From Skermanella mucosa (GTDB taxonomy: Bacteria; Pseudomonadota; Alphaproteobacteria; Azospirillales; Azospirillaceae), in the NCBI RefSeq assembly GCF_016765655.2, contig NZ_CP086106.1, positions 6,222,501 through 6,286,500 on the forward strand: a stretch of DNA of 64,000 bases, given 5' to 3'. Under the pieces are notes generated by a model. The model did no database searches. It saw only the letters and a program-made list of their open reading frames with translations, and was not told the origin of the DNA. Every line of letters starts with the position of its first letter. Position 1 is the stretch's first letter. This document shows, piece after piece, positions 1 through 64,000 of this stretch. The translations under genes and the position numbers were made by a program.

Positions 1-92
1 TCCGGCTTGGATGCCGCCTGGGCGGTCCAGCCGGGGAGGGACGCGATGACCAGGGTCGCCAAGGCGGCCGCGATGCGGATTGCGGGGATCAT
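1..92 (-). CDS. Secreted protein, N-terminal fragment cut by window edge
   Basis: Only the first 30 codons are visible, starting at the ATG at 92. They read as a typical Sec signal peptide: a short positively charged start (MIPAIRIA), a hydrophobic run rich in Ala, Leu and Val, and a probable cleavage site after TAQA. The start lies 5 bases after the stop of the MarR gene, so the two are probably co-transcribed and the secreted product may be under the same control. The mature part lies outside the window, so no function can be given. Confidence 0.6.
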   Translation of the reverse strand, partial: MIPAIRIAAALATLVIASLPGWTAQAASKP

Positions 93-97
93 CACGG

Positions 98-466
98 TCA
101 CGCGGACTTCGCGCGCCGCGCCTCGCGGTTCATGAGGTCGCGAAGAGTCGCGATCAGCGCGTGGCCCTTGGGCGTCAGGGAGATGATCTTGCGCCGACGC
201 TCGCGCGGGTCCTCCTCCGCCTGGACGAGGTCGAGCCCCGGCTTGCCGAAGCTGTGCCATTTGCTCAGCGCCGCGACGTTGCGCGACGCCGAGGACTGGG
301 CGATGCCGAGGCGTTCCGCCAGCTCCCGCATGGAGATGCCCTCGTTCTCCGCCAGGGTCAGGAACGACAGGGCATACTGGATCGGCAGGTCGGGATCGAG
401 CTTGCGGAACTCCTCCAGCACCCGCGTCAGCGAGGTGATCTCGTCATGTCGGACGGCTCCCGCCAT
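98..466 (-). CDS. MarR-family winged-helix transcriptional regulator
   Basis: A 122-residue protein with the MarR winged-helix layout. A helical stretch runs to about residue 40. The recognition region (MRELAERLGIAQSSASRNVA) sits at about 46-65. A basic wing follows (EDPRERRRKIISLTPKG, about 84-100) with the usual LTPKG ending. MarR proteins are dimeric repressors that bind palindromes and release DNA on binding small ligands or on oxidation. The start is supported by GGGGAG six bases upstream of the ATG at 466. The gene belongs to a run of minus-strand small genes behind the palindrome-bearing promoter near 1090, so it could be autoregulated through that site; this is inference. The ligand is unknown. 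Confidence 0.85.
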   Translation of the reverse strand: MAGAVRHDEITSLTRVLEEFRKLDPDLPIQYALSFLTLAENEGISMRELAERLGIAQSSASRNVAALSKWHSFGKPGLDLVQAEEDPRERRRKIISLTPKGHALIATLRDLMNREARRAKSA

Positions 467-671
467 TCAGGACTCCCCGCGATGTTCCGGCCTTTCCGGG
501 CGACCATCGCGCCGGTGTGTAGATCGCGTGCCAGCGGCCGAGCCAGAGCAGAAGCTCGCCGCGCTCGCGCCGGACCTCGATCCAGGTGCCGGGCCAGGCG
601 CCGGGCCGGGTCCAGCGGGCATATTCCACATAGAGCTTAGGTCCGCGCTTCAGCGTCAGGTAGATCGGCAT
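444..671 (-). CDS. Small tryptophan-rich hypothetical protein
   Basis: A 75-residue open frame whose first 50 residues look protein-like. They contain five Trp residues, alternating hydrophobic and charged segments (RGPKLYVEYARW, GTWIEVRRERGELLLWLGRW), and a composition unlike random GC-rich translation. The last 20 residues look like read-through into the marR ribosome-binding region, and the frame overlaps the marR start by 23 bases. I do not recognise a family. It could be translationally coupled to marR. The start codon ATG at 671 has no strong Shine-Dalgarno sequence, so it may be mis-called. Confidence 0.45.
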   Translation of the reverse strand: MPIYLTLKRGPKLYVEYARWTRPGAWPGTWIEVRRERGELLLWLGRWHAIYTPARWSPGKAGTSRGVLNGGSRPT

Positions 672-807
672 CTCGACACCCGGGAGATCTCAAGGATTCG
701 AAGAGGACTGCGTCGGTCGCGGCGACCATGCCGGCCGGCTTGTTCATCGAGGCGGTAGCCTGACGGTAAAATCCGCTTTGGCGGGTGCTTCGGTGAATGG
801 CGAGCAT
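637..807 (-). CDS. Small hypothetical protein
   Basis: A 56-codon frame beginning at ATG 807, preceded by a good ribosome-binding site (GAGGAG seven bases upstream). No domain is recognised. The product is short and polar with two Met-rich patches. It overlaps the next frame (444-671) by 35 bases, which argues that at least one of the two is not a real gene or has a different end. The main support is the ribosome-binding site and its place between the DUF1127-like gene and marR. Confidence 0.35.
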   Translation of the reverse strand: MLAIHRSTRQSGFYRQATASMNKPAGMVAATDAVLFESLRSPGCRDADLPDAEART

Positions 808-842
808 GGATCGTCTCCTCGGGTATCGGTGCGTCGGATGGA

Positions 843-882
843 CGCTTGCATCTATCGCCGAACTCCGGGATAGATGCAAGCG
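843..882 (-). other. Perfect 14-bp inverted repeat just after the DUF1127-like stop codon
   Basis: Arms CGCTTGCATCTATC (843-856) and GATAGATGCAAGCG (869-882) are exactly complementary around a 12-base loop. The repeat begins one base beyond the DUF1127-like gene's stop codon on the minus strand. No T run follows in that direction, so it is not a classical intrinsic terminator. It may be an mRNA 3' stabilising hairpin, a processing site, or an operator for the next small gene. Confidence 0.6.
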
Positions 883-883
883 C

Positions 884-1039
884 TTAAATCTTCCGACCTC
901 GGATGCGTTCGAGCGTCAAAACGGGATCTTCGGCCATCAAGCCGATGTCCTTCTTCACATGGTCGGGCAGGTGATGAAGCGTCGCCGCCGTCCCCGCCTC
1001 GCGCCACAGGCGCAGCAGGGCGCGCAGAATGCCAAGCAT
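884..1039 (-). CDS. DUF1127-like small basic protein
   Basis: A 51-residue protein from ATG 1039, with GGAGG eight bases upstream. The N-terminal half is an amphipathic helix (MLGILRALLRLWREAG). The second half carries the family's core pattern, here HLPDHVKKDIGL, corresponding to the common LDDHLLRDIGL. It ends in a short arginine-rich tail (LERIRGRKI). DUF1127 proteins are tiny and common in Alphaproteobacteria; some bind RNA and influence carbon and phosphate metabolism or stress mRNAs. Here it is the first gene after a promoter with a perfect palindrome in its spacer and is followed by a strong hairpin, so its expression looks tightly controlled. The family call rests on pattern and size. 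Confidence 0.7.
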   Translation of the reverse strand: MLGILRALLRLWREAGTAATLHHLPDHVKKDIGLMAEDPVLTLERIRGRKI

Positions 1040-1073
1040 GGCCGTATCCTCCGGTAGATCAGTGCAGAGGTGC

Positions 1074-1104
1074 AATACATCCGCTATCGGATGTATTTTG
1101 TCAA
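1074..1104 (-). promoter_or_regulatory. Promoter with perfect palindromic operator in the -35/-10 spacer
   Basis: Read on the minus strand, a consensus -35 box TTGACA lies at 1104-1099. A perfect inverted repeat follows at once: AATACATCCG (1074-1083), four bases, CGGATGTATT (1088-1097). A weak -10 (GATGTA) falls 17 bases after the -35 box, inside the repeat. A repressor bound here would block RNA polymerase. The start codon of the DUF1127-like gene is about 35 bases downstream. The MarR protein encoded further down is a candidate binder, by inference only. Confidence 0.65.
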
Positions 1105-1140
1105 CGGTCATGACGATCGGGCACCGGCCATACGGGGCCA

Positions 1141-1165
1141 CCGGCGGGAAGCGGCTTCCCGCCGG
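1141..1165 (-). terminator. Hairpin terminator-like structure after tctC-type gene
   Basis: An 11-bp perfect stem, CCGGCGGGAAG (1141-1151) and CTTCCCGCCGG (1155-1165), sits 11 bases past the stop codon of the TctC-type gene on the minus strand. It is GC-rich but lacks a clear U tract, so it may terminate weakly or protect the 3' end. Confidence 0.5.
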
Positions 1166-1176
1166 CAGGACCGATG

Positions 1177-2157
1177 CTATTTCACGAGCCCCAGGTCGGT
1201 CAGGGTGCCCTCGATCTGGGTGCGCTCCGTCTTCAGGAACTCGGCGAACTTCTCCGAGGGAAGGTAAAGGTCGATCCAGCCGCGCTGCTTGGCCAGGTCC
1301 TTCCATTCGGCGCTGGACGTCACCTTGGTCATCAGCGCGTCATACTCCTTCAGCTCCGCAGGCTTCAGGTTGCCGGGAGCGAAGATGCCGCGCCAATTGA
1401 CGAATTCCAGGTCGATGCCCTGTTCCTTCAGGGTCGGCGTGTCGACTCCGGGCAGCCGCTCGGGCGACGAGACGGCCAGCGCCCGCAGCTTGCCGGCCTG
1501 GATCTGCGGCGCGAACTCGTTGTAGCCGCTGACCGCCGTGGTGATATGCCCGCCCAGCACCGCGGCCAGCACCTCGCCGCCGCCGGCCGTCGCGACATAG
1601 TTCACCTTGGACGGCTCGACGCCGGCTTCCTTGGCGATCAGCCCGGCCAGGATCTGGTCGCTGCCGCCGGCCGACCCGCCGCCCCAGGACACCGATCCGG
1701 GTTCGGCCTTCAGCTTGGCGAGCAGGTCGTCGAGCGACTTCAGCGGGCTGTCCACCGGAACCACCACCGCGGAATATTCGCCGGTCAGCCGGGCCAGCGG
1801 GGTCACCTGGTCGAGCGTCACCGCCGATTTGTTGGTAATGATCGCCCCCAGCATGATCTGGCCGCCGACCAGCAGGGTCGGCGTCCGCTTCCTGCCGGTG
1901 ACGAACTGCGCCAAGCCGATGGTGCCGCCCGCGCCGGGGACGTTCACGACCTGGACGTTCGGGACCAGCTTCTGGTTCTGAAGCACCTGCTGGACCGTGC
2001 GGGCATGCTGGTCCCAGCCGCCGCCCGGGGCGGCGGGGGCGATGATCTCCAGGCTCTTGATCTCGGCCCGGGCCGGGGCGGCCGCGAGGGTCGCGCCGAT
2101 CACCAGGGCCGCGGCGGCCAGGGCCGGCCTGAACAGGGCGAATTGCCGGTGTGACAT
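1177..2157 (-). CDS. TctC/Bug-family periplasmic solute-binding protein
   Basis: A 326-residue protein with a clear signal peptide (residues 1-30, ending APARA) followed by a tripartite-tricarboxylate-transporter receptor fold. Typical motifs are present: the ligand-loop region IIAPAAPGGGWDQHAR near the N-terminus, VVNVPGAGGTIGLAQ, and the later GGSDQI and VLGGHI segments. Such periplasmic proteins capture carboxylates or related anions, often for TctA/TctB permeases, though many are orphan as here: no tctA or tctB gene is next to it. The start at 2157 is chosen because GGAGGAG lies nine bases upstream and the signal peptide follows directly; the frame is open further upstream but that part is not protein-like. 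The ligand is unknown. Confidence 0.88.
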   Translation of the reverse strand: MSHRQFALFRPALAAAALVIGATLAAAPARAEIKSLEIIAPAAPGGGWDQHARTVQQVLQNQKLVPNVQVVNVPGAGGTIGLAQFVTGRKRTPTLLVGGQIMLGAIITNKSAVTLDQVTPLARLTGEYSAVVVPVDSPLKSLDDLLAKLKAEPGSVSWGGGSAGGSDQILAGLIAKEAGVEPSKVNYVATAGGGEVLAAVLGGHITTAVSGYNEFAPQIQAGKLRALAVSSPERLPGVDTPTLKEQGIDLEFVNWRGIFAPGNLKPAELKEYDALMTKVTSSAEWKDLAKQRGWIDLYLPSEKFAEFLKTERTQIEGTLTDLGLVK

Positions 2158-2675
2158 CAGGAATGCTCCTCCCATCTCGTCTATTCTTGGGCGCTTCCGC
2201 GCGTCTGGGCGCGGAGGCCGGATGCGTGGCATACTAGCAGAGAAGATCCCTGAAATACTTCACCGGAACAGCCTCCGCCGAAAGTCATAGGGACCGGCCG
2301 CCCCATGGCGCCACGGTCGAGGCGGCTTTGTCACAAATCTGTCTTGCAATATGGGTAAACTGAACGCCCGATCTACGGAAAGTCTCGATAGGGTGGAGCA
2401 AATACCCGTACCTGCCATGTGGGATTTCGGAAAGTACTCGAAGCTTCATCATGTGATACGGCGCACTGCAGAACAGTTCACGGTCGCGTTTATTCGGCTT
2501 CCATCCCGCACCGACGGCCTCGGTTTTTCCCGTGCCGCCGGATCACCGGGGTTCTCTGATTCCTGACAGCACTGCTTACTGCAACGCACTTGAAGGTTGT
2601 GCGGGCCGCATACCGGTATTCCCAAAGGATATTCCCGAAGAACAAGGGGCCGGTCCGCACAGGAGGGAGCAGATT
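2158..2675. other. Intergenic region between divergent tctC-type gene and RND operon
   Basis: 518 bases with no convincing gene. It must hold promoters for both the receptor gene (minus) and the efflux operon (plus). It is less GC-rich than the flanking genes, particularly at 2330-2500. No regulator gene is adjacent. A candidate -35 (TTGAAG) lies near 2590 but I see no matching strong -10. I found no hairpin or known motif I would defend. Confidence 0.5.
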
Positions 2676-3881
2676 ATGACTGGAGACACTATCCGCCGTT
2701 CCGATTCCCGCGCCGTCTGGCTCGCCGGGGCGGCTCTCGCCCTGGCCGTCGCGGGCGGCGCCTATACCTATGTCGGCGTTTCCCATCCTGCCCAGGCCCA
2801 GACGGCGGCGACGCCTCCGCCGCCGGTCACGGTCGCCAAGCCGCTGCGCCGCGAACTGATCGAGTGGGACGAGTTCACCGGCCAGTTCTCGGCCGTCGAT
2901 TTCGTCGAGATCCGCGCCCGGGTCAGCGGTTATCTCGAATCGGTGCATTTCCAGGACGGCCAGCTCGTCCGGAAGGGCGACCTGCTCTTCGTGATCGATC
3001 CCCGGCCGTTCGAGGCCGCCGTGGCCTCCGCCAAGGCCCAGCTCGCCCAGGCCAACGCCCGGCTCGACCTCGCCAACCAGCAGCTCGCCCGCGCCGCGTC
3101 GCTCCGCCAGCGCGACGTGCTGTCGGGCAGCGTCTATGACGAGCGCATCCAGGAGGCGCGGGTCGCCACCGCCGGCATCGAGGTCGCCAAGGCCGCCCTG
3201 CGGACCGCCGAGCTGGACCTGGAATTCACCCGCATCACGGCACCCTCCGCCGGGCGGATCAGCAAGCGAGAGGTCAGCGTCGGCAACCTGATCGCCGGCG
3301 GATCCGGCGGGACGCCGACGCTGCTGACCACCATCGTCTCGCTCGACCCGATCTATTTCGACTTCGACATGAGCGAGAGCGACTTCCTGGCCTATCAGCG
3401 CGCCACCGCCCGCGGGCTTCTGGCCCAGCAGCGCGACGGCGGCGTCCAGGTCCAGGCCCGCCTGTTCGACGAGCGCGACTGGCCGCTGAACGGCCGCATC
3501 GACTTCATCGACAACCAGGTGGACCGCGGCGCCGGCACGATCCGGGCGCGCGCCGTGTTCGACAACCCCGACCTGATGCTGACCCCCGGCCAGTTCGGCC
3601 GGCTGCGCCTGCCCGGATCGGAGCTCTATACCGCCACCCTGCTGCCCGACAGCGCCATCGTCAGCGACCAGTCCAACAAGATCGTGCTGACCGTGGCGGA
3701 GGACGGCACCGTCGTGCCCAAGCCGGTCCGCCCCGGCCCGATGGAGGACGGGTTGCGGATCATCCGCTCCGGCCTGGACCCCGAGGACCGCGTCATCATC
3801 AGCGGCATCGTGCGCGCCCGGCCCGGCTCCAAGGTGACCCCTCAGCCCGGCGAGATCCAGGCGGCGGAGGTGAGGCCTTGA
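2676..3881 (+). CDS. RND efflux periplasmic adaptor (membrane fusion protein)
   Basis: A 401-residue HlyD/AcrA-type adaptor that links an inner-membrane RND pump to an outer-membrane channel. It has an N-terminal hydrophobic anchor (about 13-33), a lipoyl/barrel-sandwich half-motif (VEIRARVSGYLESVHFQDGQ), a coiled-coil hairpin rich in Ala, Gln and Leu (about 105-180), the second lipoyl half (ITAPSAGRISKREVSVG), then beta-barrel and membrane-proximal domains. The start at 2676 follows a near-perfect ribosome-binding site, AGGAGGGAG, six bases upstream. The stop overlaps the pump gene by four bases, so the two are translated together. No outer-membrane factor gene lies in the cluster, so a TolC-like partner from elsewhere is expected. 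Confidence 0.92.
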   Translation: MTGDTIRRSDSRAVWLAGAALALAVAGGAYTYVGVSHPAQAQTAATPPPPVTVAKPLRRELIEWDEFTGQFSAVDFVEIRARVSGYLESVHFQDGQLVRKGDLLFVIDPRPFEAAVASAKAQLAQANARLDLANQQLARAASLRQRDVLSGSVYDERIQEARVATAGIEVAKAALRTAELDLEFTRITAPSAGRISKREVSVGNLIAGGSGGTPTLLTTIVSLDPIYFDFDMSESDFLAYQRATARGLLAQQRDGGVQVQARLFDERDWPLNGRIDFIDNQVDRGAGTIRARAVFDNPDLMLTPGQFGRLRLPGSELYTATLLPDSAIVSDQSNKIVLTVAEDGTVVPKPVRPGPMEDGLRIIRSGLDPEDRVIISGIVRARPGSKVTPQPGEIQAAEVRP

Positions 3882-6800
3882 AGCTTTCACACCTGTTCAT
3901 CGAGCGGCCGATCTTCGCGACGGTCCTGTCGATCCTGATCACCCTGATCGGCGGCTTCGCCTATTTCAGCCTGCCGGTCGCCCAGTACCCGGAAATCGCG
4001 CCGCCGACCATCGTGGTCAACGCGACATATCCCGGCGCCTCCGCCGAGGTCGTCGCCGACACGGTCGCCGCCCCCCTGGAGCAGGAGATCAACGGCGTCG
4101 AGAACATGCTCTACATGTCCTCGCAGTCGACCGGCGACGGGCGGCTGGTCGTGACCATCAGCTTCGCGCTGGGCACCGACCTGGACACCGCCCAGGTGCT
4201 GGTCCAGAACCGGGTCGCGGTGGCCGAGCCCCGCCTGCCGGAAGAGGTCCGGCGGCTTGGCGTGACGGTCCGCAAGAACTCGCCCGACATGCTGATGGTG
4301 ATCCATCTCAGCTCGCCCGACGAGTCCCGCGACCAGCTCTACATCTCCAACTACGCGACATTGCAGGTCAAGGACGTGCTGGCCCGGCTGGACGGCGTCG
4401 GCGACGTCCAGGTGTTCGGTGCCCGCGACTACGCCATGCGGATCTGGCTGGACCCCGACCGGATCGCCAGCCGCAACCTGACCCCCGGCGAGGTGGTGGC
4501 TGCGCTGCGCTCGCAGAACGTCCAGGTGGCGTCGGGCGTGCTCAACCAGCCGCCGGTGCCGACGCCGGGCGCCTTCCAGCTCAACATCGAGACGCTGGGC
4601 CGGCTGGTCGATCCCCGGCAGTTCTCCAACATCGTCGTCAAGACCGACCCCGACGGCCGGGTGACGCGCGTGCGCGACATCGGCCGGGTCGAGCTGGCGG
4701 CCCAGGACTACGGCACCAACGGCTACCTGGACGAGCGGGTGGCCGTGCCGCTGCTGATCTTCCAGCGGCCCGGCTCCAACGCGCTGGAAACCGCCGAGCG
4801 GCTGAAGGCCACCATGGCCGAGCTGTCCCGGTCGTTCCCCGAGGGCCTCCGGTACGACATCGTTTACAACCCGACCGAATTCATCGCCGAATCGGTCAAC
4901 GAGGTGATCAAGACGATCTTCGAGGCGGTCATTCTGGTCGTCGTCGTCGTGATCCTGTTCCTTCAGACCTGGCGCGCCTCGATCATCCCGATCCTGGCGA
5001 TCCCGGTGTCGCTGGTCGGCACCTTCACCGTGCTGGCCCTGCTGGGCTACTCGCTCAACACCCTGTCGCTGTTCGGCCTTGTCCTGGCGATCGGCATCGT
5101 GGTCGACGACGCGATCGTGGTGGTGGAGAACGTCGAGCGCAACCTCCGGCAGGGAATGTCCCCGCGCGAGGCGGCGCACCGGACCATGGACGAGGTCGGC
5201 GGCGCCCTGATCGCGATCGCGCTGGTGCTGACCGCGGTGTTCATCCCGGCGGCCTTCGTCTCCGGCATCTCCGGCCAGTTCTTCCGCCAGTTCGCCGTCA
5301 CGATCGCGGCGGCGACCGCGATCTCCTGCTTCGTGTCGCTGACCCTCAGCCCGGCGCTCTGCGCCCTGCTGTTCAAGCCGCACGGGCACGAGGAGCACAA
5401 GCGGGCCTCGCCGCTGATGCGGCCGGTCAACGCCTTCTTCCGCGGCTTCAACCGGCTGTTCGACCGGCTCGCCGGCGGCTACGGCGGCATGACCCGCCGG
5501 CTGGTCCGGCTGCCGTTGCTGGTGCTGCCGGTCTACGGCCTGCTGGTCGGGGCGACCTGGTGGCAGTTCGACCGGGCGCCCACCGGCTTCATCCCCAACC
5601 AGGACCAGGGCTACCTGATCACCGTGATCCAGCTCCCGCCGGGAGCCTCGCTCGCCCGCACCGACGCCGTGGTGCGGGAGGCGACGAGGATCATCCTGGA
5701 GACGGAGGGTATCGCCCACGCGGTGCCGTTCGCCGGGTTCGACGGCGCCACCTTCACCAACGCGTCCAACGCTGGCGCCATCTTCGCCGCCATGGAGCCG
5801 TTCGAGGAGCGGCTGCCCAAGGGCCTGACCGCCGACCGGCTCCAGCAGGATCTGTCCGGCCGGCTCGCCGGCATCCAGGACGCCTTCATCATCACGATCC
5901 CGCCGCCGCCGGTGCGCGGCATCGGCAATTCCGGCGGCTTCAAGATGATGGTCCAGGACAAGCGGGGCCGCGGCCTCGACTCCCTGGAGGAGGCGACGCA
6001 GGAGATCGTGGAGGCGGCCAACGGCACGCCGGGGCTGGTCGGCGTCTTCTCCCTGTTCAACACCTCGACGCCCAAGGTCTTCGCCGACATCGACCGGCTG
6101 CGCGCCCAGATGCTCGGCGTCTCGGCCGACCGGGTGTTCGAGACGCTGGAGGTCTATCTGGGGTCCACCTTCGTCAACGAGTTCAACTTCCTGGGCCGCA
6201 CCTACCGGGTGACCGCCCAGGCCGACGGCTCGTTCCGCGACGACCCGCGCGACATCGCCAACCTGAAGACCCGCAACGAGCGGGGCGAGATGGTGCCGAT
6301 CGGCTCGGTCGCCGAACTGCGCGACACCACCGGCCCGTACCGGGTGACCCGCTACAACCTTTATCCCTCCACGGAGGTCCAGGGCGCCACCCTGCCGGGC
6401 TATTCCACCGGCTTCGGCCTGGACGCCATGGAACGGATCGCGGCGGAGCGGCTGCCCGACGGCTTCGGCTACGAGTGGACCGAACTGGCCTACCAGGAAC
6501 GGGGAGCCGGCGATAGCGGGCTGCTGATCTTCGGCATGTCGGTGGTGTTCGTCTTCCTGCTGCTGGCCGCCCAGTACGAGAGCTGGACGCTGCCCTTCTC
6601 GGTCATCCTGATCGTGCCGATGTGCCTGCTGGCCGCCGTCACCGGATTGCTGATCCGGGGCATGTCGGTGGACATCCTGGCCCAGGTCGGGTTCGTCGTG
6701 CTGGTCGGACTGGCGGCCAAGAACGCGATTCTGATCGTGGAGTTCGCCAAGCAGGCCGAGGACGAGGGCATGAGCCGGTTCGACGCGGCGGTGGAAGCGG

Positions 6801-7057
6801 CGCGCACCCGCCTGCGGCCGATCCTGATGACCTCCTTCGCGTTCATCCTGGGCGTCGTGCCCCTGATGATCGCGGAGGGCGCCGGTGCCGAGATGCGCCA
6901 ATCGCTCGGCACGGCGGTGTTCTATGGCATGCTCGGCGTCACCTTCTTCGGGCTGATCTTCACGCCCGTGTTCTACACGGTGATGCGCAGCTTCGCCCGC
7001 AAGCGCCGGGAGGCGGCGCCGGTCCAAGGATCGGCACCGCCGGCCCCGGCCGAGTAG
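3878..7057 (+). CDS. RND multidrug efflux permease (AcrB/MexB, HAE1 type)
   Basis: A 1059-residue proton-driven pump of full family length. Visible hallmarks are the N-terminal signature SHLFIERPIFATVLSIL, twelve predicted membrane helices in two groups, and the TM4 acidic pair in GIVVDDAIVVVENVER (the Asp residues of the proton relay). The TM10 lysine partner is in GLAAKNAILIVEFA, and the porter loops include QNVQVASG and GATWWQFDRAPTGFIPNQDQG. It exports hydrophobic or amphiphilic compounds from periplasm or inner membrane through the adaptor encoded just upstream. Translation starts at TTG 3878, overlapping the adaptor stop by four bases (TTGA), with GGAGGTGAGG upstream; no nearby ATG in frame would preserve TM1. 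Substrate range cannot be read from the sequence. Confidence 0.95.
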   Translation: MKLSHLFIERPIFATVLSILITLIGGFAYFSLPVAQYPEIAPPTIVVNATYPGASAEVVADTVAAPLEQEINGVENMLYMSSQSTGDGRLVVTISFALGTDLDTAQVLVQNRVAVAEPRLPEEVRRLGVTVRKNSPDMLMVIHLSSPDESRDQLYISNYATLQVKDVLARLDGVGDVQVFGARDYAMRIWLDPDRIASRNLTPGEVVAALRSQNVQVASGVLNQPPVPTPGAFQLNIETLGRLVDPRQFSNIVVKTDPDGRVTRVRDIGRVELAAQDYGTNGYLDERVAVPLLIFQRPGSNALETAERLKATMAELSRSFPEGLRYDIVYNPTEFIAESVNEVIKTIFEAVILVVVVVILFLQTWRASIIPILAIPVSLVGTFTVLALLGYSLNTLSLFGLVLAIGIVVDDAIVVVENVERNLRQGMSPREAAHRTMDEVGGALIAIALVLTAVFIPAAFVSGISGQFFRQFAVTIAAATAISCFVSLTLSPALCALLFKPHGHEEHKRASPLMRPVNAFFRGFNRLFDRLAGGYGGMTRRLVRLPLLVLPVYGLLVGATWWQFDRAPTGFIPNQDQGYLITVIQLPPGASLARTDAVVREATRIILETEGIAHAVPFAGFDGATFTNASNAGAIFAAMEPFEERLPKGLTADRLQQDLSGRLAGIQDAFIITIPPPPVRGIGNSGGFKMMVQDKRGRGLDSLEEATQEIVEAANGTPGLVGVFSLFNTSTPKVFADIDRLRAQMLGVSADRVFETLEVYLGSTFVNEFNFLGRTYRVTAQADGSFRDDPRDIANLKTRNERGEMVPIGSVAELRDTTGPYRVTRYNLYPSTEVQGATLPGYSTGFGLDAMERIAAERLPDGFGYEWTELAYQERGAGDSGLLIFGMSVVFVFLLLAAQYESWTLPFSVILIVPMCLLAAVTGLLIRGMSVDILAQVGFVVLVGLAAKNAILIVEFAKQAEDEGMSRFDAAVEAARTRLRPILMTSFAFILGVVPLMIAEGAGAEMRQSLGTAVFYGMLGVTFFGLIFTPVFYTVMRSFARKRREAAPVQGSAPPAPAE

Positions 7058-7058
7058 C

Positions 7059-7092
7059 GGGGCAGGGGCAGGGAAAGGGAAAGGGAAAGGGG
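7059..7092 (+). other. G-rich tract with G-quadruplex potential between convergent genes
   Basis: The plus strand contains six G runs of three or four bases separated by CA or AAA, in 34 bases between the pump stop and the convergent LysE-type gene stop. The tail is three repeats of GGGAAA. The pattern meets the usual G-quadruplex rule (four or more G runs with loops under seven). No hairpin terminator is seen here, so this tract may help end or pause transcription of the efflux operon. Confidence 0.6.
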
Positions 7093-7097
7093 TTGCG

Positions 7098-7733
7098 TCA
7101 GTTCGAGACGAGCAGGCGCAGCCCCAGCCCTGCAAGGACGACGCCCAGCGTCGCCTCCAGCCCTCGGCGCAGTCGGCGGTACGCGGCGGTGACCGCATCG
7201 GCGGACAGGGCCACTGCCAGCATGGTGTGCCAGCCGAGCGACAGCAGGACGGCGCCCGCCACCGCGATCACGCCGACGGAGGCGGGCGTCTCCGGCGTCA
7301 GGAACACGCTGGTCAGCGAAACCCAGAAGACGCCGGCCTTCGGGTTCAGCAGCATCAGCCCGAACCCCCGCGCGATGCCGCCTCGGGCGGCGGCGGGGGA
7401 CGGCGCCGGCTCCCCCGCCGGTTCCGCCTCCGGCTCTGTGCGGCGCAGTGCCGCACGGATCGACAGGAACGCCAGGTAGAGCAGGAACATCCCGCCGCCG
7501 ACCCGCAGGCCGGTGCCGATCCAGGGATGCCTGGCCGCCAGCAGGGCCACGCCGAACACGGCCGCGAATCCCCAGACCGCCTCGCCGATCGCCATCCCGA
7601 ACGCGACCTTGACCGCGGCGGCGCGCCCCCGTTGCAGGGCCGTCCCGAGCAGCACGGCGAAGTTCGGTCCGGGGCTGACCAAGGCAAGCACGAAGGCTGC
7701 CCAGAACGCGGCGAGCAGGGAAGCGGCGACCAT
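7098..7733 (-). CDS. LysE/RhtB-family amino-acid exporter
   Basis: A 211-residue inner-membrane protein with about six hydrophobic helices and the family's N-terminal signature VSPGPNFAVLLGTALQRG, followed by GMAIGEAVWGFAAV. The loop after TM3 is Pro/Glu-rich (about 98-118), and FGLMLLNPKAGVFWVSL is the second conserved stretch. Members export amino acids such as lysine, homoserine, threonine or cysteine. GGAGAAG sits upstream of the ATG at 7733. It is transcribed toward the RND operon and stops 40 bases from it. The substrate is unknown. Confidence 0.88.
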   Translation of the reverse strand: MVAASLLAAFWAAFVLALVSPGPNFAVLLGTALQRGRAAAVKVAFGMAIGEAVWGFAAVFGVALLAARHPWIGTGLRVGGGMFLLYLAFLSIRAALRRTEPEAEPAGEPAPSPAAARGGIARGFGLMLLNPKAGVFWVSLTSVFLTPETPASVGVIAVAGAVLLSLGWHTMLAVALSADAVTAAYRRLRRGLEATLGVVLAGLGLRLLVSN

Positions 7734-7827
7734 GGATACTTCTCCGGAAGAGCATTCATCGGAAGCGCGGCGGGAACCGGCGGCGACTCGGCCCGGTTCT
7801 AACCTCGAGCAACCGGAGACCTATGAC

Positions 7828-7989
7828 ATGACGACCGAAAAAGACAAGGACCAGACGCGGCAGAACCCGGCGGGCGAGAACCAGGACCCCAACCGCAAGG
7901 CCCCGGCCGACCATCCCTCGGACCCGCCGACCAGCGGCGCCCCCGGAAATACGGGCGCCGACAACAGCCTGAACACGACGTCGGCCTGA
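7828..7989 (+). CDS. Small disordered hydrophilic protein
   Basis: 53 residues, almost entirely polar or Pro/Gly/Asn: it starts MTTEKDKDQTRQNPAGENQD and has no hydrophobic core. CGGAG is placed about ten bases before the ATG at 7828. Composition suggests an intrinsically disordered protein of the kind often found as stress-related small proteins in soil Alphaproteobacteria, but I do not recognise a family. It stands alone between divergent and convergent neighbours. Confidence 0.55.
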   Translation: MTTEKDKDQTRQNPAGENQDPNRKAPADHPSDPPTSGAPGNTGADNSLNTTSA

Positions 7990-8005
7990 ACGGGTCCGCT
8001 CACCC

Positions 8006-8368
8006 TCAGACCTGCGGTTCGGAGTCCTTCGCCGACCGGCGGAGATTGTTGATCAGCACGTTGATCAGCTGCACCACCAGCGGGTCGGCCCGGTTGATCG
8101 CCTGCCGCAGTACGCTGGCCGGCATCTCCAGCAACTGGGTCTCGCTGGCGGCGCTGGCGTTCGCCATGCGCGGCTGCCGGTCCAGGATCGCCATCTCGCC
8201 GAACAGCCCGCCGGTCTCGACCTCCCCGATGACCTTCTTGTCGGCCTCGTCCCCGACCCAGATGATCACGGACCCACGCTCGACCAGGTAGAGGAAGGTA
8301 CCGGTTTCACCCTTCCTGAAGATCACTTCGCCGGGAGAATACTGCTTGTGCTGGAAGGTCGCGGCCAT
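8006..8368 (-). CDS. Stand-alone cyclic-nucleotide-binding domain protein
   Basis: A 120-residue protein that is essentially one CRP-like cNMP-binding beta-roll: YSPGEVIFRKGETGTFLYLV, then GLFGEMAILDRQPRMANASA, which is the phosphate-binding cassette (GEMA...R..A). A C-helix follows. There is no DNA-binding helix-turn-helix, so it is not a CRP/FNR transcription factor. It is more likely a sensor subunit that binds cAMP, cGMP or a related nucleotide and acts through protein contact. GGAAG is upstream of the ATG at 8368. Monocistronic; the partner is unknown. Confidence 0.85.
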   Translation of the reverse strand: MAATFQHKQYSPGEVIFRKGETGTFLYLVERGSVIIWVGDEADKKVIGEVETGGLFGEMAILDRQPRMANASAASETQLLEMPASVLRQAINRADPLVVQLINVLINNLRRSAKDSEPQV

Positions 8369-8509
8369 GGGGAGCTTCCGTCGCGGTTCGGAGACTGATT
8401 AGACATCACAGCGACTGTGCAACACCGTCCGCGACCGCGCAAGTCGGTCCGTCGGGAACGATCACTCCATGACAAAGAGACGCGCCGGCCGACCAGTTCC
8501 CTCCTGGCT

Positions 8510-8532
8510 TCAGCCGGCCCTGAACCTGGGCA
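8510..8532 (-). repeat. Duplicated 3' end of the hicB-like gene
   Basis: A 23-bp stretch identical to 9471-9493, the last codons of the HicB-like gene. Read on the minus strand it ends in the same MPRFRAG-stop/LPRFRAG-stop coding pattern, and weaker similarity continues for some 15 bases upstream. It lies 22 bases beyond the HepT stop codon. It looks like a remnant of a second hicB-type gene or the footprint of recombination between the two toxin-antitoxin loci. Confidence 0.6.
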
Positions 8533-8553
8533 TGTCGTTGCGACGGCACCTCC

Positions 8554-8934
8554 TCAGCCATGCCCCATGCCTGCCAACGTCCTCTCCAGGTCCTGCCGCA
8601 GGCCCGGAATGTCCCGCTGGACGGTCTGCCAGACGACACCGAGATCAACGCCGTCATAGCCATGGATCAAAGCGTTCCGCATGTCGTAGATCTCTCGCAG
8701 CGGCAACGCTGCGGCCGGAGAATCCGGCTCCACGCCGGCGCGCATCAAGCGCCCGGCCGCCTCGCCCAGGACTTCGAGGCGTCGCAGCACCGCGTCGCAG
8801 GTCTTGCCGTCCCGCCGGAACCCGGCCTCATCCATACCAACCGTGTACTCCACGATCGCCAGGACGGCGTTGAGCATGTCTTCCAGACAGGTTTTAGGAT
8901 GATGGCGTCGCCCTCGGGACCCATTCCCCGTCAC
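8554..8934 (-). CDS. hepT: HepT-like RNase toxin (DUF86/HEPN)
   Basis: A 126-residue all-helical HEPN protein. The RNase motif R-x4-H is present as RNALIHGY near residue 90, preceded by EVLGEAAGRLM, which is typical of HepT. In HepT/MntA modules the HEPN protein is an RNase toxin neutralised when the nucleotidyltransferase partner adds AMP groups to the tyrosine next to the motif; the Tyr in HGY is present here. The start is GTG at 8934, overlapping the antitoxin gene's stop by four bases (GTGA), so translation is coupled. The gene appears intact. Confidence 0.85.
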   Translation of the reverse strand: MTGNGSRGRRHHPKTCLEDMLNAVLAIVEYTVGMDEAGFRRDGKTCDAVLRRLEVLGEAAGRLMRAGVEPDSPAAALPLREIYDMRNALIHGYDGVDLGVVWQTVQRDIPGLRQDLERTLAGMGHG

Positions 8935-9221
8935 AGCGGCCTCGCCTCCCGCAGCACCCGTGCGCGGAATCGCGGCGACAGGGACAGTGGCGTACGCACG
9001 TCGAACGGAACGCCGGTCAGGGTCTCGGCCTCCCGCTTCAGTCGCGCCAGATCCAGCAACGTCGTGGTTTCCGACGGCTCGACCAGAAGATCGACATCGC
9101 TGTCTTCCGTGTCATCACGCCGTGATACCGAACCGAACACCCGTACATTCGATACACCGTGCCGGCGGGCGATATCCAGGATGCCCTGTCGATGCTTGTC
9201 CAGAACCTGCGATGGTCGCAT
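8931..9221 (-). CDS. mntA: MntA-like nucleotidyltransferase antitoxin
   Basis: A 96-residue minimal nucleotidyltransferase. The catalytic signature G-S-x10-D-x-D is complete: GSVSRRDDTEDSDVDLLV, with VRVFGS before it. MntA antitoxins transfer AMP from ATP to the active-site tyrosine of HepT and so silence its RNase. It comes first in the operon, with GGGGGAA seven bases before ATG 9221, and overlaps hepT by four bases. The arrangement, sizes and motifs agree with the known HepT/MntA type VII systems. Confidence 0.87.
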   Translation of the reverse strand: MRPSQVLDKHRQGILDIARRHGVSNVRVFGSVSRRDDTEDSDVDLLVEPSETTTLLDLARLKREAETLTGVPFDVRTPLSLSPRFRARVLREARPL

Positions 9222-9470
9222 CGCGATATTCCCCCATCACCAACCGGACCGCACCCGGGAGGCGCCATCTTCACATGATACGGCAACGATCCCCGGTCGC
9301 AAACCGGAATGCCGGGGCCGGGTGATCGGGTGCAAGAACGCGTGACATTTCGGTAGCGTTCTGAATCCGACGGCGGCCACCGATCCGGCGACGGGGTGGC
9401 ACGATGGACGCGACCGGGGCTCTGGGCAAGACGCTCGTTCATCTGGAGCATTCCCAACCCCTTCCCGATA

Positions 9471-9851
9471 TCAGCCGGCCCTGAACCTGGGCAAGACGTT
9501 GCCGCCGTCCGATCTGCCGACGTGAGAACCCGACAACCGTTCCTCGGCCGCCTTGACGATCCAGGCATTGAGGGACTCCCCCATCTCGGCCGCAGCCATG
9601 GCAATATGCTTATGGAGTTCCGGCGACATCCTCACATTGAAGCTGCCCTTGAAAGGACGGTTTGGTTCGCGGCCCAGTTCGCGGCATGTCTCGACGTAAT
9701 CGTCCACAAGCGCCTCGAACGACTTCCGCACCTCCTGCACCGACTCGCACTGGGCAGTGATCACATCATCGATGTGGAGCAGCCTGATCACGAGCGATCC
9801 GTCCTCGAACGTGACGGAACCTTGATAACCGTTGTAGTTCAGTGTGCTCAC
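9471..9851 (-). CDS. HicB-family antitoxin-like protein
   Basis: A 126-residue protein with two parts. Residues 1-75 are the HicB partial RNase-H-like fold (YQGSVTFEDGSLVIRLLHID, then VRKSFEALVDDYVETCRELG). Residues 75-112 form a ribbon-helix-helix DNA-binding tail (GSFNVRMSPELHKHIAMAAA, then GESLNAWIVKAAEERL). Such proteins bind and neutralise HicA toxins and repress their own operon. The start is GTG 9851, overlapping the stop of a 50-residue upstream gene by four bases. That upstream product is not a recognisable HicA, which makes this pair unusual. The last codons are duplicated near 8510. Confidence 0.82.
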   Translation of the reverse strand: MSTLNYNGYQGSVTFEDGSLVIRLLHIDDVITAQCESVQEVRKSFEALVDDYVETCRELGREPNRPFKGSFNVRMSPELHKHIAMAAAEMGESLNAWIVKAAEERLSGSHVGRSDGGNVLPRFRAG

Positions 9852-10000
9852 AGCAACCCCCGGGCAATCGGATCATCCCGAAGCCGACGAACCATCCCGG
9901 CCGCCATCTCACCGTCATGGGGCTCGTCAAGCCAGTTCATGTGATCCATCGCCGAATGGCGGAACTTGCGCCTTGATCCGGCGGTGGAACCCTTTTTCAT
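9848..10000 (-). CDS. 50-residue unknown protein coupled to the HicB-like gene
   Basis: Starts at ATG 10000 and ends in TGA that overlaps the GTG start of the HicB-like gene. The product begins MKKGSTAGSRRKFRHSAMDH and ends in VRRLRDDPIARGLL. It is basic at the N-terminus and helical and mixed-charge after that. The tight overlap and position are those of a toxin in a HicAB operon, but the double-stranded-RNA-binding HicA fold (G-S-H-x-x-F, beta-rich, about 60-80 residues) is not evident. The short GSRRKFRH segment only faintly recalls it. It may be a degenerate HicA, a new toxin, or an accessory peptide. Confidence 0.6.
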   Translation of the reverse strand: MKKGSTAGSRRKFRHSAMDHMNWLDEPHDGEMAAGMVRRLRDDPIARGLL

Positions 10001-10098
10001 CGGTTCTCATCCCAACCTTTGCAGAACCGCGAGCGCAAGGCTCGTCTTGAGTTTGTCGATCCTTGTCATGTGATCATGATTCGGATTAGGCGTACACC

Positions 10099-10117
10099 GC
10101 AACTGAAATTCAGTTGC
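10099..10117 (-). promoter_or_regulatory. 19-bp perfect palindrome upstream of the HicB-like operon
   Basis: GCAACTGAA, one central A, TTCAGTTGC. It lies about 100 bases before the start codon of the 50-residue gene on the minus strand and about 20 bases after the yifB stop. There is no T run on the downstream side for either strand, so it is not a terminator. Toxin-antitoxin operons are usually repressed through such palindromes by their RHH antitoxin, here the HicB-like protein. The binding itself is inferred. Confidence 0.6.
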
Positions 10118-10135
10118 TAAAAAACGGATCGAGGC

Positions 10136-11659
10136 TCATCGCCCCGGGACGATCCGCCGGTAGCTGAGCGCCTCGGCGACGTGCAGGCGGCGCACGGGCG
10201 TGCTCCCTTCCATGTCGGCCAGGGTGCGGGCGACCCGCAGCACGCGGTGATAACCCCGCGCGGACAGGCGCATGCGCTCTGCGGCCTCGGTCAGCAGGGC
10301 GCGGCCGGGCTGGTCGGGGCTCGCCACCTTTTCCAGCAGTTCGCCGTCAGCCTCGGCGTTGGTCCGCGGGCCGGTATCCTCCTCGCCGGGCACGCGGAAC
10401 CGATCCGCCTGGATGGCACGGGCGGCCGCCACCCGGGCGGCCACCTCGGCGCTGCCCTCCGCCGGGGGCGGCAGGCTGAGGTCGGCGGCGCTGACCGGCG
10501 GGACGTCCACGTGGCAGTCGATCCGGTCGAACAGGGGACCGCTGATCCGGCTCTGGTACTGGACGCCGCATTTGGGCACCTGGGAGCAGGCCCTGGCCGG
10601 ATCGCCCAGATAGCCGCAGCGGCACGGGTTCATCGCCGCGATCAGCTGGAAGCGCGCCGGATACGTGACATGGTGGTTCGCCCGCGCGATCGTGACGCGC
10701 CCGGTCTCCAGCGGCTGGCGCAGGGCCTCCAGCACCTGCCGCGGGAATTCGGGCAGTTCGTCCAGGAACAGCACGCCCTTGTGCGCCAGGCTGATCTCCC
10801 CCGGCTTGGCGCGCGAGCCGCCGCCGACCAGGGCCGGCAGGCTGGTGCCCTGGTGCGGCTCCCGGAACTGCCTGTTGCGCAGGATCCTGCCGCCCTGGAG
10901 ATGCCCGGCGACGCTGTGGATCATCGAGACCTCCAGCGCCTCCTTCGGCTCCAGCGGCGGCAGGATGCCGGGCAGGCGGGCGGCCAGCATCGACTTGCCC
11001 GATCCCGGCGGGCCGACCATCAGCAGGTTGTGGTTCCCCGACGCCGCGATCTCCAGGGCGCGCTTGGCGGTCTCCTGGCCCTTGACGTCGCGCAGGTCCG
11101 GCATGCTGGTCGAGATCTCCTCCACGTACCGGCGCGGCGGGGCCAGGACCTGGGTTCCCTTGAAATGGTTGATCAGCGCCAGCAAGGACGGCGCCGCCAG
11201 CACCTCCAGCCCGTTGGCCCAGGCGGCCTCGCTGCCGCAGGCGGCGGGGCAGATCAGCCCGCGGTCCTTGTCGTGTGCGCCGAGGGCCGCCGGCAGCACC
11301 CCCGCGACGGCGGTCAGGCTGCCGTCCAACGCCAGCTCGCCCAGCGCGGTATAGCCGGCGATCTCCTCTGCCGGCAGCACGCCCATGGCGGCCAGCAGCC
11401 CCAGCGCGATCGGCAGGTCGTAGTGGCTGCCTTCCTTCTGCACGTCGGCCGGCGCCATGTTGACGGTGATGCGCTTGGGCGGCAGCGACAGGCCCAGCGC
11501 CTGGAAGGCGCCGCGCACCCGCTCCCGGCTCTCGCCGACCGCCTTGTCGGGCAAGCCCACCACGGTGAAGGCGACCACCCCGCCGGAAACCTGGACCTGC
11601 ACGTCGATGTGCAGGACATCGATGCCCTGGAACGCAACCGTATTGACCCGCGCAACCAA
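10136..11659 (-). CDS. comM: YifB/ComM Mg-chelatase-like AAA+ ATPase
   Basis: A 507-residue protein of the usual YifB/ComM length. An N-terminal Lon-protease-like domain (FTVVGLPDKAVGESRERVRG ... NMAPADVQKEGSHYDLPIAL) is followed by an AAA+ Mg-chelatase module. That module has Walker A GPPGSGKS, Walker B GVLFLDELPEF and sensor region LIAAMNPCRCGY, then a C-terminal helical lid with RLSARGYHRVLRVART. In transformable bacteria ComM is a hexameric helicase that promotes branch migration during uptake of DNA; elsewhere its role is less clear. The start is TTG at 11659, chosen because it gives the family N-terminus (VARVNTVAFQGIDV); the frame is open for 87 further codons upstream without protein-like content. 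Confidence 0.88.
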   Translation of the reverse strand: MVARVNTVAFQGIDVLHIDVQVQVSGGVVAFTVVGLPDKAVGESRERVRGAFQALGLSLPPKRITVNMAPADVQKEGSHYDLPIALGLLAAMGVLPAEEIAGYTALGELALDGSLTAVAGVLPAALGAHDKDRGLICPAACGSEAAWANGLEVLAAPSLLALINHFKGTQVLAPPRRYVEEISTSMPDLRDVKGQETAKRALEIAASGNHNLLMVGPPGSGKSMLAARLPGILPPLEPKEALEVSMIHSVAGHLQGGRILRNRQFREPHQGTSLPALVGGGSRAKPGEISLAHKGVLFLDELPEFPRQVLEALRQPLETGRVTIARANHHVTYPARFQLIAAMNPCRCGYLGDPARACSQVPKCGVQYQSRISGPLFDRIDCHVDVPPVSAADLSLPPPAEGSAEVAARVAAARAIQADRFRVPGEEDTGPRTNAEADGELLEKVASPDQPGRALLTEAAERMRLSARGYHRVLRVARTLADMEGSTPVRRLHVAEALSYRRIVPGR

Positions 11660-11940
11660 CGTGACGCCCCCCGACTGCCGACACACGCGATTGTATGAGG
11701 TTAACGCGCACCTTGCCAGCATCGTCACGGGATTCGGGCGGCACTCTCCTCCGGTCGGATTGCCGCAGGCTTGCCGGGCAGGCAACATATCCGCCCGCCG
11801 CGCCTTCAATCCCCATATGAGACGGCTCCCGCGGGACGAATCGCATTTGTCGGAACTTGGCAGCGTGGTAAGAGGCGACGGTACCGGTCCGGGACGGCGG
11901 ATCGGCCGATCTGACGACATTCGGGGATGGCAGGCTGGCG

Positions 11941-13275
11941 ATGCGGAACTTGACTTCGGAAGGGCAGGCGAAGATCGCCGAGATCGCCCAGCGCCATGGC
12001 ATCAGCACCGACGGCGCGATGACCATGCTGGACGCGCTGGTGCGCGGCGGCGGCACCATGGCCCAGTTCAGCCATCCCGACTTCGGCGGCTCCGGCCAAT
12101 GGATGATGGGCGGCATGACCATGGTCAGCGACCTGTTCAACAATGCGCTGAAGGCCCGGGTCGACAATATCTGCATCGAGCTGTCCAACCTTCTGGCCAA
12201 TGACCAGGGCTGGCTGTGGGAGCCGGCGCCGCCCCAATTCCAGTCTTCCCAACCCTCTTCGAGCCTGTCCGGATCGTTCGGCGGCTGGAATTCCGGGTCC
12301 TGGTGGCCGGCCGAATTGGGCCAGCCCAATTCCAGCGGCGGCCAGAACGATATCCGCTACGCCTATTTCGGCCATGCCAACCGCTTGGCGGTCGATATCG
12401 CCGGGACGGTGACGGTGTACGATACCGGCGACCACATGATCTCCGGCGTATCGCAGCAGCAGGGGAACGGCTGGACCGTGACCTTCACCAGCCAGTACGG
12501 CACGGTGCCGGTCAGCAGCCTGCGCGTCGTCGGCGGGGCCGGGGAACAGTCCGCTCCGGCCCCCGCGCTCCAGGAGCCGGCCTTCCAGGAACGCACCTAC
12601 CAGGAGCCGGCCCAGGAGCCGGCCCCGGCCCCCGTGCCGGCAACACCGCCGTCCGCCTCGGGAAGCGCCGCGCTGGAGCAGGATTACCTGTCCGGCAGCA
12701 CCTGGACCTTCGGGCCGGCCGGCGGCGAGCCGTTCGGCCTCGTGACCCTGTCGCCCGAAGGCGGCATCGCCGGGGACGTCCATCCGCGGGCGCGGTTCTG
12801 GTCGGTGGAGAACGGCGTGCTGAGCTTCTACGACGCCGACGGCCGCACCTCGGTGCGCTTCTCGACCCTCGCGCCGGAGGGCGGCGTCCCGGTGATCCGG
12901 GGCGACGACCCGTCCGCCCCCGGCCAGGATTATGTCCTTCGCAGCCCCGCCGCCCAGGAGGTGGCGCCCCCGCCGCCGGCATCCGCCCCCGGCACCCTGC
13001 CGATCCCGGTCGATCTCAGCGCCGGGGACTGGGCGCTGGAGGATGCCGCGGGCCAAACCCTCGCGACGTTGCGCCTGAAGCCGGACCAGTCGATCGCGGG
13101 CGGGCGTCCGACCGAGGTGCGCTGGCGGGCCGATGGCGACACGCTCGTCCTGCTCCACGGCAGCGGCCGGCCGACCGCCCGGTTCGACACGTTCCAGTTC
13201 CGCGCCGGGCGCTGGTCGCTGACCGGCTCGCTCCAGAGCGATCCCGGCGTGGCCCTGACGCTTCGCCAAACCTGA
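11941..13275 (+). CDS. SHOCT-like N-terminal domain protein with two C-terminal beta repeats
   Basis: 444 residues. The first 90 residues are helical (SEGQAKIAEIAQRHGISTDG ... GTMAQFSHPDFGGSGQWMMGGM), resembling SHOCT-type oligomerisation segments. A Gly/Ser/Trp-rich linker leads to a small beta module (about 135-195, with SQQQGNGWTVTFTSQYG). Then come a Pro/Glu/Gln-rich stretch and two similar roughly 75-residue beta domains: one begins LSGSTWTFGPAGGEPFGLVT, the other LSAGDWALEDAAGQTLATLR. Each opens with a W-x-L/F strand and closes with a W/R-rich strand. There is no signal peptide or membrane segment. Function is unknown. It precedes the creatininase-like gene by 39 bases and may share its transcript. 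Confidence 0.7.
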   Translation: MRNLTSEGQAKIAEIAQRHGISTDGAMTMLDALVRGGGTMAQFSHPDFGGSGQWMMGGMTMVSDLFNNALKARVDNICIELSNLLANDQGWLWEPAPPQFQSSQPSSSLSGSFGGWNSGSWWPAELGQPNSSGGQNDIRYAYFGHANRLAVDIAGTVTVYDTGDHMISGVSQQQGNGWTVTFTSQYGTVPVSSLRVVGGAGEQSAPAPALQEPAFQERTYQEPAQEPAPAPVPATPPSASGSAALEQDYLSGSTWTFGPAGGEPFGLVTLSPEGGIAGDVHPRARFWSVENGVLSFYDADGRTSVRFSTLAPEGGVPVIRGDDPSAPGQDYVLRSPAAQEVAPPPPASAPGTLPIPVDLSAGDWALEDAAGQTLATLRLKPDQSIAGGRPTEVRWRADGDTLVLLHGSGRPTARFDTFQFRAGRWSLTGSLQSDPGVALTLRQT

Positions 13276-13314
13276 CACGAAGAACAACCCGGCCCGAAAC
13301 AACCTGGATCATCC

Positions 13315-14061
13315 ATGCGCCTTCAACTCAGCACCTGGCCCGAGGTCGAGACCTACCTGAAGACGTCGAAGGGGATCATCATCCCCATCGGCTCGACGGA
13401 GCAGCACGGCCCCAACGGCCTGATCGGCACCGACGCCATCTGCGCGGAGGAGATCGCGCTGGGGGTCGGCGCCGCCGCCGGGGCGCTGGTCGGGCCGACG
13501 ATCGGGGTCGGCATGGCCGTCCACCACATGGAGTTCCCCGGCACCATGACCCTGCGGCCCTCGACGCTGGTCCTGGTCATCCGGGACTATGTCGCGGCGC
13601 TGGCCGAGCACGGGTTCGAGCGCTTCCTGTTCATCAACGGCCATGGCGGCAACATCGCGACCGTGCGCGCCGCCTTCAACGAGATCTACGCCGAACTTCG
13701 GGCCGCCCGGGGCGCCTCGGCGCCGGAGGTGCGCTGCCGGGTGATCAGCTGGTGGGAGAACGAGAGCGTCTACGGCCTGAGCAAGGAACTGTTCGGCTCG
13801 TCCGAGGGCAGCCACGCGACCCCCAGCGAGGTGTCCGTGGTGCAGTATCTCTATCCCGACCACATCAAGGAAGCGCCGCTCGATCCGCCGGTGGCGCCCA
13901 GCAGCCAGTTCTACGACGCCCGCGACTACCGCCGCCGCTTCCCCGACGGCCGGATCGGCTCCAACCCCGGGCTGGCGCGGCCGGAGCACGGCAAGCGGCT
14001 GTACGACGCCGCCGTGGCGGCCCTGGCCGACAAGTACCGCAGCTTCGTCGGCGAGGCGTGA
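13315..14061 (+). CDS. Creatininase-family amidohydrolase
   Basis: A 248-residue metalloenzyme. The creatininase metal-binding residues are visible: Glu and His in IPIGSTEQHGPNGL, Asp in IGTDAICAEEI, and FINGHGGNIATVRAAF with the conserved NGHGGN. A late Glu lies in GSHATPSEVSVV. Family members hydrolyse cyclic amides (creatinine, or formamide groups in riboflavin/F420 and mycofactocin pathways). There is no neighbour that fixes the substrate. No strong ribosome-binding site precedes ATG 13315, but this start matches the family N-terminus. Confidence 0.87.
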   Translation: MRLQLSTWPEVETYLKTSKGIIIPIGSTEQHGPNGLIGTDAICAEEIALGVGAAAGALVGPTIGVGMAVHHMEFPGTMTLRPSTLVLVIRDYVAALAEHGFERFLFINGHGGNIATVRAAFNEIYAELRAARGASAPEVRCRVISWWENESVYGLSKELFGSSEGSHATPSEVSVVQYLYPDHIKEAPLDPPVAPSSQFYDARDYRRRFPDGRIGSNPGLARPEHGKRLYDAAVAALADKYRSFVGEA

Positions 14062-14076
14062 CGGGAAAAGTCAGCC

Positions 14077-14112
14077 GCGGTTGGACGCAAATCGAAATCC
14101 GTGTCCAACTGC
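14077..14112. terminator. Possible bidirectional terminator hairpin
   Basis: A 10-bp imperfect stem (GCGGTTGGAC at 14077-14086 with GTCCAACTGC at 14103-14112, one G-T pair) lies between the convergent creatininase and gshB stops. It has a 16-base loop and no T tract, so the call is weak. Confidence 0.35.
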
Positions 14113-14128
14113 GTTCATCTGCGGACAA

Positions 14129-15094
14129 TCAGACCGGCTTGCCCGTGTGCCGTTCGTGGTGGCGGGTCTCGATGGCGTCCCACAGCCCGACTTCGAGCTG
14201 GACGCCGTCCAGGCGGTTGATCTCCTGGATGCCGGTCGGCGAGGTGACGTTGATCTCGGTCAGGTAGTCGCCGATCACGTCGATCCCGACGAAGACCAGC
14301 CCCTTCTCGCGCAAGGTCGGCCCGATCGCCGCGCAGATGTCGCGCTCGCGGGTGGTCAGCTTCGTCTGCCGGGCGCCGCCGCCGGCGTGGAAGTTGGCCC
14401 GCGCCTCCCCGGTGACGGGGATGCGGCTGACCGCGCCGCCGGGCTCGCCGTCGATCAGGATGATCCGCTTGTCGCCCTCGCGGATCTCGGGAAGGTATTT
14501 CTGGACGATCACCGGCTCGCGGTAGAGCTGGGTGAACATCTCCAGCAGCGAACCCAGGTTCTCGTCGTCCGGCTTCAGGTGGAAGACGCCGGCCCCGCCG
14601 TTGCCGAACAGCGGCTTGACGATGATGTCCTTGAACTCCTCGCGGAAGGACAGGATCTCCACCTTGTCGCTGGTGATCAGGGTCGGCGGCATCAGGTCGG
14701 GGAAATGGGTGACGAACAGCTTCTCCGGCGCGTTCCGCACATGCACGGGGTCGTTGATCACCAGCGTGTCGGCCTGGATATGCTCCAGCAGGTGGGTCGC
14801 CGTGATGTAAGCCATGTCGAACGGCGGGTCCTGGCGCATCAGCACCACGTCCATGGTCGCCAGGTCGATCACCTGCTCCCCGCCGAAGGTGAAGTGATTG
14901 CCGTACTCCCGCCGGACCTCCAGCGGGCGTACGCGCGCGTACAGGCGGCCCTGGCGGAAGCTGAGATGCTGCGGCAGGTAGTGGAACAGCGCATGGCCGC
15001 GCCGCTGCGCTTCCAGGGCCATCATGAAGCTGCTGTCGGCATCGATGTTGATGCCTTCGATCGGGTCCATCTGGATGGCGACGGCGAGACTCAT
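14129..15094 (-). CDS. gshB: Glutathione synthetase
   Basis: 321 residues, the normal length for the proteobacterial enzyme that joins gamma-glutamylcysteine and glycine using ATP. The N-terminus ([20 protein letters not shown]) and the [13 protein letters not shown] segment are family signatures. The ATP-grasp core follows: [18 protein letters not shown] (glycine-rich loop), [20 protein letters not shown], and [20 protein letters not shown] with the metal and substrate residues near the C-terminus. It is the last gene of the minus-strand group rsmI-yraN-SirB1-like-gshB, 37 bases from its neighbour, an order common in Alphaproteobacteria. Confidence 0.96.
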
Positions 15095-15131
15095 CGGGGG
15101 CTCCGCGGCGGGTCGTTTCTCTGGGATCGGG

Positions 15132-15980
15132 TCAGTTCAGGCGGGTCTTGAGCTGCTGGATCAGCAGCGCGGTCTGGTGGCGGAGAAGATCGTTGCCGCC
15201 CAGCTCCATGAAGGTCTCCAGCGCGTCCACCGCCGCCGCGAGGTTCCCGGCATGGGCGTTCAGCAGGCCGGACTCACGCCACAGCGTCGCCTCGTTGGGG
15301 GCGAACAGCAGCATGCCGTCCAGCACCTCGACCGCCTTGTCCACCCGGTCGGCCTTCAGGAACCGTAGCTTCAGGTTGTTCTGCAGGCGAAGCAGGATGT
15401 CCCGGTTGCCCACCGTCGCGTAGTATTCCGGCGTCAGCTCGGCGTCGGCCCCGGCCGCGATCTTCAGCAGGTCGCGCAGTTCCATGACGCTGCGGGCCTG
15501 GCCCTGGTTGAACGGGTCGATGATGATCCGCTCGCCCGCATATTCCAGCCGGACCAGGAAATGTCCGGGAAAATTCAGGCCGAAGATGCTCCAGCCCTGG
15601 GCGCGGGCGGACTGGATGAACAGGATGCCCAGCGCCACCGGCAGGCCCTTCTTCCGGTCGATCACCCGCATCATGTTGGCGTTCTGGATGTCGTCGTAGG
15701 TCAGCGTGTCGCCTTCGTAGCCGTGCCGGGCGACCAGCACGTCCTGAAGGGCGGCGACCCGCGCCTCCAGGCTGTCCTCCTCGGGCGGGTTCAGCTCCGC
15801 GACCTGGCGGGCCAGCAACGACAGGTGATCGCGGTACCGGTCCAGCTCCGTCTCGGGCTGTTCCAGGGCGGCCAGGGCGAGCGCCGCCTCGGCCAGATCG
15901 ATTTCCTCGTCCTGTTGGGTCCCGACGCGGCGCAGGACATCCTTGGCTTCCAGTCGGCTTATCACGGCTCTTCTTCTCAT
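15132..15980 (-). CDS. SirB1-like transglutaminase/TPR protein
   Basis: 282 residues with an N-terminal helical lead, then the SirB1 transglutaminase-like core ([20 protein letters not shown] ... [14 protein letters not shown] ... IIDPFNQGQ), then a TPR-like C-terminus ([20 protein letters not shown] ... [17 protein letters not shown]). The catalytic Cys of true transglutaminases is not evident, as is usual in this family, so enzyme activity is doubtful. A role in protein interaction is more likely. The start is either ATG 15980 or the GTG at 15965; the latter is closer to a purine-rich AGAAGAG. Located between yraN and gshB. Confidence 0.8.
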
Positions 15981-16113
15981 GGCGTCCGGGAAGGGCGAGC
16001 GACGGCCGCGGCCATGGCGAAGACGGCGGCCAGGGCGGACATAGAGCATAAACCATGCGGGGCGACAACCCACGAGTCTGGCCACGAGTCCTGCCACCAG
16101 CCCGGACCCGTCT

Positions 16114-16518
16114 TCATGCGCCCTCCCGCCAGGCGTCGGCCACGTGGCGCGGCCACCGGCCGGGAACGACCATCATCACGTCGAACCGGATCGCCAGCCC
16201 GTTGAGGGCGGGGTTGCGGGAGACGAAGGCCAGGGCCGCCCGCTCCAGCCTCCGGCGCTGGCGGGGCGTGACGGCGGCGCCCGCCGCGTACAGGGATCCC
16301 CGGGCCTTGACCTCGACGATGGCGACGGTCCCGCCGCGCCGGGCGACGATGTCGATCTCGCCCTGGGGGCAGCGCCAGCCGCGCGCCAGGATGCGGTAGC
16401 CCTTCAGCCGCAGCGCCAGGCGGCACAGCGCCTCCGACCAGCGGCCGCGGCGCCATGCGGCCAGCCGAACCGGGCTCGCGGTCCGCTTCGAGGTTCCTTT
16501 CGACGGATCAGCCGCCAT
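16114..16518 (-). CDS. yraN: YraN family protein (UPF0102, nuclease-like fold)
   Basis: 134 residues with the restriction-endonuclease-like YraN fold. The opening WRRGRWSEALCRLALRLKGY precedes the putative metal motif GEIDIVARRGGTVAIVEVKA (D...E-x-K). ALNGLAIRFDVMMV lies near the end. No biochemical activity is firmly established for the family. Here the N-terminal tail (MAADPSKGTSKRTASPVR) is longer and more basic than in most relatives. The start at ATG 16518 is supported by GGAGAGG just upstream and overlaps the end of rsmI by 11 bases, so the two are coupled. Confidence 0.9.
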   Translation of the reverse strand: MAADPSKGTSKRTASPVRLAAWRRGRWSEALCRLALRLKGYRILARGWRCPQGEIDIVARRGGTVAIVEVKARGSLYAAGAAVTPRQRRRLERAALAFVSRNPALNGLAIRFDVMMVVPGRWPRHVADAWREGA

Positions 16519-17458
16519 CGTCCTCTCCGTCCGGGGGCGGTCCGGCGGGGCCGTTGCGCGACAGCTCAAGGGCGCGGGCATAGACCTGGCGGCGCGGCCA
16601 GCCAGTCCGGGCCGCCACCTCCGACGCCGCGTCGCGCACGCTCATGCGTTCCATCGCCTCGGCCAGCGCCCGGTCCACCGAGGCCTCGTCGGCGGCGCCG
16701 GCGCCTTCCTCCGGCGGCCCGACGACGATGACGATCTCGCCCTTGGGCGGGCCGTGCCCTTCGTAATGGGCCGCCAGTTCGGACAGCCGGCCGCGCCGGA
16801 CCTCCTCGAACATCTTGGTCAGCTCGCGCGCCACGGCGGCCTCGCGGTCGCCCAGCACGGCGTGCATATCGGCCAGCGCCGCGGCCAGCCGCTCCTTGCT
16901 CTCGAAGAAGACCAGCGTTGCGCGGACGCCGGCCAGCTCGTGGGCGGCGGCGCGGCGCGCGGCCGACTTGGGCGGCAGGAACCCGGCGAACAGGAAGCGG
17001 TCGGTCGGCAGGCCCGACAGCACCAGCGCCGACACCGGCGCGCTGGCCCCGGGCAGGGTGGTGACCGGCAGCCCGGCCGCGACGCAGTCGCGCACCAGCT
17101 TGTACCCGGGATCGGAGATCAGCGGCGTGCCGGCGTCGGAGACCAGGGCGATGGTCTCCCCGGCACCCAGCCTTTCCAGCAGCACCGGCCGCATCCTCGC
17201 GGCGTTGTGCTCGTGGTAGGAGATCATCGGCGTGCCGATGCCGTGCGCGTTCATGAGCTTGCGGGTGACGCGGGTGTCCTCGCAGGCGATCGCGTCGGCC
17301 GCGCGCAACACCGACAGCGCCCGCAGCGTTATGTCTGCGGCATTGCCGATGGGAGTTGCGACGAGGTAGAGGCCGGGGGTCGGTTTACTTGGGCTGCCGG
17401 TCCCGCTACCTTCCACGCTCTCGCCCGCCCCTATCGAAGTGGAGTCCGTCGGTGACAC
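16508..17458 (-). CDS. rsmI: 16S rRNA (cytidine1402-2'-O)-methyltransferase
   Basis: 316 residues of the tetrapyrrole-methylase-like RsmI family, which uses SAM to 2'-O-methylate C1402 in the decoding centre of the 30S subunit. Motifs are GLYLVATPIGNAADITLRAL, CEDTRVTRKLMNAHGI, ALVSDAGTPLISDPGYKLV, LPGASAPVSALVLSGLPTD, and FYES-type VFFESKERL. The C-terminal Lys/Arg helix region (GWPRRQVYARALEL) is also typical. The likely start is GTG 17458, which overlaps by seven bases the GTG start of the divergent lipoprotein gene. A second GTG at 17416 would avoid the overlap. Pairing of rsmI with a divergent LpoA-type gene and with yraN is widespread in Proteobacteria. Confidence 0.94.
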   Translation of the reverse strand: MSPTDSTSIGAGESVEGSGTGSPSKPTPGLYLVATPIGNAADITLRALSVLRAADAIACEDTRVTRKLMNAHGIGTPMISYHEHNAARMRPVLLERLGAGETIALVSDAGTPLISDPGYKLVRDCVAAGLPVTTLPGASAPVSALVLSGLPTDRFLFAGFLPPKSAARRAAAHELAGVRATLVFFESKERLAAALADMHAVLGDREAAVARELTKMFEEVRRGRLSELAAHYEGHGPPKGEIVIVVGPPEEGAGAADEASVDRALAEAMERMSVRDAASEVAARTGWPRRQVYARALELSRNGPAGPPPDGEDDGG

Positions 17459-18651
17459 GTTTGGCGACTTTTCCAGATATCCTGAAGCCGGTATGGCTGG
17501 CGGCCGGCCTGCTGGCCCTGGCCGCCTGTGCGCCCACCGTAAGACCTGAACCACCGCAGGTGCAAGCGGAGCAAGCGCCGATCACCACCGAACCGCTGGA
17601 GCCGGTCACCCCGGTGAACCGGACGGTCAAGGTCGCGCTGCTGGTTCCGCTGACCGGCAACGCCGCGGACCTCGGCCAGGGCATGCTCGAAGCGGCGCAG
17701 ATGGCGCTGTTCGACCTGGGCGACGACAGTTTCCAGCTGATCCCGCGCGACACCAAGGGCACGCCCGGCGGCGCCAGCGAGGCCGCCCGCGCCGCCATCG
17801 CCGACGGCGCCCAGCTCATCCTGGGGCCGCTCTATTCATCGTCGGTGGGGGCGGTGCGGCCGGCGGTGCAGGGCGCCGGCCTCAGCATGGTCTCGTTCTC
17901 CAACAACCTGAGCCAGGCGGGCAGCGGCGCCTGGACGATCGGCTTCTCGCCCGAGAACCAGGTCCGCCGCGTGGTCTCCTACGCCCGGTCCCAGGGCGTC
18001 AGCCGGATCGGGTCGCTGGCGCCGCGCGACGCCTACGGCGACGCCGTCAGTTCGGCGCTCAACACGGCGGCGCTGGACGTCGGCGCCCGGATCGTCCGGA
18101 CCGAGCGCTACGATCCCTCCGCCACCGACCTGTCGCCGGCGGTGCAGTCGCTGGCGTCCGGCGGCCCGGGAAGCCTGGACGCGATCATGCTGGCGGAGGG
18201 CGGCCCCAAGCTGCGCAGCGCCGCGTCGCTGCTGCCGGCCTTCCAGATCGATCCGGCCCAGGTCAAGCTATTGGGCACCGGCATGTGGGACGACCCGACC
18301 CTGGGGAGCGAGCCGGCGCTGGTCGGCGGCTGGTACGCCGCCCCCGATCCCGCGGCGCGCCGCGACTTCGAGCAGCGGTTCGAATCGGTCTACGGCCGCC
18401 GCCCGCCCCGCCTCGCCACGCTGGCCTACGACGCCGCGGCCCTCGCCGCGGTGCTGGCCCGCAACGGCGGCCCGGCCCCGTTCGACATGATGGCGCTGAC
18501 CAACCCCAACGGCTTCGCCGGGGTTGACGGCATCTTCCGCCTGCGCCCCGACGGCTTGGTCGACCGTGGTCTCGCGGTGATGGAGGTGACGCCCGACGGC
18601 AACCGGGTGATCGACCCCGCGCCCAGCAGCTTCCAGTCCCTGGGCTTCTAA
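17452..18651 (+). CDS. LpoA-like penicillin-binding-protein activator lipoprotein
   Basis: 399 residues. A lipoprotein signal peptide ends in the lipobox LLALAAC (Cys about 24). A Pro/Glu-rich linker and a type-1 periplasmic-binding fold follow (VKVALLVPLTGNAADLGQGM, AQLILGPLYSSSVGAVRP, IGSLAPRDAYGDAVSSALN, LATLAYDAAALAAVLAR). In gammaproteobacteria LpoA activates PBP1A in peptidoglycan synthesis; alphaproteobacterial relatives keep only the binding-protein-like domain, so function is inferred. The start GTG 17452 has GGAG seven bases upstream. It overlaps rsmI head to head, so its promoter must lie inside the rsmI coding region. Confidence 0.85.
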   Translation: MTRLATFPDILKPVWLAAGLLALAACAPTVRPEPPQVQAEQAPITTEPLEPVTPVNRTVKVALLVPLTGNAADLGQGMLEAAQMALFDLGDDSFQLIPRDTKGTPGGASEAARAAIADGAQLILGPLYSSSVGAVRPAVQGAGLSMVSFSNNLSQAGSGAWTIGFSPENQVRRVVSYARSQGVSRIGSLAPRDAYGDAVSSALNTAALDVGARIVRTERYDPSATDLSPAVQSLASGGPGSLDAIMLAEGGPKLRSAASLLPAFQIDPAQVKLLGTGMWDDPTLGSEPALVGGWYAAPDPAARRDFEQRFESVYGRRPPRLATLAYDAAALAAVLARNGGPAPFDMMALTNPNGFAGVDGIFRLRPDGLVDRGLAVMEVTPDGNRVIDPAPSSFQSLGF

Positions 18652-18662
18652 AAGCCGGGACC

Positions 18663-19835
18663 TCAGGCCGGCAGCAGCCGGGCGAGCAGGGCGTTCAGGC
18701 GTTGGCGGCCCGCCGGGGTGGCACGCAGGCGGGTCGGGGTCAGCTCGGCGAAGCCGCCCGCCAGCATCCGCTCCAGGCCGGCGGGGTCCAGCGCGCGGTC
18801 CACCGTCAGGCCGGTCTCCTCCCGGAGCCGGGCGAGCGGGACCCCCTCGGCAAGGCGTAGGCCCATCATCAGCATCTCGACCAGCCGTTCGCCCGGTGCC
18901 ACCTCCTCGGTCGCGTGCCCGCCATGGCCGTTGCGGTCCACCAGGTCCAGCCAGGCCTCCGGCGCGCGGTGGGCGCGGGTCGCGTATTTGGTGCCGTCCA
19001 GGGTCAGCCGGCCGTGGGCGCCGGGGCCGACTCCGACATAATCGCCGTAGCGCCAATAGGTCAGGTTATGGCGCGATTCCTCGCCCGGCCGGGCATGGTT
19101 GGAGATCTCGTAGGCCGGCAGGCCGGCGCCTTCCAGCAGCGCCTGGGTCGCCTCGTACAAGTCGCCGGCCAGCTCGTCGTCCGGCAGGGCGAAGACGCCG
19201 CGATTGTAAAGGGTGTGGAAGCGCGTCCCCTCCTCGATCGTCAGCTGATAGACCGACAGGTGCCCGACCGCATGGTCCAGCGCCCGGCGCAGCTCCGCCT
19301 CCCAGGCCGCGACCGACTGGTCAGGGCGGGCATAGATCAGGTCGAACGAGAAGCGGTCGAAGTGGCGCGCGGCGAGGCCGATGGCGCCCAGCGCCTCCGA
19401 CGCGCTGTGGGCGCGGCCCAGGAACTTCAGCGACTCGTCGTCGAGCGCCTGGATGCCCAGCGACACCCGGTTGACCCCGGCCGCCCGGAACCCTTCGAAG
19501 CGGGTCGCCTCGACCGAGGTCGGGTTGGCCTCCAGGGTGATCTCCAGGCCGGGAGCGGTGTTCCAGCGCGCCCCCACCCGCTCGATCACGGCGGCGACGG
19601 TTGCCGGCTCCATCAGCGACGGCGTGCCGCCGCCGAAGAAGATCGAGGTCACCGTCCGGCCCGCCGTCAGGTCGGCATAGTGGTCCAGCTCCCGCAGCAG
19701 CGCCGCCCGCCACCGGGCGTGATCCACCCCGTCCCGGACATGGCTGTTGAAGTCGCAGTAAGGGCACTTGGCCAGGCAGAACGGCCAATGGACATAGATG
19801 CCGAAACCGGGTTCCGATCCGTCCCGGGAACTCAT
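18663..19835 (-). CDS. hemW: Radical SAM heme chaperone HemW
   Basis: 390 residues. The radical-SAM cluster motif is CLAKCPYCDFNSH (C-x3-C-x2-C) near residue 25, with the GGGTPSLM SAM-binding loop. The HemW-specific HN-x-x-YW motif is present (HNLTYWRYGDYVGVGPGAHG), and the C-terminus has a winged-helix-like HemN_C domain. HemW was long annotated as oxygen-independent coproporphyrinogen oxidase but acts as a heme-trafficking chaperone; the HNxxYW motif supports that reading. ATG 19835 has AAGGA upstream. The open frame extends 69 codons into rdgB but that part is rdgB read out of frame. It is third in the rph-rdgB-hemW operon. Confidence 0.93.
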   Translation of the reverse strand: MSSRDGSEPGFGIYVHWPFCLAKCPYCDFNSHVRDGVDHARWRAALLRELDHYADLTAGRTVTSIFFGGGTPSLMEPATVAAVIERVGARWNTAPGLEITLEANPTSVEATRFEGFRAAGVNRVSLGIQALDDESLKFLGRAHSASEALGAIGLAARHFDRFSFDLIYARPDQSVAAWEAELRRALDHAVGHLSVYQLTIEEGTRFHTLYNRGVFALPDDELAGDLYEATQALLEGAGLPAYEISNHARPGEESRHNLTYWRYGDYVGVGPGAHGRLTLDGTKYATRAHRAPEAWLDLVDRNGHGGHATEEVAPGERLVEMLMMGLRLAEGVPLARLREETGLTVDRALDPAGLERMLAGGFAELTPTRLRATPAGRQRLNALLARLLPA

Positions 19836-19846
19836 TTCCAGATCCT

Positions 19847-20440
19847 TCAACCGAAACACCGCTCCACGAGCTGGCGGAAGGCGTCGGCGCGGTGGCTGAT
19901 CCGGTGCTTCTCCTCCGGGTCCATCTCGCCGAAGGTGACGTCGTACCCGTCGGGCACGAACATCGGGTCGTAGCCGAAGCCGTTCGCCCCGCGCGGCGGC
20001 CAGGCCAGCGTGCCGTAGACCCGGCCCTCGACCGACTCGCAATGCCCGTCGGGCCAGGCCAGCGTCAGCGCGCTGACGAAATAGGCCGCGCGGTCGCCGT
20101 CCGCCAGCTCGCGCCGGACCCGCTCCATGGCGGCGGCGAAGTCCTTGTCCGGCCCGGCCCAGCGCGCGGAATAGATGCCCGGCTGCCCGCCGATCGCCGG
20201 CACCACCAGCCCGCTGTCGTCGGACAGCGCGATCAGCCCGCTGGCGGTGGCGGCGGCCCTGGCCTTCAGCTCGGCGTTGGCGATGAAGCTGTCGCCGGTC
20301 TCCTCCGGCTCGGGCAGGTCGAGTTCCGCCGCCGAGCGGAACCGGGCCACGTAGGGGCCGAGCAGCGCCGCTATCTCGCGCACCTTGCCCTTGTTGTGGC
20401 TGGCGACCACCAGCGTGTCGCCGTCGAACTTCCTGGTCAT
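19847..20440 (-). CDS. rdgB: XTP/dITP (non-canonical purine NTP) pyrophosphatase
   Basis: 197 residues of the Ham1/RdgB family, which hydrolyses dITP, XTP and other deaminated purine nucleotides to monophosphates and keeps them out of DNA. Conserved segments are [19 protein letters not shown] (substrate loop), ADSG-type [10 protein letters not shown] with the metal Asp, [24 protein letters not shown] and [13 protein letters not shown]. The gene is 44 bases after rph and 11 bases before hemW, all on the minus strand, the common alphaproteobacterial order. Confidence 0.96.
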
Positions 20441-20484
20441 CGGGATTCCTGGTTGTTACGGGCCCTGACTAATTCCGGCTACGC

Positions 20485-21204
20485 TCACGACAGGCCGAGG
20501 GCGGCCTTCTGAAGCAGGGTCAGCTCGGCGACGCCCTTCTGGGCCAGCGCCAGCAGCTCCATGAACTGGTTCTGGCTGAACGGCTTCTCCTCCGCGGTGC
20601 CCTGCACCTCGACGATGCCGCCGCTGCCGGTCAGCACGAAGTTGGTGTCGGCCTGGGCGGTCGAATCCTCGGCATAGTCCAGGTCCAGCACCGCCGTGCC
20701 GTTATAGATCCCGGCCGAGATGCCGGCCACCGAGTCGGTCATCGGGATCGACTTCAGCTTGCCGATCTCCACCAGATGCTTGAACGCGAGGTAGAGCGCC
20801 ACGTAGCTGCCGGTGATCGCCGCCGTGCGGGTGCCGCCGTCAGCCTGGATCACGTCGCAGTCGACCTTGATCTGGGTCTCGCCCATGCCGGACCGGTTGG
20901 TGACCGCGCGGAGCGAGCGGCCGATCAGGCGCTGGATCTCCTGCGTGCGGCCGGACTGCCGGCCCTTGGCCGCCTCTCGGTCGGTGCGGCTGCCGGTGGA
21001 GCGGGGCAGCATGCCGTACTCCGCGGTGACCCAGCCCAGCCCGGTGTTGCGCAGGAACGGCGGGACCCGCTCGTCCACGCTGGCGGTGCACAGCACGTGG
21101 GTGTCGCCGAACCGGACGAGGCAGGAACCCTCGGCATATTTCGAGAAGCCCGGTTCCAGGCTGATCTGACGCAGGGCGTCGGGAAGGCGGCCGGAGGGGC
21201 GCAT
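20485..21204 (-). CDS. rph: Ribonuclease PH
   Basis: 239 residues, normal length. RNase PH is a phosphate-dependent 3'-5' exoribonuclease that trims tRNA ends. Visible motifs are the N-terminal [40 protein letters not shown], the basic RNA-binding stretch [40 protein letters not shown] and [17 protein letters not shown]. The start ATG 21204 fits the conserved N-terminus; upstream codons are not protein-like. It faces hrcA across a 241-base gap and leads the rph-rdgB-hemW operon. Confidence 0.97.
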
Positions 21205-21263
21205 GGTGCTGTGTCCCGTGAAATAGGTGTGGATGCGGAGGGGCAAGCTAGCCGCTCGCCGGC

Positions 21264-21312
21264 CCCCCGTCCAGTGCGGTCCGGCCCGCCGCCGGCCCGC
21301 ACTGGACGGGGG
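21264..21312. repeat. 16-bp perfect inverted repeat between rph and hrcA
   Basis: CCCCCGTCCAGTGCGG (21264-21279) and its exact complement (21297-21312) flank a 17-base GC-rich loop. It lies upstream of both divergent genes, between the rph start and the hrcA promoter. It is not a CIRCE element. It could be a strong hairpin in an rph 5' leader or a protein-binding site. Confidence 0.6.
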
Positions 21313-21340
21313 CCGGACCGGGACCGCCGGGGCGCCCCGG

Positions 21341-21369
21341 TTGATTCGCGGCAAGGCCCTGACTACATT
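21341..21369 (+). promoter_or_regulatory. Sigma-70-type promoter of hrcA-grpE
   Basis: TTGATT (21341-21346), a 17-base spacer, then TACATT (21364-21369), about 70 bases before the hrcA start. The match to the housekeeping consensus is good and no heat-shock sigma (sigma-32) pattern or CIRCE inverted repeat is seen around it. Confidence 0.6.
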
Positions 21370-21445
21370 GCAGGTCCGGCCAGGACGGCCGGGAGCAACC
21401 GGCTGGGAGGCCGCACACCGTGCCGTCAGCGTCGTCGAAGCTCAT

Positions 21446-22480
21446 ATGATCAGCGAACTGAACCAGCGCTCGCGAGACATCTTCCGCACCATCGTCGATG
21501 CCTACGTGGAAACGGGCGAGCCGATCGGCTCCCGCACCATCTCCCGCCGGCTCGGCATTTCCCTGTCGCCGGCGACGATCCGCAACGTCATGGCCGACCT
21601 GGAAGACTTAGGCTTGCTCTACGCCCCCCACACCTCGGCCGGCCGCCTTCCGACGGAGGCGGGGCTGCGCCTGTTCGTCCACGGCCTGCTGGAACTGGGC
21701 CGCCTGTCCGACCAGGAGCGGGAAAGCATCGACGCCAAGTGTGCGACATCGGGCCGCAGCCTGCCCGACGTGCTGGCCGAGGCGTCGTCCATGCTGTCCG
21801 GCCTGTCCAGCTGCGCCGGGCTGGTGCTGGCGCCCAAGACCGACCGGGCGCTGAAGCATATCGAGTTCGTCAACCTGGCGCCCGGCCGCGCCCTGGTGGT
21901 CCTGGTGACCGAGGACGGGCTGGTCGAGAACCGGGTGGTCGAGGTGCCGCTGGGCATGCCGGCCTCGACCCTCCAGACCGCGTCCAACTACCTCAACGCC
22001 CGGCTGATCGGCCGCACCCTGGACGAGGCCAAGACCGCCGTCGTGCGGGAGATCGACGAGCAGCGCACCCAGCTCGACGAGCTGTCGTCGCGGGTGGTGG
22101 AAGCCGGGCTGGCGACCTGGGCCGGCTCCGGCTCGACCGGCCACCTGATCGTGCGCGGCCAGGCGAAACTGCTTGACGACGTGACCGCGCTTTCCGATCT
22201 GGAGCGCATCCGCGCCCTGTTCGAGGCGCTGGAGACCAAGGAGGCGATGCTCCGCCTGCTCGACGCCGCCAACAAGGCGGAGGGCGTGCAGATCTTCATC
22301 GGCGCGGAGAACACCCTGTTCAGCCACGCCGGCTGTTCGATGATCATCGCCCCCTACCAGGACAGCCGCGAGCAGATCGTCGGCGCGATCGGCGTGATCG
22401 GTCCGACCCGGATCAATTACGCGCGGATCATCCCCATGGTGGATTACACCGCCAAGGTGATCGGCCGCCTGCTCGGCTGA
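21446..22480 (+). CDS. hrcA: Heat-inducible transcription repressor HrcA
   Basis: 344 residues. HrcA is the repressor of groE and sometimes dnaK operons and binds the CIRCE operator. The N-terminal winged helix is clear (LNQRSRDIFRTIVDAYVETG, SPATIRNVMADLEDLGLLYA, PHTSAGRLPTEAGLRLFV). The dimerisation and GAF-like core follows (VLVTEDGLVENRVVEVPLG, IFIGAENTLFSHAGCSMIIA, GVIGPTRINYARIIPMVDYT). ATG 21446 matches the family start. It is 71 bases upstream of grpE. No CIRCE is found in its own promoter, so it does not appear to autoregulate here. Confidence 0.96.
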   Translation: MISELNQRSRDIFRTIVDAYVETGEPIGSRTISRRLGISLSPATIRNVMADLEDLGLLYAPHTSAGRLPTEAGLRLFVHGLLELGRLSDQERESIDAKCATSGRSLPDVLAEASSMLSGLSSCAGLVLAPKTDRALKHIEFVNLAPGRALVVLVTEDGLVENRVVEVPLGMPASTLQTASNYLNARLIGRTLDEAKTAVVREIDEQRTQLDELSSRVVEAGLATWAGSGSTGHLIVRGQAKLLDDVTALSDLERIRALFEALETKEAMLRLLDAANKAEGVQIFIGAENTLFSHAGCSMIIAPYQDSREQIVGAIGVIGPTRINYARIIPMVDYTAKVIGRLLG

Positions 22481-22551
22481 CCCCCCGGCTTCCGGAGTTC
22501 TCCCGGAATTCATCGCAACCCATTCATCGAGCCACGAACCGAGTATTTGCC

Positions 22552-23187
22552 ATGAACGAACCCCAGAAGAAGCCCAACGAGGCCGACGCCGACACGGTTA
22601 CCGCTCCCGACGCACCCGAAACCGCCGCGGCGCCCGGTGAGGAAGCCGCAGGTTCGGACGGCCAGGGCGACACCCAGGGCGGAGATCGGGTCGCGGCGCT
22701 GGAGGCCGAGGTCGCCGGCCTGAAGGATCAGCTCCTGCGCACCCTGGCCGAGACGGAGAACATCCGCCGCCGCGCCCAGCGCGAGCGCGAGGACACCGCC
22801 AAGTACGCGGTCAGCAGCTTCGCCAAGGAACTCCTGGCGGTCGCCGACAACCTGCGCCGGGCGGTCGACGCCGTTCCCGCCGAGCAGCGCGAGCAGGATG
22901 ACGTGATGAAGAACCTGCTGGTCGGCATCGAGGCGACCGAGCGCCAGCTCCACGCCGCGTTCGACCGCGGCGGCATCAAGAAGATGGAAGCCCTGGGCGA
23001 GCAGTTCGATCCCAACTTCCACCAGGTGGTGTTCGAGGTCGAGAACACCGGCAAGCCCGGCGGCACCATCGTCCAGGTCCTCCAGGACGGCTACACCATC
23101 CATGGCCGCCTGCTGCGCGAAGCCATGGTCGGCGCCGCCAAGCGCGGTGCCGACGAGCCGGTCAGCCGGGTCGACACCCAGGCCTGA
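22552..23187 (+). CDS. grpE: GrpE nucleotide-exchange factor
   Basis: 211 residues. A long acidic disordered N-terminus (about 1-55, rich in Ala, Asp, Glu) is followed by the coiled-coil (LEAEVAGLKDQLLRTLAETE, then NIRRRAQREREDTAKYAVSS). The C-terminal beta-wing has the GrpE signature (GEQFDPNFHQVVFEVENTGK and GGTIVQVLQDGYTIHGRLLR). It releases ADP from DnaK during protein folding. In many bacteria dnaK-dnaJ follow; here the next 300 bases are a repeat and an acquired gene, so dnaK is elsewhere. Co-transcribed with hrcA. Confidence 0.95.
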   Translation: MNEPQKKPNEADADTVTAPDAPETAAAPGEEAAGSDGQGDTQGGDRVAALEAEVAGLKDQLLRTLAETENIRRRAQREREDTAKYAVSSFAKELLAVADNLRRAVDAVPAEQREQDDVMKNLLVGIEATERQLHAAFDRGGIKKMEALGEQFDPNFHQVVFEVENTGKPGGTIVQVLQDGYTIHGRLLREAMVGAAKRGADEPVSRVDTQA

Positions 23188-23225
23188 CCGGCTTCCGTCC
23201 GGCACCACGACAAGGTCGTTCCTCC

Positions 23226-23321
23226 GTGGGTCGGCCTCGGCCGAAGGCCGACGCCGACTCCGTGGCCGGAGTCTTGATGCAGAATGTCGGCGTTCGCCCT
23301 AATGGGCGAAGGCCGGCCTGC
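23226..23321 (+). repeat. R1 palindromic repeat, copy 1 (diverged ends)
   Basis: A copy of the roughly 98-bp R1 family in the same orientation as the copy at 58674. It has the internal hairpin TCGGCCGAAGGCCGA, a GTGGCCGGAG...TTGATGCAG centre, and the second hairpin TTCGCCCTAATGGGCGAA. Its outer ends differ slightly from the GTAGGTCGGCCT consensus. The rest of the gap from grpE to the next gene (23322-23499) is AT-rich with no other feature seen. Confidence 0.75.
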
Positions 23322-23499
23322 CTTCTTGAATATCCCGCCTTTTCCGATTACCGTTAGTCGCAGCTGGGGAACTTCCTGGTCAGGTCAGGATGTGAGTAGC
23401 AGAGGAATAGAATGTCTGATTGGGCTGAAATGGCTGCGTTGCAATTAAACGGCGATATAAGATAATTATAGACTACAATTAGTATAAGGTAAATGAGCC

Positions 23500-23883
23500 A
23501 TGGCAAGCGTAATTCTCACAGGGCAAGCCGTAAGCGATATCAAAAGCCTCTACAACCATCTCAAAAGTATACATGGGAGGGATGCCTCAAATTACATTAC
23601 ATTGAATATAAAAAGTTTAATGGAGCATGTGTCAGAAAGGAGACAATTGCATAAGTTTGATAAATATAAAGATGATAACGTGTTTATTTACATTACTCAA
23701 AAGAAAGATGGCGGGAGAAATCACTACTTTAGAATGGTTGGAAATGACATTGAGCTATTACATGTATCTAGTCATTTGCTTGGGATGGAAAAAGTTATAG
23801 AGTCAATAAATGTGGGAAGATCAAACGGCATAAGCGGTCATTCTATAACAACCCTCCTCAAGAGTCTCGATGATCTAGAATGA
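23500..23883 (+). CDS. AT-rich orphan RelE/ParE-like toxin candidate
   Basis: 127 residues with a base composition far below its neighbours (many AAA, ATA, TTA and AAT codons), as is the 100-base stretch before it. This is a strong sign of recent transfer. The opening SVILTGQAVSDIKSLYNHLK with a following helix and beta strands (KYKDDNVFIYITQKKDGGRN, HYFRMVGNDIELLHVSSHLL) follows the RelE/ParE order of N-terminal strand, two helices, then an antiparallel sheet. No partner antitoxin is visible beside it: the upstream 312 bases hold no open frame I trust. AAGG lies 10-13 bases before ATG 23500. The fold is inferred from pattern only. Confidence 0.55.
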   Translation: MASVILTGQAVSDIKSLYNHLKSIHGRDASNYITLNIKSLMEHVSERRQLHKFDKYKDDNVFIYITQKKDGGRNHYFRMVGNDIELLHVSSHLLGMEKVIESINVGRSNGISGHSITTLLKSLDDLE

Positions 23884-23980
23884 CTGGAAAACATGTGTTT
23901 CCCGACAGGGATGGGCGACAGATAGCCTGACCGTCCCAAAGCGCCAGAAACGCAGCCGGAAATCCTTGTCGGATTGATCG

Positions 23981-24019
23981 GCTGTACGGAAACCATCCCG
24001 CTGGGATTTTGCGTACAGC
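23981..24019. terminator. Nested hairpin between convergent toxin-like genes
   Basis: An outer stem GCTGTACG (23981-23988) with CGTACAGC (24012-24019) encloses a second stem ATCCC/GGGAT around GCT. It lies midway between two genes pointing at each other, as expected of a shared terminator, but there is no T tract on the outer side. Confidence 0.4.
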
Positions 24020-24090
24020 TATCCCGGTCCAATCGGACTTTCGGTTCCGCTGCTACCCGAACCCCAGGTCCCACGGCGTTTCCTAGCGAT

Positions 24091-24360
24091 TCACGCAAGC
24101 AGCTTGCCGTGCCAGATACGCTGGATCGTAACGGACTCCGGGCCGACTTCGTACACGATCACATAAGGGTACAGGGCCACCAATTCCCGCGTGCCGGCAA
24201 TCCGGCCGGGCCGCCCCCGATCAGGCATGGCGGCCAGACTGTCACCCGCCTTCACCAGCGATATCGCAAGTTCCCGCGCAGCCCGTTCGTTGAACTGGCC
24301 CAGATATCTGACGTGAGCTTCTACATCACGGACCGCCGGACCGGTCCAAAGCACCTTCAC
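24091..24360 (-). CDS. ParE-family toxin
   Basis: 89 residues of the ParE/RelE superfamily: VLWTGPAVRDVEAHVRYLGQ, AARELAISLVKAGDSLAAMP, then the conserved GRPGRIAGTRELVALYPYVI and the closing VTIQRIWHGKL (R-x-x-H-G). ParE toxins usually inhibit DNA gyrase. The start is GTG 24360, which overlaps the stop of the upstream antitoxin gene by four bases (GTGA). Composition is like the chromosome, unlike the AT-rich gene that faces it. Confidence 0.85.
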   Translation of the reverse strand: MKVLWTGPAVRDVEAHVRYLGQFNERAARELAISLVKAGDSLAAMPDRGRPGRIAGTRELVALYPYVIVYEVGPESVTIQRIWHGKLLA

Positions 24361-24539
24361 GGCAGGGGAGGTGGCGGCCGTTCGCCTGCGGCAAGAGCCA
24401 GCAGCCACAGGCGCACTTGGTCATGCGATGCGGTCTCACCCCGCCGCTCGGCGGCACGGGATTCCTCGACGGCGGCATGAAGCTGGGCCGTCTCGGGATG
24501 ATCGCTCGCATGAGCGGATTTCTGCGTCGCCGTGCTCAT
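24357..24539 (-). CDS. Antitoxin partner of the ParE-like toxin
   Basis: 60 residues, acidic and Ala-rich, starting MSTATQKSAHASDHPETAQL. The central part, ESRAAERRGETASHDQVRLW, resembles the short antitoxins that pair with ParE-like toxins (an A-E-A-E-x-x-R-G-x-x-x-x-H-x-x-V-x-x-W pattern). It precedes parE and overlaps it by four bases. The ATG at 24539 fits the family start, though the GGAAGG before it is unusually close; an ATG at 24563 is possible. Confidence 0.75.
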   Translation of the reverse strand: MSTATQKSAHASDHPETAQLHAAVEESRAAERRGETASHDQVRLWLLALAAGERPPPPLP

Positions 24540-24645
24540 CCTTCCAAGGTGGCATTCCACCACCAGTCTGTCGAGAGGCTTTCAGTGCGGTCGGAACGGG
24601 ACGGACATGGCCCGGGCCGCGCCCTCCCTTCCAGACCCGCCCCCC

Positions 24646-25386
24646 TCAGGATATCAAATAACCGCCGTCCACCGGCAGCACCGTTCCGGTGACGAAGGCG
24701 GCCGCCGGGGAGCACAGGAAGACCACCGCCCCGGTCAGGTCCTGCGGCGTGCCCCAGCGTTTCAGGGGGGTGCGGGACAGGATCGCCTCGGACCGGGCGG
24801 GGTCTTCCTGAAGGCCCTGGGTCAGGGCGGTCGCGATCCAGCCCGGCGCTATGGCGTTGACCCGGATGCCGTCCATAGCCCAGGCGATCGCCAGGCTCTT
24901 GGTCAGCTGGGCGATGCCGCCCTTGCTGGCGCTGTACGCCGGCACCAGCCCCCCGCCGAAGAAGCTCAGCATCGAGGCGACGTTGACGATGCTGCCGCCC
25001 TGCCGGGCCAGCAATGGACGGCAGGCGGTGCACAGGCGCATCGTCCCGGTCAGGTTGACGTCCACCACCTGCTCGAAAGCGTCCAGGTCGAATTCCGCGC
25101 CGCGCCGGATGATGCCGGCCGCGTTGACCAGGATATCCAGCCGGTCCAACCCCTTGGCGAGGCGCTCGACCGCCTGCGCGTCGGTCACGTCCAGGTCCAC
25201 CGTCTGGATCGGCCCGGTCGGATCGGGCGCCGCGTCCGCTACCGGCAGGCCGGCGGCGATCACGTGGCAGCCGGCGTCGGCCAGCCCGGCGGCGATGGCG
25301 GCGCCGATCCCGCTGGTTCCTCCCGTCACCAGCGCGCGGCGGCCGGAGATGTCGAAAGCCGAAATCGCAGGCGTTTGTTCGGTCAT
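24646..25386 (-). CDS. Short-chain dehydrogenase/reductase (KduD-like)
   Basis: 246 residues of the classical SDR family. The NAD(P) loop is TGGTSGIG (residue about 20), and DLDVTD, NAAG, the active-site Ser in NVASMLSFF, YSASK with catalytic Tyr and Lys, and the late GWIATALTQGL and PVDGGYLIS are all present. The nearest named relatives by pattern are 2-deoxy-D-gluconate 3-dehydrogenases and 3-oxoacyl reductases; the substrate is not determined. It is divergent from the acyl-CoA synthetase gene across 172 bases that should carry both promoters. Confidence 0.88.
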   Translation of the reverse strand: MTEQTPAISAFDISGRRALVTGGTSGIGAAIAAGLADAGCHVIAAGLPVADAAPDPTGPIQTVDLDVTDAQAVERLAKGLDRLDILVNAAGIIRRGAEFDLDAFEQVVDVNLTGTMRLCTACRPLLARQGGSIVNVASMLSFFGGGLVPAYSASKGGIAQLTKSLAIAWAMDGIRVNAIAPGWIATALTQGLQEDPARSEAILSRTPLKRWGTPQDLTGAVVFLCSPAAAFVTGTVLPVDGGYLIS

Positions 25387-25558
25387 CTTGGCGTTGTTCC
25401 TCCGTCCTCGATCGGTTCTTCGATTCGCTTCGTTATCGACAGGTTTACCCCAGGCCGGCGCGGATGGACAGACCCCACCACGCCGCCTAAACTCCCGCCG
25501 CGAATAAGGGGGCCGGGCATCCGGCATCGGACCCCCAGGGGGACGGAGGAAAAACGAC

Positions 25559-27265
25559 ATGACGACGCCCGGAGCGGAGTTCCTGAAAGCGCGCGATTTC
25601 CTGATCGAGAATCGCGAGGATTACGAGACCGCGTACCGCGATTTCCGTTGGCCGGAGTTCGAGACCTTCAACTGGGCGCTGGATTACTTCGATCCCATGG
25701 CGCGCGGCAACCAGTCGACCGCCCTGTGGATCGTCGAGGAAGGCGGCGCCGAGACGAAGCTGAGCTTCTCCGAGATGGCCGAGCGCTCCGACCGGGTCGC
25801 CAATTACCTGCGGTCCCAGGGCGTGCGGCGCGGCGACCCGATCCTGCTGATGCTCGGCAACGTGGCGCCCCTGTGGGAAACCATGCTGGCGGCGATCAAG
25901 CTGGGCGCCGTGCTGATCCCCAGCACCACCCTGCTGAACGCCGAGGACCTCGCCGACCGGATCGAGCGTGGCCGCGTCGCCCACGTGATCGCCGGGGCGG
26001 AAGACGCCGCCAAGTTCGACGGCCTGCCCGGCGCCTACACCAGGATCGCGGTCGGCGCCGCCGCCGCGCCGGAAGGCTGGCGCCGCTTCGAGGACGCCTA
26101 CGACTCGCCATCCTCGTTCGAGCCGGACGGCCCGACCCGCGCCGACGACCCGCTGCTGCTCTATTTCACCTCCGGCACCACGGCCAAGGCCAAGCTGGTG
26201 GAGCACAGCCACCGCAGCTACCCGGTCGGCCACCTCTCGACGCTCTACTGGCTGGGGCTGATGCCCGGCGACATCCACCTGAACATCAGCTCGCCCGGCT
26301 GGGCCAAGCATGCCTGGAGCAACTTCTTCGCGCCGTGGAACGCCGGGGCGGCGGTCTTCGTCTACACCTACAAGCGCTTCTCGGCGCCCGGCATGCTGTC
26401 GGTGATCGCGCGCTGCGGGGTCACCACCCTGTGCGCGCCGCCGACGGTGTGGCGCCTGTTCATCCAGGAGGACCTGAAGGCCTACCCGGTAAAGCTGCGC
26501 GACCTGATCGGCGCCGGCGAGCCGCTCAACCCGGAGGTGATCGACACCGTGCGCGAGGCCTGGGGCATCACGATCCGCGACGGCTACGGCCAGACCGAGA
26601 CGACGGCCCAGATCGCCAACCCGCCGGGCCAGCCGGTCAAGCCCGGCTCCATGGGCCGCCCGCTGCCCGGATACGTGGTGAAGCTGCTCGACGCCGATGG
26701 GACGGAACGCCCCGAAGGCCAGGTCTGCCTGATGCTCGACCGCCGGCCGGTCGGGCTGATGACGGGCTACCGCGACGATGCCGCCCGGACGGAGGAGATC
26801 ATGGCCGGCGGCTACTACCGCACCGGCGACGTCGCGATGAAGGACGAGGACGGTTACCTGACCTATGTCGGCCGGGCCGACGACGTGTTCAAAGCCTCCG
26901 ACTATCGGATCAGCCCCTTCGAGCTGGAGAGCGCGTTGATCGAGCACGAGGCGGTGGCCGAAGCCGCCGTGGTGCCGAGCCCCGATCCCCTGCGGCTGGC
27001 CGTTCCCAAGGCCTATCTGGTGCTGGCGGCGGGCTGGCGCCCCGACCGGGAGACCGCGCTGGCGATCTTCCGCCACGTCCGCCGGCATCTGGCGCCCTAC
27101 AAGCGGGTGCGCCGGATCGAGTTCGCCGACCTGCCCAAGACCATCTCCGGCAAGATCCGCCGCGTCGAGCTGCGCCGCGCGGAGGAGGGAAGGCCGGGCG
27201 GCGCCGAACGGAGCCATCTCGAGTTCTGGGAAGAGGATTTCCCGGAGCTGAAGGAACAGCCCTGA
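25559..27265 (+). CDS. Acyl-CoA synthetase (AMP-binding, ACSM-like)
   Basis: 568 residues of the ANL adenylating family, activating a carboxylic acid to its CoA thioester through an acyl-AMP. The phosphate loop is LLYFTSGTTAKAKLVEH (family usually TSGTTGxPK). The A5 motif is GYGQTETTAQ, A7 is YRTGDVAMKDEDGYLTYVGR with DDVFKASDYRISP, and the C-terminal catalytic Lys lies in LPKTISGKIRRVEL. The N-terminus with FNWALDYFDPMARGNQ is typical of medium-chain ACSM-like enzymes rather than acetyl-CoA synthetase. The start has GGAGG about 12 bases before ATG 25559. Followed by a strong terminator. Confidence 0.9.
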   Translation: MTTPGAEFLKARDFLIENREDYETAYRDFRWPEFETFNWALDYFDPMARGNQSTALWIVEEGGAETKLSFSEMAERSDRVANYLRSQGVRRGDPILLMLGNVAPLWETMLAAIKLGAVLIPSTTLLNAEDLADRIERGRVAHVIAGAEDAAKFDGLPGAYTRIAVGAAAAPEGWRRFEDAYDSPSSFEPDGPTRADDPLLLYFTSGTTAKAKLVEHSHRSYPVGHLSTLYWLGLMPGDIHLNISSPGWAKHAWSNFFAPWNAGAAVFVYTYKRFSAPGMLSVIARCGVTTLCAPPTVWRLFIQEDLKAYPVKLRDLIGAGEPLNPEVIDTVREAWGITIRDGYGQTETTAQIANPPGQPVKPGSMGRPLPGYVVKLLDADGTERPEGQVCLMLDRRPVGLMTGYRDDAARTEEIMAGGYYRTGDVAMKDEDGYLTYVGRADDVFKASDYRISPFELESALIEHEAVAEAAVVPSPDPLRLAVPKAYLVLAAGWRPDRETALAIFRHVRRHLAPYKRVRRIEFADLPKTISGKIRRVELRRAEEGRPGGAERSHLEFWEEDFPELKEQP

Positions 27266-27282
27266 CCGGCCGGAACGCCAAG

Positions 27283-27322
27283 GGGCGGGAGTGCCGGACC
27301 CCGCGGCCCGGCACTCCCGCCC
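27283..27322. terminator. Bidirectional intrinsic terminator
   Basis: A perfect 15-bp stem, GGGCGGGAGTGCCGG (27283-27297) and its complement (27308-27322), with a 10-base loop. It lies between the stops of the acyl-CoA synthetase (plus) and porin (minus) genes. TCAATTTC follows on the plus strand. Confidence 0.75.
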
Positions 27323-27340
27323 TCAATTTCCGTCTCCGGA

Positions 27341-28456
27341 TCAGAAGTCCAGGCGGGTGCCCACGACGAAGACGTAGCCTTCGTTGCTGAAGGTCGGGCC
27401 GGCGGTGGCCGGGCGGACATCCTCGTCGACGAACATCAGGTCGGACTGCACGACGAGGCCCGGCGCCAGGGTATAGGCGACGCCGACGCCGTACGACTTG
27501 TAGTCGCTGGCATAGGTCGAGGAATCTCCCTTGTAGCCTTCGGCATCCATGTAGCTGGCGCCCACCGCGATCGGGCCGGCGGTGTAGCTCACGCCGATAT
27601 GCCACACGGACTGGTCGTTCTCGACGGCGCCCGTGGGGACGTTGAAATCGTCGGCTTCCACATAGCCGCCGCCCAGGACGAAGCCGGCATAGCCGACCTG
27701 GCCGCCGACGTTCCACGCGGTGAAGTCTTCCAGGGTGCCGATGACGGGGTTGCCCTGGCCCGAGGCGGTCGAGATGGTGGCGCCGGCCGCGACGGAGAAT
27801 CCGCCGAACGCGCCGGTGTAGTTGATGCCGCCTTCGATCCAGTCCTTGTAGCTCAGGCTCACGTCTTCCAGGGCGACCACGTTCTGGCCCTGGCTGTTGC
27901 TCTCCGGCGCATAGCTGACGCCGGCCTGGAAGCCCGCGAACCGCGGGGTCAGGTACATGACCTTGGTCGCGTCGCTGGAGTTCGGGATATGGATGCCGAA
28001 CGCGATCTGCGAGCCGAGGGAGAGGCCGGTATCCGACTCGGCTCCGAGGAAGTCGTAGGCGTCGCCGTCGATCTGCTCGATGCCGATCACCGGGGCGTAG
28101 ATCTTCAGGGTATCGGCGGCGCCGTCGAAGTCGCCGAGTTCGAGCCGGCCCCAGGTGCCGCCGAGATAGACCGACGCCTCGTCGGTGCCGACGCTGGTGG
28201 AACTGCCGCCGGTGCTGTTCTGCAGTTCGACCTTGGCGCCGTACAGCAGGCCGTTGTCGGCCTTGCCGTCGGCGCGGATGACGATCTCGGTCTCCAACTG
28301 GAACTCACGGTCGGTACGGCCCGGCGCGTCGTCCTCGTAGAAGCCGGCGAAGAATTCCGTGTAGCCGCCAAGGCTGACCGTGATCTGGGCTTGTGCAACC
28401 GACGCGAACAGCATGCCGCTTGCCAGCGCCGTTCCAGTGAGAAGGATCCGCTTCAT
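27341..28456 (-). CDS. Gram-negative outer-membrane porin
   Basis: 371 residues. There is a signal peptide (MKRILLTGTALASGMLFASVAQA), then alternating beta strands starting ITVSLGGYTEFFAGFYED and ending in the outer-membrane C-terminal signature with Phe last (VVGTRLDF). The repeated G-x-A/V-x-Y strand pattern (GVSYAP, GVAYTLAPGL, VSYTAGPIAVGASYMDA) is that of 16-stranded porins of Rhodospirillales. It forms diffusion channels for small solutes. A long, AT-richer leader region lies upstream, as expected for a strongly expressed envelope protein. Confidence 0.92.
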   Translation of the reverse strand: MKRILLTGTALASGMLFASVAQAQITVSLGGYTEFFAGFYEDDAPGRTDREFQLETEIVIRADGKADNGLLYGAKVELQNSTGGSSTSVGTDEASVYLGGTWGRLELGDFDGAADTLKIYAPVIGIEQIDGDAYDFLGAESDTGLSLGSQIAFGIHIPNSSDATKVMYLTPRFAGFQAGVSYAPESNSQGQNVVALEDVSLSYKDWIEGGINYTGAFGGFSVAAGATISTASGQGNPVIGTLEDFTAWNVGGQVGYAGFVLGGGYVEADDFNVPTGAVENDQSVWHIGVSYTAGPIAVGASYMDAEGYKGDSSTYASDYKSYGVGVAYTLAPGLVVQSDLMFVDEDVRPATAGPTFSNEGYVFVVGTRLDF

Positions 28457-28792
28457 AAGTCTGCCCCGTTCGAAGTTTGTTATCCCGGTGCGGTCATTGA
28501 GTTCATTAGTGCCGCATCGGTCGCCTTATTGAGGCGCAAACGTGACAAATGCAAAAGCCGGTTTCTCTGTGACTTAGAAAAATTGCACCCATCAGTGCCT
28601 ATTAGGTAACATCATCCGGATTGTCTATATTCATTTAGGCGAAATTCATTCTTTTATCTCCGAAAGTGGTAGTTGACTTAAATAAGTTCACGCTCGCCGT
28701 ACGTCGGGACCTCAGCGCCGCGACCGGCTCGGCGGGTTTGACAGCGCCCCCGGCGCGACCCCATATTCCGGAAAACAGGATCGATCGGAACC
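28457..28792. other. AT-richer divergent intergenic region between porin and ccmC
   Basis: 336 bases without a gene, clearly less GC-rich than the surroundings. It should contain the porin promoter (minus) and the ccmC promoter (plus). A small hairpin (CGCCT at 28522-28526, AGGCG at 28532-28536) lies in the porin leader. A TTGACT near 28673 is a possible -35 for ccmC without an obvious -10. No OmpR-type repeat could be assigned. Confidence 0.5.
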
Positions 28793-29512
28793 ATGCACCG
28801 CTTCGCCAATCCCGCGCGCTTTCTCCGCCTCTCCGGCATCGTCCTGCCCTGGGTGGCGGGCGCCACCGTCGTGCTGACGATCGTCGGGCTCTATCTGGCG
28901 CTGTTCGCCTCTCCGCCCGATTACCAGCAGGGCGAGACGGTCCGGATCATGTACATCCATGTCCCGGCGGCCTGGATGGCGCTGTTCGTCTATACCAACA
29001 TGGCGATCGCGGCGGCCGTCGGGCTGGTCTGGAAGCATCCGCTGGCCGACCTGTTCAGCAAGGCCGCCGCCCCCGTCGGGGCCGGCTTCACGGCGGTCTG
29101 CCTGATCACTGGCAGCCTGTGGGGCGAGCCGATGTGGGGCACCTGGTGGGTGTGGGATGCCCGTCTGACCAGCGTGCTGATCCTGTTCTTCCTGTATCTG
29201 GGCTACATGGCCCTGGTGAACGCCTTCGACGACCCGGCGCGCGGCTCCAAGGCCGGCGCCATCCTGCTGCTGGTCGGCGTGGTCAACGTGCCGATCATCA
29301 AGTTCTCGGTCGACTGGTGGAACACCCTTCACCAGCCGGCCAGCGTGGTGAGGATGGGCGGCCCGAGCATCGATCCCAGCATGCTGTCGCCCCTGCTGAT
29401 CATGGGCCTGGCCTTCACGACCTACTTCATCACCGTCGTCCTCCTGCGCGTCAGAAGCGAGATCGCCGCCCGCAAGATCCAGATGCTCCGCCTGACCCAG
29501 GCGCAGGGGTAG
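28793..29512 (+). CDS. ccmC: Cytochrome c maturation heme transporter CcmC
   Basis: 239 residues, six membrane helices. The periplasmic tryptophan-rich WWD heme-binding motif is intact: WGTWWVWDARLTSVLILFFL. The flanking heme-ligand histidines are also visible (IMYIHVPAAWMA near residue 55 and WWNTLHQPASV near 180). CcmC loads heme onto CcmE for cytochrome c assembly. In most relatives ccmD, ccmE and the ccmAB genes adjoin it; here it stands alone, between a long divergent promoter region and a repeat cluster. A ccmD-sized frame is not found downstream. Confidence 0.93.
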   Translation: MHRFANPARFLRLSGIVLPWVAGATVVLTIVGLYLALFASPPDYQQGETVRIMYIHVPAAWMALFVYTNMAIAAAVGLVWKHPLADLFSKAAAPVGAGFTAVCLITGSLWGEPMWGTWWVWDARLTSVLILFFLYLGYMALVNAFDDPARGSKAGAILLLVGVVNVPIIKFSVDWWNTLHQPASVVRMGGPSIDPSMLSPLLIMGLAFTTYFITVVLLRVRSEIAARKIQMLRLTQAQG

Positions 29513-29608
29513 GAATTTTGGCCGCAGATACACGCAGATAAACCCAGATAACCTCCGGCTGCCGACGCTCCGGCCGGCTGCCGACGATCCTCCGTCGATC
29601 CAATCTGA

Positions 29609-29670
29609 GTGGCCGGAGCGTTGACGCAGGGTGTCGGCGTTCGCCCTGACGGGCGAAGGCCGACCTACGG
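29609..29670 (+). repeat. R1 repeat, half copy (copy 2)
   Basis: The right-hand half of R1: GTGGCCGGAGCG centre, the hairpin TTCGCCCTGACGGGCGAA, and the end GGCCGACCTACGG. The left half is absent and is replaced by R3 sequence, so R3 and R1 have recombined or one inserted in the other. Confidence 0.75.
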
Positions 29671-29762
29671 CACTCCGCTCCGCCGAATATCATCAAAAAA
29701 CATTGTGCAGGACTATCAGTTGACCCGCTCCGGTCCATGCAGACTGCCGTTCCACTCGCCGG

Positions 29763-29898
29763 GATACATTGGGCCACGGCCCAACTTAAGGTTTGATGCA
29801 GGGCGGAGGTGATGCGGGCCGTCGATCGTAGGTTGGACCGTGGCCCAACGTATCGGCCCGGCTGCCCCGGCCGGATCGACCTGATCGGGTACCGCTCT
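29763..29898 (+). repeat. R2 repeat, copy A
   Basis: About 136 bp. Features are an inner hairpin TTGGGCCACGGCCCAA, a centre with GCAGGGCGGAGGTGATGC, a second hairpin arm GTAGGTTGGACCGTGGCCCAAC, and an end matching TAGAGCGGTACCCGATCAGG in reverse. It matches 37871-37988 in the opposite orientation with a modest number of differences. Confidence 0.75.
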
Positions 29899-29999
29899 AA
29901 ACCCAGATAACCTCCGGCTGCCGGCGCTCCGGCCGGCTGCCGACGATCATCCGTCGATCCCATCTGAGTTTATCTGCGTGCATCTGTGGCCAAAACCCG

Positions 30000-30461
30000 T
30001 CAGCCCCCCGGCACCGGCAAGGTCATGTCGTCCTTCACCGTCTCCATCACCACATAGGTGTGCGTCTGCTGGACATGGGGCAGGCGCGAGATCGTGTCGC
30101 CCAGCAGCCGGCGGTAATGCTGGATGTCGCGCGTCCGCACCTTCAGCAGATAGTCGAAGTCGCCGGCGATCATGTGGCAGGACTGGATCTCCGGCACCCG
30201 GCGGACCGCCTCGTTGAAGCGCTCCAGCTCGTCCGCGGTCGTGCCGCGCAGCACCACCTGGACCAGCACCACGTGGTCCGCCTCCAGCGCCACCGGGTCC
30301 AGCTCGGCGCGGTAGCGCCGGATCACGCCGGCCGCCTCCAGCCGCCTCAGCCGTTCCGAACAGGGCGTCTTGGTCAGGTTGACCCGCCCGGCCAGTTCCA
30401 CGACCGATATCCGGCCGTTCTGCTGAAGCTCGCGCAGGATCGCGCGGTCGATCCGGTCCAT
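30000..30461 (-). CDS. Lrp/AsnC-family regulator (PutR-like)
   Basis: 153 residues. An N-terminal helix-turn-helix (MDRIDRAILRELQQNGRISV, VELAGRVNLTKTPCSERLRR) is followed by a RAM/AsnC ligand-binding domain (SCHMIAGDFDYLLKVRTRDI). It is divergent from putA with 144 bases between. In Alphaproteobacteria the regulator in this position, PutR, activates putA in response to proline, so that role is likely here. GGGAGGGG immediately precedes ATG 30461. Confidence 0.92.
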   Translation of the reverse strand: MDRIDRAILRELQQNGRISVVELAGRVNLTKTPCSERLRRLEAAGVIRRYRAELDPVALEADHVVLVQVVLRGTTADELERFNEAVRRVPEIQSCHMIAGDFDYLLKVRTRDIQHYRRLLGDTISRLPHVQQTHTYVVMETVKDDMTLPVPGG

Positions 30462-30511
30462 CACCCCTCCCAGGCCGTTTCGCCTGCCAATTCTCCATCC
30501 ACAGGCACTAT

Positions 30512-30564
30512 GGCTGAAATTTCGCCAAAATCGGAGCCTATGCCTACTGCCGTTCTGGGATAAT
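30512..30564 (+). promoter_or_regulatory. putA promoter region with Lrp-type site
   Basis: A GATAAT -10 box lies at 30559-30564, about 40 bases before putA. The -35 position (around 30536) has no consensus hexamer, which suits activator-dependent transcription. Just upstream, 30512-30538 is an imperfect palindrome (GGCT...AGCC with an A/T-rich core), the layout of Lrp-family sites. Assignment to the neighbouring regulator is inference. Confidence 0.5.
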
Positions 30565-30605
30565 CCAGGCCATCGAGTTTTGACCCGAGGGGGAGTGCCG
30601 GAGCG

Positions 30606-33600
30606 ATGGACCAGGCGGTGCTGCGCGACGACATCGACAGGGCCTATTTCGCCGACGAGGCCACCGTCGTTAAGCAACGGATGGAGGCGATCCGGCTGGA
30701 CCACGCCGCCCGGCGCAGGATTTCCGACCGGGCCGAGGCGATCGTCCGCCGGCTGCGCACCGACCCCACGCCCAATCTGATGGAGACCTTCCTCGCCGAG
30801 TACGGCCTGTCCACGGACGAGGGCGTGGCGCTGATGTGCCTGGCCGAGGCCTACCTCCGGGTGCCCGACGCGCCGACCCTGGACGCGCTGATCCGCGACA
30901 AGATCGGCGGTGCCGACTGGTCGAAGCATGCCGGAGAGACCGACAGCCTGCTGGTCAGCGCCTCGACCTGGGCGCTGATGCTGACCGGCAGGATCTTCCG
31001 CAACGACTCCCCCGCCGGGCCGCAGGTCGCGGGCACCCTGCGCCGCCTGGTCCAGCGGGTCGGCGAGCCGGTGGTCCGCTCCGCGGTCGCCCAGGCGATG
31101 AAGGTCATGGGCCAGCAGTTCGTGCTCGGCCGGACCATCGAGGAGGCGATCCGGCGCGGCGAAGCGCGGCGCGCCAAGGGCTACCGCTTCTCCTACGACA
31201 TGCTGGGGGAGGCGGCGCGGACCGGCCCGGACGCCCGGCGCTACTGGGACAGCTATGCCGCCGCGATCGACGCCATCGCGCGCCACGCCGACGCCAAGGC
31301 CCCCGTCCACGATAATCCCGGCATCTCCGTCAAGCTGTCGGCGCTCCACCCGCGCTACGAGGCCACCCAGCGCGACCGGGTCATGGCGGAGCTGGTGCCC
31401 CGCCTGCATGCCCTGGCGATCAAGGCCAGGGACGCCAACATCGGCTTCAACATCGACGCGGAGGAGGCGGATCGCCTGTCCCTGTCGCTCGACGTGATCG
31501 AGCGGGTGCTGGAATCGCCCGACCTGGCGGGCTGGGACGGTTTCGGCGTCGTGGTCCAGGCTTATTCCAAGCAGTGCCTGCCGGTCCTGCGTTGGGTCCG
31601 GGCGCTGGCCGACCGGCTCGACCGCAGGCTGGCGGTGCGGCTGGTCAAGGGCGCCTATTGGGATTCGGAGATCAAGAATTCCCAGGTGCTGGGCCTGTCC
31701 GGCTACCCGGTGTTCACCCGCAAGACCTCGACCGACGTCTCCTACCTGGCGGGCGCTCGCTTCCTGCTGGACAACCGCGACCGCCTCTATCCCCAGTTCG
31801 CCACCCACAACGCCCAGACCGCCGCCGCGGTGCTGGAGATGGCCGGCAACGACGGGGGCGGGTTCGAGTTCCAGCGGCTGCACGGCATGGGCCAGGCGCT
31901 GCACGACCGCTTGCTGGAGGAGGCTGGCCGGCCGTGCCGCATCTATGCGCCGGTCGGCGTCCACAAGGACCTGCTGGCCTATCTGGTCCGCCGGCTTCTG
32001 GAGAACGGCGCCAACTCCTCCTTCGTCCACCAGCTCCTGGACGAGGACGTGCCGCCGGAAGTGCTGGTCCGCGATCCCATCGCCGCGACCGAGGCGGCCG
32101 CCTCCGTGCCGAACCCGAAGATCCCGCTGCCGCCCGACCTGTTCGATGGCGAACGGCGCAATTCGGCCGGCTGGAACCTCAACAACCCCGTCATGGCGGC
32201 CGAGGTCGAGGCCGGGATGGCGCCGTTCCGCACGGCCCGCTGGACCGCGGCGCCCCTGGTCGGAGGCTCCGTCCTGGACGGGGAGGAGGTGCCGGTTCTG
32301 AACCCGGCCGACGGCACGGACCGGGTCGGCACCGTCCGGCAGGCCGACAGGGAAGCCGCCGCCCGCGCGCTGGACGTCGCGACCGCCGCCTTCCCGGCCT
32401 GGCGGGACCGGGCGCCGGCCGACCGCGCCGCGATCCTGGACCGCATCGCCGACCTCTACGAGGCCAACAGCTTCGAGCTGATGGCGATCCTGTCCCGCGA
32501 GGCCGGCAAGACCCGCATGGACGGCGTGCTGGAGGTGCGCGAGGCGGTGGATTTCTGCCGCTACTACGCGGCGGAAGCGCGGCGGCTGGCGGCCGGATCC
32601 CAGGGACAGGGGCAAGGCTTGGGGCCGTTCGTCTGTATCTCGCCGTGGAACTTCCCGCTGGCGATCTTCACGGGCCAGGTGGTCGCGGCCCTGGTCGCCG
32701 GCAATACCGTGGTCGCCAAGCCGGCCGAGCAGACGCCCCTGGTCGCCGCCCGGGCGGTGGCGCTGATGCTGGAGGCCGGCGTGCCGCCGGACGTCCTGGC
32801 CCTGCTGCCCGGCGACGGCGCGGTGGTCGGGGCGGCCCTGACCGCCGACCCGCGCACGGCGGGGGTCTGCTTCACCGGCTCGACCGAGACCGCCATCCTG
32901 ATCGACCGGGCGCTGGCGGCCCACGGATCGGCCCGCGCGCCGCTGATCGCCGAGACCGGCGGCCTGAACGCCATGATCGTGGACAGCACCGCCCTGGTCG
33001 AGCACGCGGTCCGCGACATCGTCAACTCGGCCTTCCAGAGCGCGGGCCAGCGCTGTTCGGCCTTGCGCGCCGTGTTCGTCCAGTCCGACATCCGGGACCA
33101 CCTGCTCGCCATGCTCGAAGGGGCGGCGATGGAACTGCGGGTCGGCGACCCGTGGGACCCCGCGACCGATGTCGGCCCCGTGATCGACGCGGAGTCCCGG
33201 GGCATTATCGAGGAGCATTGCCGGAGCTTCGAAAAGGCCGGGCGGGTGCTGTTCCGCCACCCGCTGCAAGGGATCGCCGAGGGCGGCCTGTTCGTCGCCC
33301 CGACGGCCATCGCCCTCGACCGGTTCGACGCGCTGGAGCGGGAGATCTTCGGCCCCGTGCTCCACGTCGTCCCGTTCGAGGCGCACGAGATCGACCGCGT
33401 AGTGGACGCCGTCAACGCGCGCGGCTACGGCCTGACCCTGGGCATCCATTCCCGCCTGGACGACCGGATCGAGGCGATCTGCCGACGCGCCCGGGTCGGC
33501 AACGTCTATGTCAACCGCAACCAGATCGGCGCCGTGGTCGGCGTCCAGCCGTTCGGCGGCGAGGGCCTGTCCGGCACCGGGCCGAAGGCCGGCGGGCCGC

Positions 33601-34358
33601 ACTATCTGGCCCGCTTCACCCGTCCCGCCCCGGCGTCCATGCCCTCGGCCGCCTCCTTCGTCCCGCCGGTCGGCCGGGACGGGGGCAGGGGAGGAACCGA
33701 TCCCACCGCCTTCGCCGAGGCCGCGCGGCTGGCCGGACCGGACTGGGACGCCCGCACCGACCGCGCCGTGATCCTGCGGCGGGCCGTCACCCTGCTGCCG
33801 GAAGCCCTGCGGCCGACGGCCGAGGCGGCGCTGGCGGCGGCCTCGCCCGCCTTCTCGGCGGCTGAACCCTTGCCCGGCCCGACCGGCGAAAGCAACCACT
33901 TGGCCCTGCACGGCCGGGGCATCGCCCTGTGCCTGGGCGGGGGCCTTGATGCGGGCCGGGGCGACGGTTCAGATCCTGCCGGCGTCCTGGTGGCCCAGGC
34001 GTTCCTGGCGCTGGCCGCCGGCAACGCGGCGGCACTGGCGGAGAACAACCCCGCGGCCGGCCCCGTGGTCGAGGCCCTGCGCAAGGCCGGCGTTCCCGAC
34101 GGCGTGATCGCCGCGGTGACGGTCGCCGATGCCGCCGAAACGCTCCGGAACTTTCCCGACCTCGGCGTGGTCGCGTTCGAGGGAACCGACGCGGAGGCCG
34201 TCCCGCTGCGCCGGGCGCTGGCGGAGCGGGATGGCCGCCGCGTGCCGCTGGCGACGCTCGCGGAAGGGGTCGAGCGCTTCGCGACCGAATGGGTCGTCAG
34301 CATCGACACCACCGCGTCCGGCGGCAACGCCTCCCTGCTGACGCTGGGCGACGGCTGA
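30606..34358 (+). CDS. putA: Bifunctional proline dehydrogenase / P5C dehydrogenase PutA
   Basis: 1250 residues. PutA oxidises proline to pyrroline-5-carboxylate with FAD and then to glutamate with NAD. The FAD barrel is visible from about 80 to 470 (FSYDMLGEAARTGPDARRYW, ISVKLSALHPRYEATQRDRV, RLVKGAYWDSEIK, PQFATHNAQT). The aldehyde dehydrogenase part runs from about 560 to 1020: ISPWNFPLAIF, KPAEQTPLVA, general base Glu in ETGGLNAM, catalytic Cys in SAGQRCSAL, and GEGLSGTGPKAGGPHY. The last 200 residues form the C-terminal ALDH-like domain of longer PutAs. The N-terminal ribbon-helix-helix of E. coli PutA is absent, so the regulation falls to the divergent Lrp protein. GGGGGAG lies about ten bases before ATG 30606. 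Confidence 0.97.
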   Translation: MDQAVLRDDIDRAYFADEATVVKQRMEAIRLDHAARRRISDRAEAIVRRLRTDPTPNLMETFLAEYGLSTDEGVALMCLAEAYLRVPDAPTLDALIRDKIGGADWSKHAGETDSLLVSASTWALMLTGRIFRNDSPAGPQVAGTLRRLVQRVGEPVVRSAVAQAMKVMGQQFVLGRTIEEAIRRGEARRAKGYRFSYDMLGEAARTGPDARRYWDSYAAAIDAIARHADAKAPVHDNPGISVKLSALHPRYEATQRDRVMAELVPRLHALAIKARDANIGFNIDAEEADRLSLSLDVIERVLESPDLAGWDGFGVVVQAYSKQCLPVLRWVRALADRLDRRLAVRLVKGAYWDSEIKNSQVLGLSGYPVFTRKTSTDVSYLAGARFLLDNRDRLYPQFATHNAQTAAAVLEMAGNDGGGFEFQRLHGMGQALHDRLLEEAGRPCRIYAPVGVHKDLLAYLVRRLLENGANSSFVHQLLDEDVPPEVLVRDPIAATEAAASVPNPKIPLPPDLFDGERRNSAGWNLNNPVMAAEVEAGMAPFRTARWTAAPLVGGSVLDGEEVPVLNPADGTDRVGTVRQADREAAARALDVATAAFPAWRDRAPADRAAILDRIADLYEANSFELMAILSREAGKTRMDGVLEVREAVDFCRYYAAEARRLAAGSQGQGQGLGPFVCISPWNFPLAIFTGQVVAALVAGNTVVAKPAEQTPLVAARAVALMLEAGVPPDVLALLPGDGAVVGAALTADPRTAGVCFTGSTETAILIDRALAAHGSARAPLIAETGGLNAMIVDSTALVEHAVRDIVNSAFQSAGQRCSALRAVFVQSDIRDHLLAMLEGAAMELRVGDPWDPATDVGPVIDAESRGIIEEHCRSFEKAGRVLFRHPLQGIAEGGLFVAPTAIALDRFDALEREIFGPVLHVVPFEAHEIDRVVDAVNARGYGLTLGIHSRLDDRIEAICRRARVGNVYVNRNQIGAVVGVQPFGGEGLSGTGPKAGGPHYLARFTRPAPASMPSAASFVPPVGRDGGRGGTDPTAFAEAARLAGPDWDARTDRAVILRRAVTLLPEALRPTAEAALAAASPAFSAAEPLPGPTGESNHLALHGRGIALCLGGGLDAGRGDGSDPAGVLVAQAFLALAAGNAAALAENNPAAGPVVEALRKAGVPDGVIAAVTVADAAETLRNFPDLGVVAFEGTDAEAVPLRRALAERDGRRVPLATLAEGVERFATEWVVSIDTTASGGNASLLTLGDG

Positions 34359-34367
34359 GCCGGGGCC

Positions 34368-35402
34368 TCAGTCGTATCCCATGTCCCGGTGGCGGATCTG
34401 GCGCCCGCCCCCGACCATAAGGGCACCCAGCACCGCGACGCCGGCGACCAGGGCGGCCGCCGCCACGGGGTGCATGGCGGCCGTGGTGTAGTAGCTCCGC
34501 TCCCGGACCAAGCTGTGCCGGCCGGCGCGTTCGTCGCCGTCATGTCCCGCCGGGCCGTAGAGGTTGTCGGTCCGGCGGCGAAGCGGGCCGCCGCTCCGCT
34601 GCCAGCCCGGCGCCACCGCTTCCATGACCCTATCGGTCAGGCGCGGCGCCAGGGCTTCCGACAGGGAGATCAGCTTGCCGGCGCTGCCGATGGTCAGCTC
34701 GCGCACGGGATGTTCGGCCGCATGAAGGATCGCTTCGGCAACCGTCTCCGGCGCGTAGACCGGGGGAGGGTTGAGCGGCTCCGCGCCCGTCAGGCTCCTG
34801 GCGTGCTCCTCCAGCTGGGTATCGATTGCCGCCGGCTTGATCAGGGTGACCGAGACCGGGGCGTCGTCGGCCTCCAACTCCATGCGCAGCGCGTTGGTGA
34901 AGCCCTTGACCGCATGCTTGGTCGCGCAATAGGTCGCCTGGAGCGGCACCGCCCGGTCCGACAGCACGCTGCCCACGTTGACCAGCGCGCCGCCCCGGTG
35001 GCGCAGGCCGGTCATGGCGATGCGCGAGCCGATCACCGTGCCCCAGTAGTTGGTCTCGAACAGCCGCCGCTGGTCCGCCATCGGGGTGTCCTCGACCTTG
35101 CCGTAGATCGAGGTGCCGGCATTGTTGACCCAGGTGTCGAAGCCGCCGAACTCGCGGAGCGCCGTCTCGGCCACGGCCATCATGGCGTCCTCGTCGGCGA
35201 CGTCGGCCTCCACGAAGACCGCCTGGCCGCCCTCGCGGCGGATATCGGTCTCGATCTCGCGCAGCGCGTTCCCGTCGCGTGCCGCCAGGACCAGCCGCGC
35301 GCCGCGCCGGCCGGCCATCCGGGCGGTCGCCAGCCCGATGCCGCTGCTGGCGCCTGTGATGACGATGACCTGGTCTTCCACGGGTTTCAGTCGTACGCGC
35401 AT
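34368..35402 (-). CDS. SDR oxidoreductase with C-terminal membrane anchor
   Basis: 344 residues. The classical SDR core (residues 1-250) has TGASSGIG, EADVADEDA, NNAG, the Ser-containing VNVGSVLSDR, and YCATKHAVKG with the catalytic Tyr and Lys. After it comes a linker and a hydrophobic helix near the C-terminus (PVAAAALVAGVAVLGALMVG), so the enzyme is probably membrane-tethered. GGAAGAT lies five bases before ATG 35402. Substrate unknown. Its stop lies nine bases from the putA stop, convergent, with no visible hairpin. Confidence 0.87.
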   Translation of the reverse strand: MRVRLKPVEDQVIVITGASSGIGLATARMAGRRGARLVLAARDGNALREIETDIRREGGQAVFVEADVADEDAMMAVAETALREFGGFDTWVNNAGTSIYGKVEDTPMADQRRLFETNYWGTVIGSRIAMTGLRHRGGALVNVGSVLSDRAVPLQATYCATKHAVKGFTNALRMELEADDAPVSVTLIKPAAIDTQLEEHARSLTGAEPLNPPPVYAPETVAEAILHAAEHPVRELTIGSAGKLISLSEALAPRLTDRVMEAVAPGWQRSGGPLRRRTDNLYGPAGHDGDERAGRHSLVRERSYYTTAAMHPVAAAALVAGVAVLGALMVGGGRQIRHRDMGYD

Positions 35403-35622
35403 GGGAAATCTTCCAAGGAAACGGAGAACATCGGCCACCAACAGCGGGAATGCGCCCGGGGTTCCTTGCGGCGGTTTCCCGGGGGCGCGGCATAATAACC
35501 CTTCCATCATTGGTACTATTATCCGGCCCCGCCGCCCGCGTTTATAGTGCGCGGGCCAGGGTTGCGGTGGGGTGCCGGATTGGGGCCGGCCGCGGCAGCC
35601 CTGTTGAACAGAGGCGAACACC

Positions 35623-36006
35623 ATGAGACTGCTGGCCCGAAAACTGCCGGTATTGATGCTGGCCCTCGCAGGCGCCCTCGCCGCAGGCCAGGCGACGGCG
35701 CAGACCAAGCCCGTCCCGGACAGCCATCCGTTCCGCCAATGCGCCGGCTGCCATTCGCTGGACACTTCCGCCAACGCCTTCGGCCCGACGCTGATCGGCG
35801 TCTATGGCCGCCAGGCGGGCTCGGTGCCGCGCTTCGCCTATTCCGAGGCGGTGCAGAAGTCCGGCGTGGTCTGGAACGACGAGACGCTCCGCAAATGGAT
35901 CGCGGGCAACGACACCTTCATTCCCGGCACCCGCATGCGCCATGTCGCCATCACCGACAAGGCGCAGCAGGACGAGCTGATCGAGTTCCTGAAGGCCCTG
36001 AAGTAA
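35623..36006 (+). CDS. Periplasmic class I cytochrome c (c2-like)
   Basis: 127 residues. A signal peptide ending QATAQ is followed by the heme motif CAGCH, preceded by FRQ as in c2/c550 cytochromes. AFGPTLIGVYGRQAG and the methionine ligand in PGTRMRHVAI follow. It carries electrons in the periplasm, possibly to oxidases or dehydrogenases. AGAGG is upstream of ATG 35623. It depends on the Ccm system, of which ccmC lies about 6 kb away. Between its stop and the next gene is an R1 repeat. Confidence 0.92.
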   Translation: MRLLARKLPVLMLALAGALAAGQATAQTKPVPDSHPFRQCAGCHSLDTSANAFGPTLIGVYGRQAGSVPRFAYSEAVQKSGVVWNDETLRKWIAGNDTFIPGTRMRHVAITDKAQQDELIEFLKALK

Positions 36007-36045
36007 GCCCCGCGGGACTTATAATATAACCTAGAGCTGCATCAA

Positions 36046-36144
36046 CCGTAGGTCGGCCTTCGCCCGCAGGGCGAACGCCGACGCCCTGCATCGGCGCTCC
36101 GGCCACGGTGTCGGCGTCGGCCTCCGGCCGAGGCCGACCTACGG
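36046..36144 (-). repeat. R1 palindromic repeat, complete copy 3
   Basis: A full element with perfect 14-bp ends, CCGTAGGTCGGCCT (36046-36059) and its complement (36131-36144). It is in the opposite orientation to copies 1 and 4. The hairpin TTCGCCCGCAGGGCGAA comes first and the CCTCCGGCCGAGG hairpin last. It lies between convergent genes, where it could also act as a terminator. Confidence 0.85.
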
Positions 36145-36175
36145 TCCATCACCCTCCGTCCGGTCGGCGGCCCGA

Positions 36176-36478
36176 TCAGCGATCGTGCTCAAGCGCGATG
36201 CCGTCCATGTGGTGGGCCAGCTCCACGTCGCGCTCGGACAGGCCCTCCACCTCGTGGGTGGCCAGGATCACCTCGACCCGGTTGTAGACGTTGAACCATT
36301 CCGGGTGGTGGTCCATCTTTTCCGCCTTGAGGGCGACCCGGGTCATGAAGCCCCAGGCGGTCGCGAAATCGGGGAAATGATAGGTCTTGCGGATCGCGTC
36401 GCGGTCCTCCACCTCCGACCAGCCGTGAAGCTCCGCGAGCGCCGATTGACGTCTGGCGCCGACCAGTTTCTCGACCAT
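36176..36478 (-). CDS. phhB: Pterin-4a-carbinolamine dehydratase
   Basis: 100 residues. The active-site signature is complete: [17 protein letters not shown] (two His plus the later [21 protein letters not shown]). The enzyme dehydrates the 4a-carbinolamine formed by phenylalanine hydroxylase to regenerate tetrahydrobiopterin; in bacteria lacking that hydroxylase the protein may serve molybdopterin metabolism. No phhA gene is near it. GAGGGAGG lies upstream of ATG 36478. Confidence 0.93.
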
Positions 36479-36536
36479 ATTCAGCCTCCCTCTTTTTCGT
36501 ATGATCTCCAGCGGTCGATCAGGAGAATGCGCCCCC

Positions 36537-36938
36537 ATGAGCAGACAAATCAATGCCCCAACCATCGCCGACATCGAGGCGCTGGCCGACGAGGCGCTCC
36601 GGACCATCCCGCCCGAACTGCTGCGCTTCGTCGGCAACGTGGTGATCCATGTGGAGGATTTCCCCGACGAGGAGACCGAGCGGGAGATGGAGCTGGACTC
36701 GCCCTTCGACCTGCTCGGCCTCTACCGGGGAGTCGATCTGGCGCACAAGAGCGTCACCGCCACGCCGAGCGACCTGGACATGATCTATCTCTACCGCAGG
36801 CCGCTGCTGGACTACTGGTGCGAGACCGGCGAGGATCTGGCCCATCTGGTCCGCCATGTCCTGATCCACGAGATCGGCCACCATTTCGGCTTCTCCGACG
36901 ACGACATGGACGAGATCGAGGCGAGCGTTCCCGACTGA
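36537..36938 (+). CDS. Zincin-like metallopeptidase family protein
   Basis: 133 residues. A small protein with the zinc protease motif [18 protein letters not shown] (H-E-x-x-H with a downstream Asp/Glu) near the C-terminus. An acidic helical region ([20 protein letters not shown]) opens it, and [20 protein letters not shown] lies in the middle. This is the conserved possibly-peptidase family PF06262, whose substrate is unknown. ATG 36537 is preferred, with AGGAG eleven bases upstream. It is followed after 13 bases by a methyltransferase gene, probably in the same transcript. Confidence 0.88.
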
Positions 36939-36951
36939 AGGGCGTCACATC

Positions 36952-37704
36952 ATGGACCCGGCCCCATTCTTCGAACTTCACCGCGGCCTGCCCCGCCAGG
37001 CGCCCGGATCGGACGCCCTGACCGCGCGGGCTCTCGGCATCGTCGCCGGCACGGGCCTGCTGCCGTCCGCTCCGCGCATCCTGGACGCCGGCTGCGGCCC
37101 CGGCCGATCGGCGCTGGTCCTGGCGCGGGAGACCGGCGGGCTGGTCGCCGCGATCGACCTGCACCGGCCGTTCCTGGACGAGTTGGCCGCCCGGGCGGCG
37201 GCGGAAGGGCTGGGGGACCGGATCGAGCCGCTGGCGGCGGACATGGCGGCACCGCCGTTCCCGCCGGGATCGTTCGACCTGATCTGGTCCGAAGGGGCGA
37301 TCTACTCCGTCGGCTTCGGCGCGGGCCTTCAGGCATGGCGGCCCCTGCTGAAGCCCTCGGGGCTGGTGGCGGTCACCGAATGCGTCTGGCTGACCGACGC
37401 GCCGCCGGCCGAGGCGCTGGAGTTCTGGGACGCGGCCTATCCCGCCATGACCAGCGTCGAGGGCAGCCGGCGGATCGCGGAGGACGCCGGCTACCGGGTG
37501 ATCGACGCCTTCACCCTGCCGCGCGAGGCCTGGTGGGACGAATATTACACGCCGCTGGAGGCACGCATAATGGAACTTCGCCGACACCACACGAAGGACG
37601 CCGCCTGGGCGGAGGTGCTGGACGACTCCCAGCGTGAAATCGACCTCCACCGCCGCCACGGCGACAGCTACGGCTACGTCTTCCTGATCCTGGCCCGATC
37701 CTAG
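36952..37704 (+). CDS. SAM-dependent methyltransferase (class I)
   Basis: 250 residues. The SAM-binding motif I is ILDAGCGPGRSALVLA, motif II is VAAIDLHRPFLDEL, then LAADMAAPPFPPGSFDLIW (post I/motif IV) and LLKPSGLVAVTECVW. The nearest patterns are small-molecule methyltransferases of the UbiE/COQ5 type, with no assignable substrate. The stop codon TAG coincides with the first bases of a half R2 repeat. The next 345 bases contain only repeats. Confidence 0.85.
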   Translation: MDPAPFFELHRGLPRQAPGSDALTARALGIVAGTGLLPSAPRILDAGCGPGRSALVLARETGGLVAAIDLHRPFLDELAARAAAEGLGDRIEPLAADMAAPPFPPGSFDLIWSEGAIYSVGFGAGLQAWRPLLKPSGLVAVTECVWLTDAPPAEALEFWDAAYPAMTSVEGSRRIAEDAGYRVIDAFTLPREAWWDEYYTPLEARIMELRRHHTKDAAWAEVLDDSQREIDLHRRHGDSYGYVFLILARS

Positions 37705-37739
37705 AGCGGTACCCGACCAGATCGATCCGGCCTGCCCTG
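37702..37739 (+). repeat. R2 repeat, end fragment
   Basis: TAGAGCGGTACCCGACCAGA and the following bases match the outer end of R2 (complement of 29861-29898; 37871 onward). It overlaps the methyltransferase stop codon. The rest of the 37705-38049 gap holds the inverted repeat at 37770 and the full R2 copy. Confidence 0.65.
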
Positions 37740-37769
37740 TTCGAGGGCGGCATGGAATGAAGAAAACTG

Positions 37770-37837
37770 GCCACAGATTACGGCGATATCCTCAGATGAT
37801 CCGATCCGTATCTTTGTCCATCGCCGTAATCTGTGGC
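37770..37837. repeat. 18-bp perfect inverted repeat with ACAGATTACGG core
   Basis: GCCACAGATTACGGCGAT (37770-37787) and its exact complement (37820-37837) surround a 32-base spacer. Its CACAGAT theme resembles the ends of the R3 island (GGCCACAGAT), suggesting a related repeat class. Confidence 0.7.
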
Positions 37838-37870
37838 AAGAACCTGAATTACGCTTGCATCGCCCCCGCC

Positions 37871-37988
37871 GGAGCGGTGCCCGATCAGGTTGATTCGCCC
37901 TGGGGCAGCCGGCCCAACCTACGATCGACGGATTGCATCACCTCCGCCCTGCGTCGAACCGTAGGTTGGGCCGTGGCCCAACGCATCG
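37871..37988 (-). repeat. R2 repeat, copy B
   Basis: An inverted copy of the R2 element seen at 29763-29898. It begins GGAGCGGTGCCCGATCAGG and ends GTAGGTTGGGCCGTGGCCCA plus ACGCATC. Copy B has a cleaner hairpin (TTGGGCCGTGGCCCAA) than copy A. Confidence 0.75.
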
Positions 37989-38049
37989 CAAAACATGAAG
38001 TGGGGGAATAGTCCGTCCCGGCCGAAGCATCGGCCGCCGGGGTGCCGCC

Positions 38050-38886
38050 TCAGCGCTCCGACAGGCTCACCGCGTCGGTCGTCAGTTGCTCGTCGCTGCC
38101 GCGGTCGGGCGAGCTGATGGCGACCTCCATCTCGCCCGGCGTGGCCTTGCCGAAGAAGGACGAGAACGACACCTCGGCGGCGTCGCGGCCGACCCCGATG
38201 CGGATCAGCCCGTCCAGCGCCGCCTTGCGGGTCGCGTCGAACAGGTACCAGCGCCCGCCCAGGAAGGCCTCGAAGGTGGCGTGGAAGTCGGGAGGGTCGA
38301 GCCGGAACGCGTAGGCGCTGACATAGCGCGCCGGAATGTCCATCGCCCGGCACAGGGTGATGCCGAGATGGGCGAAGTCGCGGCAGACGCCGGCATGGTC
38401 GATGATGGTATCGACCGCCGAGGTCGTCCCGTGTGAACTTCCCGGCAGGTATTCCAGGTTGTCGTGAATCCAGTTGCAGATCGCCGTGACCCGCTGGTGC
38501 CCGGGCGCGAACTCGCCGAACTGCCGGGACGCGAAGGCGCGCAGCCGGTCGGACTGGCAGAACCGGGACGGGTTCAGGTGCGGCAGCACGTCCAGCGGCA
38601 GGTCGATCGGCGCCACCTGGCCGATGCCGGCGGGGTCCTCGACCAGGGGATCCAGGTCCACGTCGGCGTGGTACCGGACCAGCAGCTTGCCGGGAGGGGC
38701 CACGACCTTGAAGAAGCGGTTGCCGGACTCGCCCATGGTGAAGCGGTCGATCTCGCGCCCGCCGTCCAGGTCCAGGTGCTCGTCCAGGATCACCTGGCGG
38801 TCGAACTGCGCGGGCTGAATGTTGAAGAAGCAGACCGTTTCTTCCTCGACGTCGTAACCCAGCTTGCAGCTTACAGAATACTTCAT
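38050..38886 (-). CDS. Transglutaminase-like cysteine peptidase family protein
   Basis: 278 residues. An N-terminal beta domain (about 1-110) is followed by the transglutaminase core with all three catalytic residues: Cys in GVCRDFAHLGITLCRAM, His in FHATFEAFLGGRWYLF, and Asp in LFDATRKA. Bacterial members act as peptidases or peptide-modifying enzymes in the cytoplasm; no signal peptide is present. GGAGG is just upstream of ATG 38886. No operon partners. Confidence 0.88.
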   Translation of the reverse strand: MKYSVSCKLGYDVEEETVCFFNIQPAQFDRQVILDEHLDLDGGREIDRFTMGESGNRFFKVVAPPGKLLVRYHADVDLDPLVEDPAGIGQVAPIDLPLDVLPHLNPSRFCQSDRLRAFASRQFGEFAPGHQRVTAICNWIHDNLEYLPGSSHGTTSAVDTIIDHAGVCRDFAHLGITLCRAMDIPARYVSAYAFRLDPPDFHATFEAFLGGRWYLFDATRKAALDGLIRIGVGRDAAEVSFSSFFGKATPGEMEVAISSPDRGSDEQLTTDAVSLSER

Positions 38887-38984
38887 GACGGCCTCCGCGC
38901 GACGCGCACCAGTTGGAACGGCGTCAAAACGCCGATGGTGCGCCGCGGTTCCCTCGCGAAGCGGTCCTAACCCGTATCCGCGCC

Positions 38985-39545
38985 CTACAGGTCACCCAGG
39001 ACCAGCTGCTTTCCGTCTTCCTTGAGCTTCCGGACCGGCTTTTCCGGCGGCTTGGCGGCCTGCCGGACGGCGCGCGTCGCCTCCGCCAGCTTCGCTCCCG
39101 CATCGGCGGCGGATTTCTTCGCGACCGACTTCCTGGAACCGGCCGCCTTCTCAGGCTTGGCCGGCTTGTCCGGTTTGGGCGCCTTCTCCGGCTTGGCCGC
39201 CTTGCCGATGCCCCTGGCCGCCCGGTCCAGCGCGGCGTCGCGGTCCAGCGCCTCGGGTGACTGGGGATCGCCGCTCAGCCATTTGCCGCGCTTGATCACC
39301 TCGTTGACGCGACCCTGGTTGACCCCGACCTTGAAGGCGATTTCCTGCTGCGTCATCTTGGTCTTTTCATGAAGATCGAGGATCTCGCGCGCCAGTTCGG
39401 GCGTCATCTTGCGTCCCGTTATTCGCCGGGCCGGCGCCACGGACCGCTTCGCACGGTCGCGGTCCTTCAGTTTTTCCAGGACGGCGAGGGCGGAGTCCAT
39501 CCCCTGCTCGCGCAATGCTTCCTCGAATTCCTTGAGTGTCGTCAT
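38985..39545 (-). CDS. HTH protein with Lys/Pro-rich tail
   Basis: 186 residues. Residues 1-45 are helical and charged. Residues 48-88 form a helix-turn-helix (MTPELAREILDLHEKTKMTQ, QEIAFKVGVNQGRVNEVIKR). From 115 on the chain is a low-complexity basic tail with KPEKAPKPDKPAKPEK, resembling histone H1-like tails. It may be a nucleoid-associated or DNA-binding regulatory protein. I do not recognise a named family. ATG 39545 is chosen, with GGGAG ten bases upstream; GTG 39554 is an alternative. Confidence 0.75.
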   Translation of the reverse strand: MTTLKEFEEALREQGMDSALAVLEKLKDRDRAKRSVAPARRITGRKMTPELAREILDLHEKTKMTQQEIAFKVGVNQGRVNEVIKRGKWLSGDPQSPEALDRDAALDRAARGIGKAAKPEKAPKPDKPAKPEKAAGSRKSVAKKSAADAGAKLAEATRAVRQAAKPPEKPVRKLKEDGKQLVLGDL

Positions 39546-39705
39546 GCCAGGCACACTCCCGAGTCATCGACGCCGAATTCATAATCGAATTCACCGGGAC
39601 CGTCCGCGCGAACGGCTGCTTCCCAGGCCGAATATTAGGTGTCTTCCGCGCTGATCAACAAGGGGGAATCGGAACAGTTGCGGAACGCCGGCGATCACTG
39701 CGCCG

Positions 39706-41103
39706 TCATGCCGCTGCCGGCAGCTCGACCGTCACCGTCGTGCCCAGCCCGGGAGCGCTGTCGATCCGCAGCCTGCCGCCCTGGAGCCCGACCAGGGCGT
39801 CCACGATGGGAAGCCCCAGCCCGGTGCCCTGGCCGGCGCTGGAATAGATGTTGAACGACTGCTCGAAGGGCTTGAGCAGCCTGGGGATCTCGGCCGGGTC
39901 CATGCCGATCCCGCTGTCGGCCACGATGAACCCGACGCGCCCGGGGTCCAGCCCGACGACCCGCAGGCTGATCATGCCGCCGGGGCTCGTGAACTTGACG
40001 GCGTTGGACAGCAGGTTCAGCAGGATCTGGCGCAGCGCCTGGGCATCGGCCATGCACCGGGGTGCCGGCGCCGGATCGTGGGCGATCGTGATCCGCTTGG
40101 CCAGGGCCGCGTGGCTGATGACCCGCAGCATCTCGTCGGCGATCGGGAGCGGATCGACCGGCGCCACCGCCACCTCCAGCTTGCCTGCCGACGCCTTGGA
40201 GATGTCGAGGATCGAGTTGATCAGCCCGAGCAGGTGCGTGCCGGAGGAATGGATGTCGCCCGCATATTCCAGGTACCTCGGGTGCCCCAGCGGGCCGAAG
40301 ATCTGGCTGCGCTGAAGCTCGCTGAACCCGAGGATCGCGTTCAGCGGCGTGCGCAGCTCGTGGCTCATCATGGCGAGGAACTGTTCCTTGGCCCGGCTGG
40401 CGTCCTCCGACCGGTGAAGCGCCTCCTCCAGCTGCCGCCCGCGCTGCACCAGATCGCGGTTCAGCCGCTGGACCGCCATCATCAGCAGGCAGAAGACCAG
40501 CAGGATGCTGCTCAGGATGGACACCAGGAAATGCACGGCGTGCGCCGGATAGCGGCCCATATGGTCGGCCAAAGGCGGCTCGACCACGGTCGAGGCGGCC
40601 CGCGCCGCCAGGGTCAGCCCGGCCACGGCGAACAGCAGCGCCGCGGTCAGGGCGGTCGCCCGCATGCCGGGGCGGGCGACCCGCAGCAATTCCCGCGCGG
40701 TCAGCAGGCAGCCGGCGCACAGGACGATCGACAGGGCCACGATCCGGATCGACACGTCGTCCTGGACCAGGGTGAACCAGGCCTGGAACAGCACCAGCAG
40801 ACCCGTCGCCGCGGCCGCGGCTCCCCAGCGCCCCGGCGTTCCCCCGAACTCGCGGACGCCGTTGTAGAAGAAAGCGAAGCTCAGCACGATCATGCCGTTG
40901 GAGACCAGGATCGCCGGAACCTGGGGAAGGGTGCCGCGCATCGTGGAGATCAGGGTGCTGGCGCCGAGCAGGAGCGTCGCGACGGTCCAGTGCCTCAGGC
41001 CGGGAAGGCTGCGGTGGGTCGACCAGAACACCAGCATCAGGCCCCCCAGGGCCACCGAAACCAGCGAATGCACCAGGACCAGCGTGAAGATGTCGATGTT
41101 CAT
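39706..41103 (-). CDS. Membrane sensor histidine kinase, orphan
   Basis: 465 residues. Six or seven hydrophobic helices occupy about 1-215. A HisKA domain follows with the phospho-acceptor His in FLAMMSHELRTPLNAILGFS, then the HATPase region: N box LNLLSNAVKFTSPGG, G1 DSGIGMDPAEIP, F box PFEQSF, G2 GTGLGLPIV. There is no periplasmic sensing loop of size, so it probably senses through the membrane domain. No response regulator gene is adjacent, so its partner is unknown. PAS domains are absent. Confidence 0.9.
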   Translation of the reverse strand: MNIDIFTLVLVHSLVSVALGGLMLVFWSTHRSLPGLRHWTVATLLLGASTLISTMRGTLPQVPAILVSNGMIVLSFAFFYNGVREFGGTPGRWGAAAAATGLLVLFQAWFTLVQDDVSIRIVALSIVLCAGCLLTARELLRVARPGMRATALTAALLFAVAGLTLAARAASTVVEPPLADHMGRYPAHAVHFLVSILSSILLVFCLLMMAVQRLNRDLVQRGRQLEEALHRSEDASRAKEQFLAMMSHELRTPLNAILGFSELQRSQIFGPLGHPRYLEYAGDIHSSGTHLLGLINSILDISKASAGKLEVAVAPVDPLPIADEMLRVISHAALAKRITIAHDPAPAPRCMADAQALRQILLNLLSNAVKFTSPGGMISLRVVGLDPGRVGFIVADSGIGMDPAEIPRLLKPFEQSFNIYSSAGQGTGLGLPIVDALVGLQGGRLRIDSAPGLGTTVTVELPAAA

Positions 41104-41197
41104 CGGGGCGAGCTTTCAGGGACCCCGCACCTGATAACTCAGAATGAAACAATTTCATACGGATACTAAATGTATAGCTTCCGGAACCGCCGCCGGC

Positions 41198-42184
41198 TCA
41201 GAACCAGTGCTTCACCTTGAGCAGCAGCAGGGTCGCCACCGCCGAGGCGACCATCAGCAGCAGGACCCACAGGAAGGAATGCCCGTCGTGGGTGCCGGGC
41301 AGCCCGGCCACGTTCATGCCGAAGATGCCGGTGACCAGGGTCATGGGCAGGAAGATCAGGGTCACGATCGACAGCCGGAACAGGTTGCGGTTCCCCTCCT
41401 CGGCCAGCTTGGCGTACAGTTCGTCCTGAAGCACCTTGGCGCGGTCCTCGGCGGCGCCCAGGTCCTCGGCGACCGAGGAGAAGCGGTCCACCGCCTCCCG
41501 CAGGTCGTAGGTGTCGTCGGACGACCACCAGCCCGGCGGGTGGCTGAGCAGCCTCGCCAGCGCCTGGCGCTGCGGCAGGAGCTGCCGGCGCAGGCTGACC
41601 GCCTGCCGGCGCAGGGATCCCAGCTGGCTGCGCAGGTCGGCGGAGGAGCCGGCCAGCAGTGCGTCCTCGATCTCGTCCAGGGAATCGGCCATCCCCTCGA
41701 TCACCTTCTGGAAGCTGGCCGCCAGATGGTCGATCAGGGCGCCGATCAGCTCGCCGGTGCTGGCCGGCCGGAACCCGTTCCGGATGTCCAGCCGAAGCTT
41801 GTCCACCGCGGTCAGCGGATGGTTGCGCGAGGTGATCAGCATCGTCCGCGTGAACCAGACATGCAGGGTGCCGATGTCGCCGCTCTGGCCGGAAAAATCA
41901 TGCTGCACGTCGCTCAGCGTGCCGATCAGCCCGTCCTCGCAACGCTCGAACCGGGGACGCACGTCCTCGATCGAGACCAGCACCTCGCGCGCGGTCTCCG
42001 GCAGGTGGCCGCGCTCGGCGATCCAGGTCCGCATCGGCCAGACGGCGATGTTCAGGTGGGCCCAGACGAAGCCGTCCGGCGTGCGCAACAGGTCGGCCAG
42101 CACCGGCAACGACAGCTCCCGCGCCGTGCCGTCCGGGCCGAAGCCGTAAGCGCAGATCAGCCCGTTGGCGAGGGTATCGGTCAT
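41198..42184 (-). CDS. CorA-family divalent cation transporter (ZntB-like)
   Basis: 328 residues. A large cytoplasmic N-terminal domain (WAHLNIAVWPMRTWIAERGH ... IEDVRPRFE) and long helices (QLGSLRRQAVSLRRQLLPQR) lead to two C-terminal membrane helices. The pore signature GMN lies in GIFGMNVAGLPG. The helix pattern and the GxPG after GMN resemble ZntB, a zinc transporter, more than magnesium CorA. It forms a pentamer in the inner membrane. The ion is inferred. Confidence 0.88.
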   Translation of the reverse strand: MTDTLANGLICAYGFGPDGTARELSLPVLADLLRTPDGFVWAHLNIAVWPMRTWIAERGHLPETAREVLVSIEDVRPRFERCEDGLIGTLSDVQHDFSGQSGDIGTLHVWFTRTMLITSRNHPLTAVDKLRLDIRNGFRPASTGELIGALIDHLAASFQKVIEGMADSLDEIEDALLAGSSADLRSQLGSLRRQAVSLRRQLLPQRQALARLLSHPPGWWSSDDTYDLREAVDRFSSVAEDLGAAEDRAKVLQDELYAKLAEEGNRNLFRLSIVTLIFLPMTLVTGIFGMNVAGLPGTHDGHSFLWVLLLMVASAVATLLLLKVKHWF

Positions 42185-42364
42185 GGCACGCGCGCCGCGT
42201 CGGTGGAGGCCGGAGAGGTCGGTTATCTCTTGCCGCAGATGAACGGCGATGGAAACAGATATTCTCGACTCAACCGCTTCCGTCCCTGCGGATCGTCAAT
42301 GCAAGGGATCGGCAGGCCGGAACCGGTGCCGCCCGGAACGGAATGACCCGGGAGTCGCGATCGG

Positions 42365-42751
42365 TCACGCCGCCTGGAAATGACCCAGGCTGAGATCCAG
42401 TTTGACCTGCGAATACGGCACGACGGGCCGGACCGCTCCGCCCGGCTCCTTTCTCAGTTGCACTAGGCCGTAACGCTCCATGGTGTGGAGCGTTCTGGAA
42501 AGGTTGCCGATCTTGCGCCCGGACAGGGCGGCCAGCTCGGTCATGGATCGCGGTTTCGCCTCCGAGATCAGTTCGAGCAACAGCTTGTTCCTGGTGGACA
42601 GAACCTGGGCCAGTGACTCGATGGAGGTGAACCAGATCTTCGGCTCTTCCGCGGTCGTCTTGATATCTCCGCGGACGATCGCGAGTGTCCGCGCCTGGAT
42701 TTCCTCGCGCGAAGCGATCCCGATCCTCAGAACATGCTCTTCATTCTTCAC
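42365..42751 (-). CDS. TumA-like antitoxin, winged-helix DNA-binding protein
   Basis: 128 residues with a central winged helix (SMTELAALSGRKIGNLSRTL, HTMERYGLVQLRKEPGGAVR) after a helical lead that contains IESLAQVLSTRNKLLLELI. The pattern fits the HVO_A0114-type DNA-binding proteins that pair with TumE (DUF6516) toxins. The start is GTG 42751, overlapping the stop of the upstream tumE-like gene by four bases (GTGA). It most likely neutralises that protein and represses the operon. Confidence 0.8.
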   Translation of the reverse strand: MKNEEHVLRIGIASREEIQARTLAIVRGDIKTTAEEPKIWFTSIESLAQVLSTRNKLLLELISEAKPRSMTELAALSGRKIGNLSRTLHTMERYGLVQLRKEPGGAVRPVVPYSQVKLDLSLGHFQAA

Positions 42752-43086
42752 GGCACGCCCTCCTCCTTGAGGATCGCATTGACGTCATTCCAGAAATCTC
42801 CGAGGAGAGATTGGGCATCTGAATAAAGGTAAGATGCCGTTTTCCCGCGCAAATGACGATGATCGAAATTTCCCGGATCCGCTTTCGCGGCGCTCCGCCC
42901 GGTTCGTATCGGATGGGCATTGTCATAGCCCATCATCCGGCTACCATCCGGGTGGTGCAAAGTAAGGCTATAGCTGATGCCGTAAGGCCTTTCCTGGTCT
43001 GGGGGAATGGCTTGGGCGACTATTTTAACCCAATACCCTCCTCCCATTTCCAGGATGGATCCATGCAAATCCAGCAGTCCCTCCAT
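42748..43086 (-). CDS. TumE-like toxin (DUF6516)
   Basis: 112 residues. The body has the TumE layout: GSILEMGGGYWVKIVAQAIP, then GISYSLTLHHPDGSRMMGYD and NAHPI..., then a basic GNFDHRHLRGK and a C-terminal helix (SLLGDFWNDVNAILKEE). The Y-x-N-A-H-x-x-x-x-x-x-x-x-H-x-H segment is typical of the family. Molecular target unknown to me. ATG 43086 is the likely start but has no clear ribosome-binding site. Base composition is a little more AT-rich than its neighbours. Confidence 0.78.
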   Translation of the reverse strand: MEGLLDLHGSILEMGGGYWVKIVAQAIPPDQERPYGISYSLTLHHPDGSRMMGYDNAHPIRTGRSAAKADPGNFDHRHLRGKTASYLYSDAQSLLGDFWNDVNAILKEEGVP

Positions 43087-43296
43087 GCCCGGATCGGTTC
43101 TGCATTCTCCGTCATCTCTCTGAAGGGACTTATGAGGAGATGATAATATGGGCAAACTGCGGCTCCCAGCGAATTCTCAACGACTTTGATGCGAGTCCAA
43201 GTTCGTTGAGTTCCGGGAAAGCATCTCCCTCCATACTAGCGTCTTCATCCTGGATAATCCAAGCGGTTGCCGTTTCCGTGCCGCTCCGAGGACCGT

Positions 43297-43434
43297 TCAG
43301 AACGGAATCCCGACCCGCCAGCGCGTCGGGCTGGCGCTGCCGCCCTTGACCTCCACGTTGGGGGTCGGGACGGCGCAGGCCGCCAGGAGGACGGACAGGG
43401 CCAGGGCGGCCAGGAAGACCCCCAGGCGCGTCAT
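43297..43434 (-). CDS. 45-residue lipoprotein overlapping glnD
   Basis: Starts at ATG 43434, sharing ATGA with the glnD stop codon, and ends at 43297. The product has a lipoprotein signal sequence (MTRLGVFLAALALSVLLAAC) with Cys 20 as lipidation site. A 25-residue mature part follows (AVPTPNVEVKGGSASP then TRWRVGIPF). It should be translated by coupling from glnD. It is too short for a fold; it may be an entericidin-like small lipoprotein. The gap between it and the TumE-like gene (43087-43296) holds nothing else I can support. Confidence 0.7.
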   Translation of the reverse strand: MTRLGVFLAALALSVLLAACAVPTPNVEVKGGSASPTRWRVGIPF

Positions 43435-46295
43435 TCCGCCGCCGATTCGGCCGTGGCCTTGCGCCGGGGAACCGCGGGCTTCTTCTGCCGGGAGCGCGCC
43501 CGGCTGCGCTCCGCCGCGGAGAACCGGCCGCTGTCCGCCTGGGCCTCGGCGATCGGGTCGCTCAGCGCGGTCAGGACCTTCTCGCGGATCTGGGCCAGCT
43601 TGCTCTCGTGCGAGATTTTCAGCCCGAACACGTCCTTCACATAGAACACGTCGATCGCCTTCTCGCCGTAGGTCGAGACCTTGGCCGAGGAGATCTGGAG
43701 GCTGAGGTTGGTCAGCGCCCGGGTCACGTCGTACAGCAGTCCCGGCCGGTCGCGGCCGTTCAGCTCGATCACGGTATGGGTGGTGCTGGCCTTGTTGTCG
43801 ATCAGCACCCGCGGCGGCACCTTGAACACCCGCGTGCGGTTGTTCAGCGTCGGCTTGCGCTTCGCCAGCTCCTGCAGGGGGCGGAGCTGGCCCGACAGGG
43901 TGCGCTCGATCATGACCGCCAGCTTGGCCAGCTTGTCGCCGCTGTCGAACGGCCCGCCGGCGACGTCCTGCACGGAAAAGACGTCCACCGCCATGCCGTT
44001 GGTCATGGTGAAAATCTTGGCGTCCAGGATGGTGGCGCCGGCCAGCGCGAAGGCGCCGGCCAGCCTGGAGAACAGGCCCGGATGGTCATGGGTGTAGATC
44101 GTCACCTCGGTGACCGCCCGGCCGCGGTCGATCCGGGTGTCCACCGTCAGCGGCGCGCCGTCCCGGTCGGCGTTGCGCATCAGCCGGGCGTGGCGGGCGT
44201 GGGTCTCGGGGTCGAAGCTGAGCCAGTAGGCCGGATAGCCGTGGGCCAGGTGGCTCTCGATCTCGGCCTCGCTCCAGTCGCCCAGCAGCCCGCGTAGCGC
44301 CGCCTGGGCGGCGTTGACCCGGCGCTCGCGCCGCTGCGCGCTGACCACGCCGGACATCAGGTCCTCGGCGCGGTGGTACAGCTCGGACAGCAGGGTGGCC
44401 TTCCAGGCGTTCCAGCGGCCGGGGCCGACCGCGCGGATGTCGGCGGTGGTCAGCACCAGCAGAAGCCGCAGCCGTTCCGGCGACTGGACCAGCTCGACGA
44501 AGTCGCGGATGGTCTTCTCGTCCTCCAGGTCGCGCTTGAAGGCGGCGTCCGACATGGTCAGGTGCCAGCGGACCAGCCAGGCGACGGTCTCCGTCTCCTC
44601 GGCACTCAGGCCCAGGCGCGGGCACAGCTTCTCCGCCACCTTGGCGCCCAGCACGCTGTGGTCGCCGCCGCGCCCCTTTGCGATGTCGTGCAGCAGCATG
44701 GCGACGTACAGCGCCCGCCGCGACACCAGCTTGTGGATCACCTCGCTGGCCAGCGGCAGCTCGTCTTTCAGCCCGCCCGACTCGATGTCGTGCAGGATGC
44801 CCAGCGCGAACAGCGTGTGCTCGTCCACGGTGAACACGTGGTACATGTCGTACTGCATCTGGGCGACGATCCGGCCGAAGTCGGGCACGAAGCGGCCCAG
44901 CACGCCGGCCTCGTTCATCCGGCGCAGCGGCACCTCCGGGTCCTTGCGCGAGGTCAGCATCTCCAGGAACAGGCGGTTGGCATCATGGTCGGCCCGCAGC
45001 TTCGGCCCGACCACGCCCAGCGCGCGGGTCAGCGCCCGCAGCGCGTTGGGGTGGATGTCCAGCCCGTTGACCTGGGCCACGTGGAACAGCCGGACCGTGT
45101 CCGCCGGGTTGTCCTTGAACTGCCGGTCGTAGCGCACGTTCAGCCGCTCGCCGTCCAGCAGGAAGCCCTCGATGTCCTTGCGCGCCAGGGCGATGCGCAG
45201 CAGGCTGAAGCGCGGCTGGCGCTTGGCCTCCGCCTCCAGGTTGGCGCAGAAGATGCGGGTCAGGTCGCCGACATCCTTGGCGATCAGGAAATAGTGCTTC
45301 ATGAAGCGCTCGACCCCGATCAGCCCGGCATGGTCCACATAGCCCAGCCGCCGGCTGATGTCGGCCTGCACGTCGAAGGTCAGCCGGTCCTCGCCCCGTC
45401 CGGCCAGGTAGTGCAGGTGGCAGCGCACGGTCAGCAGGAAGTCCTGCGCCTTGGCGAACTTGGCGACCTCCTCCTCCAGCAGGACGCCCTTGTCCAGCAG
45501 CTCGGAGACGTCGTCCACCTGGTAATAGTATTTGGCGATCCAGAACAGGGTCTGGAGGTCGCGGAGCCCCCCCTTGCCCTCCTTGATGTTGGGCTCCAGC
45601 ACGTAGCGGCTGTCGCCCAGCCGGCGGTGGCGGGCGTCGCGTTCGGCCAGCTTGGCCTCGATGAAGGCGGGGCCGGTTCCGGTCGCGATCTCCTTGGTGA
45701 AGCGGCGGCGCAGCTCGGCGAACAGCTTCTCCTCCCCGTGGAGGAAGCGCGACTCGAGCAGGCTGGTCCGGATCGTCACGTCGCCCTTGGCCTGCCGGAT
45801 GCACTCGTCCACCGAGCGGACGGCATGGCCGACCTTCAGCCCCAGGTCCCACAGCATGTAGAGCATGTATTCGAACACCTGCTCCACCCGCGGCGTCCGC
45901 TTGTAGGGCAGCATGAACAGCAGGTCCACGTCCGAGAAGGGCGCCATCTCGCCCCGCCCGTAGCCGCCGATCGCGACCAGCGCGAAATGCTCGCCCGAGG
46001 TCGGGTTGGCGACGGGGAAGATGCTGCCGGCCGTATGTTCGGCCAGCGCCCGGATCACCTGGTCCATCAGGTAGGCGTTCTGGCGCGCGCAGTCGGTGCC
46101 GGTCCCTCCCGCCTCCAGCCGCCGCCGGACCTCGGCGCGGCCGTCGTCCAGCGCCTTGCGCAGCGCCGCCAGGGTATGGGGGCGCAGGGCTGTGCCCGTG
46201 CCGTGCTGTTCGACCAGGGACTGGAGCTCGGCGGCCAGGCGCCGCTTGGAGACGATGGCCCGGCGATCGGGGATGGTTTCGGAAAGGCTCAGCAT
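43431..46295 (-). CDS. glnD: PII uridylyltransferase / uridylyl-removing enzyme
   Basis: 954 residues. GlnD senses glutamine and adds or removes UMP on PII proteins, so it sits on top of nitrogen control including nitrogen fixation in this group. Domains in order are the nucleotidyltransferase with GGYGRGEMAPFSDVDLLFML, a helical region (IKEGKGGLRDLQTLFWIAKY), the HD phosphohydrolase (ALYVAMLLHDIAKGRGGDHS), and two C-terminal ACT domains (EVTIYTHDHPGLFSRLAGAF and IELNGRDRPGLLYDVTRAL). Full family length. It is preceded by 155 bases without a feature and overlaps a tiny lipoprotein gene at its end. Confidence 0.97.
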   Translation of the reverse strand: MLSLSETIPDRRAIVSKRRLAAELQSLVEQHGTGTALRPHTLAALRKALDDGRAEVRRRLEAGGTGTDCARQNAYLMDQVIRALAEHTAGSIFPVANPTSGEHFALVAIGGYGRGEMAPFSDVDLLFMLPYKRTPRVEQVFEYMLYMLWDLGLKVGHAVRSVDECIRQAKGDVTIRTSLLESRFLHGEEKLFAELRRRFTKEIATGTGPAFIEAKLAERDARHRRLGDSRYVLEPNIKEGKGGLRDLQTLFWIAKYYYQVDDVSELLDKGVLLEEEVAKFAKAQDFLLTVRCHLHYLAGRGEDRLTFDVQADISRRLGYVDHAGLIGVERFMKHYFLIAKDVGDLTRIFCANLEAEAKRQPRFSLLRIALARKDIEGFLLDGERLNVRYDRQFKDNPADTVRLFHVAQVNGLDIHPNALRALTRALGVVGPKLRADHDANRLFLEMLTSRKDPEVPLRRMNEAGVLGRFVPDFGRIVAQMQYDMYHVFTVDEHTLFALGILHDIESGGLKDELPLASEVIHKLVSRRALYVAMLLHDIAKGRGGDHSVLGAKVAEKLCPRLGLSAEETETVAWLVRWHLTMSDAAFKRDLEDEKTIRDFVELVQSPERLRLLLVLTTADIRAVGPGRWNAWKATLLSELYHRAEDLMSGVVSAQRRERRVNAAQAALRGLLGDWSEAEIESHLAHGYPAYWLSFDPETHARHARLMRNADRDGAPLTVDTRIDRGRAVTEVTIYTHDHPGLFSRLAGAFALAGATILDAKIFTMTNGMAVDVFSVQDVAGGPFDSGDKLAKLAVMIERTLSGQLRPLQELAKRKPTLNNRTRVFKVPPRVLIDNKASTTHTVIELNGRDRPGLLYDVTRALTNLSLQISSAKVSTYGEKAIDVFYVKDVFGLKISHESKLAQIREKVLTALSDPIAEAQADSGRFSAAERSRARSRQKKPAVPRRKATAESAAE

Positions 46296-46450
46296 GTCGA
46301 TTCAACGCGCTCGCGGTCTGGACGGCACCGTCCGACCGGCTCGTTCCGGCGGGACCACACCCTGTTCACCCGATATATGGGCCATACCGTAAAGAATTTG
46401 ACCCCGCCTTGGCGGCAAGGGTGCCATTCCCGTTCCATTGCCCTGTCCCG

Positions 46451-47295
46451 TCACCCCGCCGCGGCCGCCGCCAGCCTTTCGCCCAGCCCCGCGCGCAGTT
46501 CCTCATGGCCGCATTTCGGGCAGGCGGCGGGGTGGCAGGCGCGGCAATATTCCTTGCCGCAGGCGGGGCAGGGGGCGAGCCCGGGCGGGCCGACCAGGTG
46601 GAGCGCCTCGTCGCACACCAGCCGGGCGTCCGCCGTGCCGTAGGCGAACTCGTCCGGCGTCAGGGCGCCGTCGGCGGGCAGGGCCGACAGGCGTTTGGCC
46701 GCCTCCCGCCGCAACCCGTCATGGTAGTCGTAGAGCCTGCCCGCATCGCGCTCGAAATGCCGCCTCATGCCGCGCACGAACGGCTCGATCAGGGCCTGGA
46801 TGCGCGGCGGCGCCATCCGCTCCAGCCGCTCCGCCAGCATCTCCGCCGGCCAGTCGGCGGGAAGCGCCGTTCCCGGCGGGACCTGCGGCGCCCCTTCCTC
46901 GATCTGTTCCGCCAGCCGCTGCCACAGCCGGCCGAACATCCCGTCCAGCATGCTGCCGTTGGCGAGGTTGAAGCCCAGCCGCAGGACGCTGTCGCGCTTC
47001 TCGTCGGACAGGGCGGTGCAGCGGAAGGTCAGCAGCAGGTAGCGGGTCCAGGCCGGGCTGACCCGGATCAGGCGCCACGTCGCGTTCTCGAGCTGAAGCC
47101 CGTGCTCGACGATCCTTTCCGGGGCGTTCAGCGGCGGCACCTCCGGCGCCGCGACCAGCCGGGCGTGCCGGCCATGCTCGCCGAGCAGCCGGCCTCCGGC
47201 GGGGCCAGCACGTCCAGCCCCTCCGGCTCGACCGGTTCGACCACGGCGCCGGTCTCCTCCAGGAGATCGGCCACGAACCGCTGCAGCTCACCCAT
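46451..47295 (-). pseudogene. Zinc-ribbon protein gene with a frameshift near its 5' end
   Basis: A gene starting at ATG 47295 (MGELQRFVADLLEETGAVVE, then PVEPEGLDVLAPPE) loses frame near 47190-47200. The following codons in the same frame reach a stop, while the next frame continues smoothly (GRLLGEHGRHARLVAAPEVP) into a 229-codon stretch from 47140 to 46451. That long part has helical segments, a W-R-T-R-Y-type motif (WTRYLLLTFRCTALSDEKRD), and a C-terminal double zinc ribbon (CPACGKEYCRACHPAACPKC). Length from 47295 to 46451 is one base short of a multiple of three. Either a one-base deletion has broken the gene, or a sequence error, or the shorter frame from 47140 is the real product. Function unknown. 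Confidence 0.7.
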
Positions 47296-47416
47296 TTCCC
47301 GTCCCCGCCACCCCCCGGAAAATCACCGGCGCGCCGGATTGTCCCTTGCCAGGCGAGGGTGAAGCGGGGACACAGTCAGTTCCTTGCACTCACTAACTAA
47401 TTTCAGAGGAACACCG

Positions 47417-49018
47417 GTGGACGCGAGCGTGGAACCCAGGCATTTCGGCGCGCTTTCCGGCGAGGGCGCGACGCCGGCCGCCCGGCGCACCATCGCTTTT
47501 CTCTGCCTTGCCTACATCCTCGCGACGCTGGCGATCCTGCCGTTCGCCGACAGGCCGGGGCCGGTGCTCCCGGCCATCACGACGACCTTCGGGGCCGGCG
47601 TGATGATCGCGGACCTGTGCACGGCGTTCCTGCTGCTCGCCCAGGTCCGCGCGGCCCGGTCCCGGTCGCTGCTCCTGCTGTCCGCGGCATATCTCTACAG
47701 CGCGGCGATGGCGCTCCTGCATGTCCTCACCTTCACCGGCGCGTGGATCCCGGACCAGCCCCTGATCGGAACCCCCCAGTCGGTCGGATGGCTTTTCATC
47801 GCCTGGGTGCTGGGATTCCCGGCCCTCGTCCTGGCCGCCATGGTCACCGAGGCCCGTTCGGGAGGCGGCGTGATCGCGGCCGACCGGGTGGAGCGGGCGA
47901 TCGCCCTCACCCTGGCCGCGGTCCTGGCGGCCGTCGTCCTGCTGGCGCTGGCCGCCACGACCGGGCAGGGCTGGATACCCCGGCAGATCCAGGGCAACGT
48001 CTTCGCCACCTGGGGCAACGCGGCCCAGTGGACGTCGGTCGCCCTCTCGGCGGCCGCCTTCCTCGTGCTCTGGCGGATCACGCGCGGCCGCAACGTGCTG
48101 TTCGGCTGGCTCGGCCTTGCCCTGGTCGCCTTCGCCGCCTCCAACGCGCTCGCCGTCGCCGGCGGCGCCCGCTACACGATCGGCTGGGACCTGAGCCGGC
48201 TCAGCGGGTTCATCTCGGCCAGCCTGCTGCTCGTGTTCTTCCTCGGCCAGTTCGCCAGGCTCCACCGGTCACTGGCAAGCGCGCTGGTCCGCCTGAGCGA
48301 CGCCAACGAGACGCTCGAACGCCGGGTCGCCGAGCGCACCGCGGAACTCGAGGACACGAACCGGCAGCTGCGCAAGGCGCTGGACGAGCGGAGCCTGCTG
48401 CTGCGCGAGGTCTATCACCGCGTCAAGAACAACCTCCAGGTCATCGACGGCATGATCGCCATCCAGTCGCTGGGCTGGGAGGGTTCCCCGACCGAGGAGC
48501 TCCTGAACGATCTCCGCCGGCGAATCAACGCCCTCGGCCTGGTCCACCAGCAGCTGATGACGTCGGACGATCTGGCGACCTTCGACATCCGCCCCTTTCT
48601 CGAAGAGCTCAGGGGCAACCTGTCGACCCTGGGCGGCGGCGCGCGCCACGGCATCGACATCTCCGTCGAGGCCGACGCCCTGCGGGTGGACCTGGACTTC
48701 GCCATTCCCCTCGGCCTGATCGTGACCGAACTGGTCCAGAACGCCCTGAAGCACGCTTTCCCCGACGGCGGCAGCGACGGCCGCAGGATCCAGGTCGGCC
48801 TCCGGCGCTGCCCCGGGGAGCGGCTGTTGCTGTCCGTCCACGATAACGGCAGGGGCGGAAGCGACGGGCGAAATCATGGAACCATGTCGGCAAGCAAAGG
48901 GTTGGGCCTGAGTATCGTGCAGGCCCTGGTGGTCCAATTGGAGGGTGAAATGGCCGTATCCGGCGCCGACGGACTCAGGGTGGAGGTGCGGATGCCGGCA
49001 CCCGAGGTCGGGCAATGA
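47417..49018 (+). CDS. Membrane histidine kinase, HisKA_2 type
   Basis: 533 residues. Seven or so membrane helices (about 20-280) of MASE4-like character are followed by a short coiled coil (LERRVAERTAELEDTNRQLR). The HisKA_2 dimerisation box has the phospho-acceptor His in LREVYHRVKNNLQVIDGMIA, and the ATPase domain has LIVTELVQNALKHAFPDG, HDNGRG and KGLGLSIVQALV. Kinases of this class often feed general-stress or light/energy pathways through single-domain regulators. The start is GTG 47417 with AGAGGA six bases upstream; TTG 47384 would be the longer option. Overlaps the next gene by four bases. Confidence 0.88.
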   Translation: MDASVEPRHFGALSGEGATPAARRTIAFLCLAYILATLAILPFADRPGPVLPAITTTFGAGVMIADLCTAFLLLAQVRAARSRSLLLLSAAYLYSAAMALLHVLTFTGAWIPDQPLIGTPQSVGWLFIAWVLGFPALVLAAMVTEARSGGGVIAADRVERAIALTLAAVLAAVVLLALAATTGQGWIPRQIQGNVFATWGNAAQWTSVALSAAAFLVLWRITRGRNVLFGWLGLALVAFAASNALAVAGGARYTIGWDLSRLSGFISASLLLVFFLGQFARLHRSLASALVRLSDANETLERRVAERTAELEDTNRQLRKALDERSLLLREVYHRVKNNLQVIDGMIAIQSLGWEGSPTEELLNDLRRRINALGLVHQQLMTSDDLATFDIRPFLEELRGNLSTLGGGARHGIDISVEADALRVDLDFAIPLGLIVTELVQNALKHAFPDGGSDGRRIQVGLRRCPGERLLLSVHDNGRGGSDGRNHGTMSASKGLGLSIVQALVVQLEGEMAVSGADGLRVEVRMPAPEVGQ

Positions 49019-49404
49019 CGGACGGGGGCGGCTGCGTCCTCGTCGTCGACGACGAGCAGATGATCGCAATGAGCCTGACCATCACCCTGCAGTCGATGGG
49101 GCTCCGGGTCTGCGGAACGGCCGCCACCGCCGCCAAGGCCGTCGAGCTGGCCCAGACGCACCGCCCCTCCCTCATCCTGATGGACGTGCGGCTGAAGGGA
49201 AAGACGGACGGCGTGGACGCCGCGATCGAGATCCACCGCCACCGCCCCACGCCGGTCATCTTCATCACCGGATCGCGGGAGCCCGAGACCGTGGAGCGCA
49301 TCCACCGTGACCACCCCGCGGCGCTCCTGTTCAAACCCATCCTCCCCGGCAACCTGAGGGAGGAAGTGGACCGGGTGCTCAACAGGGGCGCCGAGGGTCC
49401 CTGA
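49015..49404 (+). CDS. Single-domain response regulator
   Basis: 129 residues, one receiver domain and no output. The acidic pocket is VLVVDDEQM, the phospho-acceptor Asp is in LILMDVRLKGKTDGVDA, the Thr/Ser switch is in VIFITGS, and the Lys is in LLFKPIL (K-P). It is translated with the kinase gene (ATGA overlap) and is its obvious partner. Without an output domain it would relay phosphate or act by protein contact. Confidence 0.93.
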   Translation: MTDGGGCVLVVDDEQMIAMSLTITLQSMGLRVCGTAATAAKAVELAQTHRPSLILMDVRLKGKTDGVDAAIEIHRHRPTPVIFITGSREPETVERIHRDHPAALLFKPILPGNLREEVDRVLNRGAEGP

Positions 49405-49463
49405 CGCGGCGCGCGGGTCGGGCGGGCAGCGTTCTACGTGGCAAGATCCACATCAACACGTCG

Positions 49464-52247
49464 TCACCGCGGCATCCGCAGCACCACGTCGGCACTCTGC
49501 CGCTCGTGCGTCGTGGCGCACGGCGCGGGAGGTTGGCTGCCTTTGATGTCCCCGTTGCCGTCCGTGACGGTTCCCAGCGGCATCAGCCACGGCAGCGGAT
49601 AGATCCGTGCCGGAAGCTCGTTCCGGAAGCGGGCGAGGTCGTCTTCGCCATGAAAGAAGAACAGGAGCTGCCAGCCTTCCGGCAGCAGGCGCACCACCTT
49701 CCCGATCCCCCGGGCGAGAACCGTCACGGTCTGCTCGTCCATGTTCTGCAAGGGATCGTCGAACACCAGCAGGCGGAACGGATTGTTGGTGCCGGGTGCG
49801 CACAGCAGGAAGAGCGCGACGGTGAACAGGTTCAGTTCGGCCGTGTTCAGCCGCAGGTGCGCGCCGTCTTCGCCCTCCTGGCTGAGGCTGAGGCTCTGCG
49901 CGCCCCTCTCTCCCGACCGGCGCTTGAGCCCCAGCGTCGCGTATCCCCAGCGGGCCGGCGTGAACAGCGTCAGCAACTCGTCCAGGGCATGGCTCAGCAG
50001 CGGCGTTTTCCCCCCGGCATCGCCCTTCTCCGGCAATACCCTGTTCAGGAAGCTCCTTTCCATGGTCTCCTGGGCAAGCGACAGCTCCTCGACTGCCTTG
50101 TGCAGGGCACGGAGCTTCTTCAACGCGTCGGCGGGGGATCCCCGTCCGGATTGCCGGGACAGGTTGGACGAGGAAGCGGCGAGTATGCCCAGCTCCTTCC
50201 GGATCGCCTCGGCCCACGCGGGTTCGCCGATGGCGAAGGTGCCGCACCGCCGGCGTTCGCCCAGCCGCAAGGCTTCCGTGATGGCTTGCCCCAGCGGCTG
50301 TTCCGGTTCCGCCGGTCCGCCGGGGCCGATCTCCCCGGCCTCGCCGTGCGGCAGCCAGTCGCCGACCTTGTCCAGCGCGTCGCACTCGGCATCGGTCAGC
50401 ATGGGAACGGGCATGCTGTCCGCGGTCGGGTTCCCAGCCGGCCCGGCGGTCGGCAACTGCTGTTCGTACTCCGCGACCTGCCGGGACCATCGTGCTTCCT
50501 GCTCGCGCAGGTCGCCGATCAGCGTCGGCGACCTGCTCCCGGCCCCCGCGATCGCCACGAGCCCGCCCGCGTTGTCCGTACCGGGAAAGCGCCACCCGTT
50601 CCGGCCGGCCAGCTCCAGCGCTTCCAGGATTTCACGCTGCCGCCGGACAAGATCCTTGAACGCAAGGGCATGGAGCCAGCGGTTCAGGGACGCTACCGGG
50701 TCTCCGGTCGTGCGGCGGGAGACCGGCAGCCAATCGTCGAACGCCTTCCGCCCGAGGGCGTCATGGGCGATGCCGATATCTATGGCGATGTCCGCGATAC
50801 GCCGCGTCAGGGCTCGCAGGGGCTTCTCGAGCTCCCGAAGCGTTTCCGCGAACGCTTCTTCCGACAGTGGACCGGAAGCCAGCCGCCTGACCGGATCGGC
50901 AAGGTCCGGTTCTATCCGTGTCAGGACGATCAGCTCGTCCAGTGGAACAGGCAAGCAAAGCTCCGCCCCTTCACTCCCCGTCCGGCAGTCGAACAGGGGA
51001 CCGGCGACCCAAGCCAACGCCTTCGAAAGATCACTGGATGGAGGCAATTCCGCGGGCCGTTCCGTCCCGCCTGAAAGCTGCCTGGCCAGATTGTCGGGCA
51101 GATCTTTCCAAGCCACTTCCGCACTTGCCCGCGCCTCTTCAAGGGCTTTGATGGCGGCGTGTTCCGCCGGAAAGAAACTCGACAGGAAATAAGAGGCTCT
51201 GCCTCGGTCGTCGCTGTTTGTCAGTCTGTCCATCGCCATTTGGTCGAGGCGGAAAGCACCGGCACGAAATTGGAGCGACGACTTTTTCTTTTCGGCACGA
51301 ATGTCGATAGTCCGAACCTGCTGATCAGAACTTCCTTCCGCCTGTGTGGAGAGCACGATGCTTGCTTGTTGTCGTGCGGTAACTCCTTCGGTTTTATTTA
51401 CCCGTGATGCTGCTGGTGCCCGATGTTCCACGATCTCGGCAAGGTCGAAGCCGGCAAGCCTTTCCAGGTCGCCAAGCAGGGCGAACTCCAGGGCTTCGAC
51501 GAGGGAGGACTTGCCCGCGCCGTTGCCGCCATGCACGATATGGATGCCGGTGCGAGCTTGGTTCGCAGAGTCTACGGGCAGATCGAACGTCAGCGTGCGT
51601 TCTCCGGGAACGCGCCAGTTCCTCAATGTCAGTGATCGGATGTTCTCCAGCGGCGGCTGGTTGCCGGCGACTGCCGATGCCTGCTCCTCGAACCATTGTC
51701 GCGTACTCGTCAGCAGCCAGCAGAAGGCGCGCCTCACCTCTCCATCTTCGTCGATACCATGCTGCGGCCTCTCGCCGAAACGCAGCAGGCTGATCCCGAA
51801 ACCATGCATGTGGGATGCGCTTCGTCGGATCGCGACCAGTGTGTCCCCGACGCGTCTTTGTACGGACGGTTCGGCGGGCGGAAGAACCAATACGAGTTCC
51901 ACCGTCAGCGGCAGGGGGTTTTCCTTTTCCGACCTCCCATGCTTACGGCCCAGCACCAGATGGCGGGTGAAGGCCGCATGCTCGATCAGCCGGCGAATCT
52001 CTGTCTTGGCCGTCAGCGGGGTTAATTCGTGGACCAGTCCCAAGGTCCCCAGAAAGGGATCCAGGACCATCAGGTCGGCCTGATGATTGAACTGTCCTCC
52101 GATGACCACTCTGGCCCCAGCCAGCGAAACAGGGTGGTTCGCCTTGAGAAGCTCCTCCAAAGTCTCGACCGGCGTTACCGAATGGGTCGATCGAAGCACC
52201 TTTTCAAGACGTTTGATCGTGCTGGATGTCTGCTCGGTATCGGTCAT
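49464..52247 (-). CDS. SMC/RecF-like ATPase, third gene of the TIR-SIR2 operon
   Basis: 927 residues. Residues 1-200 form an unfamiliar N-terminal domain (VVIGGQFNHQADLMVLDPFL ... LVLVLPPAEPSVQRRVGDTL). The ATPase head begins near 200 (LRNWRVPGERTLTFDLP) with Walker A HGGNGAGKSSLVEALEFAL at about 239-257. Long helical middle segments follow. The second half head carries LNTAELNLFTVALFLL (signature region, degenerate) and Walker B LLVFDDPLQNMDEQTVTVLA near 850. This is the RecF/SMC/ABC-ATPase plan used by anti-phage proteins such as those of Lamassu, Septu and retron-linked systems. ATG 52247 overlaps the SIR2 gene's stop by four bases (ATGA). Its role could be sensing of DNA or its ends; this is inference. 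Confidence 0.75.
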   Translation of the reverse strand: MTDTEQTSSTIKRLEKVLRSTHSVTPVETLEELLKANHPVSLAGARVVIGGQFNHQADLMVLDPFLGTLGLVHELTPLTAKTEIRRLIEHAAFTRHLVLGRKHGRSEKENPLPLTVELVLVLPPAEPSVQRRVGDTLVAIRRSASHMHGFGISLLRFGERPQHGIDEDGEVRRAFCWLLTSTRQWFEEQASAVAGNQPPLENIRSLTLRNWRVPGERTLTFDLPVDSANQARTGIHIVHGGNGAGKSSLVEALEFALLGDLERLAGFDLAEIVEHRAPAASRVNKTEGVTARQQASIVLSTQAEGSSDQQVRTIDIRAEKKKSSLQFRAGAFRLDQMAMDRLTNSDDRGRASYFLSSFFPAEHAAIKALEEARASAEVAWKDLPDNLARQLSGGTERPAELPPSSDLSKALAWVAGPLFDCRTGSEGAELCLPVPLDELIVLTRIEPDLADPVRRLASGPLSEEAFAETLRELEKPLRALTRRIADIAIDIGIAHDALGRKAFDDWLPVSRRTTGDPVASLNRWLHALAFKDLVRRQREILEALELAGRNGWRFPGTDNAGGLVAIAGAGSRSPTLIGDLREQEARWSRQVAEYEQQLPTAGPAGNPTADSMPVPMLTDAECDALDKVGDWLPHGEAGEIGPGGPAEPEQPLGQAITEALRLGERRRCGTFAIGEPAWAEAIRKELGILAASSSNLSRQSGRGSPADALKKLRALHKAVEELSLAQETMERSFLNRVLPEKGDAGGKTPLLSHALDELLTLFTPARWGYATLGLKRRSGERGAQSLSLSQEGEDGAHLRLNTAELNLFTVALFLLCAPGTNNPFRLLVFDDPLQNMDEQTVTVLARGIGKVVRLLPEGWQLLFFFHGEDDLARFRNELPARIYPLPWLMPLGTVTDGNGDIKGSQPPAPCATTHERQSADVVLRMPR

Positions 52248-54691
52248 GACAGGCCACCTTTGGTATCCGCATCGGGCAGGTCCTCGTGCTTCACCGCTTC
52301 GACCATTTTCTCGTACCAAGCCTTGCCATCTTTGGGCACGCCGTCCTTTTCCTTGCCAGAGCTGCTTGCCCAAGCCCATAGGGACTCAGCATCGGGCGTC
52401 AGGTCGTCTCCCTTCCCCCGGCTCCAGGGAAGACGGTCGAGGGACAGGTTCCAGGTGATGCGGCGGCGCGGAAGCCCGTCGTTCTCCACCGTGGCGGAAA
52501 CCGGCTCGTCCAATTCGCGGTGGCGGATGACAAGGCGCACCGGGGAGGGGCAGTCCTTGTCGAGCGAAAGGTCCACGACCGGAAAATCGCCCGGGGAAAC
52601 TTCGATCCACGGTCCGGGAGGATGCCAGTGCTGGGGGTCGCACCAGTCACCATTCTCCCCGACAGACATAAGGGTAACGGCCCGGCGCAAAGCCAGTTCG
52701 ACCACCACGCCCCAAGCTGTCCAGCCGAAATTCTCTCCGGCGGCGAAGTACCAAGGCGTATTACGCAGCGATCTGATTTCGTCGGTGCCGACATATCCTT
52801 TGCGCAGCCGGAGCCCCGCCAGCGCGAATTCGCGCAGCAGCCGGGGGTGGAAATGCGACGTCCAGCCCGTCACCCGCTCCAGGGCGAATCTGGCATGCTC
52901 GGCGGCGGAACGGATGACTGCTTTGTCTTCGCTCTGCGTGGACGCGACATCCATCACGGACTTGCATTCCGCCACGCACAGCTTGTCGAAGGATTCGATG
53001 ATCCGCTTCACCGCCTCGCTTTCCACGCTGACCTCCTTCATCAGCAGGGTGGCGATGCTGCGCAGTTCGCTTTCCAGGGCTTGCCGTTGACGGAGCCGGT
53101 AGACGCGGTGGAACAACCACGACAGCAGTTCATCCATATCCGGGAAGCGGCAGTGATCGTCATTCCGGAAGAAGAATTCCAGGTAGTTCGGATGCTCCGT
53201 CAGCGACACGCGGTTCACGCCGATCGCGTGGCTGGCCGATCGCAGGACTTCCAGCGCGTGGAACTCCCGGCTCTGCGCGCCGGCCAGGAAGAAAGCGGGT
53301 GCATCCGCCTGCCGGCGTTCGCCTGTTTCGGCGAACGCATGACGCTTGAAACGGCTTGCCATTTCCTCGTAGACGGTCCGGAACGTGTCGTGCAGCACCG
53401 GGTCGGCGGTGCTGTAGCCGCAGAAAACCATCGTGCGGGTCCGCAGGAGCGTCAGCAGGAGGTCACGCGACCATGAGTCCTGCCGCCAGTTCTGGATTTC
53501 GCGAAAAGTGAACACCAGCGACGACAGAACCTCCGGCAGGGTACCGCTTTCCTCCGAAGGTCCGTCGCAGGCATGGCGATAGGTCTCGGCACAGCCATGG
53601 ATCTTGACGATCGAGGCTGCCTGCTGGCCGCCCTTGAGTGTCGGGGGCGAACCGATGGGCTTTTCCTCCGGCTGCGGCTTGCCGGAAACCCGGTTCCGGG
53701 ACGGACGGTAATAATACTGGTGTGCCCGGGTGATCCGTTCATAGCTTGGCCATCGGGTTGGCGGAAAGCAGGGCGGACCCGCTCCCGGGTCGGCGTTCGG
53801 ATCGGCGGGGCGATCAGACGCTGCTTCCCGGGCGACCGCTTCCTCGCCCGCCGGACCGCGGCGCGGCTGGAACCCGGCAAGCCGGTAGGCGCCCTCCAGC
53901 AACAGGTCGAAATTCGTGGTGATCAGCGTCGGGCACAGTCCTTCGCGTGCCAGCCGGGCGAGCAGATGGTGGCGGGGCAAAAGGCGCCCATGGTAGCTGT
54001 CGATGACCTTTTGCAGGTCTCGGTTGTCCGGGTCGCCGCCCATGACCTCAGGCTGTCTGAAGCCCATGGCATCAAGAAACAATGCCTTGCCGCGCGATGG
54101 CGAGGCCAACGAGCGGAGACGGTCCAGATTGACCGGCTCCAGTTCCGACGTTTCATCGCTGTTTTTCAGAAGGTCGAGGAAGAACCGGTCGGCAACGGAG
54201 AGTTCGGCCTGGATCGTCCGCTTCGCCTGCCCGGTCATGGCCTGACCCAGCATATGATCCAGCATTTCGTCGTAGGCGTTGCACATCCAATCATTGAACA
54301 GGTAATATTCGCGCGCCAAAGTTAAAATAATATTGTTCTTAAGTTTTTCAATTTGTTTATCTGCTTTTACTTTGGCCCACGTATTGGGTTCGAATTGCTC
54401 TGCAATCAGACCGCATTCCTTTACGTGCTTGTCCAGGTTGAAAGTCGTCATCAGGCCCCTGTGCAATGCTTTCGCATTGTCACGAGCCTTTTCATGGTCC
54501 ACAAGCCACCGGATTTCACCGGTCAGCACCCGATGCAGCGCGCAGAACCGCGCCAGCAACCGGCTCACCAACCTTTTGGCGCTGTTCTTCTCCGTATCGA
54601 GCGAAAAGCCGGCTCCGACGAAGAACACGACTTCTCCCGCCAGGATGCGATCAGCCAGATCGTCGATCCGCTCAAGCAGGGGCTGCTTCAT
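52244..54691 (-). CDS. SIR2-like domain protein, second gene of the operon
   Basis: 815 residues. The NAD-binding SIR2 fold is seen through VVFFVGAGFSLD (GAG-x-S, about 21-32), LCPTLITTNFDLLLEGAYR (TTNFD, about 252-270) and IVKIHGC (K-x-H-G, catalytic His about 365), with MVFCGYSTADP after it. Inserts in the SIR2 core are large, including a Pro-rich loop. The C-terminal 400 residues are helical then beta-rich and unrecognised (GYVGTDEIRSLRNTPWYFAA ... NGDWCDPQHWHPPGPWIEVS). SIR2 proteins in phage defence degrade NAD+ upon activation (ThsA, SIR2-HerA, SIR2-APAZ). A stretch at 54300-54400 is AT-rich, suggesting a mosaic origin. Overlaps both neighbours by four bases. Confidence 0.85.
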   Translation of the reverse strand: MKQPLLERIDDLADRILAGEVVFFVGAGFSLDTEKNSAKRLVSRLLARFCALHRVLTGEIRWLVDHEKARDNAKALHRGLMTTFNLDKHVKECGLIAEQFEPNTWAKVKADKQIEKLKNNIILTLAREYYLFNDWMCNAYDEMLDHMLGQAMTGQAKRTIQAELSVADRFFLDLLKNSDETSELEPVNLDRLRSLASPSRGKALFLDAMGFRQPEVMGGDPDNRDLQKVIDSYHGRLLPRHHLLARLAREGLCPTLITTNFDLLLEGAYRLAGFQPRRGPAGEEAVAREAASDRPADPNADPGAGPPCFPPTRWPSYERITRAHQYYYRPSRNRVSGKPQPEEKPIGSPPTLKGGQQAASIVKIHGCAETYRHACDGPSEESGTLPEVLSSLVFTFREIQNWRQDSWSRDLLLTLLRTRTMVFCGYSTADPVLHDTFRTVYEEMASRFKRHAFAETGERRQADAPAFFLAGAQSREFHALEVLRSASHAIGVNRVSLTEHPNYLEFFFRNDDHCRFPDMDELLSWLFHRVYRLRQRQALESELRSIATLLMKEVSVESEAVKRIIESFDKLCVAECKSVMDVASTQSEDKAVIRSAAEHARFALERVTGWTSHFHPRLLREFALAGLRLRKGYVGTDEIRSLRNTPWYFAAGENFGWTAWGVVVELALRRAVTLMSVGENGDWCDPQHWHPPGPWIEVSPGDFPVVDLSLDKDCPSPVRLVIRHRELDEPVSATVENDGLPRRRITWNLSLDRLPWSRGKGDDLTPDAESLWAWASSSGKEKDGVPKDGKAWYEKMVEAVKHEDLPDADTKGGLS

Positions 54692-57600
54692 GCCCGGTCG
54701 CTCCGCATCGTGCGCCGTCCGCGGCTACGACGGGACACCCCTGACGACGCATAGGCTTCCAATGATTCTCTGAGGCGTTCCAGGGCAGCTCCATTGACGC
54801 TTTCCATCCATCCACGCCACAGCGGATCGGGTTGCGCCTGCGGCAGTCCGGCGGCAAGCTGTTCCATGATGTTGTTCAGCCAGGTTCCGCGATGGCGAAC
54901 CGGTGGTTTGAGGGTATCCAGGGCGGCCGTCACCGCCCCTGGCTTGGCGAGAGTCGCCAGTTCCGCCGCAGGCAACCGTCCGTCCAGCACCAGTAGAAAT
55001 GCCAAGTGCAACGGATCAATGACGTGTGACTCCGGTTCCTCCGCCGGTTCTCCGCCTTCGTGCAGCCACTTTGCAAGCCAACGGATTTCAGGGTGATCAG
55101 GGTAGAGAAGGCGGCCTAGTTCGTCTATCGATGCCTGTAGGCTTGCCACCGCATCAGTGTTCCCCGCGACGGCACGGCAAGCGGCAACCAAACCTTTAGC
55201 CGCCCAGGACCGCCAATGATTTGCGCCAAGCCGCTCTTCCAAGCCCGCCTGTGCAGCTTCACCGTTTTTCTGTGCCAACTCCAATTCATTCAATTCAAGT
55301 AATATGCGGGCAAGATGGTATTGTGAGGCGAATGTGTCCGGATGATCGGGACCCAATTTTCGGCGCCGAACGTCCAGAGCGGTTCCTGCTAGTTCACGTG
55401 CCGCTGTCAGATCGCCCTGCATCATCAGGGACACTGACAAATCATTCATGGCGCTCAGCGTATCTGGATGCTCGTCGCCCAGCACCCGGTGGCTGAGCGC
55501 CAGCACCTGCTCCTCCAGCGCCCGGGCGCCGCCGTGGTCGCCTTGTGCCCAGAGCGTTCCGGCCAGATTACCGATGCTGCCCAGGGTGTCGGGATGCTCG
55601 TCGCCCAGCACCCGGCGGCGGAGCGCCAGCACCTGCTCCAGCAGCGCCCGGGCGCCGCCGTGGTCGCCCTGTGCCCCGAGCGTTGCTGCCAGATTGTTCA
55701 TGCTGGTCAGGGTGTCGGGATGCTCGTCGCCCAGCACCCGGCGGCGGAGCGTCAGCACCTGCTCTTCGAGCGCCCGGGCGCCGCCGTGGTCGCCCTGTGC
55801 CCCGAGCGTTGCTGCCAGATTGTTCATGCTGGTCAGGGTGTCGGGATGCTCGTCGCCCAGCACCCGGCGGCGGAGCGCCAGCACCGGCTTTTCAAGCGCC
55901 CAGGCACCGCCGTGGTCGCCCTGTGCCCGGAGCGTTTCGGCCAGATTGTTCATGCTGGTCAGGGTGTCGGGATGCTCGTCGCCCAGCAGGCGTTTACTTG
56001 CTTCGAAGGTTCGGCGGTAGTCCGCTTCTGCGTTGGCGTAAGCTCCCCGCTCAAAATTGAACCGCCCAAGCCACGACAGGAGCATGGCGGCCGGGGCGTC
56101 CGGCAGGTCCCCGGTCAGGGCTCGGGCGTGGGGGACCAGGGGCAGCAGGGCGGCATGGTTGCGGATGTCTTCGGCCTTCTCCATCGCCTCGGTCAGCGCC
56201 GCCACGACGGCGCCGCGCATCGCGGGCGGCGGGGCACCCATGTGGAAACGGAAGGTGCGGCTGGCCAGCACATGGACAGATACGGCGTCGCCGGCATTGT
56301 CCCCGTTTCCCGGAATGAGTTCGGCCAGGGCCTCCCGCATGGCCGAATTGACGGCGCGGGTGGCCTCAGCCAACCCGTCATCGTCTCCGGAAAGCCGGGC
56401 GAAGACATCAGCCACCAAGGATCGCGGGATCGGTACCGGGGCCAGCAGGGTGGCGAAATGCAGGAAATGCAGGCCCGCCAAGTCCAACCGTTCGATGCTG
56501 CCCAGCAGGGTAGCCGCGACCTGCCGAGCATGGCCCGTCGGCAGGTCGTAGGCCAGTTCAGCGGCTAATTCCGTCGCGTCCTTGGTGGGGTCGCGCAGCC
56601 GGTCGCGGAAATTCTCGTAGCCCAGCATCTCAACGGCGGCACCCGCCACGTCGACCGCCAGGGCGTGGTTGCCCAGGAGAGCCAGGATCTCCCGTGCTGC
56701 CGCCTTTTCCGCGTTGGTGACCGGAAGCCTTCGCTTGGTCAGAAGATCATGGGCTTCGGTGTCCGACAGCAGCCCCAGCCGGTAGACGAAGCCCGCCCCA
56801 CCTAGTCCGGTGCCTCGGGTGGTGACCAGGGTGGCGCCGTTGTCGGTGGGTGCTCTCCAGGCGTTCAGGTCAGCCGGGCCGGCGTCCGGCGGCAGGTCGT
56901 CCACGATCCACAGGTAGCTGTCCATTTCAGCAAGCTTGACTTTCAGCGCGCCCTCGAGCTCGTGCGGTCCCAGGCCGGCGGTCGCGATGCCGAGGTTCCC
57001 GGCGAAGCCCTGCCGCTGCGCGCCCAGGTCCTGCCCCCTGGCGGCGTTGAGCCAGAAGATGCCGCCGGGATAGGCCGCGCAGAAGCGCCGGGCGTATTCC
57101 TCCGCTAGCAGGGTCTTGCCGATGCCGCCCATGCCCTGCACCTGGACCAGCCCGACGCTCTCGCCGGTTATCAGCGTGATCTGGTTCTTCGACAGACGCT
57201 CGTCGATCCGCCACATGTCGGGAAAGCGGCCGACGAACCGGCTGGAGCCGGCATGCGGGTTGCCTCCGTGCCAGTGCGGGCCGCCGAGCGTCCGGATCTC
57301 GCCGAAGCTGCCGGCAAGTCCCGAAAGCCGGTCGGCGACCCGGCGGGCCAATTCGCCCGTGCGGACACCCCGCGCATTGACTAACCTCTTCGCAAGCATT
57401 TCAGCCGGCTGGAGATGGCCGGTGCCCGGTTCCGGGTTCAGAGCCAAGATGCGGCGCTCCACCATTTGGCCGTTGGGTGACTCTTGGCGGGCGGCGATAA
57501 TGGCGGCGGTCAGCTCCCACTGGCAAGCGCGGCGGGTCGGGTAAATTGCCGAGTACCAAGCCACCAGCATCCGGGCGCAGCCAAGCCCCTCCACGATCCG

Positions 57601-57759
57601 CCGCACGATGGAGTCGCCGTCCGTGATCTCCGTTTCGTCATGGAAGACGCGGAGGTTTCGGCTCTTCAGCGCCTCAATGACCGGCAGCACCGCAGCGCGG
57701 TCGGCATAGGCGAAGCTGAGATAAATGTCATACTTCGCGTCCATTTCGCTTTCGCACAT
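54688..57759 (-). CDS. TIR-STAND ATPase-TPR protein, first gene of the operon
   Basis: 1023 residues. Residues about 8-140 are a TIR domain: YDIYLSFAYADRAAVLPVIE, VFHDETEITDGDSIVRRIVE, then ACQWELTAAI with Glu 82 in the place of the catalytic glutamate of NAD-cleaving TIRs. A STAND/NB-ARC-like ATPase follows with FVGRFPDM, Walker A QGMGGIGKT (about 208-216), Walker B LWIVDDLP, and TLVTTRG as sensor. From about 559 to 900 lie kinesin-light-chain-type TPRs (LGDEHPDTLTSMNNLA). Plant NLR-like order: TIR effector, switch, sensor repeats. The stop overlaps the SIR2 gene (ATGA). Start is ATG 57759 or ATG 57741; neither has a strong ribosome-binding site. A role in phage defence is inferred. Confidence 0.87.
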   Translation of the reverse strand: MCESEMDAKYDIYLSFAYADRAAVLPVIEALKSRNLRVFHDETEITDGDSIVRRIVEGLGCARMLVAWYSAIYPTRRACQWELTAAIIAARQESPNGQMVERRILALNPEPGTGHLQPAEMLAKRLVNARGVRTGELARRVADRLSGLAGSFGEIRTLGGPHWHGGNPHAGSSRFVGRFPDMWRIDERLSKNQITLITGESVGLVQVQGMGGIGKTLLAEEYARRFCAAYPGGIFWLNAARGQDLGAQRQGFAGNLGIATAGLGPHELEGALKVKLAEMDSYLWIVDDLPPDAGPADLNAWRAPTDNGATLVTTRGTGLGGAGFVYRLGLLSDTEAHDLLTKRRLPVTNAEKAAAREILALLGNHALAVDVAGAAVEMLGYENFRDRLRDPTKDATELAAELAYDLPTGHARQVAATLLGSIERLDLAGLHFLHFATLLAPVPIPRSLVADVFARLSGDDDGLAEATRAVNSAMREALAELIPGNGDNAGDAVSVHVLASRTFRFHMGAPPPAMRGAVVAALTEAMEKAEDIRNHAALLPLVPHARALTGDLPDAPAAMLLSWLGRFNFERGAYANAEADYRRTFEASKRLLGDEHPDTLTSMNNLAETLRAQGDHGGAWALEKPVLALRRRVLGDEHPDTLTSMNNLAATLGAQGDHGGARALEEQVLTLRRRVLGDEHPDTLTSMNNLAATLGAQGDHGGARALLEQVLALRRRVLGDEHPDTLGSIGNLAGTLWAQGDHGGARALEEQVLALSHRVLGDEHPDTLSAMNDLSVSLMMQGDLTAARELAGTALDVRRRKLGPDHPDTFASQYHLARILLELNELELAQKNGEAAQAGLEERLGANHWRSWAAKGLVAACRAVAGNTDAVASLQASIDELGRLLYPDHPEIRWLAKWLHEGGEPAEEPESHVIDPLHLAFLLVLDGRLPAAELATLAKPGAVTAALDTLKPPVRHRGTWLNNIMEQLAAGLPQAQPDPLWRGWMESVNGAALERLRESLEAYASSGVSRRSRGRRTMRSDRA
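55456..56085 (-). repeat. Five tandem 126-bp repeats encoding the TPRs
   Basis: Exact 126-bp periodicity: units begin at 55456, 55582, 55708, 55834 and 55960, each marked by GGATGCTCGTCGCCCAG. Each codes 42 residues (one kinesin-light-chain TPR). Central units differ from one another at only a handful of positions, clustered in the codons for the L-E-Q/E-E-Q/E-K-P segment. Such DNA-level identity points to recent expansion or gene conversion. Confidence 0.9.
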
Positions 57760-58120
57760 CCCACAGCGAGGTCAACCACTGCGCGTGCAGAATAGTGAAT
57801 CTGGCGGAATTACGCGAGAAAAGATATTCGATGAAGATCCATAAAATCGGCAAACACATTAACACGCGGGCGAATTCGTTCAAGAATCCGACCGCCACAC
57901 GTGTCAGTGGCGGCCGAGCCGAAGAGCGGGAACTCCTAGGCTCGGCCTGACCATGAATGCCTCTGGTGAAAGGTCAACATCCATGGCTAACCAACTACCT
58001 AGCACAAACGGAGTGCTCGCGCTCCGGTCATTGTTACCCCCGCCGCGGCGACCTCGTTCGTCGCGGCGGGGGGACCCCTCCGGGGTGGTGTCGTCCGGCG
58101 CGATCCGGCGAGGTTGACCC
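57760..58120. other. Intergenic region upstream of the TIR operon, hairpin-rich
   Basis: 361 bases with no gene I trust. The half next to the TIR gene (57780-57870) is AT-rich and should hold the operon promoter on the minus strand, though no clear -35/-10 pair is seen. Three perfect inverted repeats follow: CCGCCAC/GTGGCGG (57892-57898, 57907-57913), GGCCGAGCC/GGCTCGGCC (57912-57920, 57939-57947), and CCCCCGCCGCG/CGCGGCGGGGG (58037-58047, 58062-58072). The first two share bases and could form alternative structures. Confidence 0.55.
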
Positions 58121-58300
58121 ATGCCGACATCGGAAAGCTACACGGGCCGGTACCATGCCGGGCTGAACGGGGTTCGTGTGTCCGACGCCAAGGGCGACCC
58201 GGTCGAGGATGCGGTCGCGACCATCATCGGCGATTCCCTCAGCGAACTGCTGGACGAGATGGACCGGCACGGGATGGAGCGGGAATCCTGCGTCTTCTGA
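58121..58300 (+). CDS. Small hypothetical protein
   Basis: 59 residues from ATG 58121, with GAGGTT six bases upstream. Sequence begins MPTSESYTGRYHAGLNGVRV and continues acidic and helical (DPVEDAVATIIGDSLSELLD), ending in CVF. It looks like a real small soluble protein. No family is recognised. The following small membrane protein gene starts 76 bases later and may be in the same transcript. Confidence 0.6.
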   Translation: MPTSESYTGRYHAGLNGVRVSDAKGDPVEDAVATIIGDSLSELLDEMDRHGMERESCVF

Positions 58301-58376
58301 ATCGAACGCAAGCGCCCGGCGCAGTCGGCTCCCCAGGACGTGCCACACGCGGCGGAGTCCGGGTGAGCGCCGCGCC

Positions 58377-58610
58377 ATGGGCAAGCTCGGCCGCCTGTTG
58401 GTGATCTGGGGCGTCCTCCTGCCGCTGCTGGCCCTGCCCACCACCAGCGAATGGGGACCGGGAACCGTCGTGATCTTCGGGATTTGGCTGAAACAGCAAG
58501 CCTGGATACTCGGCTACCCGGTCCGCTTCGACGCGGTGCTGTGCGCCGGGCTGCTCCTGATCGGAGTCGGCCTGTCCATCGGCACCCTGGCGCGACCGGG
58601 ACGGCGCTGA
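58377..58610 (+). CDS. Small two-helix membrane protein
   Basis: 77 residues from ATG 58377. Two hydrophobic segments are separated by a polar loop: LLVIWGVLLPLLALP near the start and DAVLCAGLLLIGVGLSIGTL near the end, with EWGPGTVVIFGIWLKQQAW between. It ends in a basic tail (ARPGRR). No family recognised; the ribosome-binding site is weak. Confidence 0.55.
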   Translation: MGKLGRLLVIWGVLLPLLALPTTSEWGPGTVVIFGIWLKQQAWILGYPVRFDAVLCAGLLLIGVGLSIGTLARPGRR

Positions 58611-58673
58611 CGGACTTCCGAAAACGAAAACGCCGGCGACCCGGTGCAGGGATCAACGAAACCGCCGATGCAC

Positions 58674-58771
58674 CGTAGGTCGGCCTCGGCCGAAGGCCGA
58701 CGCCGACAGCGTGCCCGGAGCGTTGATGCAGGTCGTCGGAGTTCGCCCTGACGGGCGAAGGCCGACCTACG
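58674..58771 (+). repeat. R1 palindromic repeat, complete copy 4
   Basis: 98 bp with ends CGTAGGTCGGCCT and AGGCCGACCTACG as inverted repeats. The internal hairpins are TCGGCCGAAGGCCGA and TTCGCCCTGACGGGCGAA. It has the same orientation as copy 1 and is opposite to copy 3. The remaining parts of the gap 58611-58905 show nothing else. Confidence 0.85.
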
Positions 58772-58905
58772 CCGAGACTCGAAGAACGTCCATCACCCGC
58801 TTCGGGTACGGCCGCTCGATAAGCCTTCAATCCTAGGAAACTTGACCAAAATCCTACGTCGTGGTAAGGAACCAATTCCTCCTCCCTGGTTCTGAAGGCC
58901 CCGCC

Positions 58906-59634
58906 ATGCCCGCTCCAGTTCCCGTTCCCTCTCCCGCTCCGACCCCCGCCGCCCCCTCCATCTACACCCCCCTCCCGCACCGCCAGGAAGCCTTCGCCCG
59001 GCACGTCGCCGCCGGCCGGGGCTATGCGGGGGCGGCGCGGCTGTCCGGCTATGCCTGGGCAAGCGCCCGCCAGACCGGCTCGCGCCTGATGAAGCAGCCG
59101 GAGGTCGCCGCCCGGGTGGTCGAGCTGACCGAGGCCGACAAGACCCGCCGCCATGCCGAACTGGACGAGCTGGTCGCCGCCGCCAAACGGGTGCTGATCG
59201 ACGCCATGGAGAAGCAGAACCATTTCGCCGCCCTCCGCGCCATCGACCAGATCGCCCGCCTGCGCGGCCTCGCCGGCCCCACGGCGGAGGCCCGCGATAC
59301 CGCGCTCGACGCCGATCCCGAACCGGACGACAACGCCTCCGCCTGCTCCGCCATCGCCGACCCCGAAGCCCAGTTCGAGCCGCCGATGCCGCCCGCCGGC
59401 CTCACCCCGGTGGAGCCCGCGCCCGAGGACCCGGAAAAGGCCGATGCCAGGCAGGCCAAGGCGAACTACCGCCACACCAAGCGGAGCATCGAAATCCTCA
59501 GGAAGCGGCACCCCGACCTCTACGCCCGGGTCAGCCGGGGCTCGATGGAGGATGCCGGCCTCTATTTCGACGCGGGCCTCAACCTCCTGCCGCCCGACCG
59601 CTGGCCGGGCGCCGCGTCCCCGGCGCACCCGTGA
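58906..59634 (+). CDS. Orphan phage terminase small-subunit-like protein
   Basis: 242 residues. After a Pro-rich start (MPAPVPVPSPAPTPAAPSIY), residues 22-80 have the terminase small-subunit DNA-binding domain (HRQEAFARHVAAGRGYAGAA, RLSGYAWASARQTGSRLMKQ, PEVAARVVEL). A helix rich in Ala and Arg follows, then an acidic Pro-rich linker and a second helical part (RHTKRSIEILRKRHPDLYAR). In phages this protein recognises the packaging site. No large terminase, portal or capsid genes are near, so it is probably a domesticated or leftover gene acting as a DNA-binding protein. GAAGG precedes ATG 58906. Confidence 0.78.
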   Translation: MPAPVPVPSPAPTPAAPSIYTPLPHRQEAFARHVAAGRGYAGAARLSGYAWASARQTGSRLMKQPEVAARVVELTEADKTRRHAELDELVAAAKRVLIDAMEKQNHFAALRAIDQIARLRGLAGPTAEARDTALDADPEPDDNASACSAIADPEAQFEPPMPPAGLTPVEPAPEDPEKADARQAKANYRHTKRSIEILRKRHPDLYARVSRGSMEDAGLYFDAGLNLLPPDRWPGAASPAHP

Positions 59635-59718
59635 TGACGGATGTTGACACAAGCGGCCAGGCCCCGGGGGTGGGCCCCCCGGCCTCCGGGCCTTCCGGGC
59701 AACCCGCCCCCCGGCCCC
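59635..59718. terminator. GC-rich hairpins between convergent genes
   Basis: The 84-base gap holds stacked GC stems, for example GGGGG/CCCCC around 59666-59680 and AGGCCCGGAGGCC-like pairs next to it. They probably end transcription from both sides, but there is no T tract and the fold is ambiguous. Confidence 0.35.
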
Positions 59719-62700
59719 TCAGCTCGCGATCAGCCCCCGAAGCTGCCGGTTCGCCACCGCCAGCATCGCCAAGTCCACCCGGGTGACCCCGCGCAGCTCC
59801 GTCAGCAGCTGCCGGATCCGCTCAACCGGCCCCTGGCGGCTCGCCGCCCAGGCGTCGATGGCCCCGGTATGGTCCTGGCCGTCGTTCAGGACGCGGGCGG
59901 TCAGGTCGCTCTGGAGGCCGTAGAGATCGTCGATGATCGCGCTGACCGCCTGCTTCTGCCAGTGGTTCTCGGTCTTCACCTGGACCGCCTGGCAGCGCAG
60001 CCATTCCATGCCGAATCGGTGGCCCAGCTCGAAATAGACCAGCGCCACGGCGGGAACCTCGCGCCGGCACAGCCGGGCGATCCGGGTCACGTCCAGCCCC
60101 GACGCCAGGATGCCCAGGCTGGCGACCTGCCGCGCCAGGTCGGCCGGCACGCCCTGCTCCGTCCAGTGCGTGGCGCGCTGGTCCAGCAGCCTCATGTCCT
60201 CCTCGCACAGCACGGCGCCCAGGTCGGCCGCCAGCCGCTCGACGCCGGGGGTATAGTTGGCCGCCTCAGCGCCCAGGTCGAGCGGCTGCGGGGCGTTGAT
60301 CAGGAACCACGGCACCGTGCGGTGGAGCAGCGCCTGGGTGGCCAGGATCATCTCGTACTGGCAGGCCGCCGGCACCCGGTTGTCCAGCGCCTCGATGGCG
60401 GTCCAGACCGTCCGCAGCGCGAAGGCGTCGCGGCTGACCGTATAGGCCCGCGCGATGTCGCCCGGCCCCATGCCGGTCTTCTCCATCATCTCCGACAGGA
60501 AGGTCGGGCCGACCCGGTTGACCATGCTGTTGGTGGTGTACGTGGCGATGATCTCGCGGCGCAGCCGGTGCCGCTCGATCGCCTCGCGGAAGTCGCGGCG
60601 CAGCGCCTTGGGGAAATACTTGACCAGATCCTCCGCCATGCGCGGATCGTCGGGCAGGTTGGAGCCCAGCAGCTCGTCGTACAGCGTGATCTTGGAATAG
60701 GCCAGCAGCACGGCCAGCTCCGGCCGGGTCAGCGCCTGCCCGCGCGACGTCCTCGACGAGATCTCCTCGTCGTCGGGCAGGAACTCGATCGCCCGGTTCA
60801 GGTGGCCGCTCTTCTCCAGCAGCCGCATGAAGCGGACATGGCCTTCCAGCGACTCGGCCCCGCCCATCCCGGCGACGCTGATCGCCTGGGTCTGGAGGTA
60901 ATTGTCCGCCAAAACCAGTTCGCCCACCTCGTCGGTCATGCTTGCCAGCAGCTGGTCGCGCTGCTTCATGGTCATGTCGCCGCGGGCGATGACGTCGCCG
61001 GTCAGAACCTTGATGTTGACCTCGTGGTCGGAGGTATCGACGCCGGCGGAATTGTCGATCGCGTCGGTGTTGATCCGTCCTCCCCCCTGGGCGTACTCGA
61101 TTCGGCCGCGCTGGGTCACGCCCAGGTTGGCGCCCTCGCCGACGATCTTCGCGCGGACCTCCCGGCCGTCGATTCGGCTGGAGTCGTTGGCCTTGTCGCC
61201 GACCTCGGCATGGGTCTCCTCGGTCGCCTTGACGAAGGTGCCGATGCCGCCGAACCACAGCAGGTCCACTTGCCCCCGGAGCATCGCCTGGATCAGCTCC
61301 ACCGGGGTCACCTTGTCGCGGGTCAGGCCGAAGCGGGCCTGGATCTCGGGCGACAGCTTCAGCGACTTGGCCTTGCGGTCGAAGATGGCGCCGCCCGGCG
61401 ACAGCAGCCCCGCGTCATAGTCCGCCCAGGTCGAGCGCGGCAGGTCGAACAGCCGGCGCCGCTCCTCGAAGCTGGTGGCCGGATCCGGGTTCGGATCGCA
61501 GAAGATGTGCAGGTGGTTGAAGGCGCCCACCAGCTTCGTGTGGCGCGACAGCAGCATGCCGTTACCGAACACGTCGCCCGACATGTCGCCGACGCCGACG
61601 CAGGTGAAGTCCTGGGTCTGGCAGTCCACGCCGATCTCGCGGAAGTGGCGCTTGACCGATTCCCAGGCGCCGCGCGCGGTGATGCCCATCTTCTTGTGGT
61701 CGTACCCGCGCGATCCGCCCGACGCGAAGGCGTCGCCCAGCCAGAAGCCATAGTCCAGCGACACGCCGTTGGCGATGTCGGAGAAGGTCGCCGTGCCCTT
61801 GTCCGCCGCCACCACCAGGTACGGGTCGTCGCCGTCGATCCGGACCACCCGGGGCGGCGGCACGACCGACCCGTCGGCCGCGTAATTGTCGGTGATGTCG
61901 AGCAGGCCCCGCATCAGCGTCTTGTAGCACTCGATCACCTCGGCCATCAGCACGTCGCGCCCGGCATCGGCCGGCGGCGGGCGCTTGACCACGAAGCCGC
62001 CCTTGGACCCCACGGGCACGATGACCGCGTTCTTGACCATCTGCGCCTTCATCAAGCCCAGGATCTCGGTGCGGAAATCCTCGCGCCGGTCGGACCAGCG
62101 GATGCCGCCGCGCGCGACCTTGCCGCCGCGCAGATGGATCGCCTCGACCCGCGGGCTGTAGACCCAGACCTCCACCATGGGGCGGGGCAGGGGCAGCTCG
62201 TCCACGCCCCGGCTGTCCAGCTTCATGGACAGGTAGGGCTTGACCCCGCCGTCCTCGGCCTTCTGGAAATAATTGGTCCGCAGGGTGGAGCGCACGAGGT
62301 TGAGGAACCGGCGCAGGATGCGGTCCTCGTCCAGGTTGGCGACCTCGTCCAGCGCGTGGTCGATCTCCACCAGCAGCCCGTTGACCGCGACCTGCGCCTC
62401 GTCGGCGCCGCCCGGCGTCGCCCGCCGGTCCGGGTCGTGCAGGGTCTGGAACAGCCGGACGATCAGCCGCGTGATGGCGGCGTGGTCGGCCAGCGTGTCC
62501 TCCATGTAGTCCTGGCTGAACTGGAAGCGGATCTGGCGCAAATATTTGGCGTAGGCCCGCAGCATGGTGATGTCGCGCCAGCCCAGCCCGGCGCGGATCA
62601 CCAGCCGGTTGAAGCCGTCGTCCTCCATCCGGCCTTCCCAGACCCGCAGGAACGCGTCCTGGAACGCCTGCCGCACGCGGCCCAGGTCCACGGCGACGCC

Positions 62701-64000
62701 GGCCCGGCTGGTCATGGCGAAGTCGTGGATCCAGACCGGCTCGATCCGGCCGGGGATCGTCACCTCGAACGGCCCGCCCTCCGAGATCACCTTGACGCCC
62801 ATGTGCTCCAGCATGGGCAGGATGTCGGACAATGCCACCTGCCCGCTGTCATGGTAGAGCTTCAGGTAAAGCTCGGTCTCGCCGGCCTCGATCGGCCGGT
62901 AGAGGTTCAGGCCCAGGCGCCCGGTATGGAGCACCTCCTCGATCCGCTCGATGTCGTAGACGGCCAGTTCGGCCCCGAAACGATCCCGGTATCCCACGTC
63001 GAAGGAGGTGGAATAGCGCCGGTGCAGGCGCAGCCCCTCCTCCTCGCCGCGGGCCTCGACCAGGGCGTCCTGCAAGCGGTCGGGCCACGCGCGGCTCGCC
63101 TCGATCAGCCGCTCCTCGATCTCCCCGGCATCGTAATCGGGAATGCCGCCGGGCTTCGTTTCGATGACGAACTGGACCCGCGCCAGCACGCTCTCGGCCA
63201 GCTGCGTGAAGAAGGCGGAGCAGGTGCCGTTGAAGGCGCGTTCCAGGATCGCCTGGATGCGCCGGCGCAGGTCGGTGTCGTAGCGGTCGCGCGGGACATA
63301 GACCAGGCAGGTCATGAAGCGCTCGAACGGGTCGCGGCGGATGAACAGGGCGGTGCGCTGGCGCTCCTGCAGGTGAAGGACGCCGATCGCGATCTCGTAC
63401 AGCTCGTTGTCGGTGATCTGGAACAGCTCGTCCCGGGGGAAGTTCTCCAGGATGTGGGTCAGCGCCTTGCCGTCGTGGCTGCGCGGATCGAACCCGGCGC
63501 GCTCCAGCACCCGGGCCACCTTGTTGCGCAGGAACGGGATGTCGCGGGCGCTGGCGCTGTAGGCGGCCGACGTGAACAGCCCCACGAACAGGTGCTCGCC
63601 GACCACCTTCCCGTCGTCGCCATAGGCCTTGATGAAGATGCTGTCCATCAGGGCCGGGCGGTGGACGGTCGCGCGCCGGTTCGACTTGGTCACCAGCAGC
63701 AGGCGCGGCTGGCGCAGGAACTGCTGGGCGTCGGGCGGCAGGGAGGCGAAGTTGCGCAGCCCGTCGAACACCCGGACGTCGTCGTCGCGCAGGATGCCCA
63801 GCCCCTCGCCGGCGACCGGGGTCAGCCGGGCCTCGTCGCCCTCGCCCTCGAACCGGTAGCGCCGGTAGCCCAGGAAGGTGAAATTGTCGTCGTTCAGCCA
63901 GTGCAGGAAGTCGCGCGCCTCGGCCAGCTCGCCCTCGGGCAGCGCGTCGGGCGTCCGGTCGACGCCGTCGATGATGCGCCGCATGGGCTCGTGCATGGCC
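59719..64000 (-). CDS. gdhZ: NAD-dependent glutamate dehydrogenase (large type), 5' end outside window
   Basis: The visible 1427 codons continue past the window edge. This is the roughly 1600-residue, 180-kDa NAD-glutamate dehydrogenase that deaminates glutamate to 2-oxoglutarate and ammonium. Signatures are the N-terminal regulatory part (DFLHWLNDDNFTFLGYRRYR), ARGGIRWSDRREDFRTEILG, the catalytic region QMVKNAVIVPVGSKGGFVVK with active Lys, DFTCVGVGDMSGDVFGNGML (nucleotide-binding), LLWFGGIGTFVKA and ANLGVTQRGRIEYA. In this group the enzyme links amino-acid catabolism, such as the proline-to-glutamate route of PutA in this window, to the TCA cycle. No frameshift is seen. Confidence 0.95.
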   Translation of the reverse strand, partial: AMHEPMRRIIDGVDRTPDALPEGELAEARDFLHWLNDDNFTFLGYRRYRFEGEGDEARLTPVAGEGLGILRDDDVRVFDGLRNFASLPPDAQQFLRQPRLLLVTKSNRRATVHRPALMDSIFIKAYGDDGKVVGEHLFVGLFTSAAYSASARDIPFLRNKVARVLERAGFDPRSHDGKALTHILENFPRDELFQITDNELYEIAIGVLHLQERQRTALFIRRDPFERFMTCLVYVPRDRYDTDLRRRIQAILERAFNGTCSAFFTQLAESVLARVQFVIETKPGGIPDYDAGEIEERLIEASRAWPDRLQDALVEARGEEEGLRLHRRYSTSFDVGYRDRFGAELAVYDIERIEEVLHTGRLGLNLYRPIEAGETELYLKLYHDSGQVALSDILPMLEHMGVKVISEGGPFEVTIPGRIEPVWIHDFAMTSRAGVAVDLGRVRQAFQDAFLRVWEGRMEDDGFNRLVIRAGLGWRDITMLRAYAKYLRQIRFQFSQDYMEDTLADHAAITRLIVRLFQTLHDPDRRATPGGADEAQVAVNGLLVEIDHALDEVANLDEDRILRRFLNLVRSTLRTNYFQKAEDGGVKPYLSMKLDSRGVDELPLPRPMVEVWVYSPRVEAIHLRGGKVARGGIRWSDRREDFRTEILGLMKAQMVKNAVIVPVGSKGGFVVKRPPPADAGRDVLMAEVIECYKTLMRGLLDITDNYAADGSVVPPPRVVRIDGDDPYLVVAADKGTATFSDIANGVSLDYGFWLGDAFASGGSRGYDHKKMGITARGAWESVKRHFREIGVDCQTQDFTCVGVGDMSGDVFGNGMLLSRHTKLVGAFNHLHIFCDPNPDPATSFEERRRLFDLPRSTWADYDAGLLSPGGAIFDRKAKSLKLSPEIQARFGLTRDKVTPVELIQAMLRGQVDLLWFGGIGTFVKATEETHAEVGDKANDSSRIDGREVRAKIVGEGANLGVTQRGRIEYAQGGGRINTDAIDNSAGVDTSDHEVNIKVLTGDVIARGDMTMKQRDQLLASMTDEVGELVLADNYLQTQAISVAGMGGAESLEGHVRFMRLLEKSGHLNRAIEFLPDDEEISSRTSRGQALTRPELAVLLAYSKITLYDELLGSNLPDDPRMAEDLVKYFPKALRRDFREAIERHRLRREIIATYTTNSMVNRVGPTFLSEMMEKTGMGPGDIARAYTVSRDAFALRTVWTAIEALDNRVPAACQYEMILATQALLHRTVPWFLINAPQPLDLGAEAANYTPGVERLAADLGAVLCEEDMRLLDQRATHWTEQGVPADLARQVASLGILASGLDVTRIARLCRREVPAVALVYFELGHRFGMEWLRCQAVQVKTENHWQKQAVSAIIDDLYGLQSDLTARVLNDGQDHTGAIDAWAASRQGPVERIRQLLTELRGVTRVDLAMLAVANRQLRGLIAS

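What the first reader, a model, noticed from the sequence alone, without database searches (positions are those of the whole stretch)
49464..57759. Three-gene TIR-STAND-TPR / SIR2 / SMC-like ATPase operon: candidate new anti-phage system
Seen: three minus-strand genes with ATGA overlaps at both junctions. Their products carry a TIR domain with a conserved Glu joined to a STAND-type P-loop ATPase and TPRs; a SIR2 fold with GAGxS, TTNFD and KxHG motifs; and an SMC/RecF-like ATPase with intact Walker A and B. Known: TIR and SIR2 proteins in Thoeris, SIR2-HerA and NLR-like systems consume NAD+ or make NAD-derived signals on infection, and SIR2 plus SMC-type ATPase pairs occur in Lamassu-like loci. 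Inferred: the TIR-STAND protein senses a phage product through its TPRs and its signal or complex triggers the SIR2 NADase, with the ATPase as a second sensor or regulator. Having both NAD-directed folds and two ATPases in one coupled operon does not match a system I can name.
Basis: partly seen in the sequence, partly recalled or inferred. Interest (0 to 1): 0.92.

Follow-up and report, generated by a model that had tools for sequence, protein, structure and literature searches.

The report
Modular SIR2–ATPase operon with swappable receptors
A rare three-gene bacterial operon, probably an anti-virus system, keeps a constant pair (a SIR2-type NAD enzyme and a DNA-repair-like ATPase) and swaps the front half of its first gene through a shared 85-residue tail, which suggests that bacteria exchange infection sensors or killer domains like cartridges.

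Summary
In detail: 49464-57759 (minus strand) holds TIR–STAND–TPR, SIR2 and an ABC/SMC-like ATPase, coupled by two ATGA overlaps. Five other genomes carry the same order, three of them of another class with different flanks. Its N-terminal part is TIR-STAND-TPR, TIR-WD40, a small TIR-like domain, or an MBL-like domain, always ending in the same ~85-residue tail. In 398 phylum genomes, four carry SIR2, ATPase and tail, and no other gave a credible match to any. No PADLOC model fits at full length. SIR2 and ATPase are distant kin of SIR2–small protein–ATPase operons of Lamassu/ABC-3C-like layout. The GC3 is foreign; one sister genome lacks the operon at the same site, another carries a NACHT gene there. 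Best reading: a mobile abortive-infection system in which gene 1 docks by its tail onto the SIR2–ATPase core and licenses NAD+ destruction. Defence, NADase activity and docking are inferred, not shown. New variant of a known kind.

The parts
54688..57759 (-). Gene 1: TIR – STAND (NB-ARC-like) – TPR – C-terminal tail (putative docking domain), 1023 aa
   Evidence: orthologue and module-swapped homologues
57310..57744 (-). TIR domain (residues 6-150) with Glu82
   Evidence: Pfam TIR_2; solved-structure alignments; alignment
56620..57246 (-). STAND/NB-ARC-type NTPase (approximate bounds), P-loop GMGGIGKT at residues 209-216
   Evidence: (E 5.9e-4, below cut-off), orthologue (E 1e-7)
55210..56082 (-). 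TPR array (approximate bounds); 42 residues fewer in the Skermanella orthologue
   Evidence: alignment
54748..55029 (-). ~85-95-residue C-terminal tail shared by the six gene-1 proteins (core PLW followed by an aromatic and M/V)
   Evidence: leave-out test; genome search
52244..54691 (-). SIR2 gene, 815 aa; Asn260 and His365 invariant in 6 of 6; C-terminal half unassigned
49464..52247 (-). ABC/SMC-like ATPase with extra N-terminal domain, 927 aa
51657..52247 (-). N-terminal ~197-residue domain of the ATPase; only weak and mixed structural matches, no conserved nuclease motif
51507..51530 (-). ATPase Walker A GGNGAGKS
49752..49772 (-). ATPase Walker B LLVFDDP
49419..57848 (.). Stretch absent from the sister genome G348, where 55 bases lie between the two aligned flanks

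Best explanation
A horizontally acquired abortive-infection system. The SIR2 protein is the executioner (NAD+ hydrolysis or a related NAD reaction). The ABC/SMC-like ATPase, with its N-terminal domain, is the constant partner that holds SIR2 silent or helps to activate it. Gene 1 is a plug-in input module: an N-terminal sensor or signalling part (TIR-STAND-TPR here) docks through its shared C-terminal tail onto the SIR2–ATPase core and, on infection, licenses the SIR2. Shown: three-gene linkage, exchange of the N-terminal part on a constant tail, conserved SIR2 and ATPase motifs, foreign composition, presence/absence at one site. Inferred: that it is defence, that SIR2 consumes NAD+, that the tail binds the core, and the order of events.
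For: Six operons (window, L002, L007, L022, L023, L024) have gene 1 – SIR2 – ATPase in that order; 11 of 12 junctions overlap by four bases and one by a single base, though 6 of the 12 start codons were chosen by me inside longer frames. SIR2 Asn and His, and ATPase Walker A/B, are conserved in 6 of 6. Gene 1 varies: between L023 and L024 SIR2 is 58% and ATPase 48% identical, yet BLASTP of gene 1 (E<=1e-3) matches only the last 85 residues (E 6e-14); both start with a TIR, followed by STAND-TPR in one and WD40 in the other. Leave-out HMMs find the tail in each of six held-out gene 1s (E 4e-15 to 4e-4) ahead of 2823 background frames, best 0.016. SIR2 profile A5 (built from window, L002, L007) hit 4 of 398 phylum genomes; ATPase profile A7 hit the same 4; tail profile A13 hit those 4 plus two weak matches in unrelated frames. 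A7 and A13 contain members from these genomes, so what they add is the lack of orphans. GC3 is 0.745-0.764 against 0.954-0.956 in flanking GlnD and GDH. The site is empty in G348 and holds a NACHT gene in G460. The SIR2 model's first Foldseek matches are defence SIR2s (KomBC, ThsA), none below E 0.001.
Against: No functional data. Nothing shows that the tail binds SIR2 or the ATPase. Plain BLASTP does not detect the tail in every pair: no gene-1 match for window–L024, L007–L023 and L022–L024, and window–L023 and L022–L023 match only elsewhere. 4 of 5 TIR-bearing gene 1s keep the aligned Glu (at 13-18% identity for the three distant ones), so the TIR could be an effector rather than an input. 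No relative in viral contigs, none at full length in plasmids, none in phages (SIR2 only; gene 1 was not searched in either), so mobility rests on composition and the variable site. The genome samples scored few candidates per genome (two), so diverged copies may be missed. The SIR2 model is weak (mean pLDDT 62).
Confidence: 0.47

Rival explanations
1. Lamassu-like logic: the ATPase is the sensor of foreign DNA or replication structures, and both SIR2 and the gene-1 N-terminal domain (TIR or MBL) are effectors released together; the tail docks interchangeable second effectors.
For: Lamassu effectors are described as variable N-terminal enzymes (TIR and SIR2 among them) on C-terminal domains that possibly dock, around an SMC-like LmuB taken as likely sensor (PMC10586767: section 9; passages). 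The MBL-like domain of L007 gene 1 matches a PADLOC LmuA model (E 1.1e-11). SIR2 and ATPase are distantly related to SIR2–small protein–ATPase operons. Four of five TIRs keep the aligned Glu.
Against: STAND-TPR and WD40 extensions on the TIR are typical of ligand sensing (established for APAF-1-like STANDs; PMC7159879 passages). The aligned Glu is absent in L022, and the L007 MBL has Glu where I expect the first metal-binding His (motif recalled; sequence).
Confidence: 0.3
2. Thoeris-like signalling: the TIR makes an NAD-derived nucleotide that binds and switches on the SIR2 protein.
For: TIR plus SIR2 in one operon is the ThsB/ThsA pairing; Glu82 is present; the SIR2 model's first Foldseek matches include ThsA; weak ThsA and ThsB profile matches.
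Against: ThsA-type SIR2 has a C-terminal SLOG/STALD sensor (recalled); none appeared in the Pfam and NCBIfam scans of P0002. One operon (L007) has no TIR in gene 1. The aligned Glu is missing in L022.
Confidence: 0.1
3. Not defence: a stress-triggered NAD+ depletion or regulated-cell-death device, or a genome-maintenance regulator.
For: No viral carriage or full-length plasmid match found; no functional test; rare.
Against: TIR, STAND, SIR2, MBL and SMC-like ATPases are all known from defence systems; foreign GC3; presence/absence and a different STAND-type gene at the same site in sister genomes; L024 lies beside a Cas3-like helicase frame and phage-like portal and terminase frames (by eye).
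Confidence: 0.13

Closest known systems
Lamassu / ABC-3C / DdmABC (LmuA–LmuC–LmuB)
   Same: Operon of an effector with variable N-terminal enzyme and C-terminal docking region plus an SMC/Rad50-like ATPase; SIR2 and TIR effectors are described there, and an MBL-type domain matches an LmuA model
   Different: ATPase has a ~200-residue N-terminal domain, no CxxC hook (0 of 6), Asp rather than Gln after the Walker B Asp (6 of 6); no small middle gene (6 of 6); SIR2 and a second effector/receptor gene together; the best LmuB match is strongest around the P-loop, residues 234-324
SIR2–small protein–ATPase operons (L008, L030, L031 here)
   Same: Homologous SIR2 (hhalign E 3.7e-23) and ATPase (E 1.1e-12); tight coupling
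   Different: Separate middle gene of 217-248 residues with no detectable similarity to the ATPase N-terminal domain (prob 1.4); SIR2 His replaced by Asn (KINGC/KVNGC) in 3 of 3; no gene 1 seen; L030 lies among annotated type III-B cas genes, L031 beside cas10- and cmr1-like frames by eye
Thoeris (ThsA SIR2-SLOG + ThsB TIR)
   Same: TIR plus SIR2 pair
   Different: No SLOG domain detected; extra ATPase; TIR replaceable by an MBL-like domain
Bacterial NLR-like / STAND proteins with TIR effectors
   Same: Gene 1 is TIR–NB-ARC–TPR, an NLR-like layout
   Different: Carries a C-terminal tail shared with non-STAND proteins and sits in an operon with SIR2 and ATPase
EAD-adaptor conflict systems (Kaur et al. 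2020, PMC7159879, two passages seen)
   Same: Small domain that links varied effector domains to a common core
   Different: The shared domain is C-terminal in gene 1; no EAD family is listed in the Pfam scan of gene 1; partners are SIR2 and an SMC-like ATPase
PADLOC candidate entries PDC-S66 and PDC-S65
   Same: PDC-S66 matches the window TIR (E 6.8e-10, residues 4-85); PDC-S65 matches the SIR2 (E 2e-5)
   Different: Single-domain matches only, not a model of this gene set

Membership tests
Lamassu / ABC-3C | LmuB-type Rad50/SMC ATPase matched along its length | tested here: not met
   Best LmuB model E 8.7e-9, two stretches, the better one at residues 234-324 of 927; other LmuB models match short P-loop stretches (best 25 of 53 families listed)
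Lamassu / ABC-3C | Zinc-hook CPxC motif (present in many, not all) | tested here: not met
   No CxxC in any of six ATPases
Lamassu / ABC-3C | Walker B Glu-to-Gln substitution (described as general) | tested here: not met
   Asp at that position in 6 of 6; feature from PMC10586767 section 9
Lamassu / ABC-3C | Middle component LmuC (lacking in some systems) | tested here: not met
   No gene between SIR2 and ATPase in 6 of 6 operons; the ATPase N-terminal domain shows no profile match to three middle proteins; structures not compared
Lamassu / ABC-3C | Effector with SIR2 at its N-terminus and a C-terminal docking region | tested here: inconclusive
   SIR2 present; C-terminal half unassigned; no LmuA among the 8 PADLOC families matching the SIR2 protein
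Thoeris | SIR2 joined to SLOG/STALD sensor | tested here: not met
   No SLOG family in Pfam or NCBIfam scans; weak ThsA match E 0.0027
Thoeris | Adjacent TIR protein with catalytic Glu | tested here: met
   Glu82; 4 of 5 TIR-bearing operons; the sixth operon has no TIR
Thoeris | TIR product activates SIR2 | not testable with these tools
   needs biochemistry
STAND/NLR-like proteins | N-terminal effector – NB-ARC/NACHT – repeats | tested here: met
   L002 and L023 gene 1 above Pfam cut-offs; in the window NB-ARC is below its cut-off with an intact P-loop; not met in L007, L022, L024
Defence SIR2 NADases | Catalytic Asn and His | tested here: met
   Asn260 and His365 invariant in 6 of 6; activity not tested

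The most novel reading that the evidence does not exclude
A previously undescribed bacterial immune chassis: a fixed SIR2–ATPase core that accepts interchangeable receptors or effectors through one new C-terminal plug domain, so NLR-like TIR-STAND-TPR, TIR-WD40, small TIR-like and MBL-like proteins are alternative cartridges of one system, related to, but outside, Lamassu.
Probability: 0.5. Interest if true: 0.85.

Novelty: new variant of a known kind. Interest (0 to 1): 0.72.

Why it matters
It would join two branches usually treated apart, NLR/TIR receptors and SMC-like/SIR2 (Lamassu-like) systems, through one small plug domain. That makes a testable rule for how bacteria exchange immune inputs on a constant killer, and gives a bait (the tail plus SIR2) to find further receptors. 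It also offers a case where TIR and SIR2 sit in one operon without a detectable Thoeris sensor domain, so which of the two acts on NAD+ can be separated by single-residue changes.

Tried and rejected
Considered and rejected: (1) membership of Lamassu, as several listed features were tested and not met. (2) Fusion of the middle component into the ATPase N-terminus: the pattern looked alike by eye, but profile comparison gave no support (prob 1.4). (3) An active nuclease in the ATPase N-terminus: Foldseek's best match is Can2 at E 0.011, followed by a mixed list (RFC, an R2 retrotransposon protein, Ulp1, then Cdn1, Mus81-Eme1 and arenavirus endonuclease among others), none below 0.001; no acidic/Lys set is conserved in the six aligned ATPases. 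(4) Tail matches in G804 and G727: contexts show unrelated or overlapping frames; called spurious. (5) Plasmid ATPase hits H1-H9 cover 6-9% of the query around the P-loop; three of the nine contexts were opened and hold a differently placed AAA ATPase.

Led nowhere: four viral-contig scans (of eight allowed) gave no relative; plasmid tblastn with P0001 and P0002, none, with P0019 one record covering 47%, of the related type; phage tblastn with P0002, none. Gene 1 was not searched in plasmids or phages. A single-protein class search found 1 of 385, the own genome, with two candidates scored per genome. Rfam scan of the window, 0 matches. The SIR2 structure model is weak. Other phyla were not searched beyond one pattern-seeded genome-contig scan that finds close relatives only (30 stretches, one relative).

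In print: ten full-text searches gave no paper whose listing, or whose passages I opened, describes this gene set. Most were seen only as listings. Seen in part: PMC10586767, section 9 and passages; passages of PMC7159879, PMC13174449 and PMC10910872. The ABC-3C classification paper (title and DOI recalled) is not held and was not read.

Corrected on checking against the calls: the tail search gave 6 of 398, not 4; A7 and A13 contain the genomes they re-find; the best LmuB match has two stretches; half of the overlapping starts were chosen by me.
Full report
THE OBSERVATION. The window carries three minus-strand genes where reported: gene 1 at 54688-57759, SIR2 at 52244-54691, ATPase at 49464-52247, the last starting inside a longer open frame. 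Domain scans confirm TIR, an NB-ARC-like STAND (below its cut-off in the window, E 5.9e-4; above it in the orthologue, E 1e-7), TPRs, SIR2_2 and an AAA_23/SMC-type ATPase. No PADLOC model fits any of the three at full length (for the ATPase the best 25 of 53 families are listed); candidate entries PDC-S66 (E 6.8e-10) and PDC-S65 (E 2e-5) match the TIR and the SIR2 alone. No NCBIfam model for SIR2 or ATPase reaches its cut-off; FxSxx_TPR reaches it for gene 1 (302 against 300 bits), its better stretch over the repeat region. Glu82 aligns with a Glu of solved TIR 7uxr. The window genome, G000, shares its genus with G461, whose contig length and coordinates identify it with the Skermanella stibiiresistens contig of L002, so the window is probably Skermanella (inferred).

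CONSERVATION. L002 has the same three genes at 80% (SIR2), 66% (ATPase) and 59% (gene 1) identity, like the window's between a glnD-like and an NAD-glutamate-dehydrogenase-like gene (names by eye), though 2.7 kb of other sequence stands where the window has a kinase/regulator pair. In the window's family, 82 genomes were searched: three carry the system (G000, G461, G413); a fourth SIR2 match, G440, is a related SIR2–small protein–ATPase type. In a 398-genome phylum sample, SIR2 profile A5, built from window, L002 and L007, matched four genomes at E 1e-6: the own one and three new ones, G518, G532 and G543. All three new loci have an ATPase of the same family and a tail-bearing gene 1 beside the SIR2. 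ATPase profile A7 and tail profile A13, which include those new members, were then run on 398 phylum genomes each (the listed handles agree between calls): A7 matched the same four, A13 the same four plus two weak matches (5e-4, 1e-3) in unrelated frames. The re-finding is by construction; the news is that no orphan turned up, with the limit that only two candidates per genome were scored. In the 48 held genomes of G543's class, three carry the system and one, G475, the related type. A single-sequence search of 385 class genomes found the own genome only. The system is rare.

MODULARITY. Window, L002 and L023 gene 1 have TIR-STAND-TPR; L024 has TIR-WD40; L022 has a 269-residue protein with a TIR-like domain (no Pfam match at E 0.01; a ThsB model E 9e-10; BLASTP to the L023 TIR E 4e-9); L007 has an MBL-like domain (Pfam below cut-off; LmuA model E 1.1e-11), with a subtilase gene upstream and a second MBL-like gene downstream. 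All six end in a related stretch of about 85 residues. No Pfam family lies over it in five of the six; for L024 only 25 of 55 matching families were listed. Window against L007 gives BLASTP E 4e-8 there, but several pairs give no tail match by plain BLASTP. HMMs trained without the test protein, and without its near relative where it has one, find each of the six held-out members (E 4e-15 to 4e-4) before any of 2823 background frames; the best background frame, 0.016, is a short frame of L022 overlapping a longer one. L023 and L024 are the sharpest case: SIR2 58% and ATPase 48% identical, gene 1 matching by BLASTP only in the tail, E 6e-14. Junction overlaps are four bases at 11 of 12 junctions and one base at the twelfth; in 6 of 12 the start was chosen inside a longer frame.

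CORE. The SIR2 G(A/S)GFS, TTN(F/Y)D and KIHG motifs hold in 6 of 6, except that L002 has Y for L right after GAGFS, outside the motif. The AlphaFold model of SIR2 is weak (mean pLDDT 62); its first four Foldseek matches are KomBC and ThsA chains (E 0.011 to 0.13), with SPARSA, DSR2, 8yhx (titled trimeric HerA) and unrelated helical proteins lower; none is below 0.001. The ATPase has Walker A, a signature-like LNTAEL stretch, Walker B with Asp-Asp, a conserved FHGEDD, and no CxxC hook. Its ~200-residue N-terminal domain is predicted at pLDDT 77; Foldseek gives a weak mixed list headed by Can2 at E 0.011 and including several nucleases of the PD-(D/E)XK kind (class recalled); no catalytic set is conserved, so at most a degenerate nuclease-like fold.

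RELATIVES. Three SIR2–small protein–ATPase operons (L008; L030, Azospirillum lipoferum plasmid; L031) are distant kin: hhalign E 3.7e-23 for SIR2 and 1.1e-12 for the ATPase, no support for similarity between their middle protein and the ATPase N-terminal domain. Their SIR2 His is Asn in 3 of 3 (aligned). Their layout resembles Lamassu/ABC-3C; LmuB models match their ATPases at E 4e-9 to 2e-18 among the best.

MOBILITY. GC3 of the three genes is 0.745-0.764 against 0.954-0.956 for the flanking GlnD and GDH genes. In sister genome G348 the flanks are 55 bases apart where the window has 8.4 kb; in G460 the same site holds about 7.2 kb with a NACHT-domain gene; in G459 the glnD- and GDH-matching stretches lie about 0.7 kb apart. 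The site is variable and was used at least once more by a STAND-type gene. No viral contig carried a relative, and no plasmid or phage record searched carried a full-length one (gene 1 not searched in plasmids or phages).

MECHANISM. The constant part with intact motifs is SIR2 plus ATPase; the changing part is gene 1 with a fixed tail. I read the tail as a docking plug and gene 1 as the input that licenses the SIR2, with the ATPase as partner or regulator. The chief rival, that the ATPase senses and gene 1 supplies a second effector, is close in likelihood: TIR and SIR2 are effector types in Lamassu (PMC10586767, section 9) and four of five TIRs keep the aligned Glu. The STAND-TPR and WD40 additions and the missing Glu in L022 tilt me to the sensor reading. 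A Thoeris-type signal is less likely because no SLOG domain was found and one operon has no TIR. Docking, NAD+ loss and anti-phage effect were not tested.

NOVELTY. No family library available here names the set, and ten text searches showed no description of it in what I saw (listed in Tried and rejected). PADLOC here dates from 2023 and most subscription papers are not held, so a later or unheld description remains possible. I grade it a new variant of a known kind: all domain types but the tail and the ATPase N-terminal domain are known and the core resembles Lamassu-like systems, but the tail, the cartridge pattern and the composition appear new.

Noticed in passing
L030 7710-16915 (Azospirillum lipoferum plasmid AZO_p2) and L031 2-8521 (G475): SIR2 – small protein – ABC ATPase operons sit beside type III CRISPR genes in two genomes of different classes (annotated cmr1 and cas10 in L030; cas10- and cmr1-like frames by eye in L031); the SIR2 catalytic His is Asn in these and in L008.
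   Followed up: partly
window 58673-58774: A ~100-base dispersed repeat with inverted ends (GTAGGTCGGCC...GGCCGACCTAC), over 30 matching places listed in each of G348 and G460, further matches in this window near 23224, 29609 and 36047; no Rfam match.
   Followed up: partly
L053 4560-7553 (G460): A 997-residue NACHT-domain protein occupies the site that holds the operon in the window: a possible defence hotspot between glnD and the GDH gene in this genus.
   Followed up: partly
L007 1806-11082 (G413): The core operon here is flanked by a subtilase with a long N-terminal region and by a second MBL-like gene, perhaps extra members of a five-gene version.
   Followed up: no
L024 5299-7557 and 14530-19924 (G532): The TIR-WD40 operon lies between a Cas3-like helicase frame and phage-like portal/terminase frames (read by eye, not scanned).
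   Followed up: no
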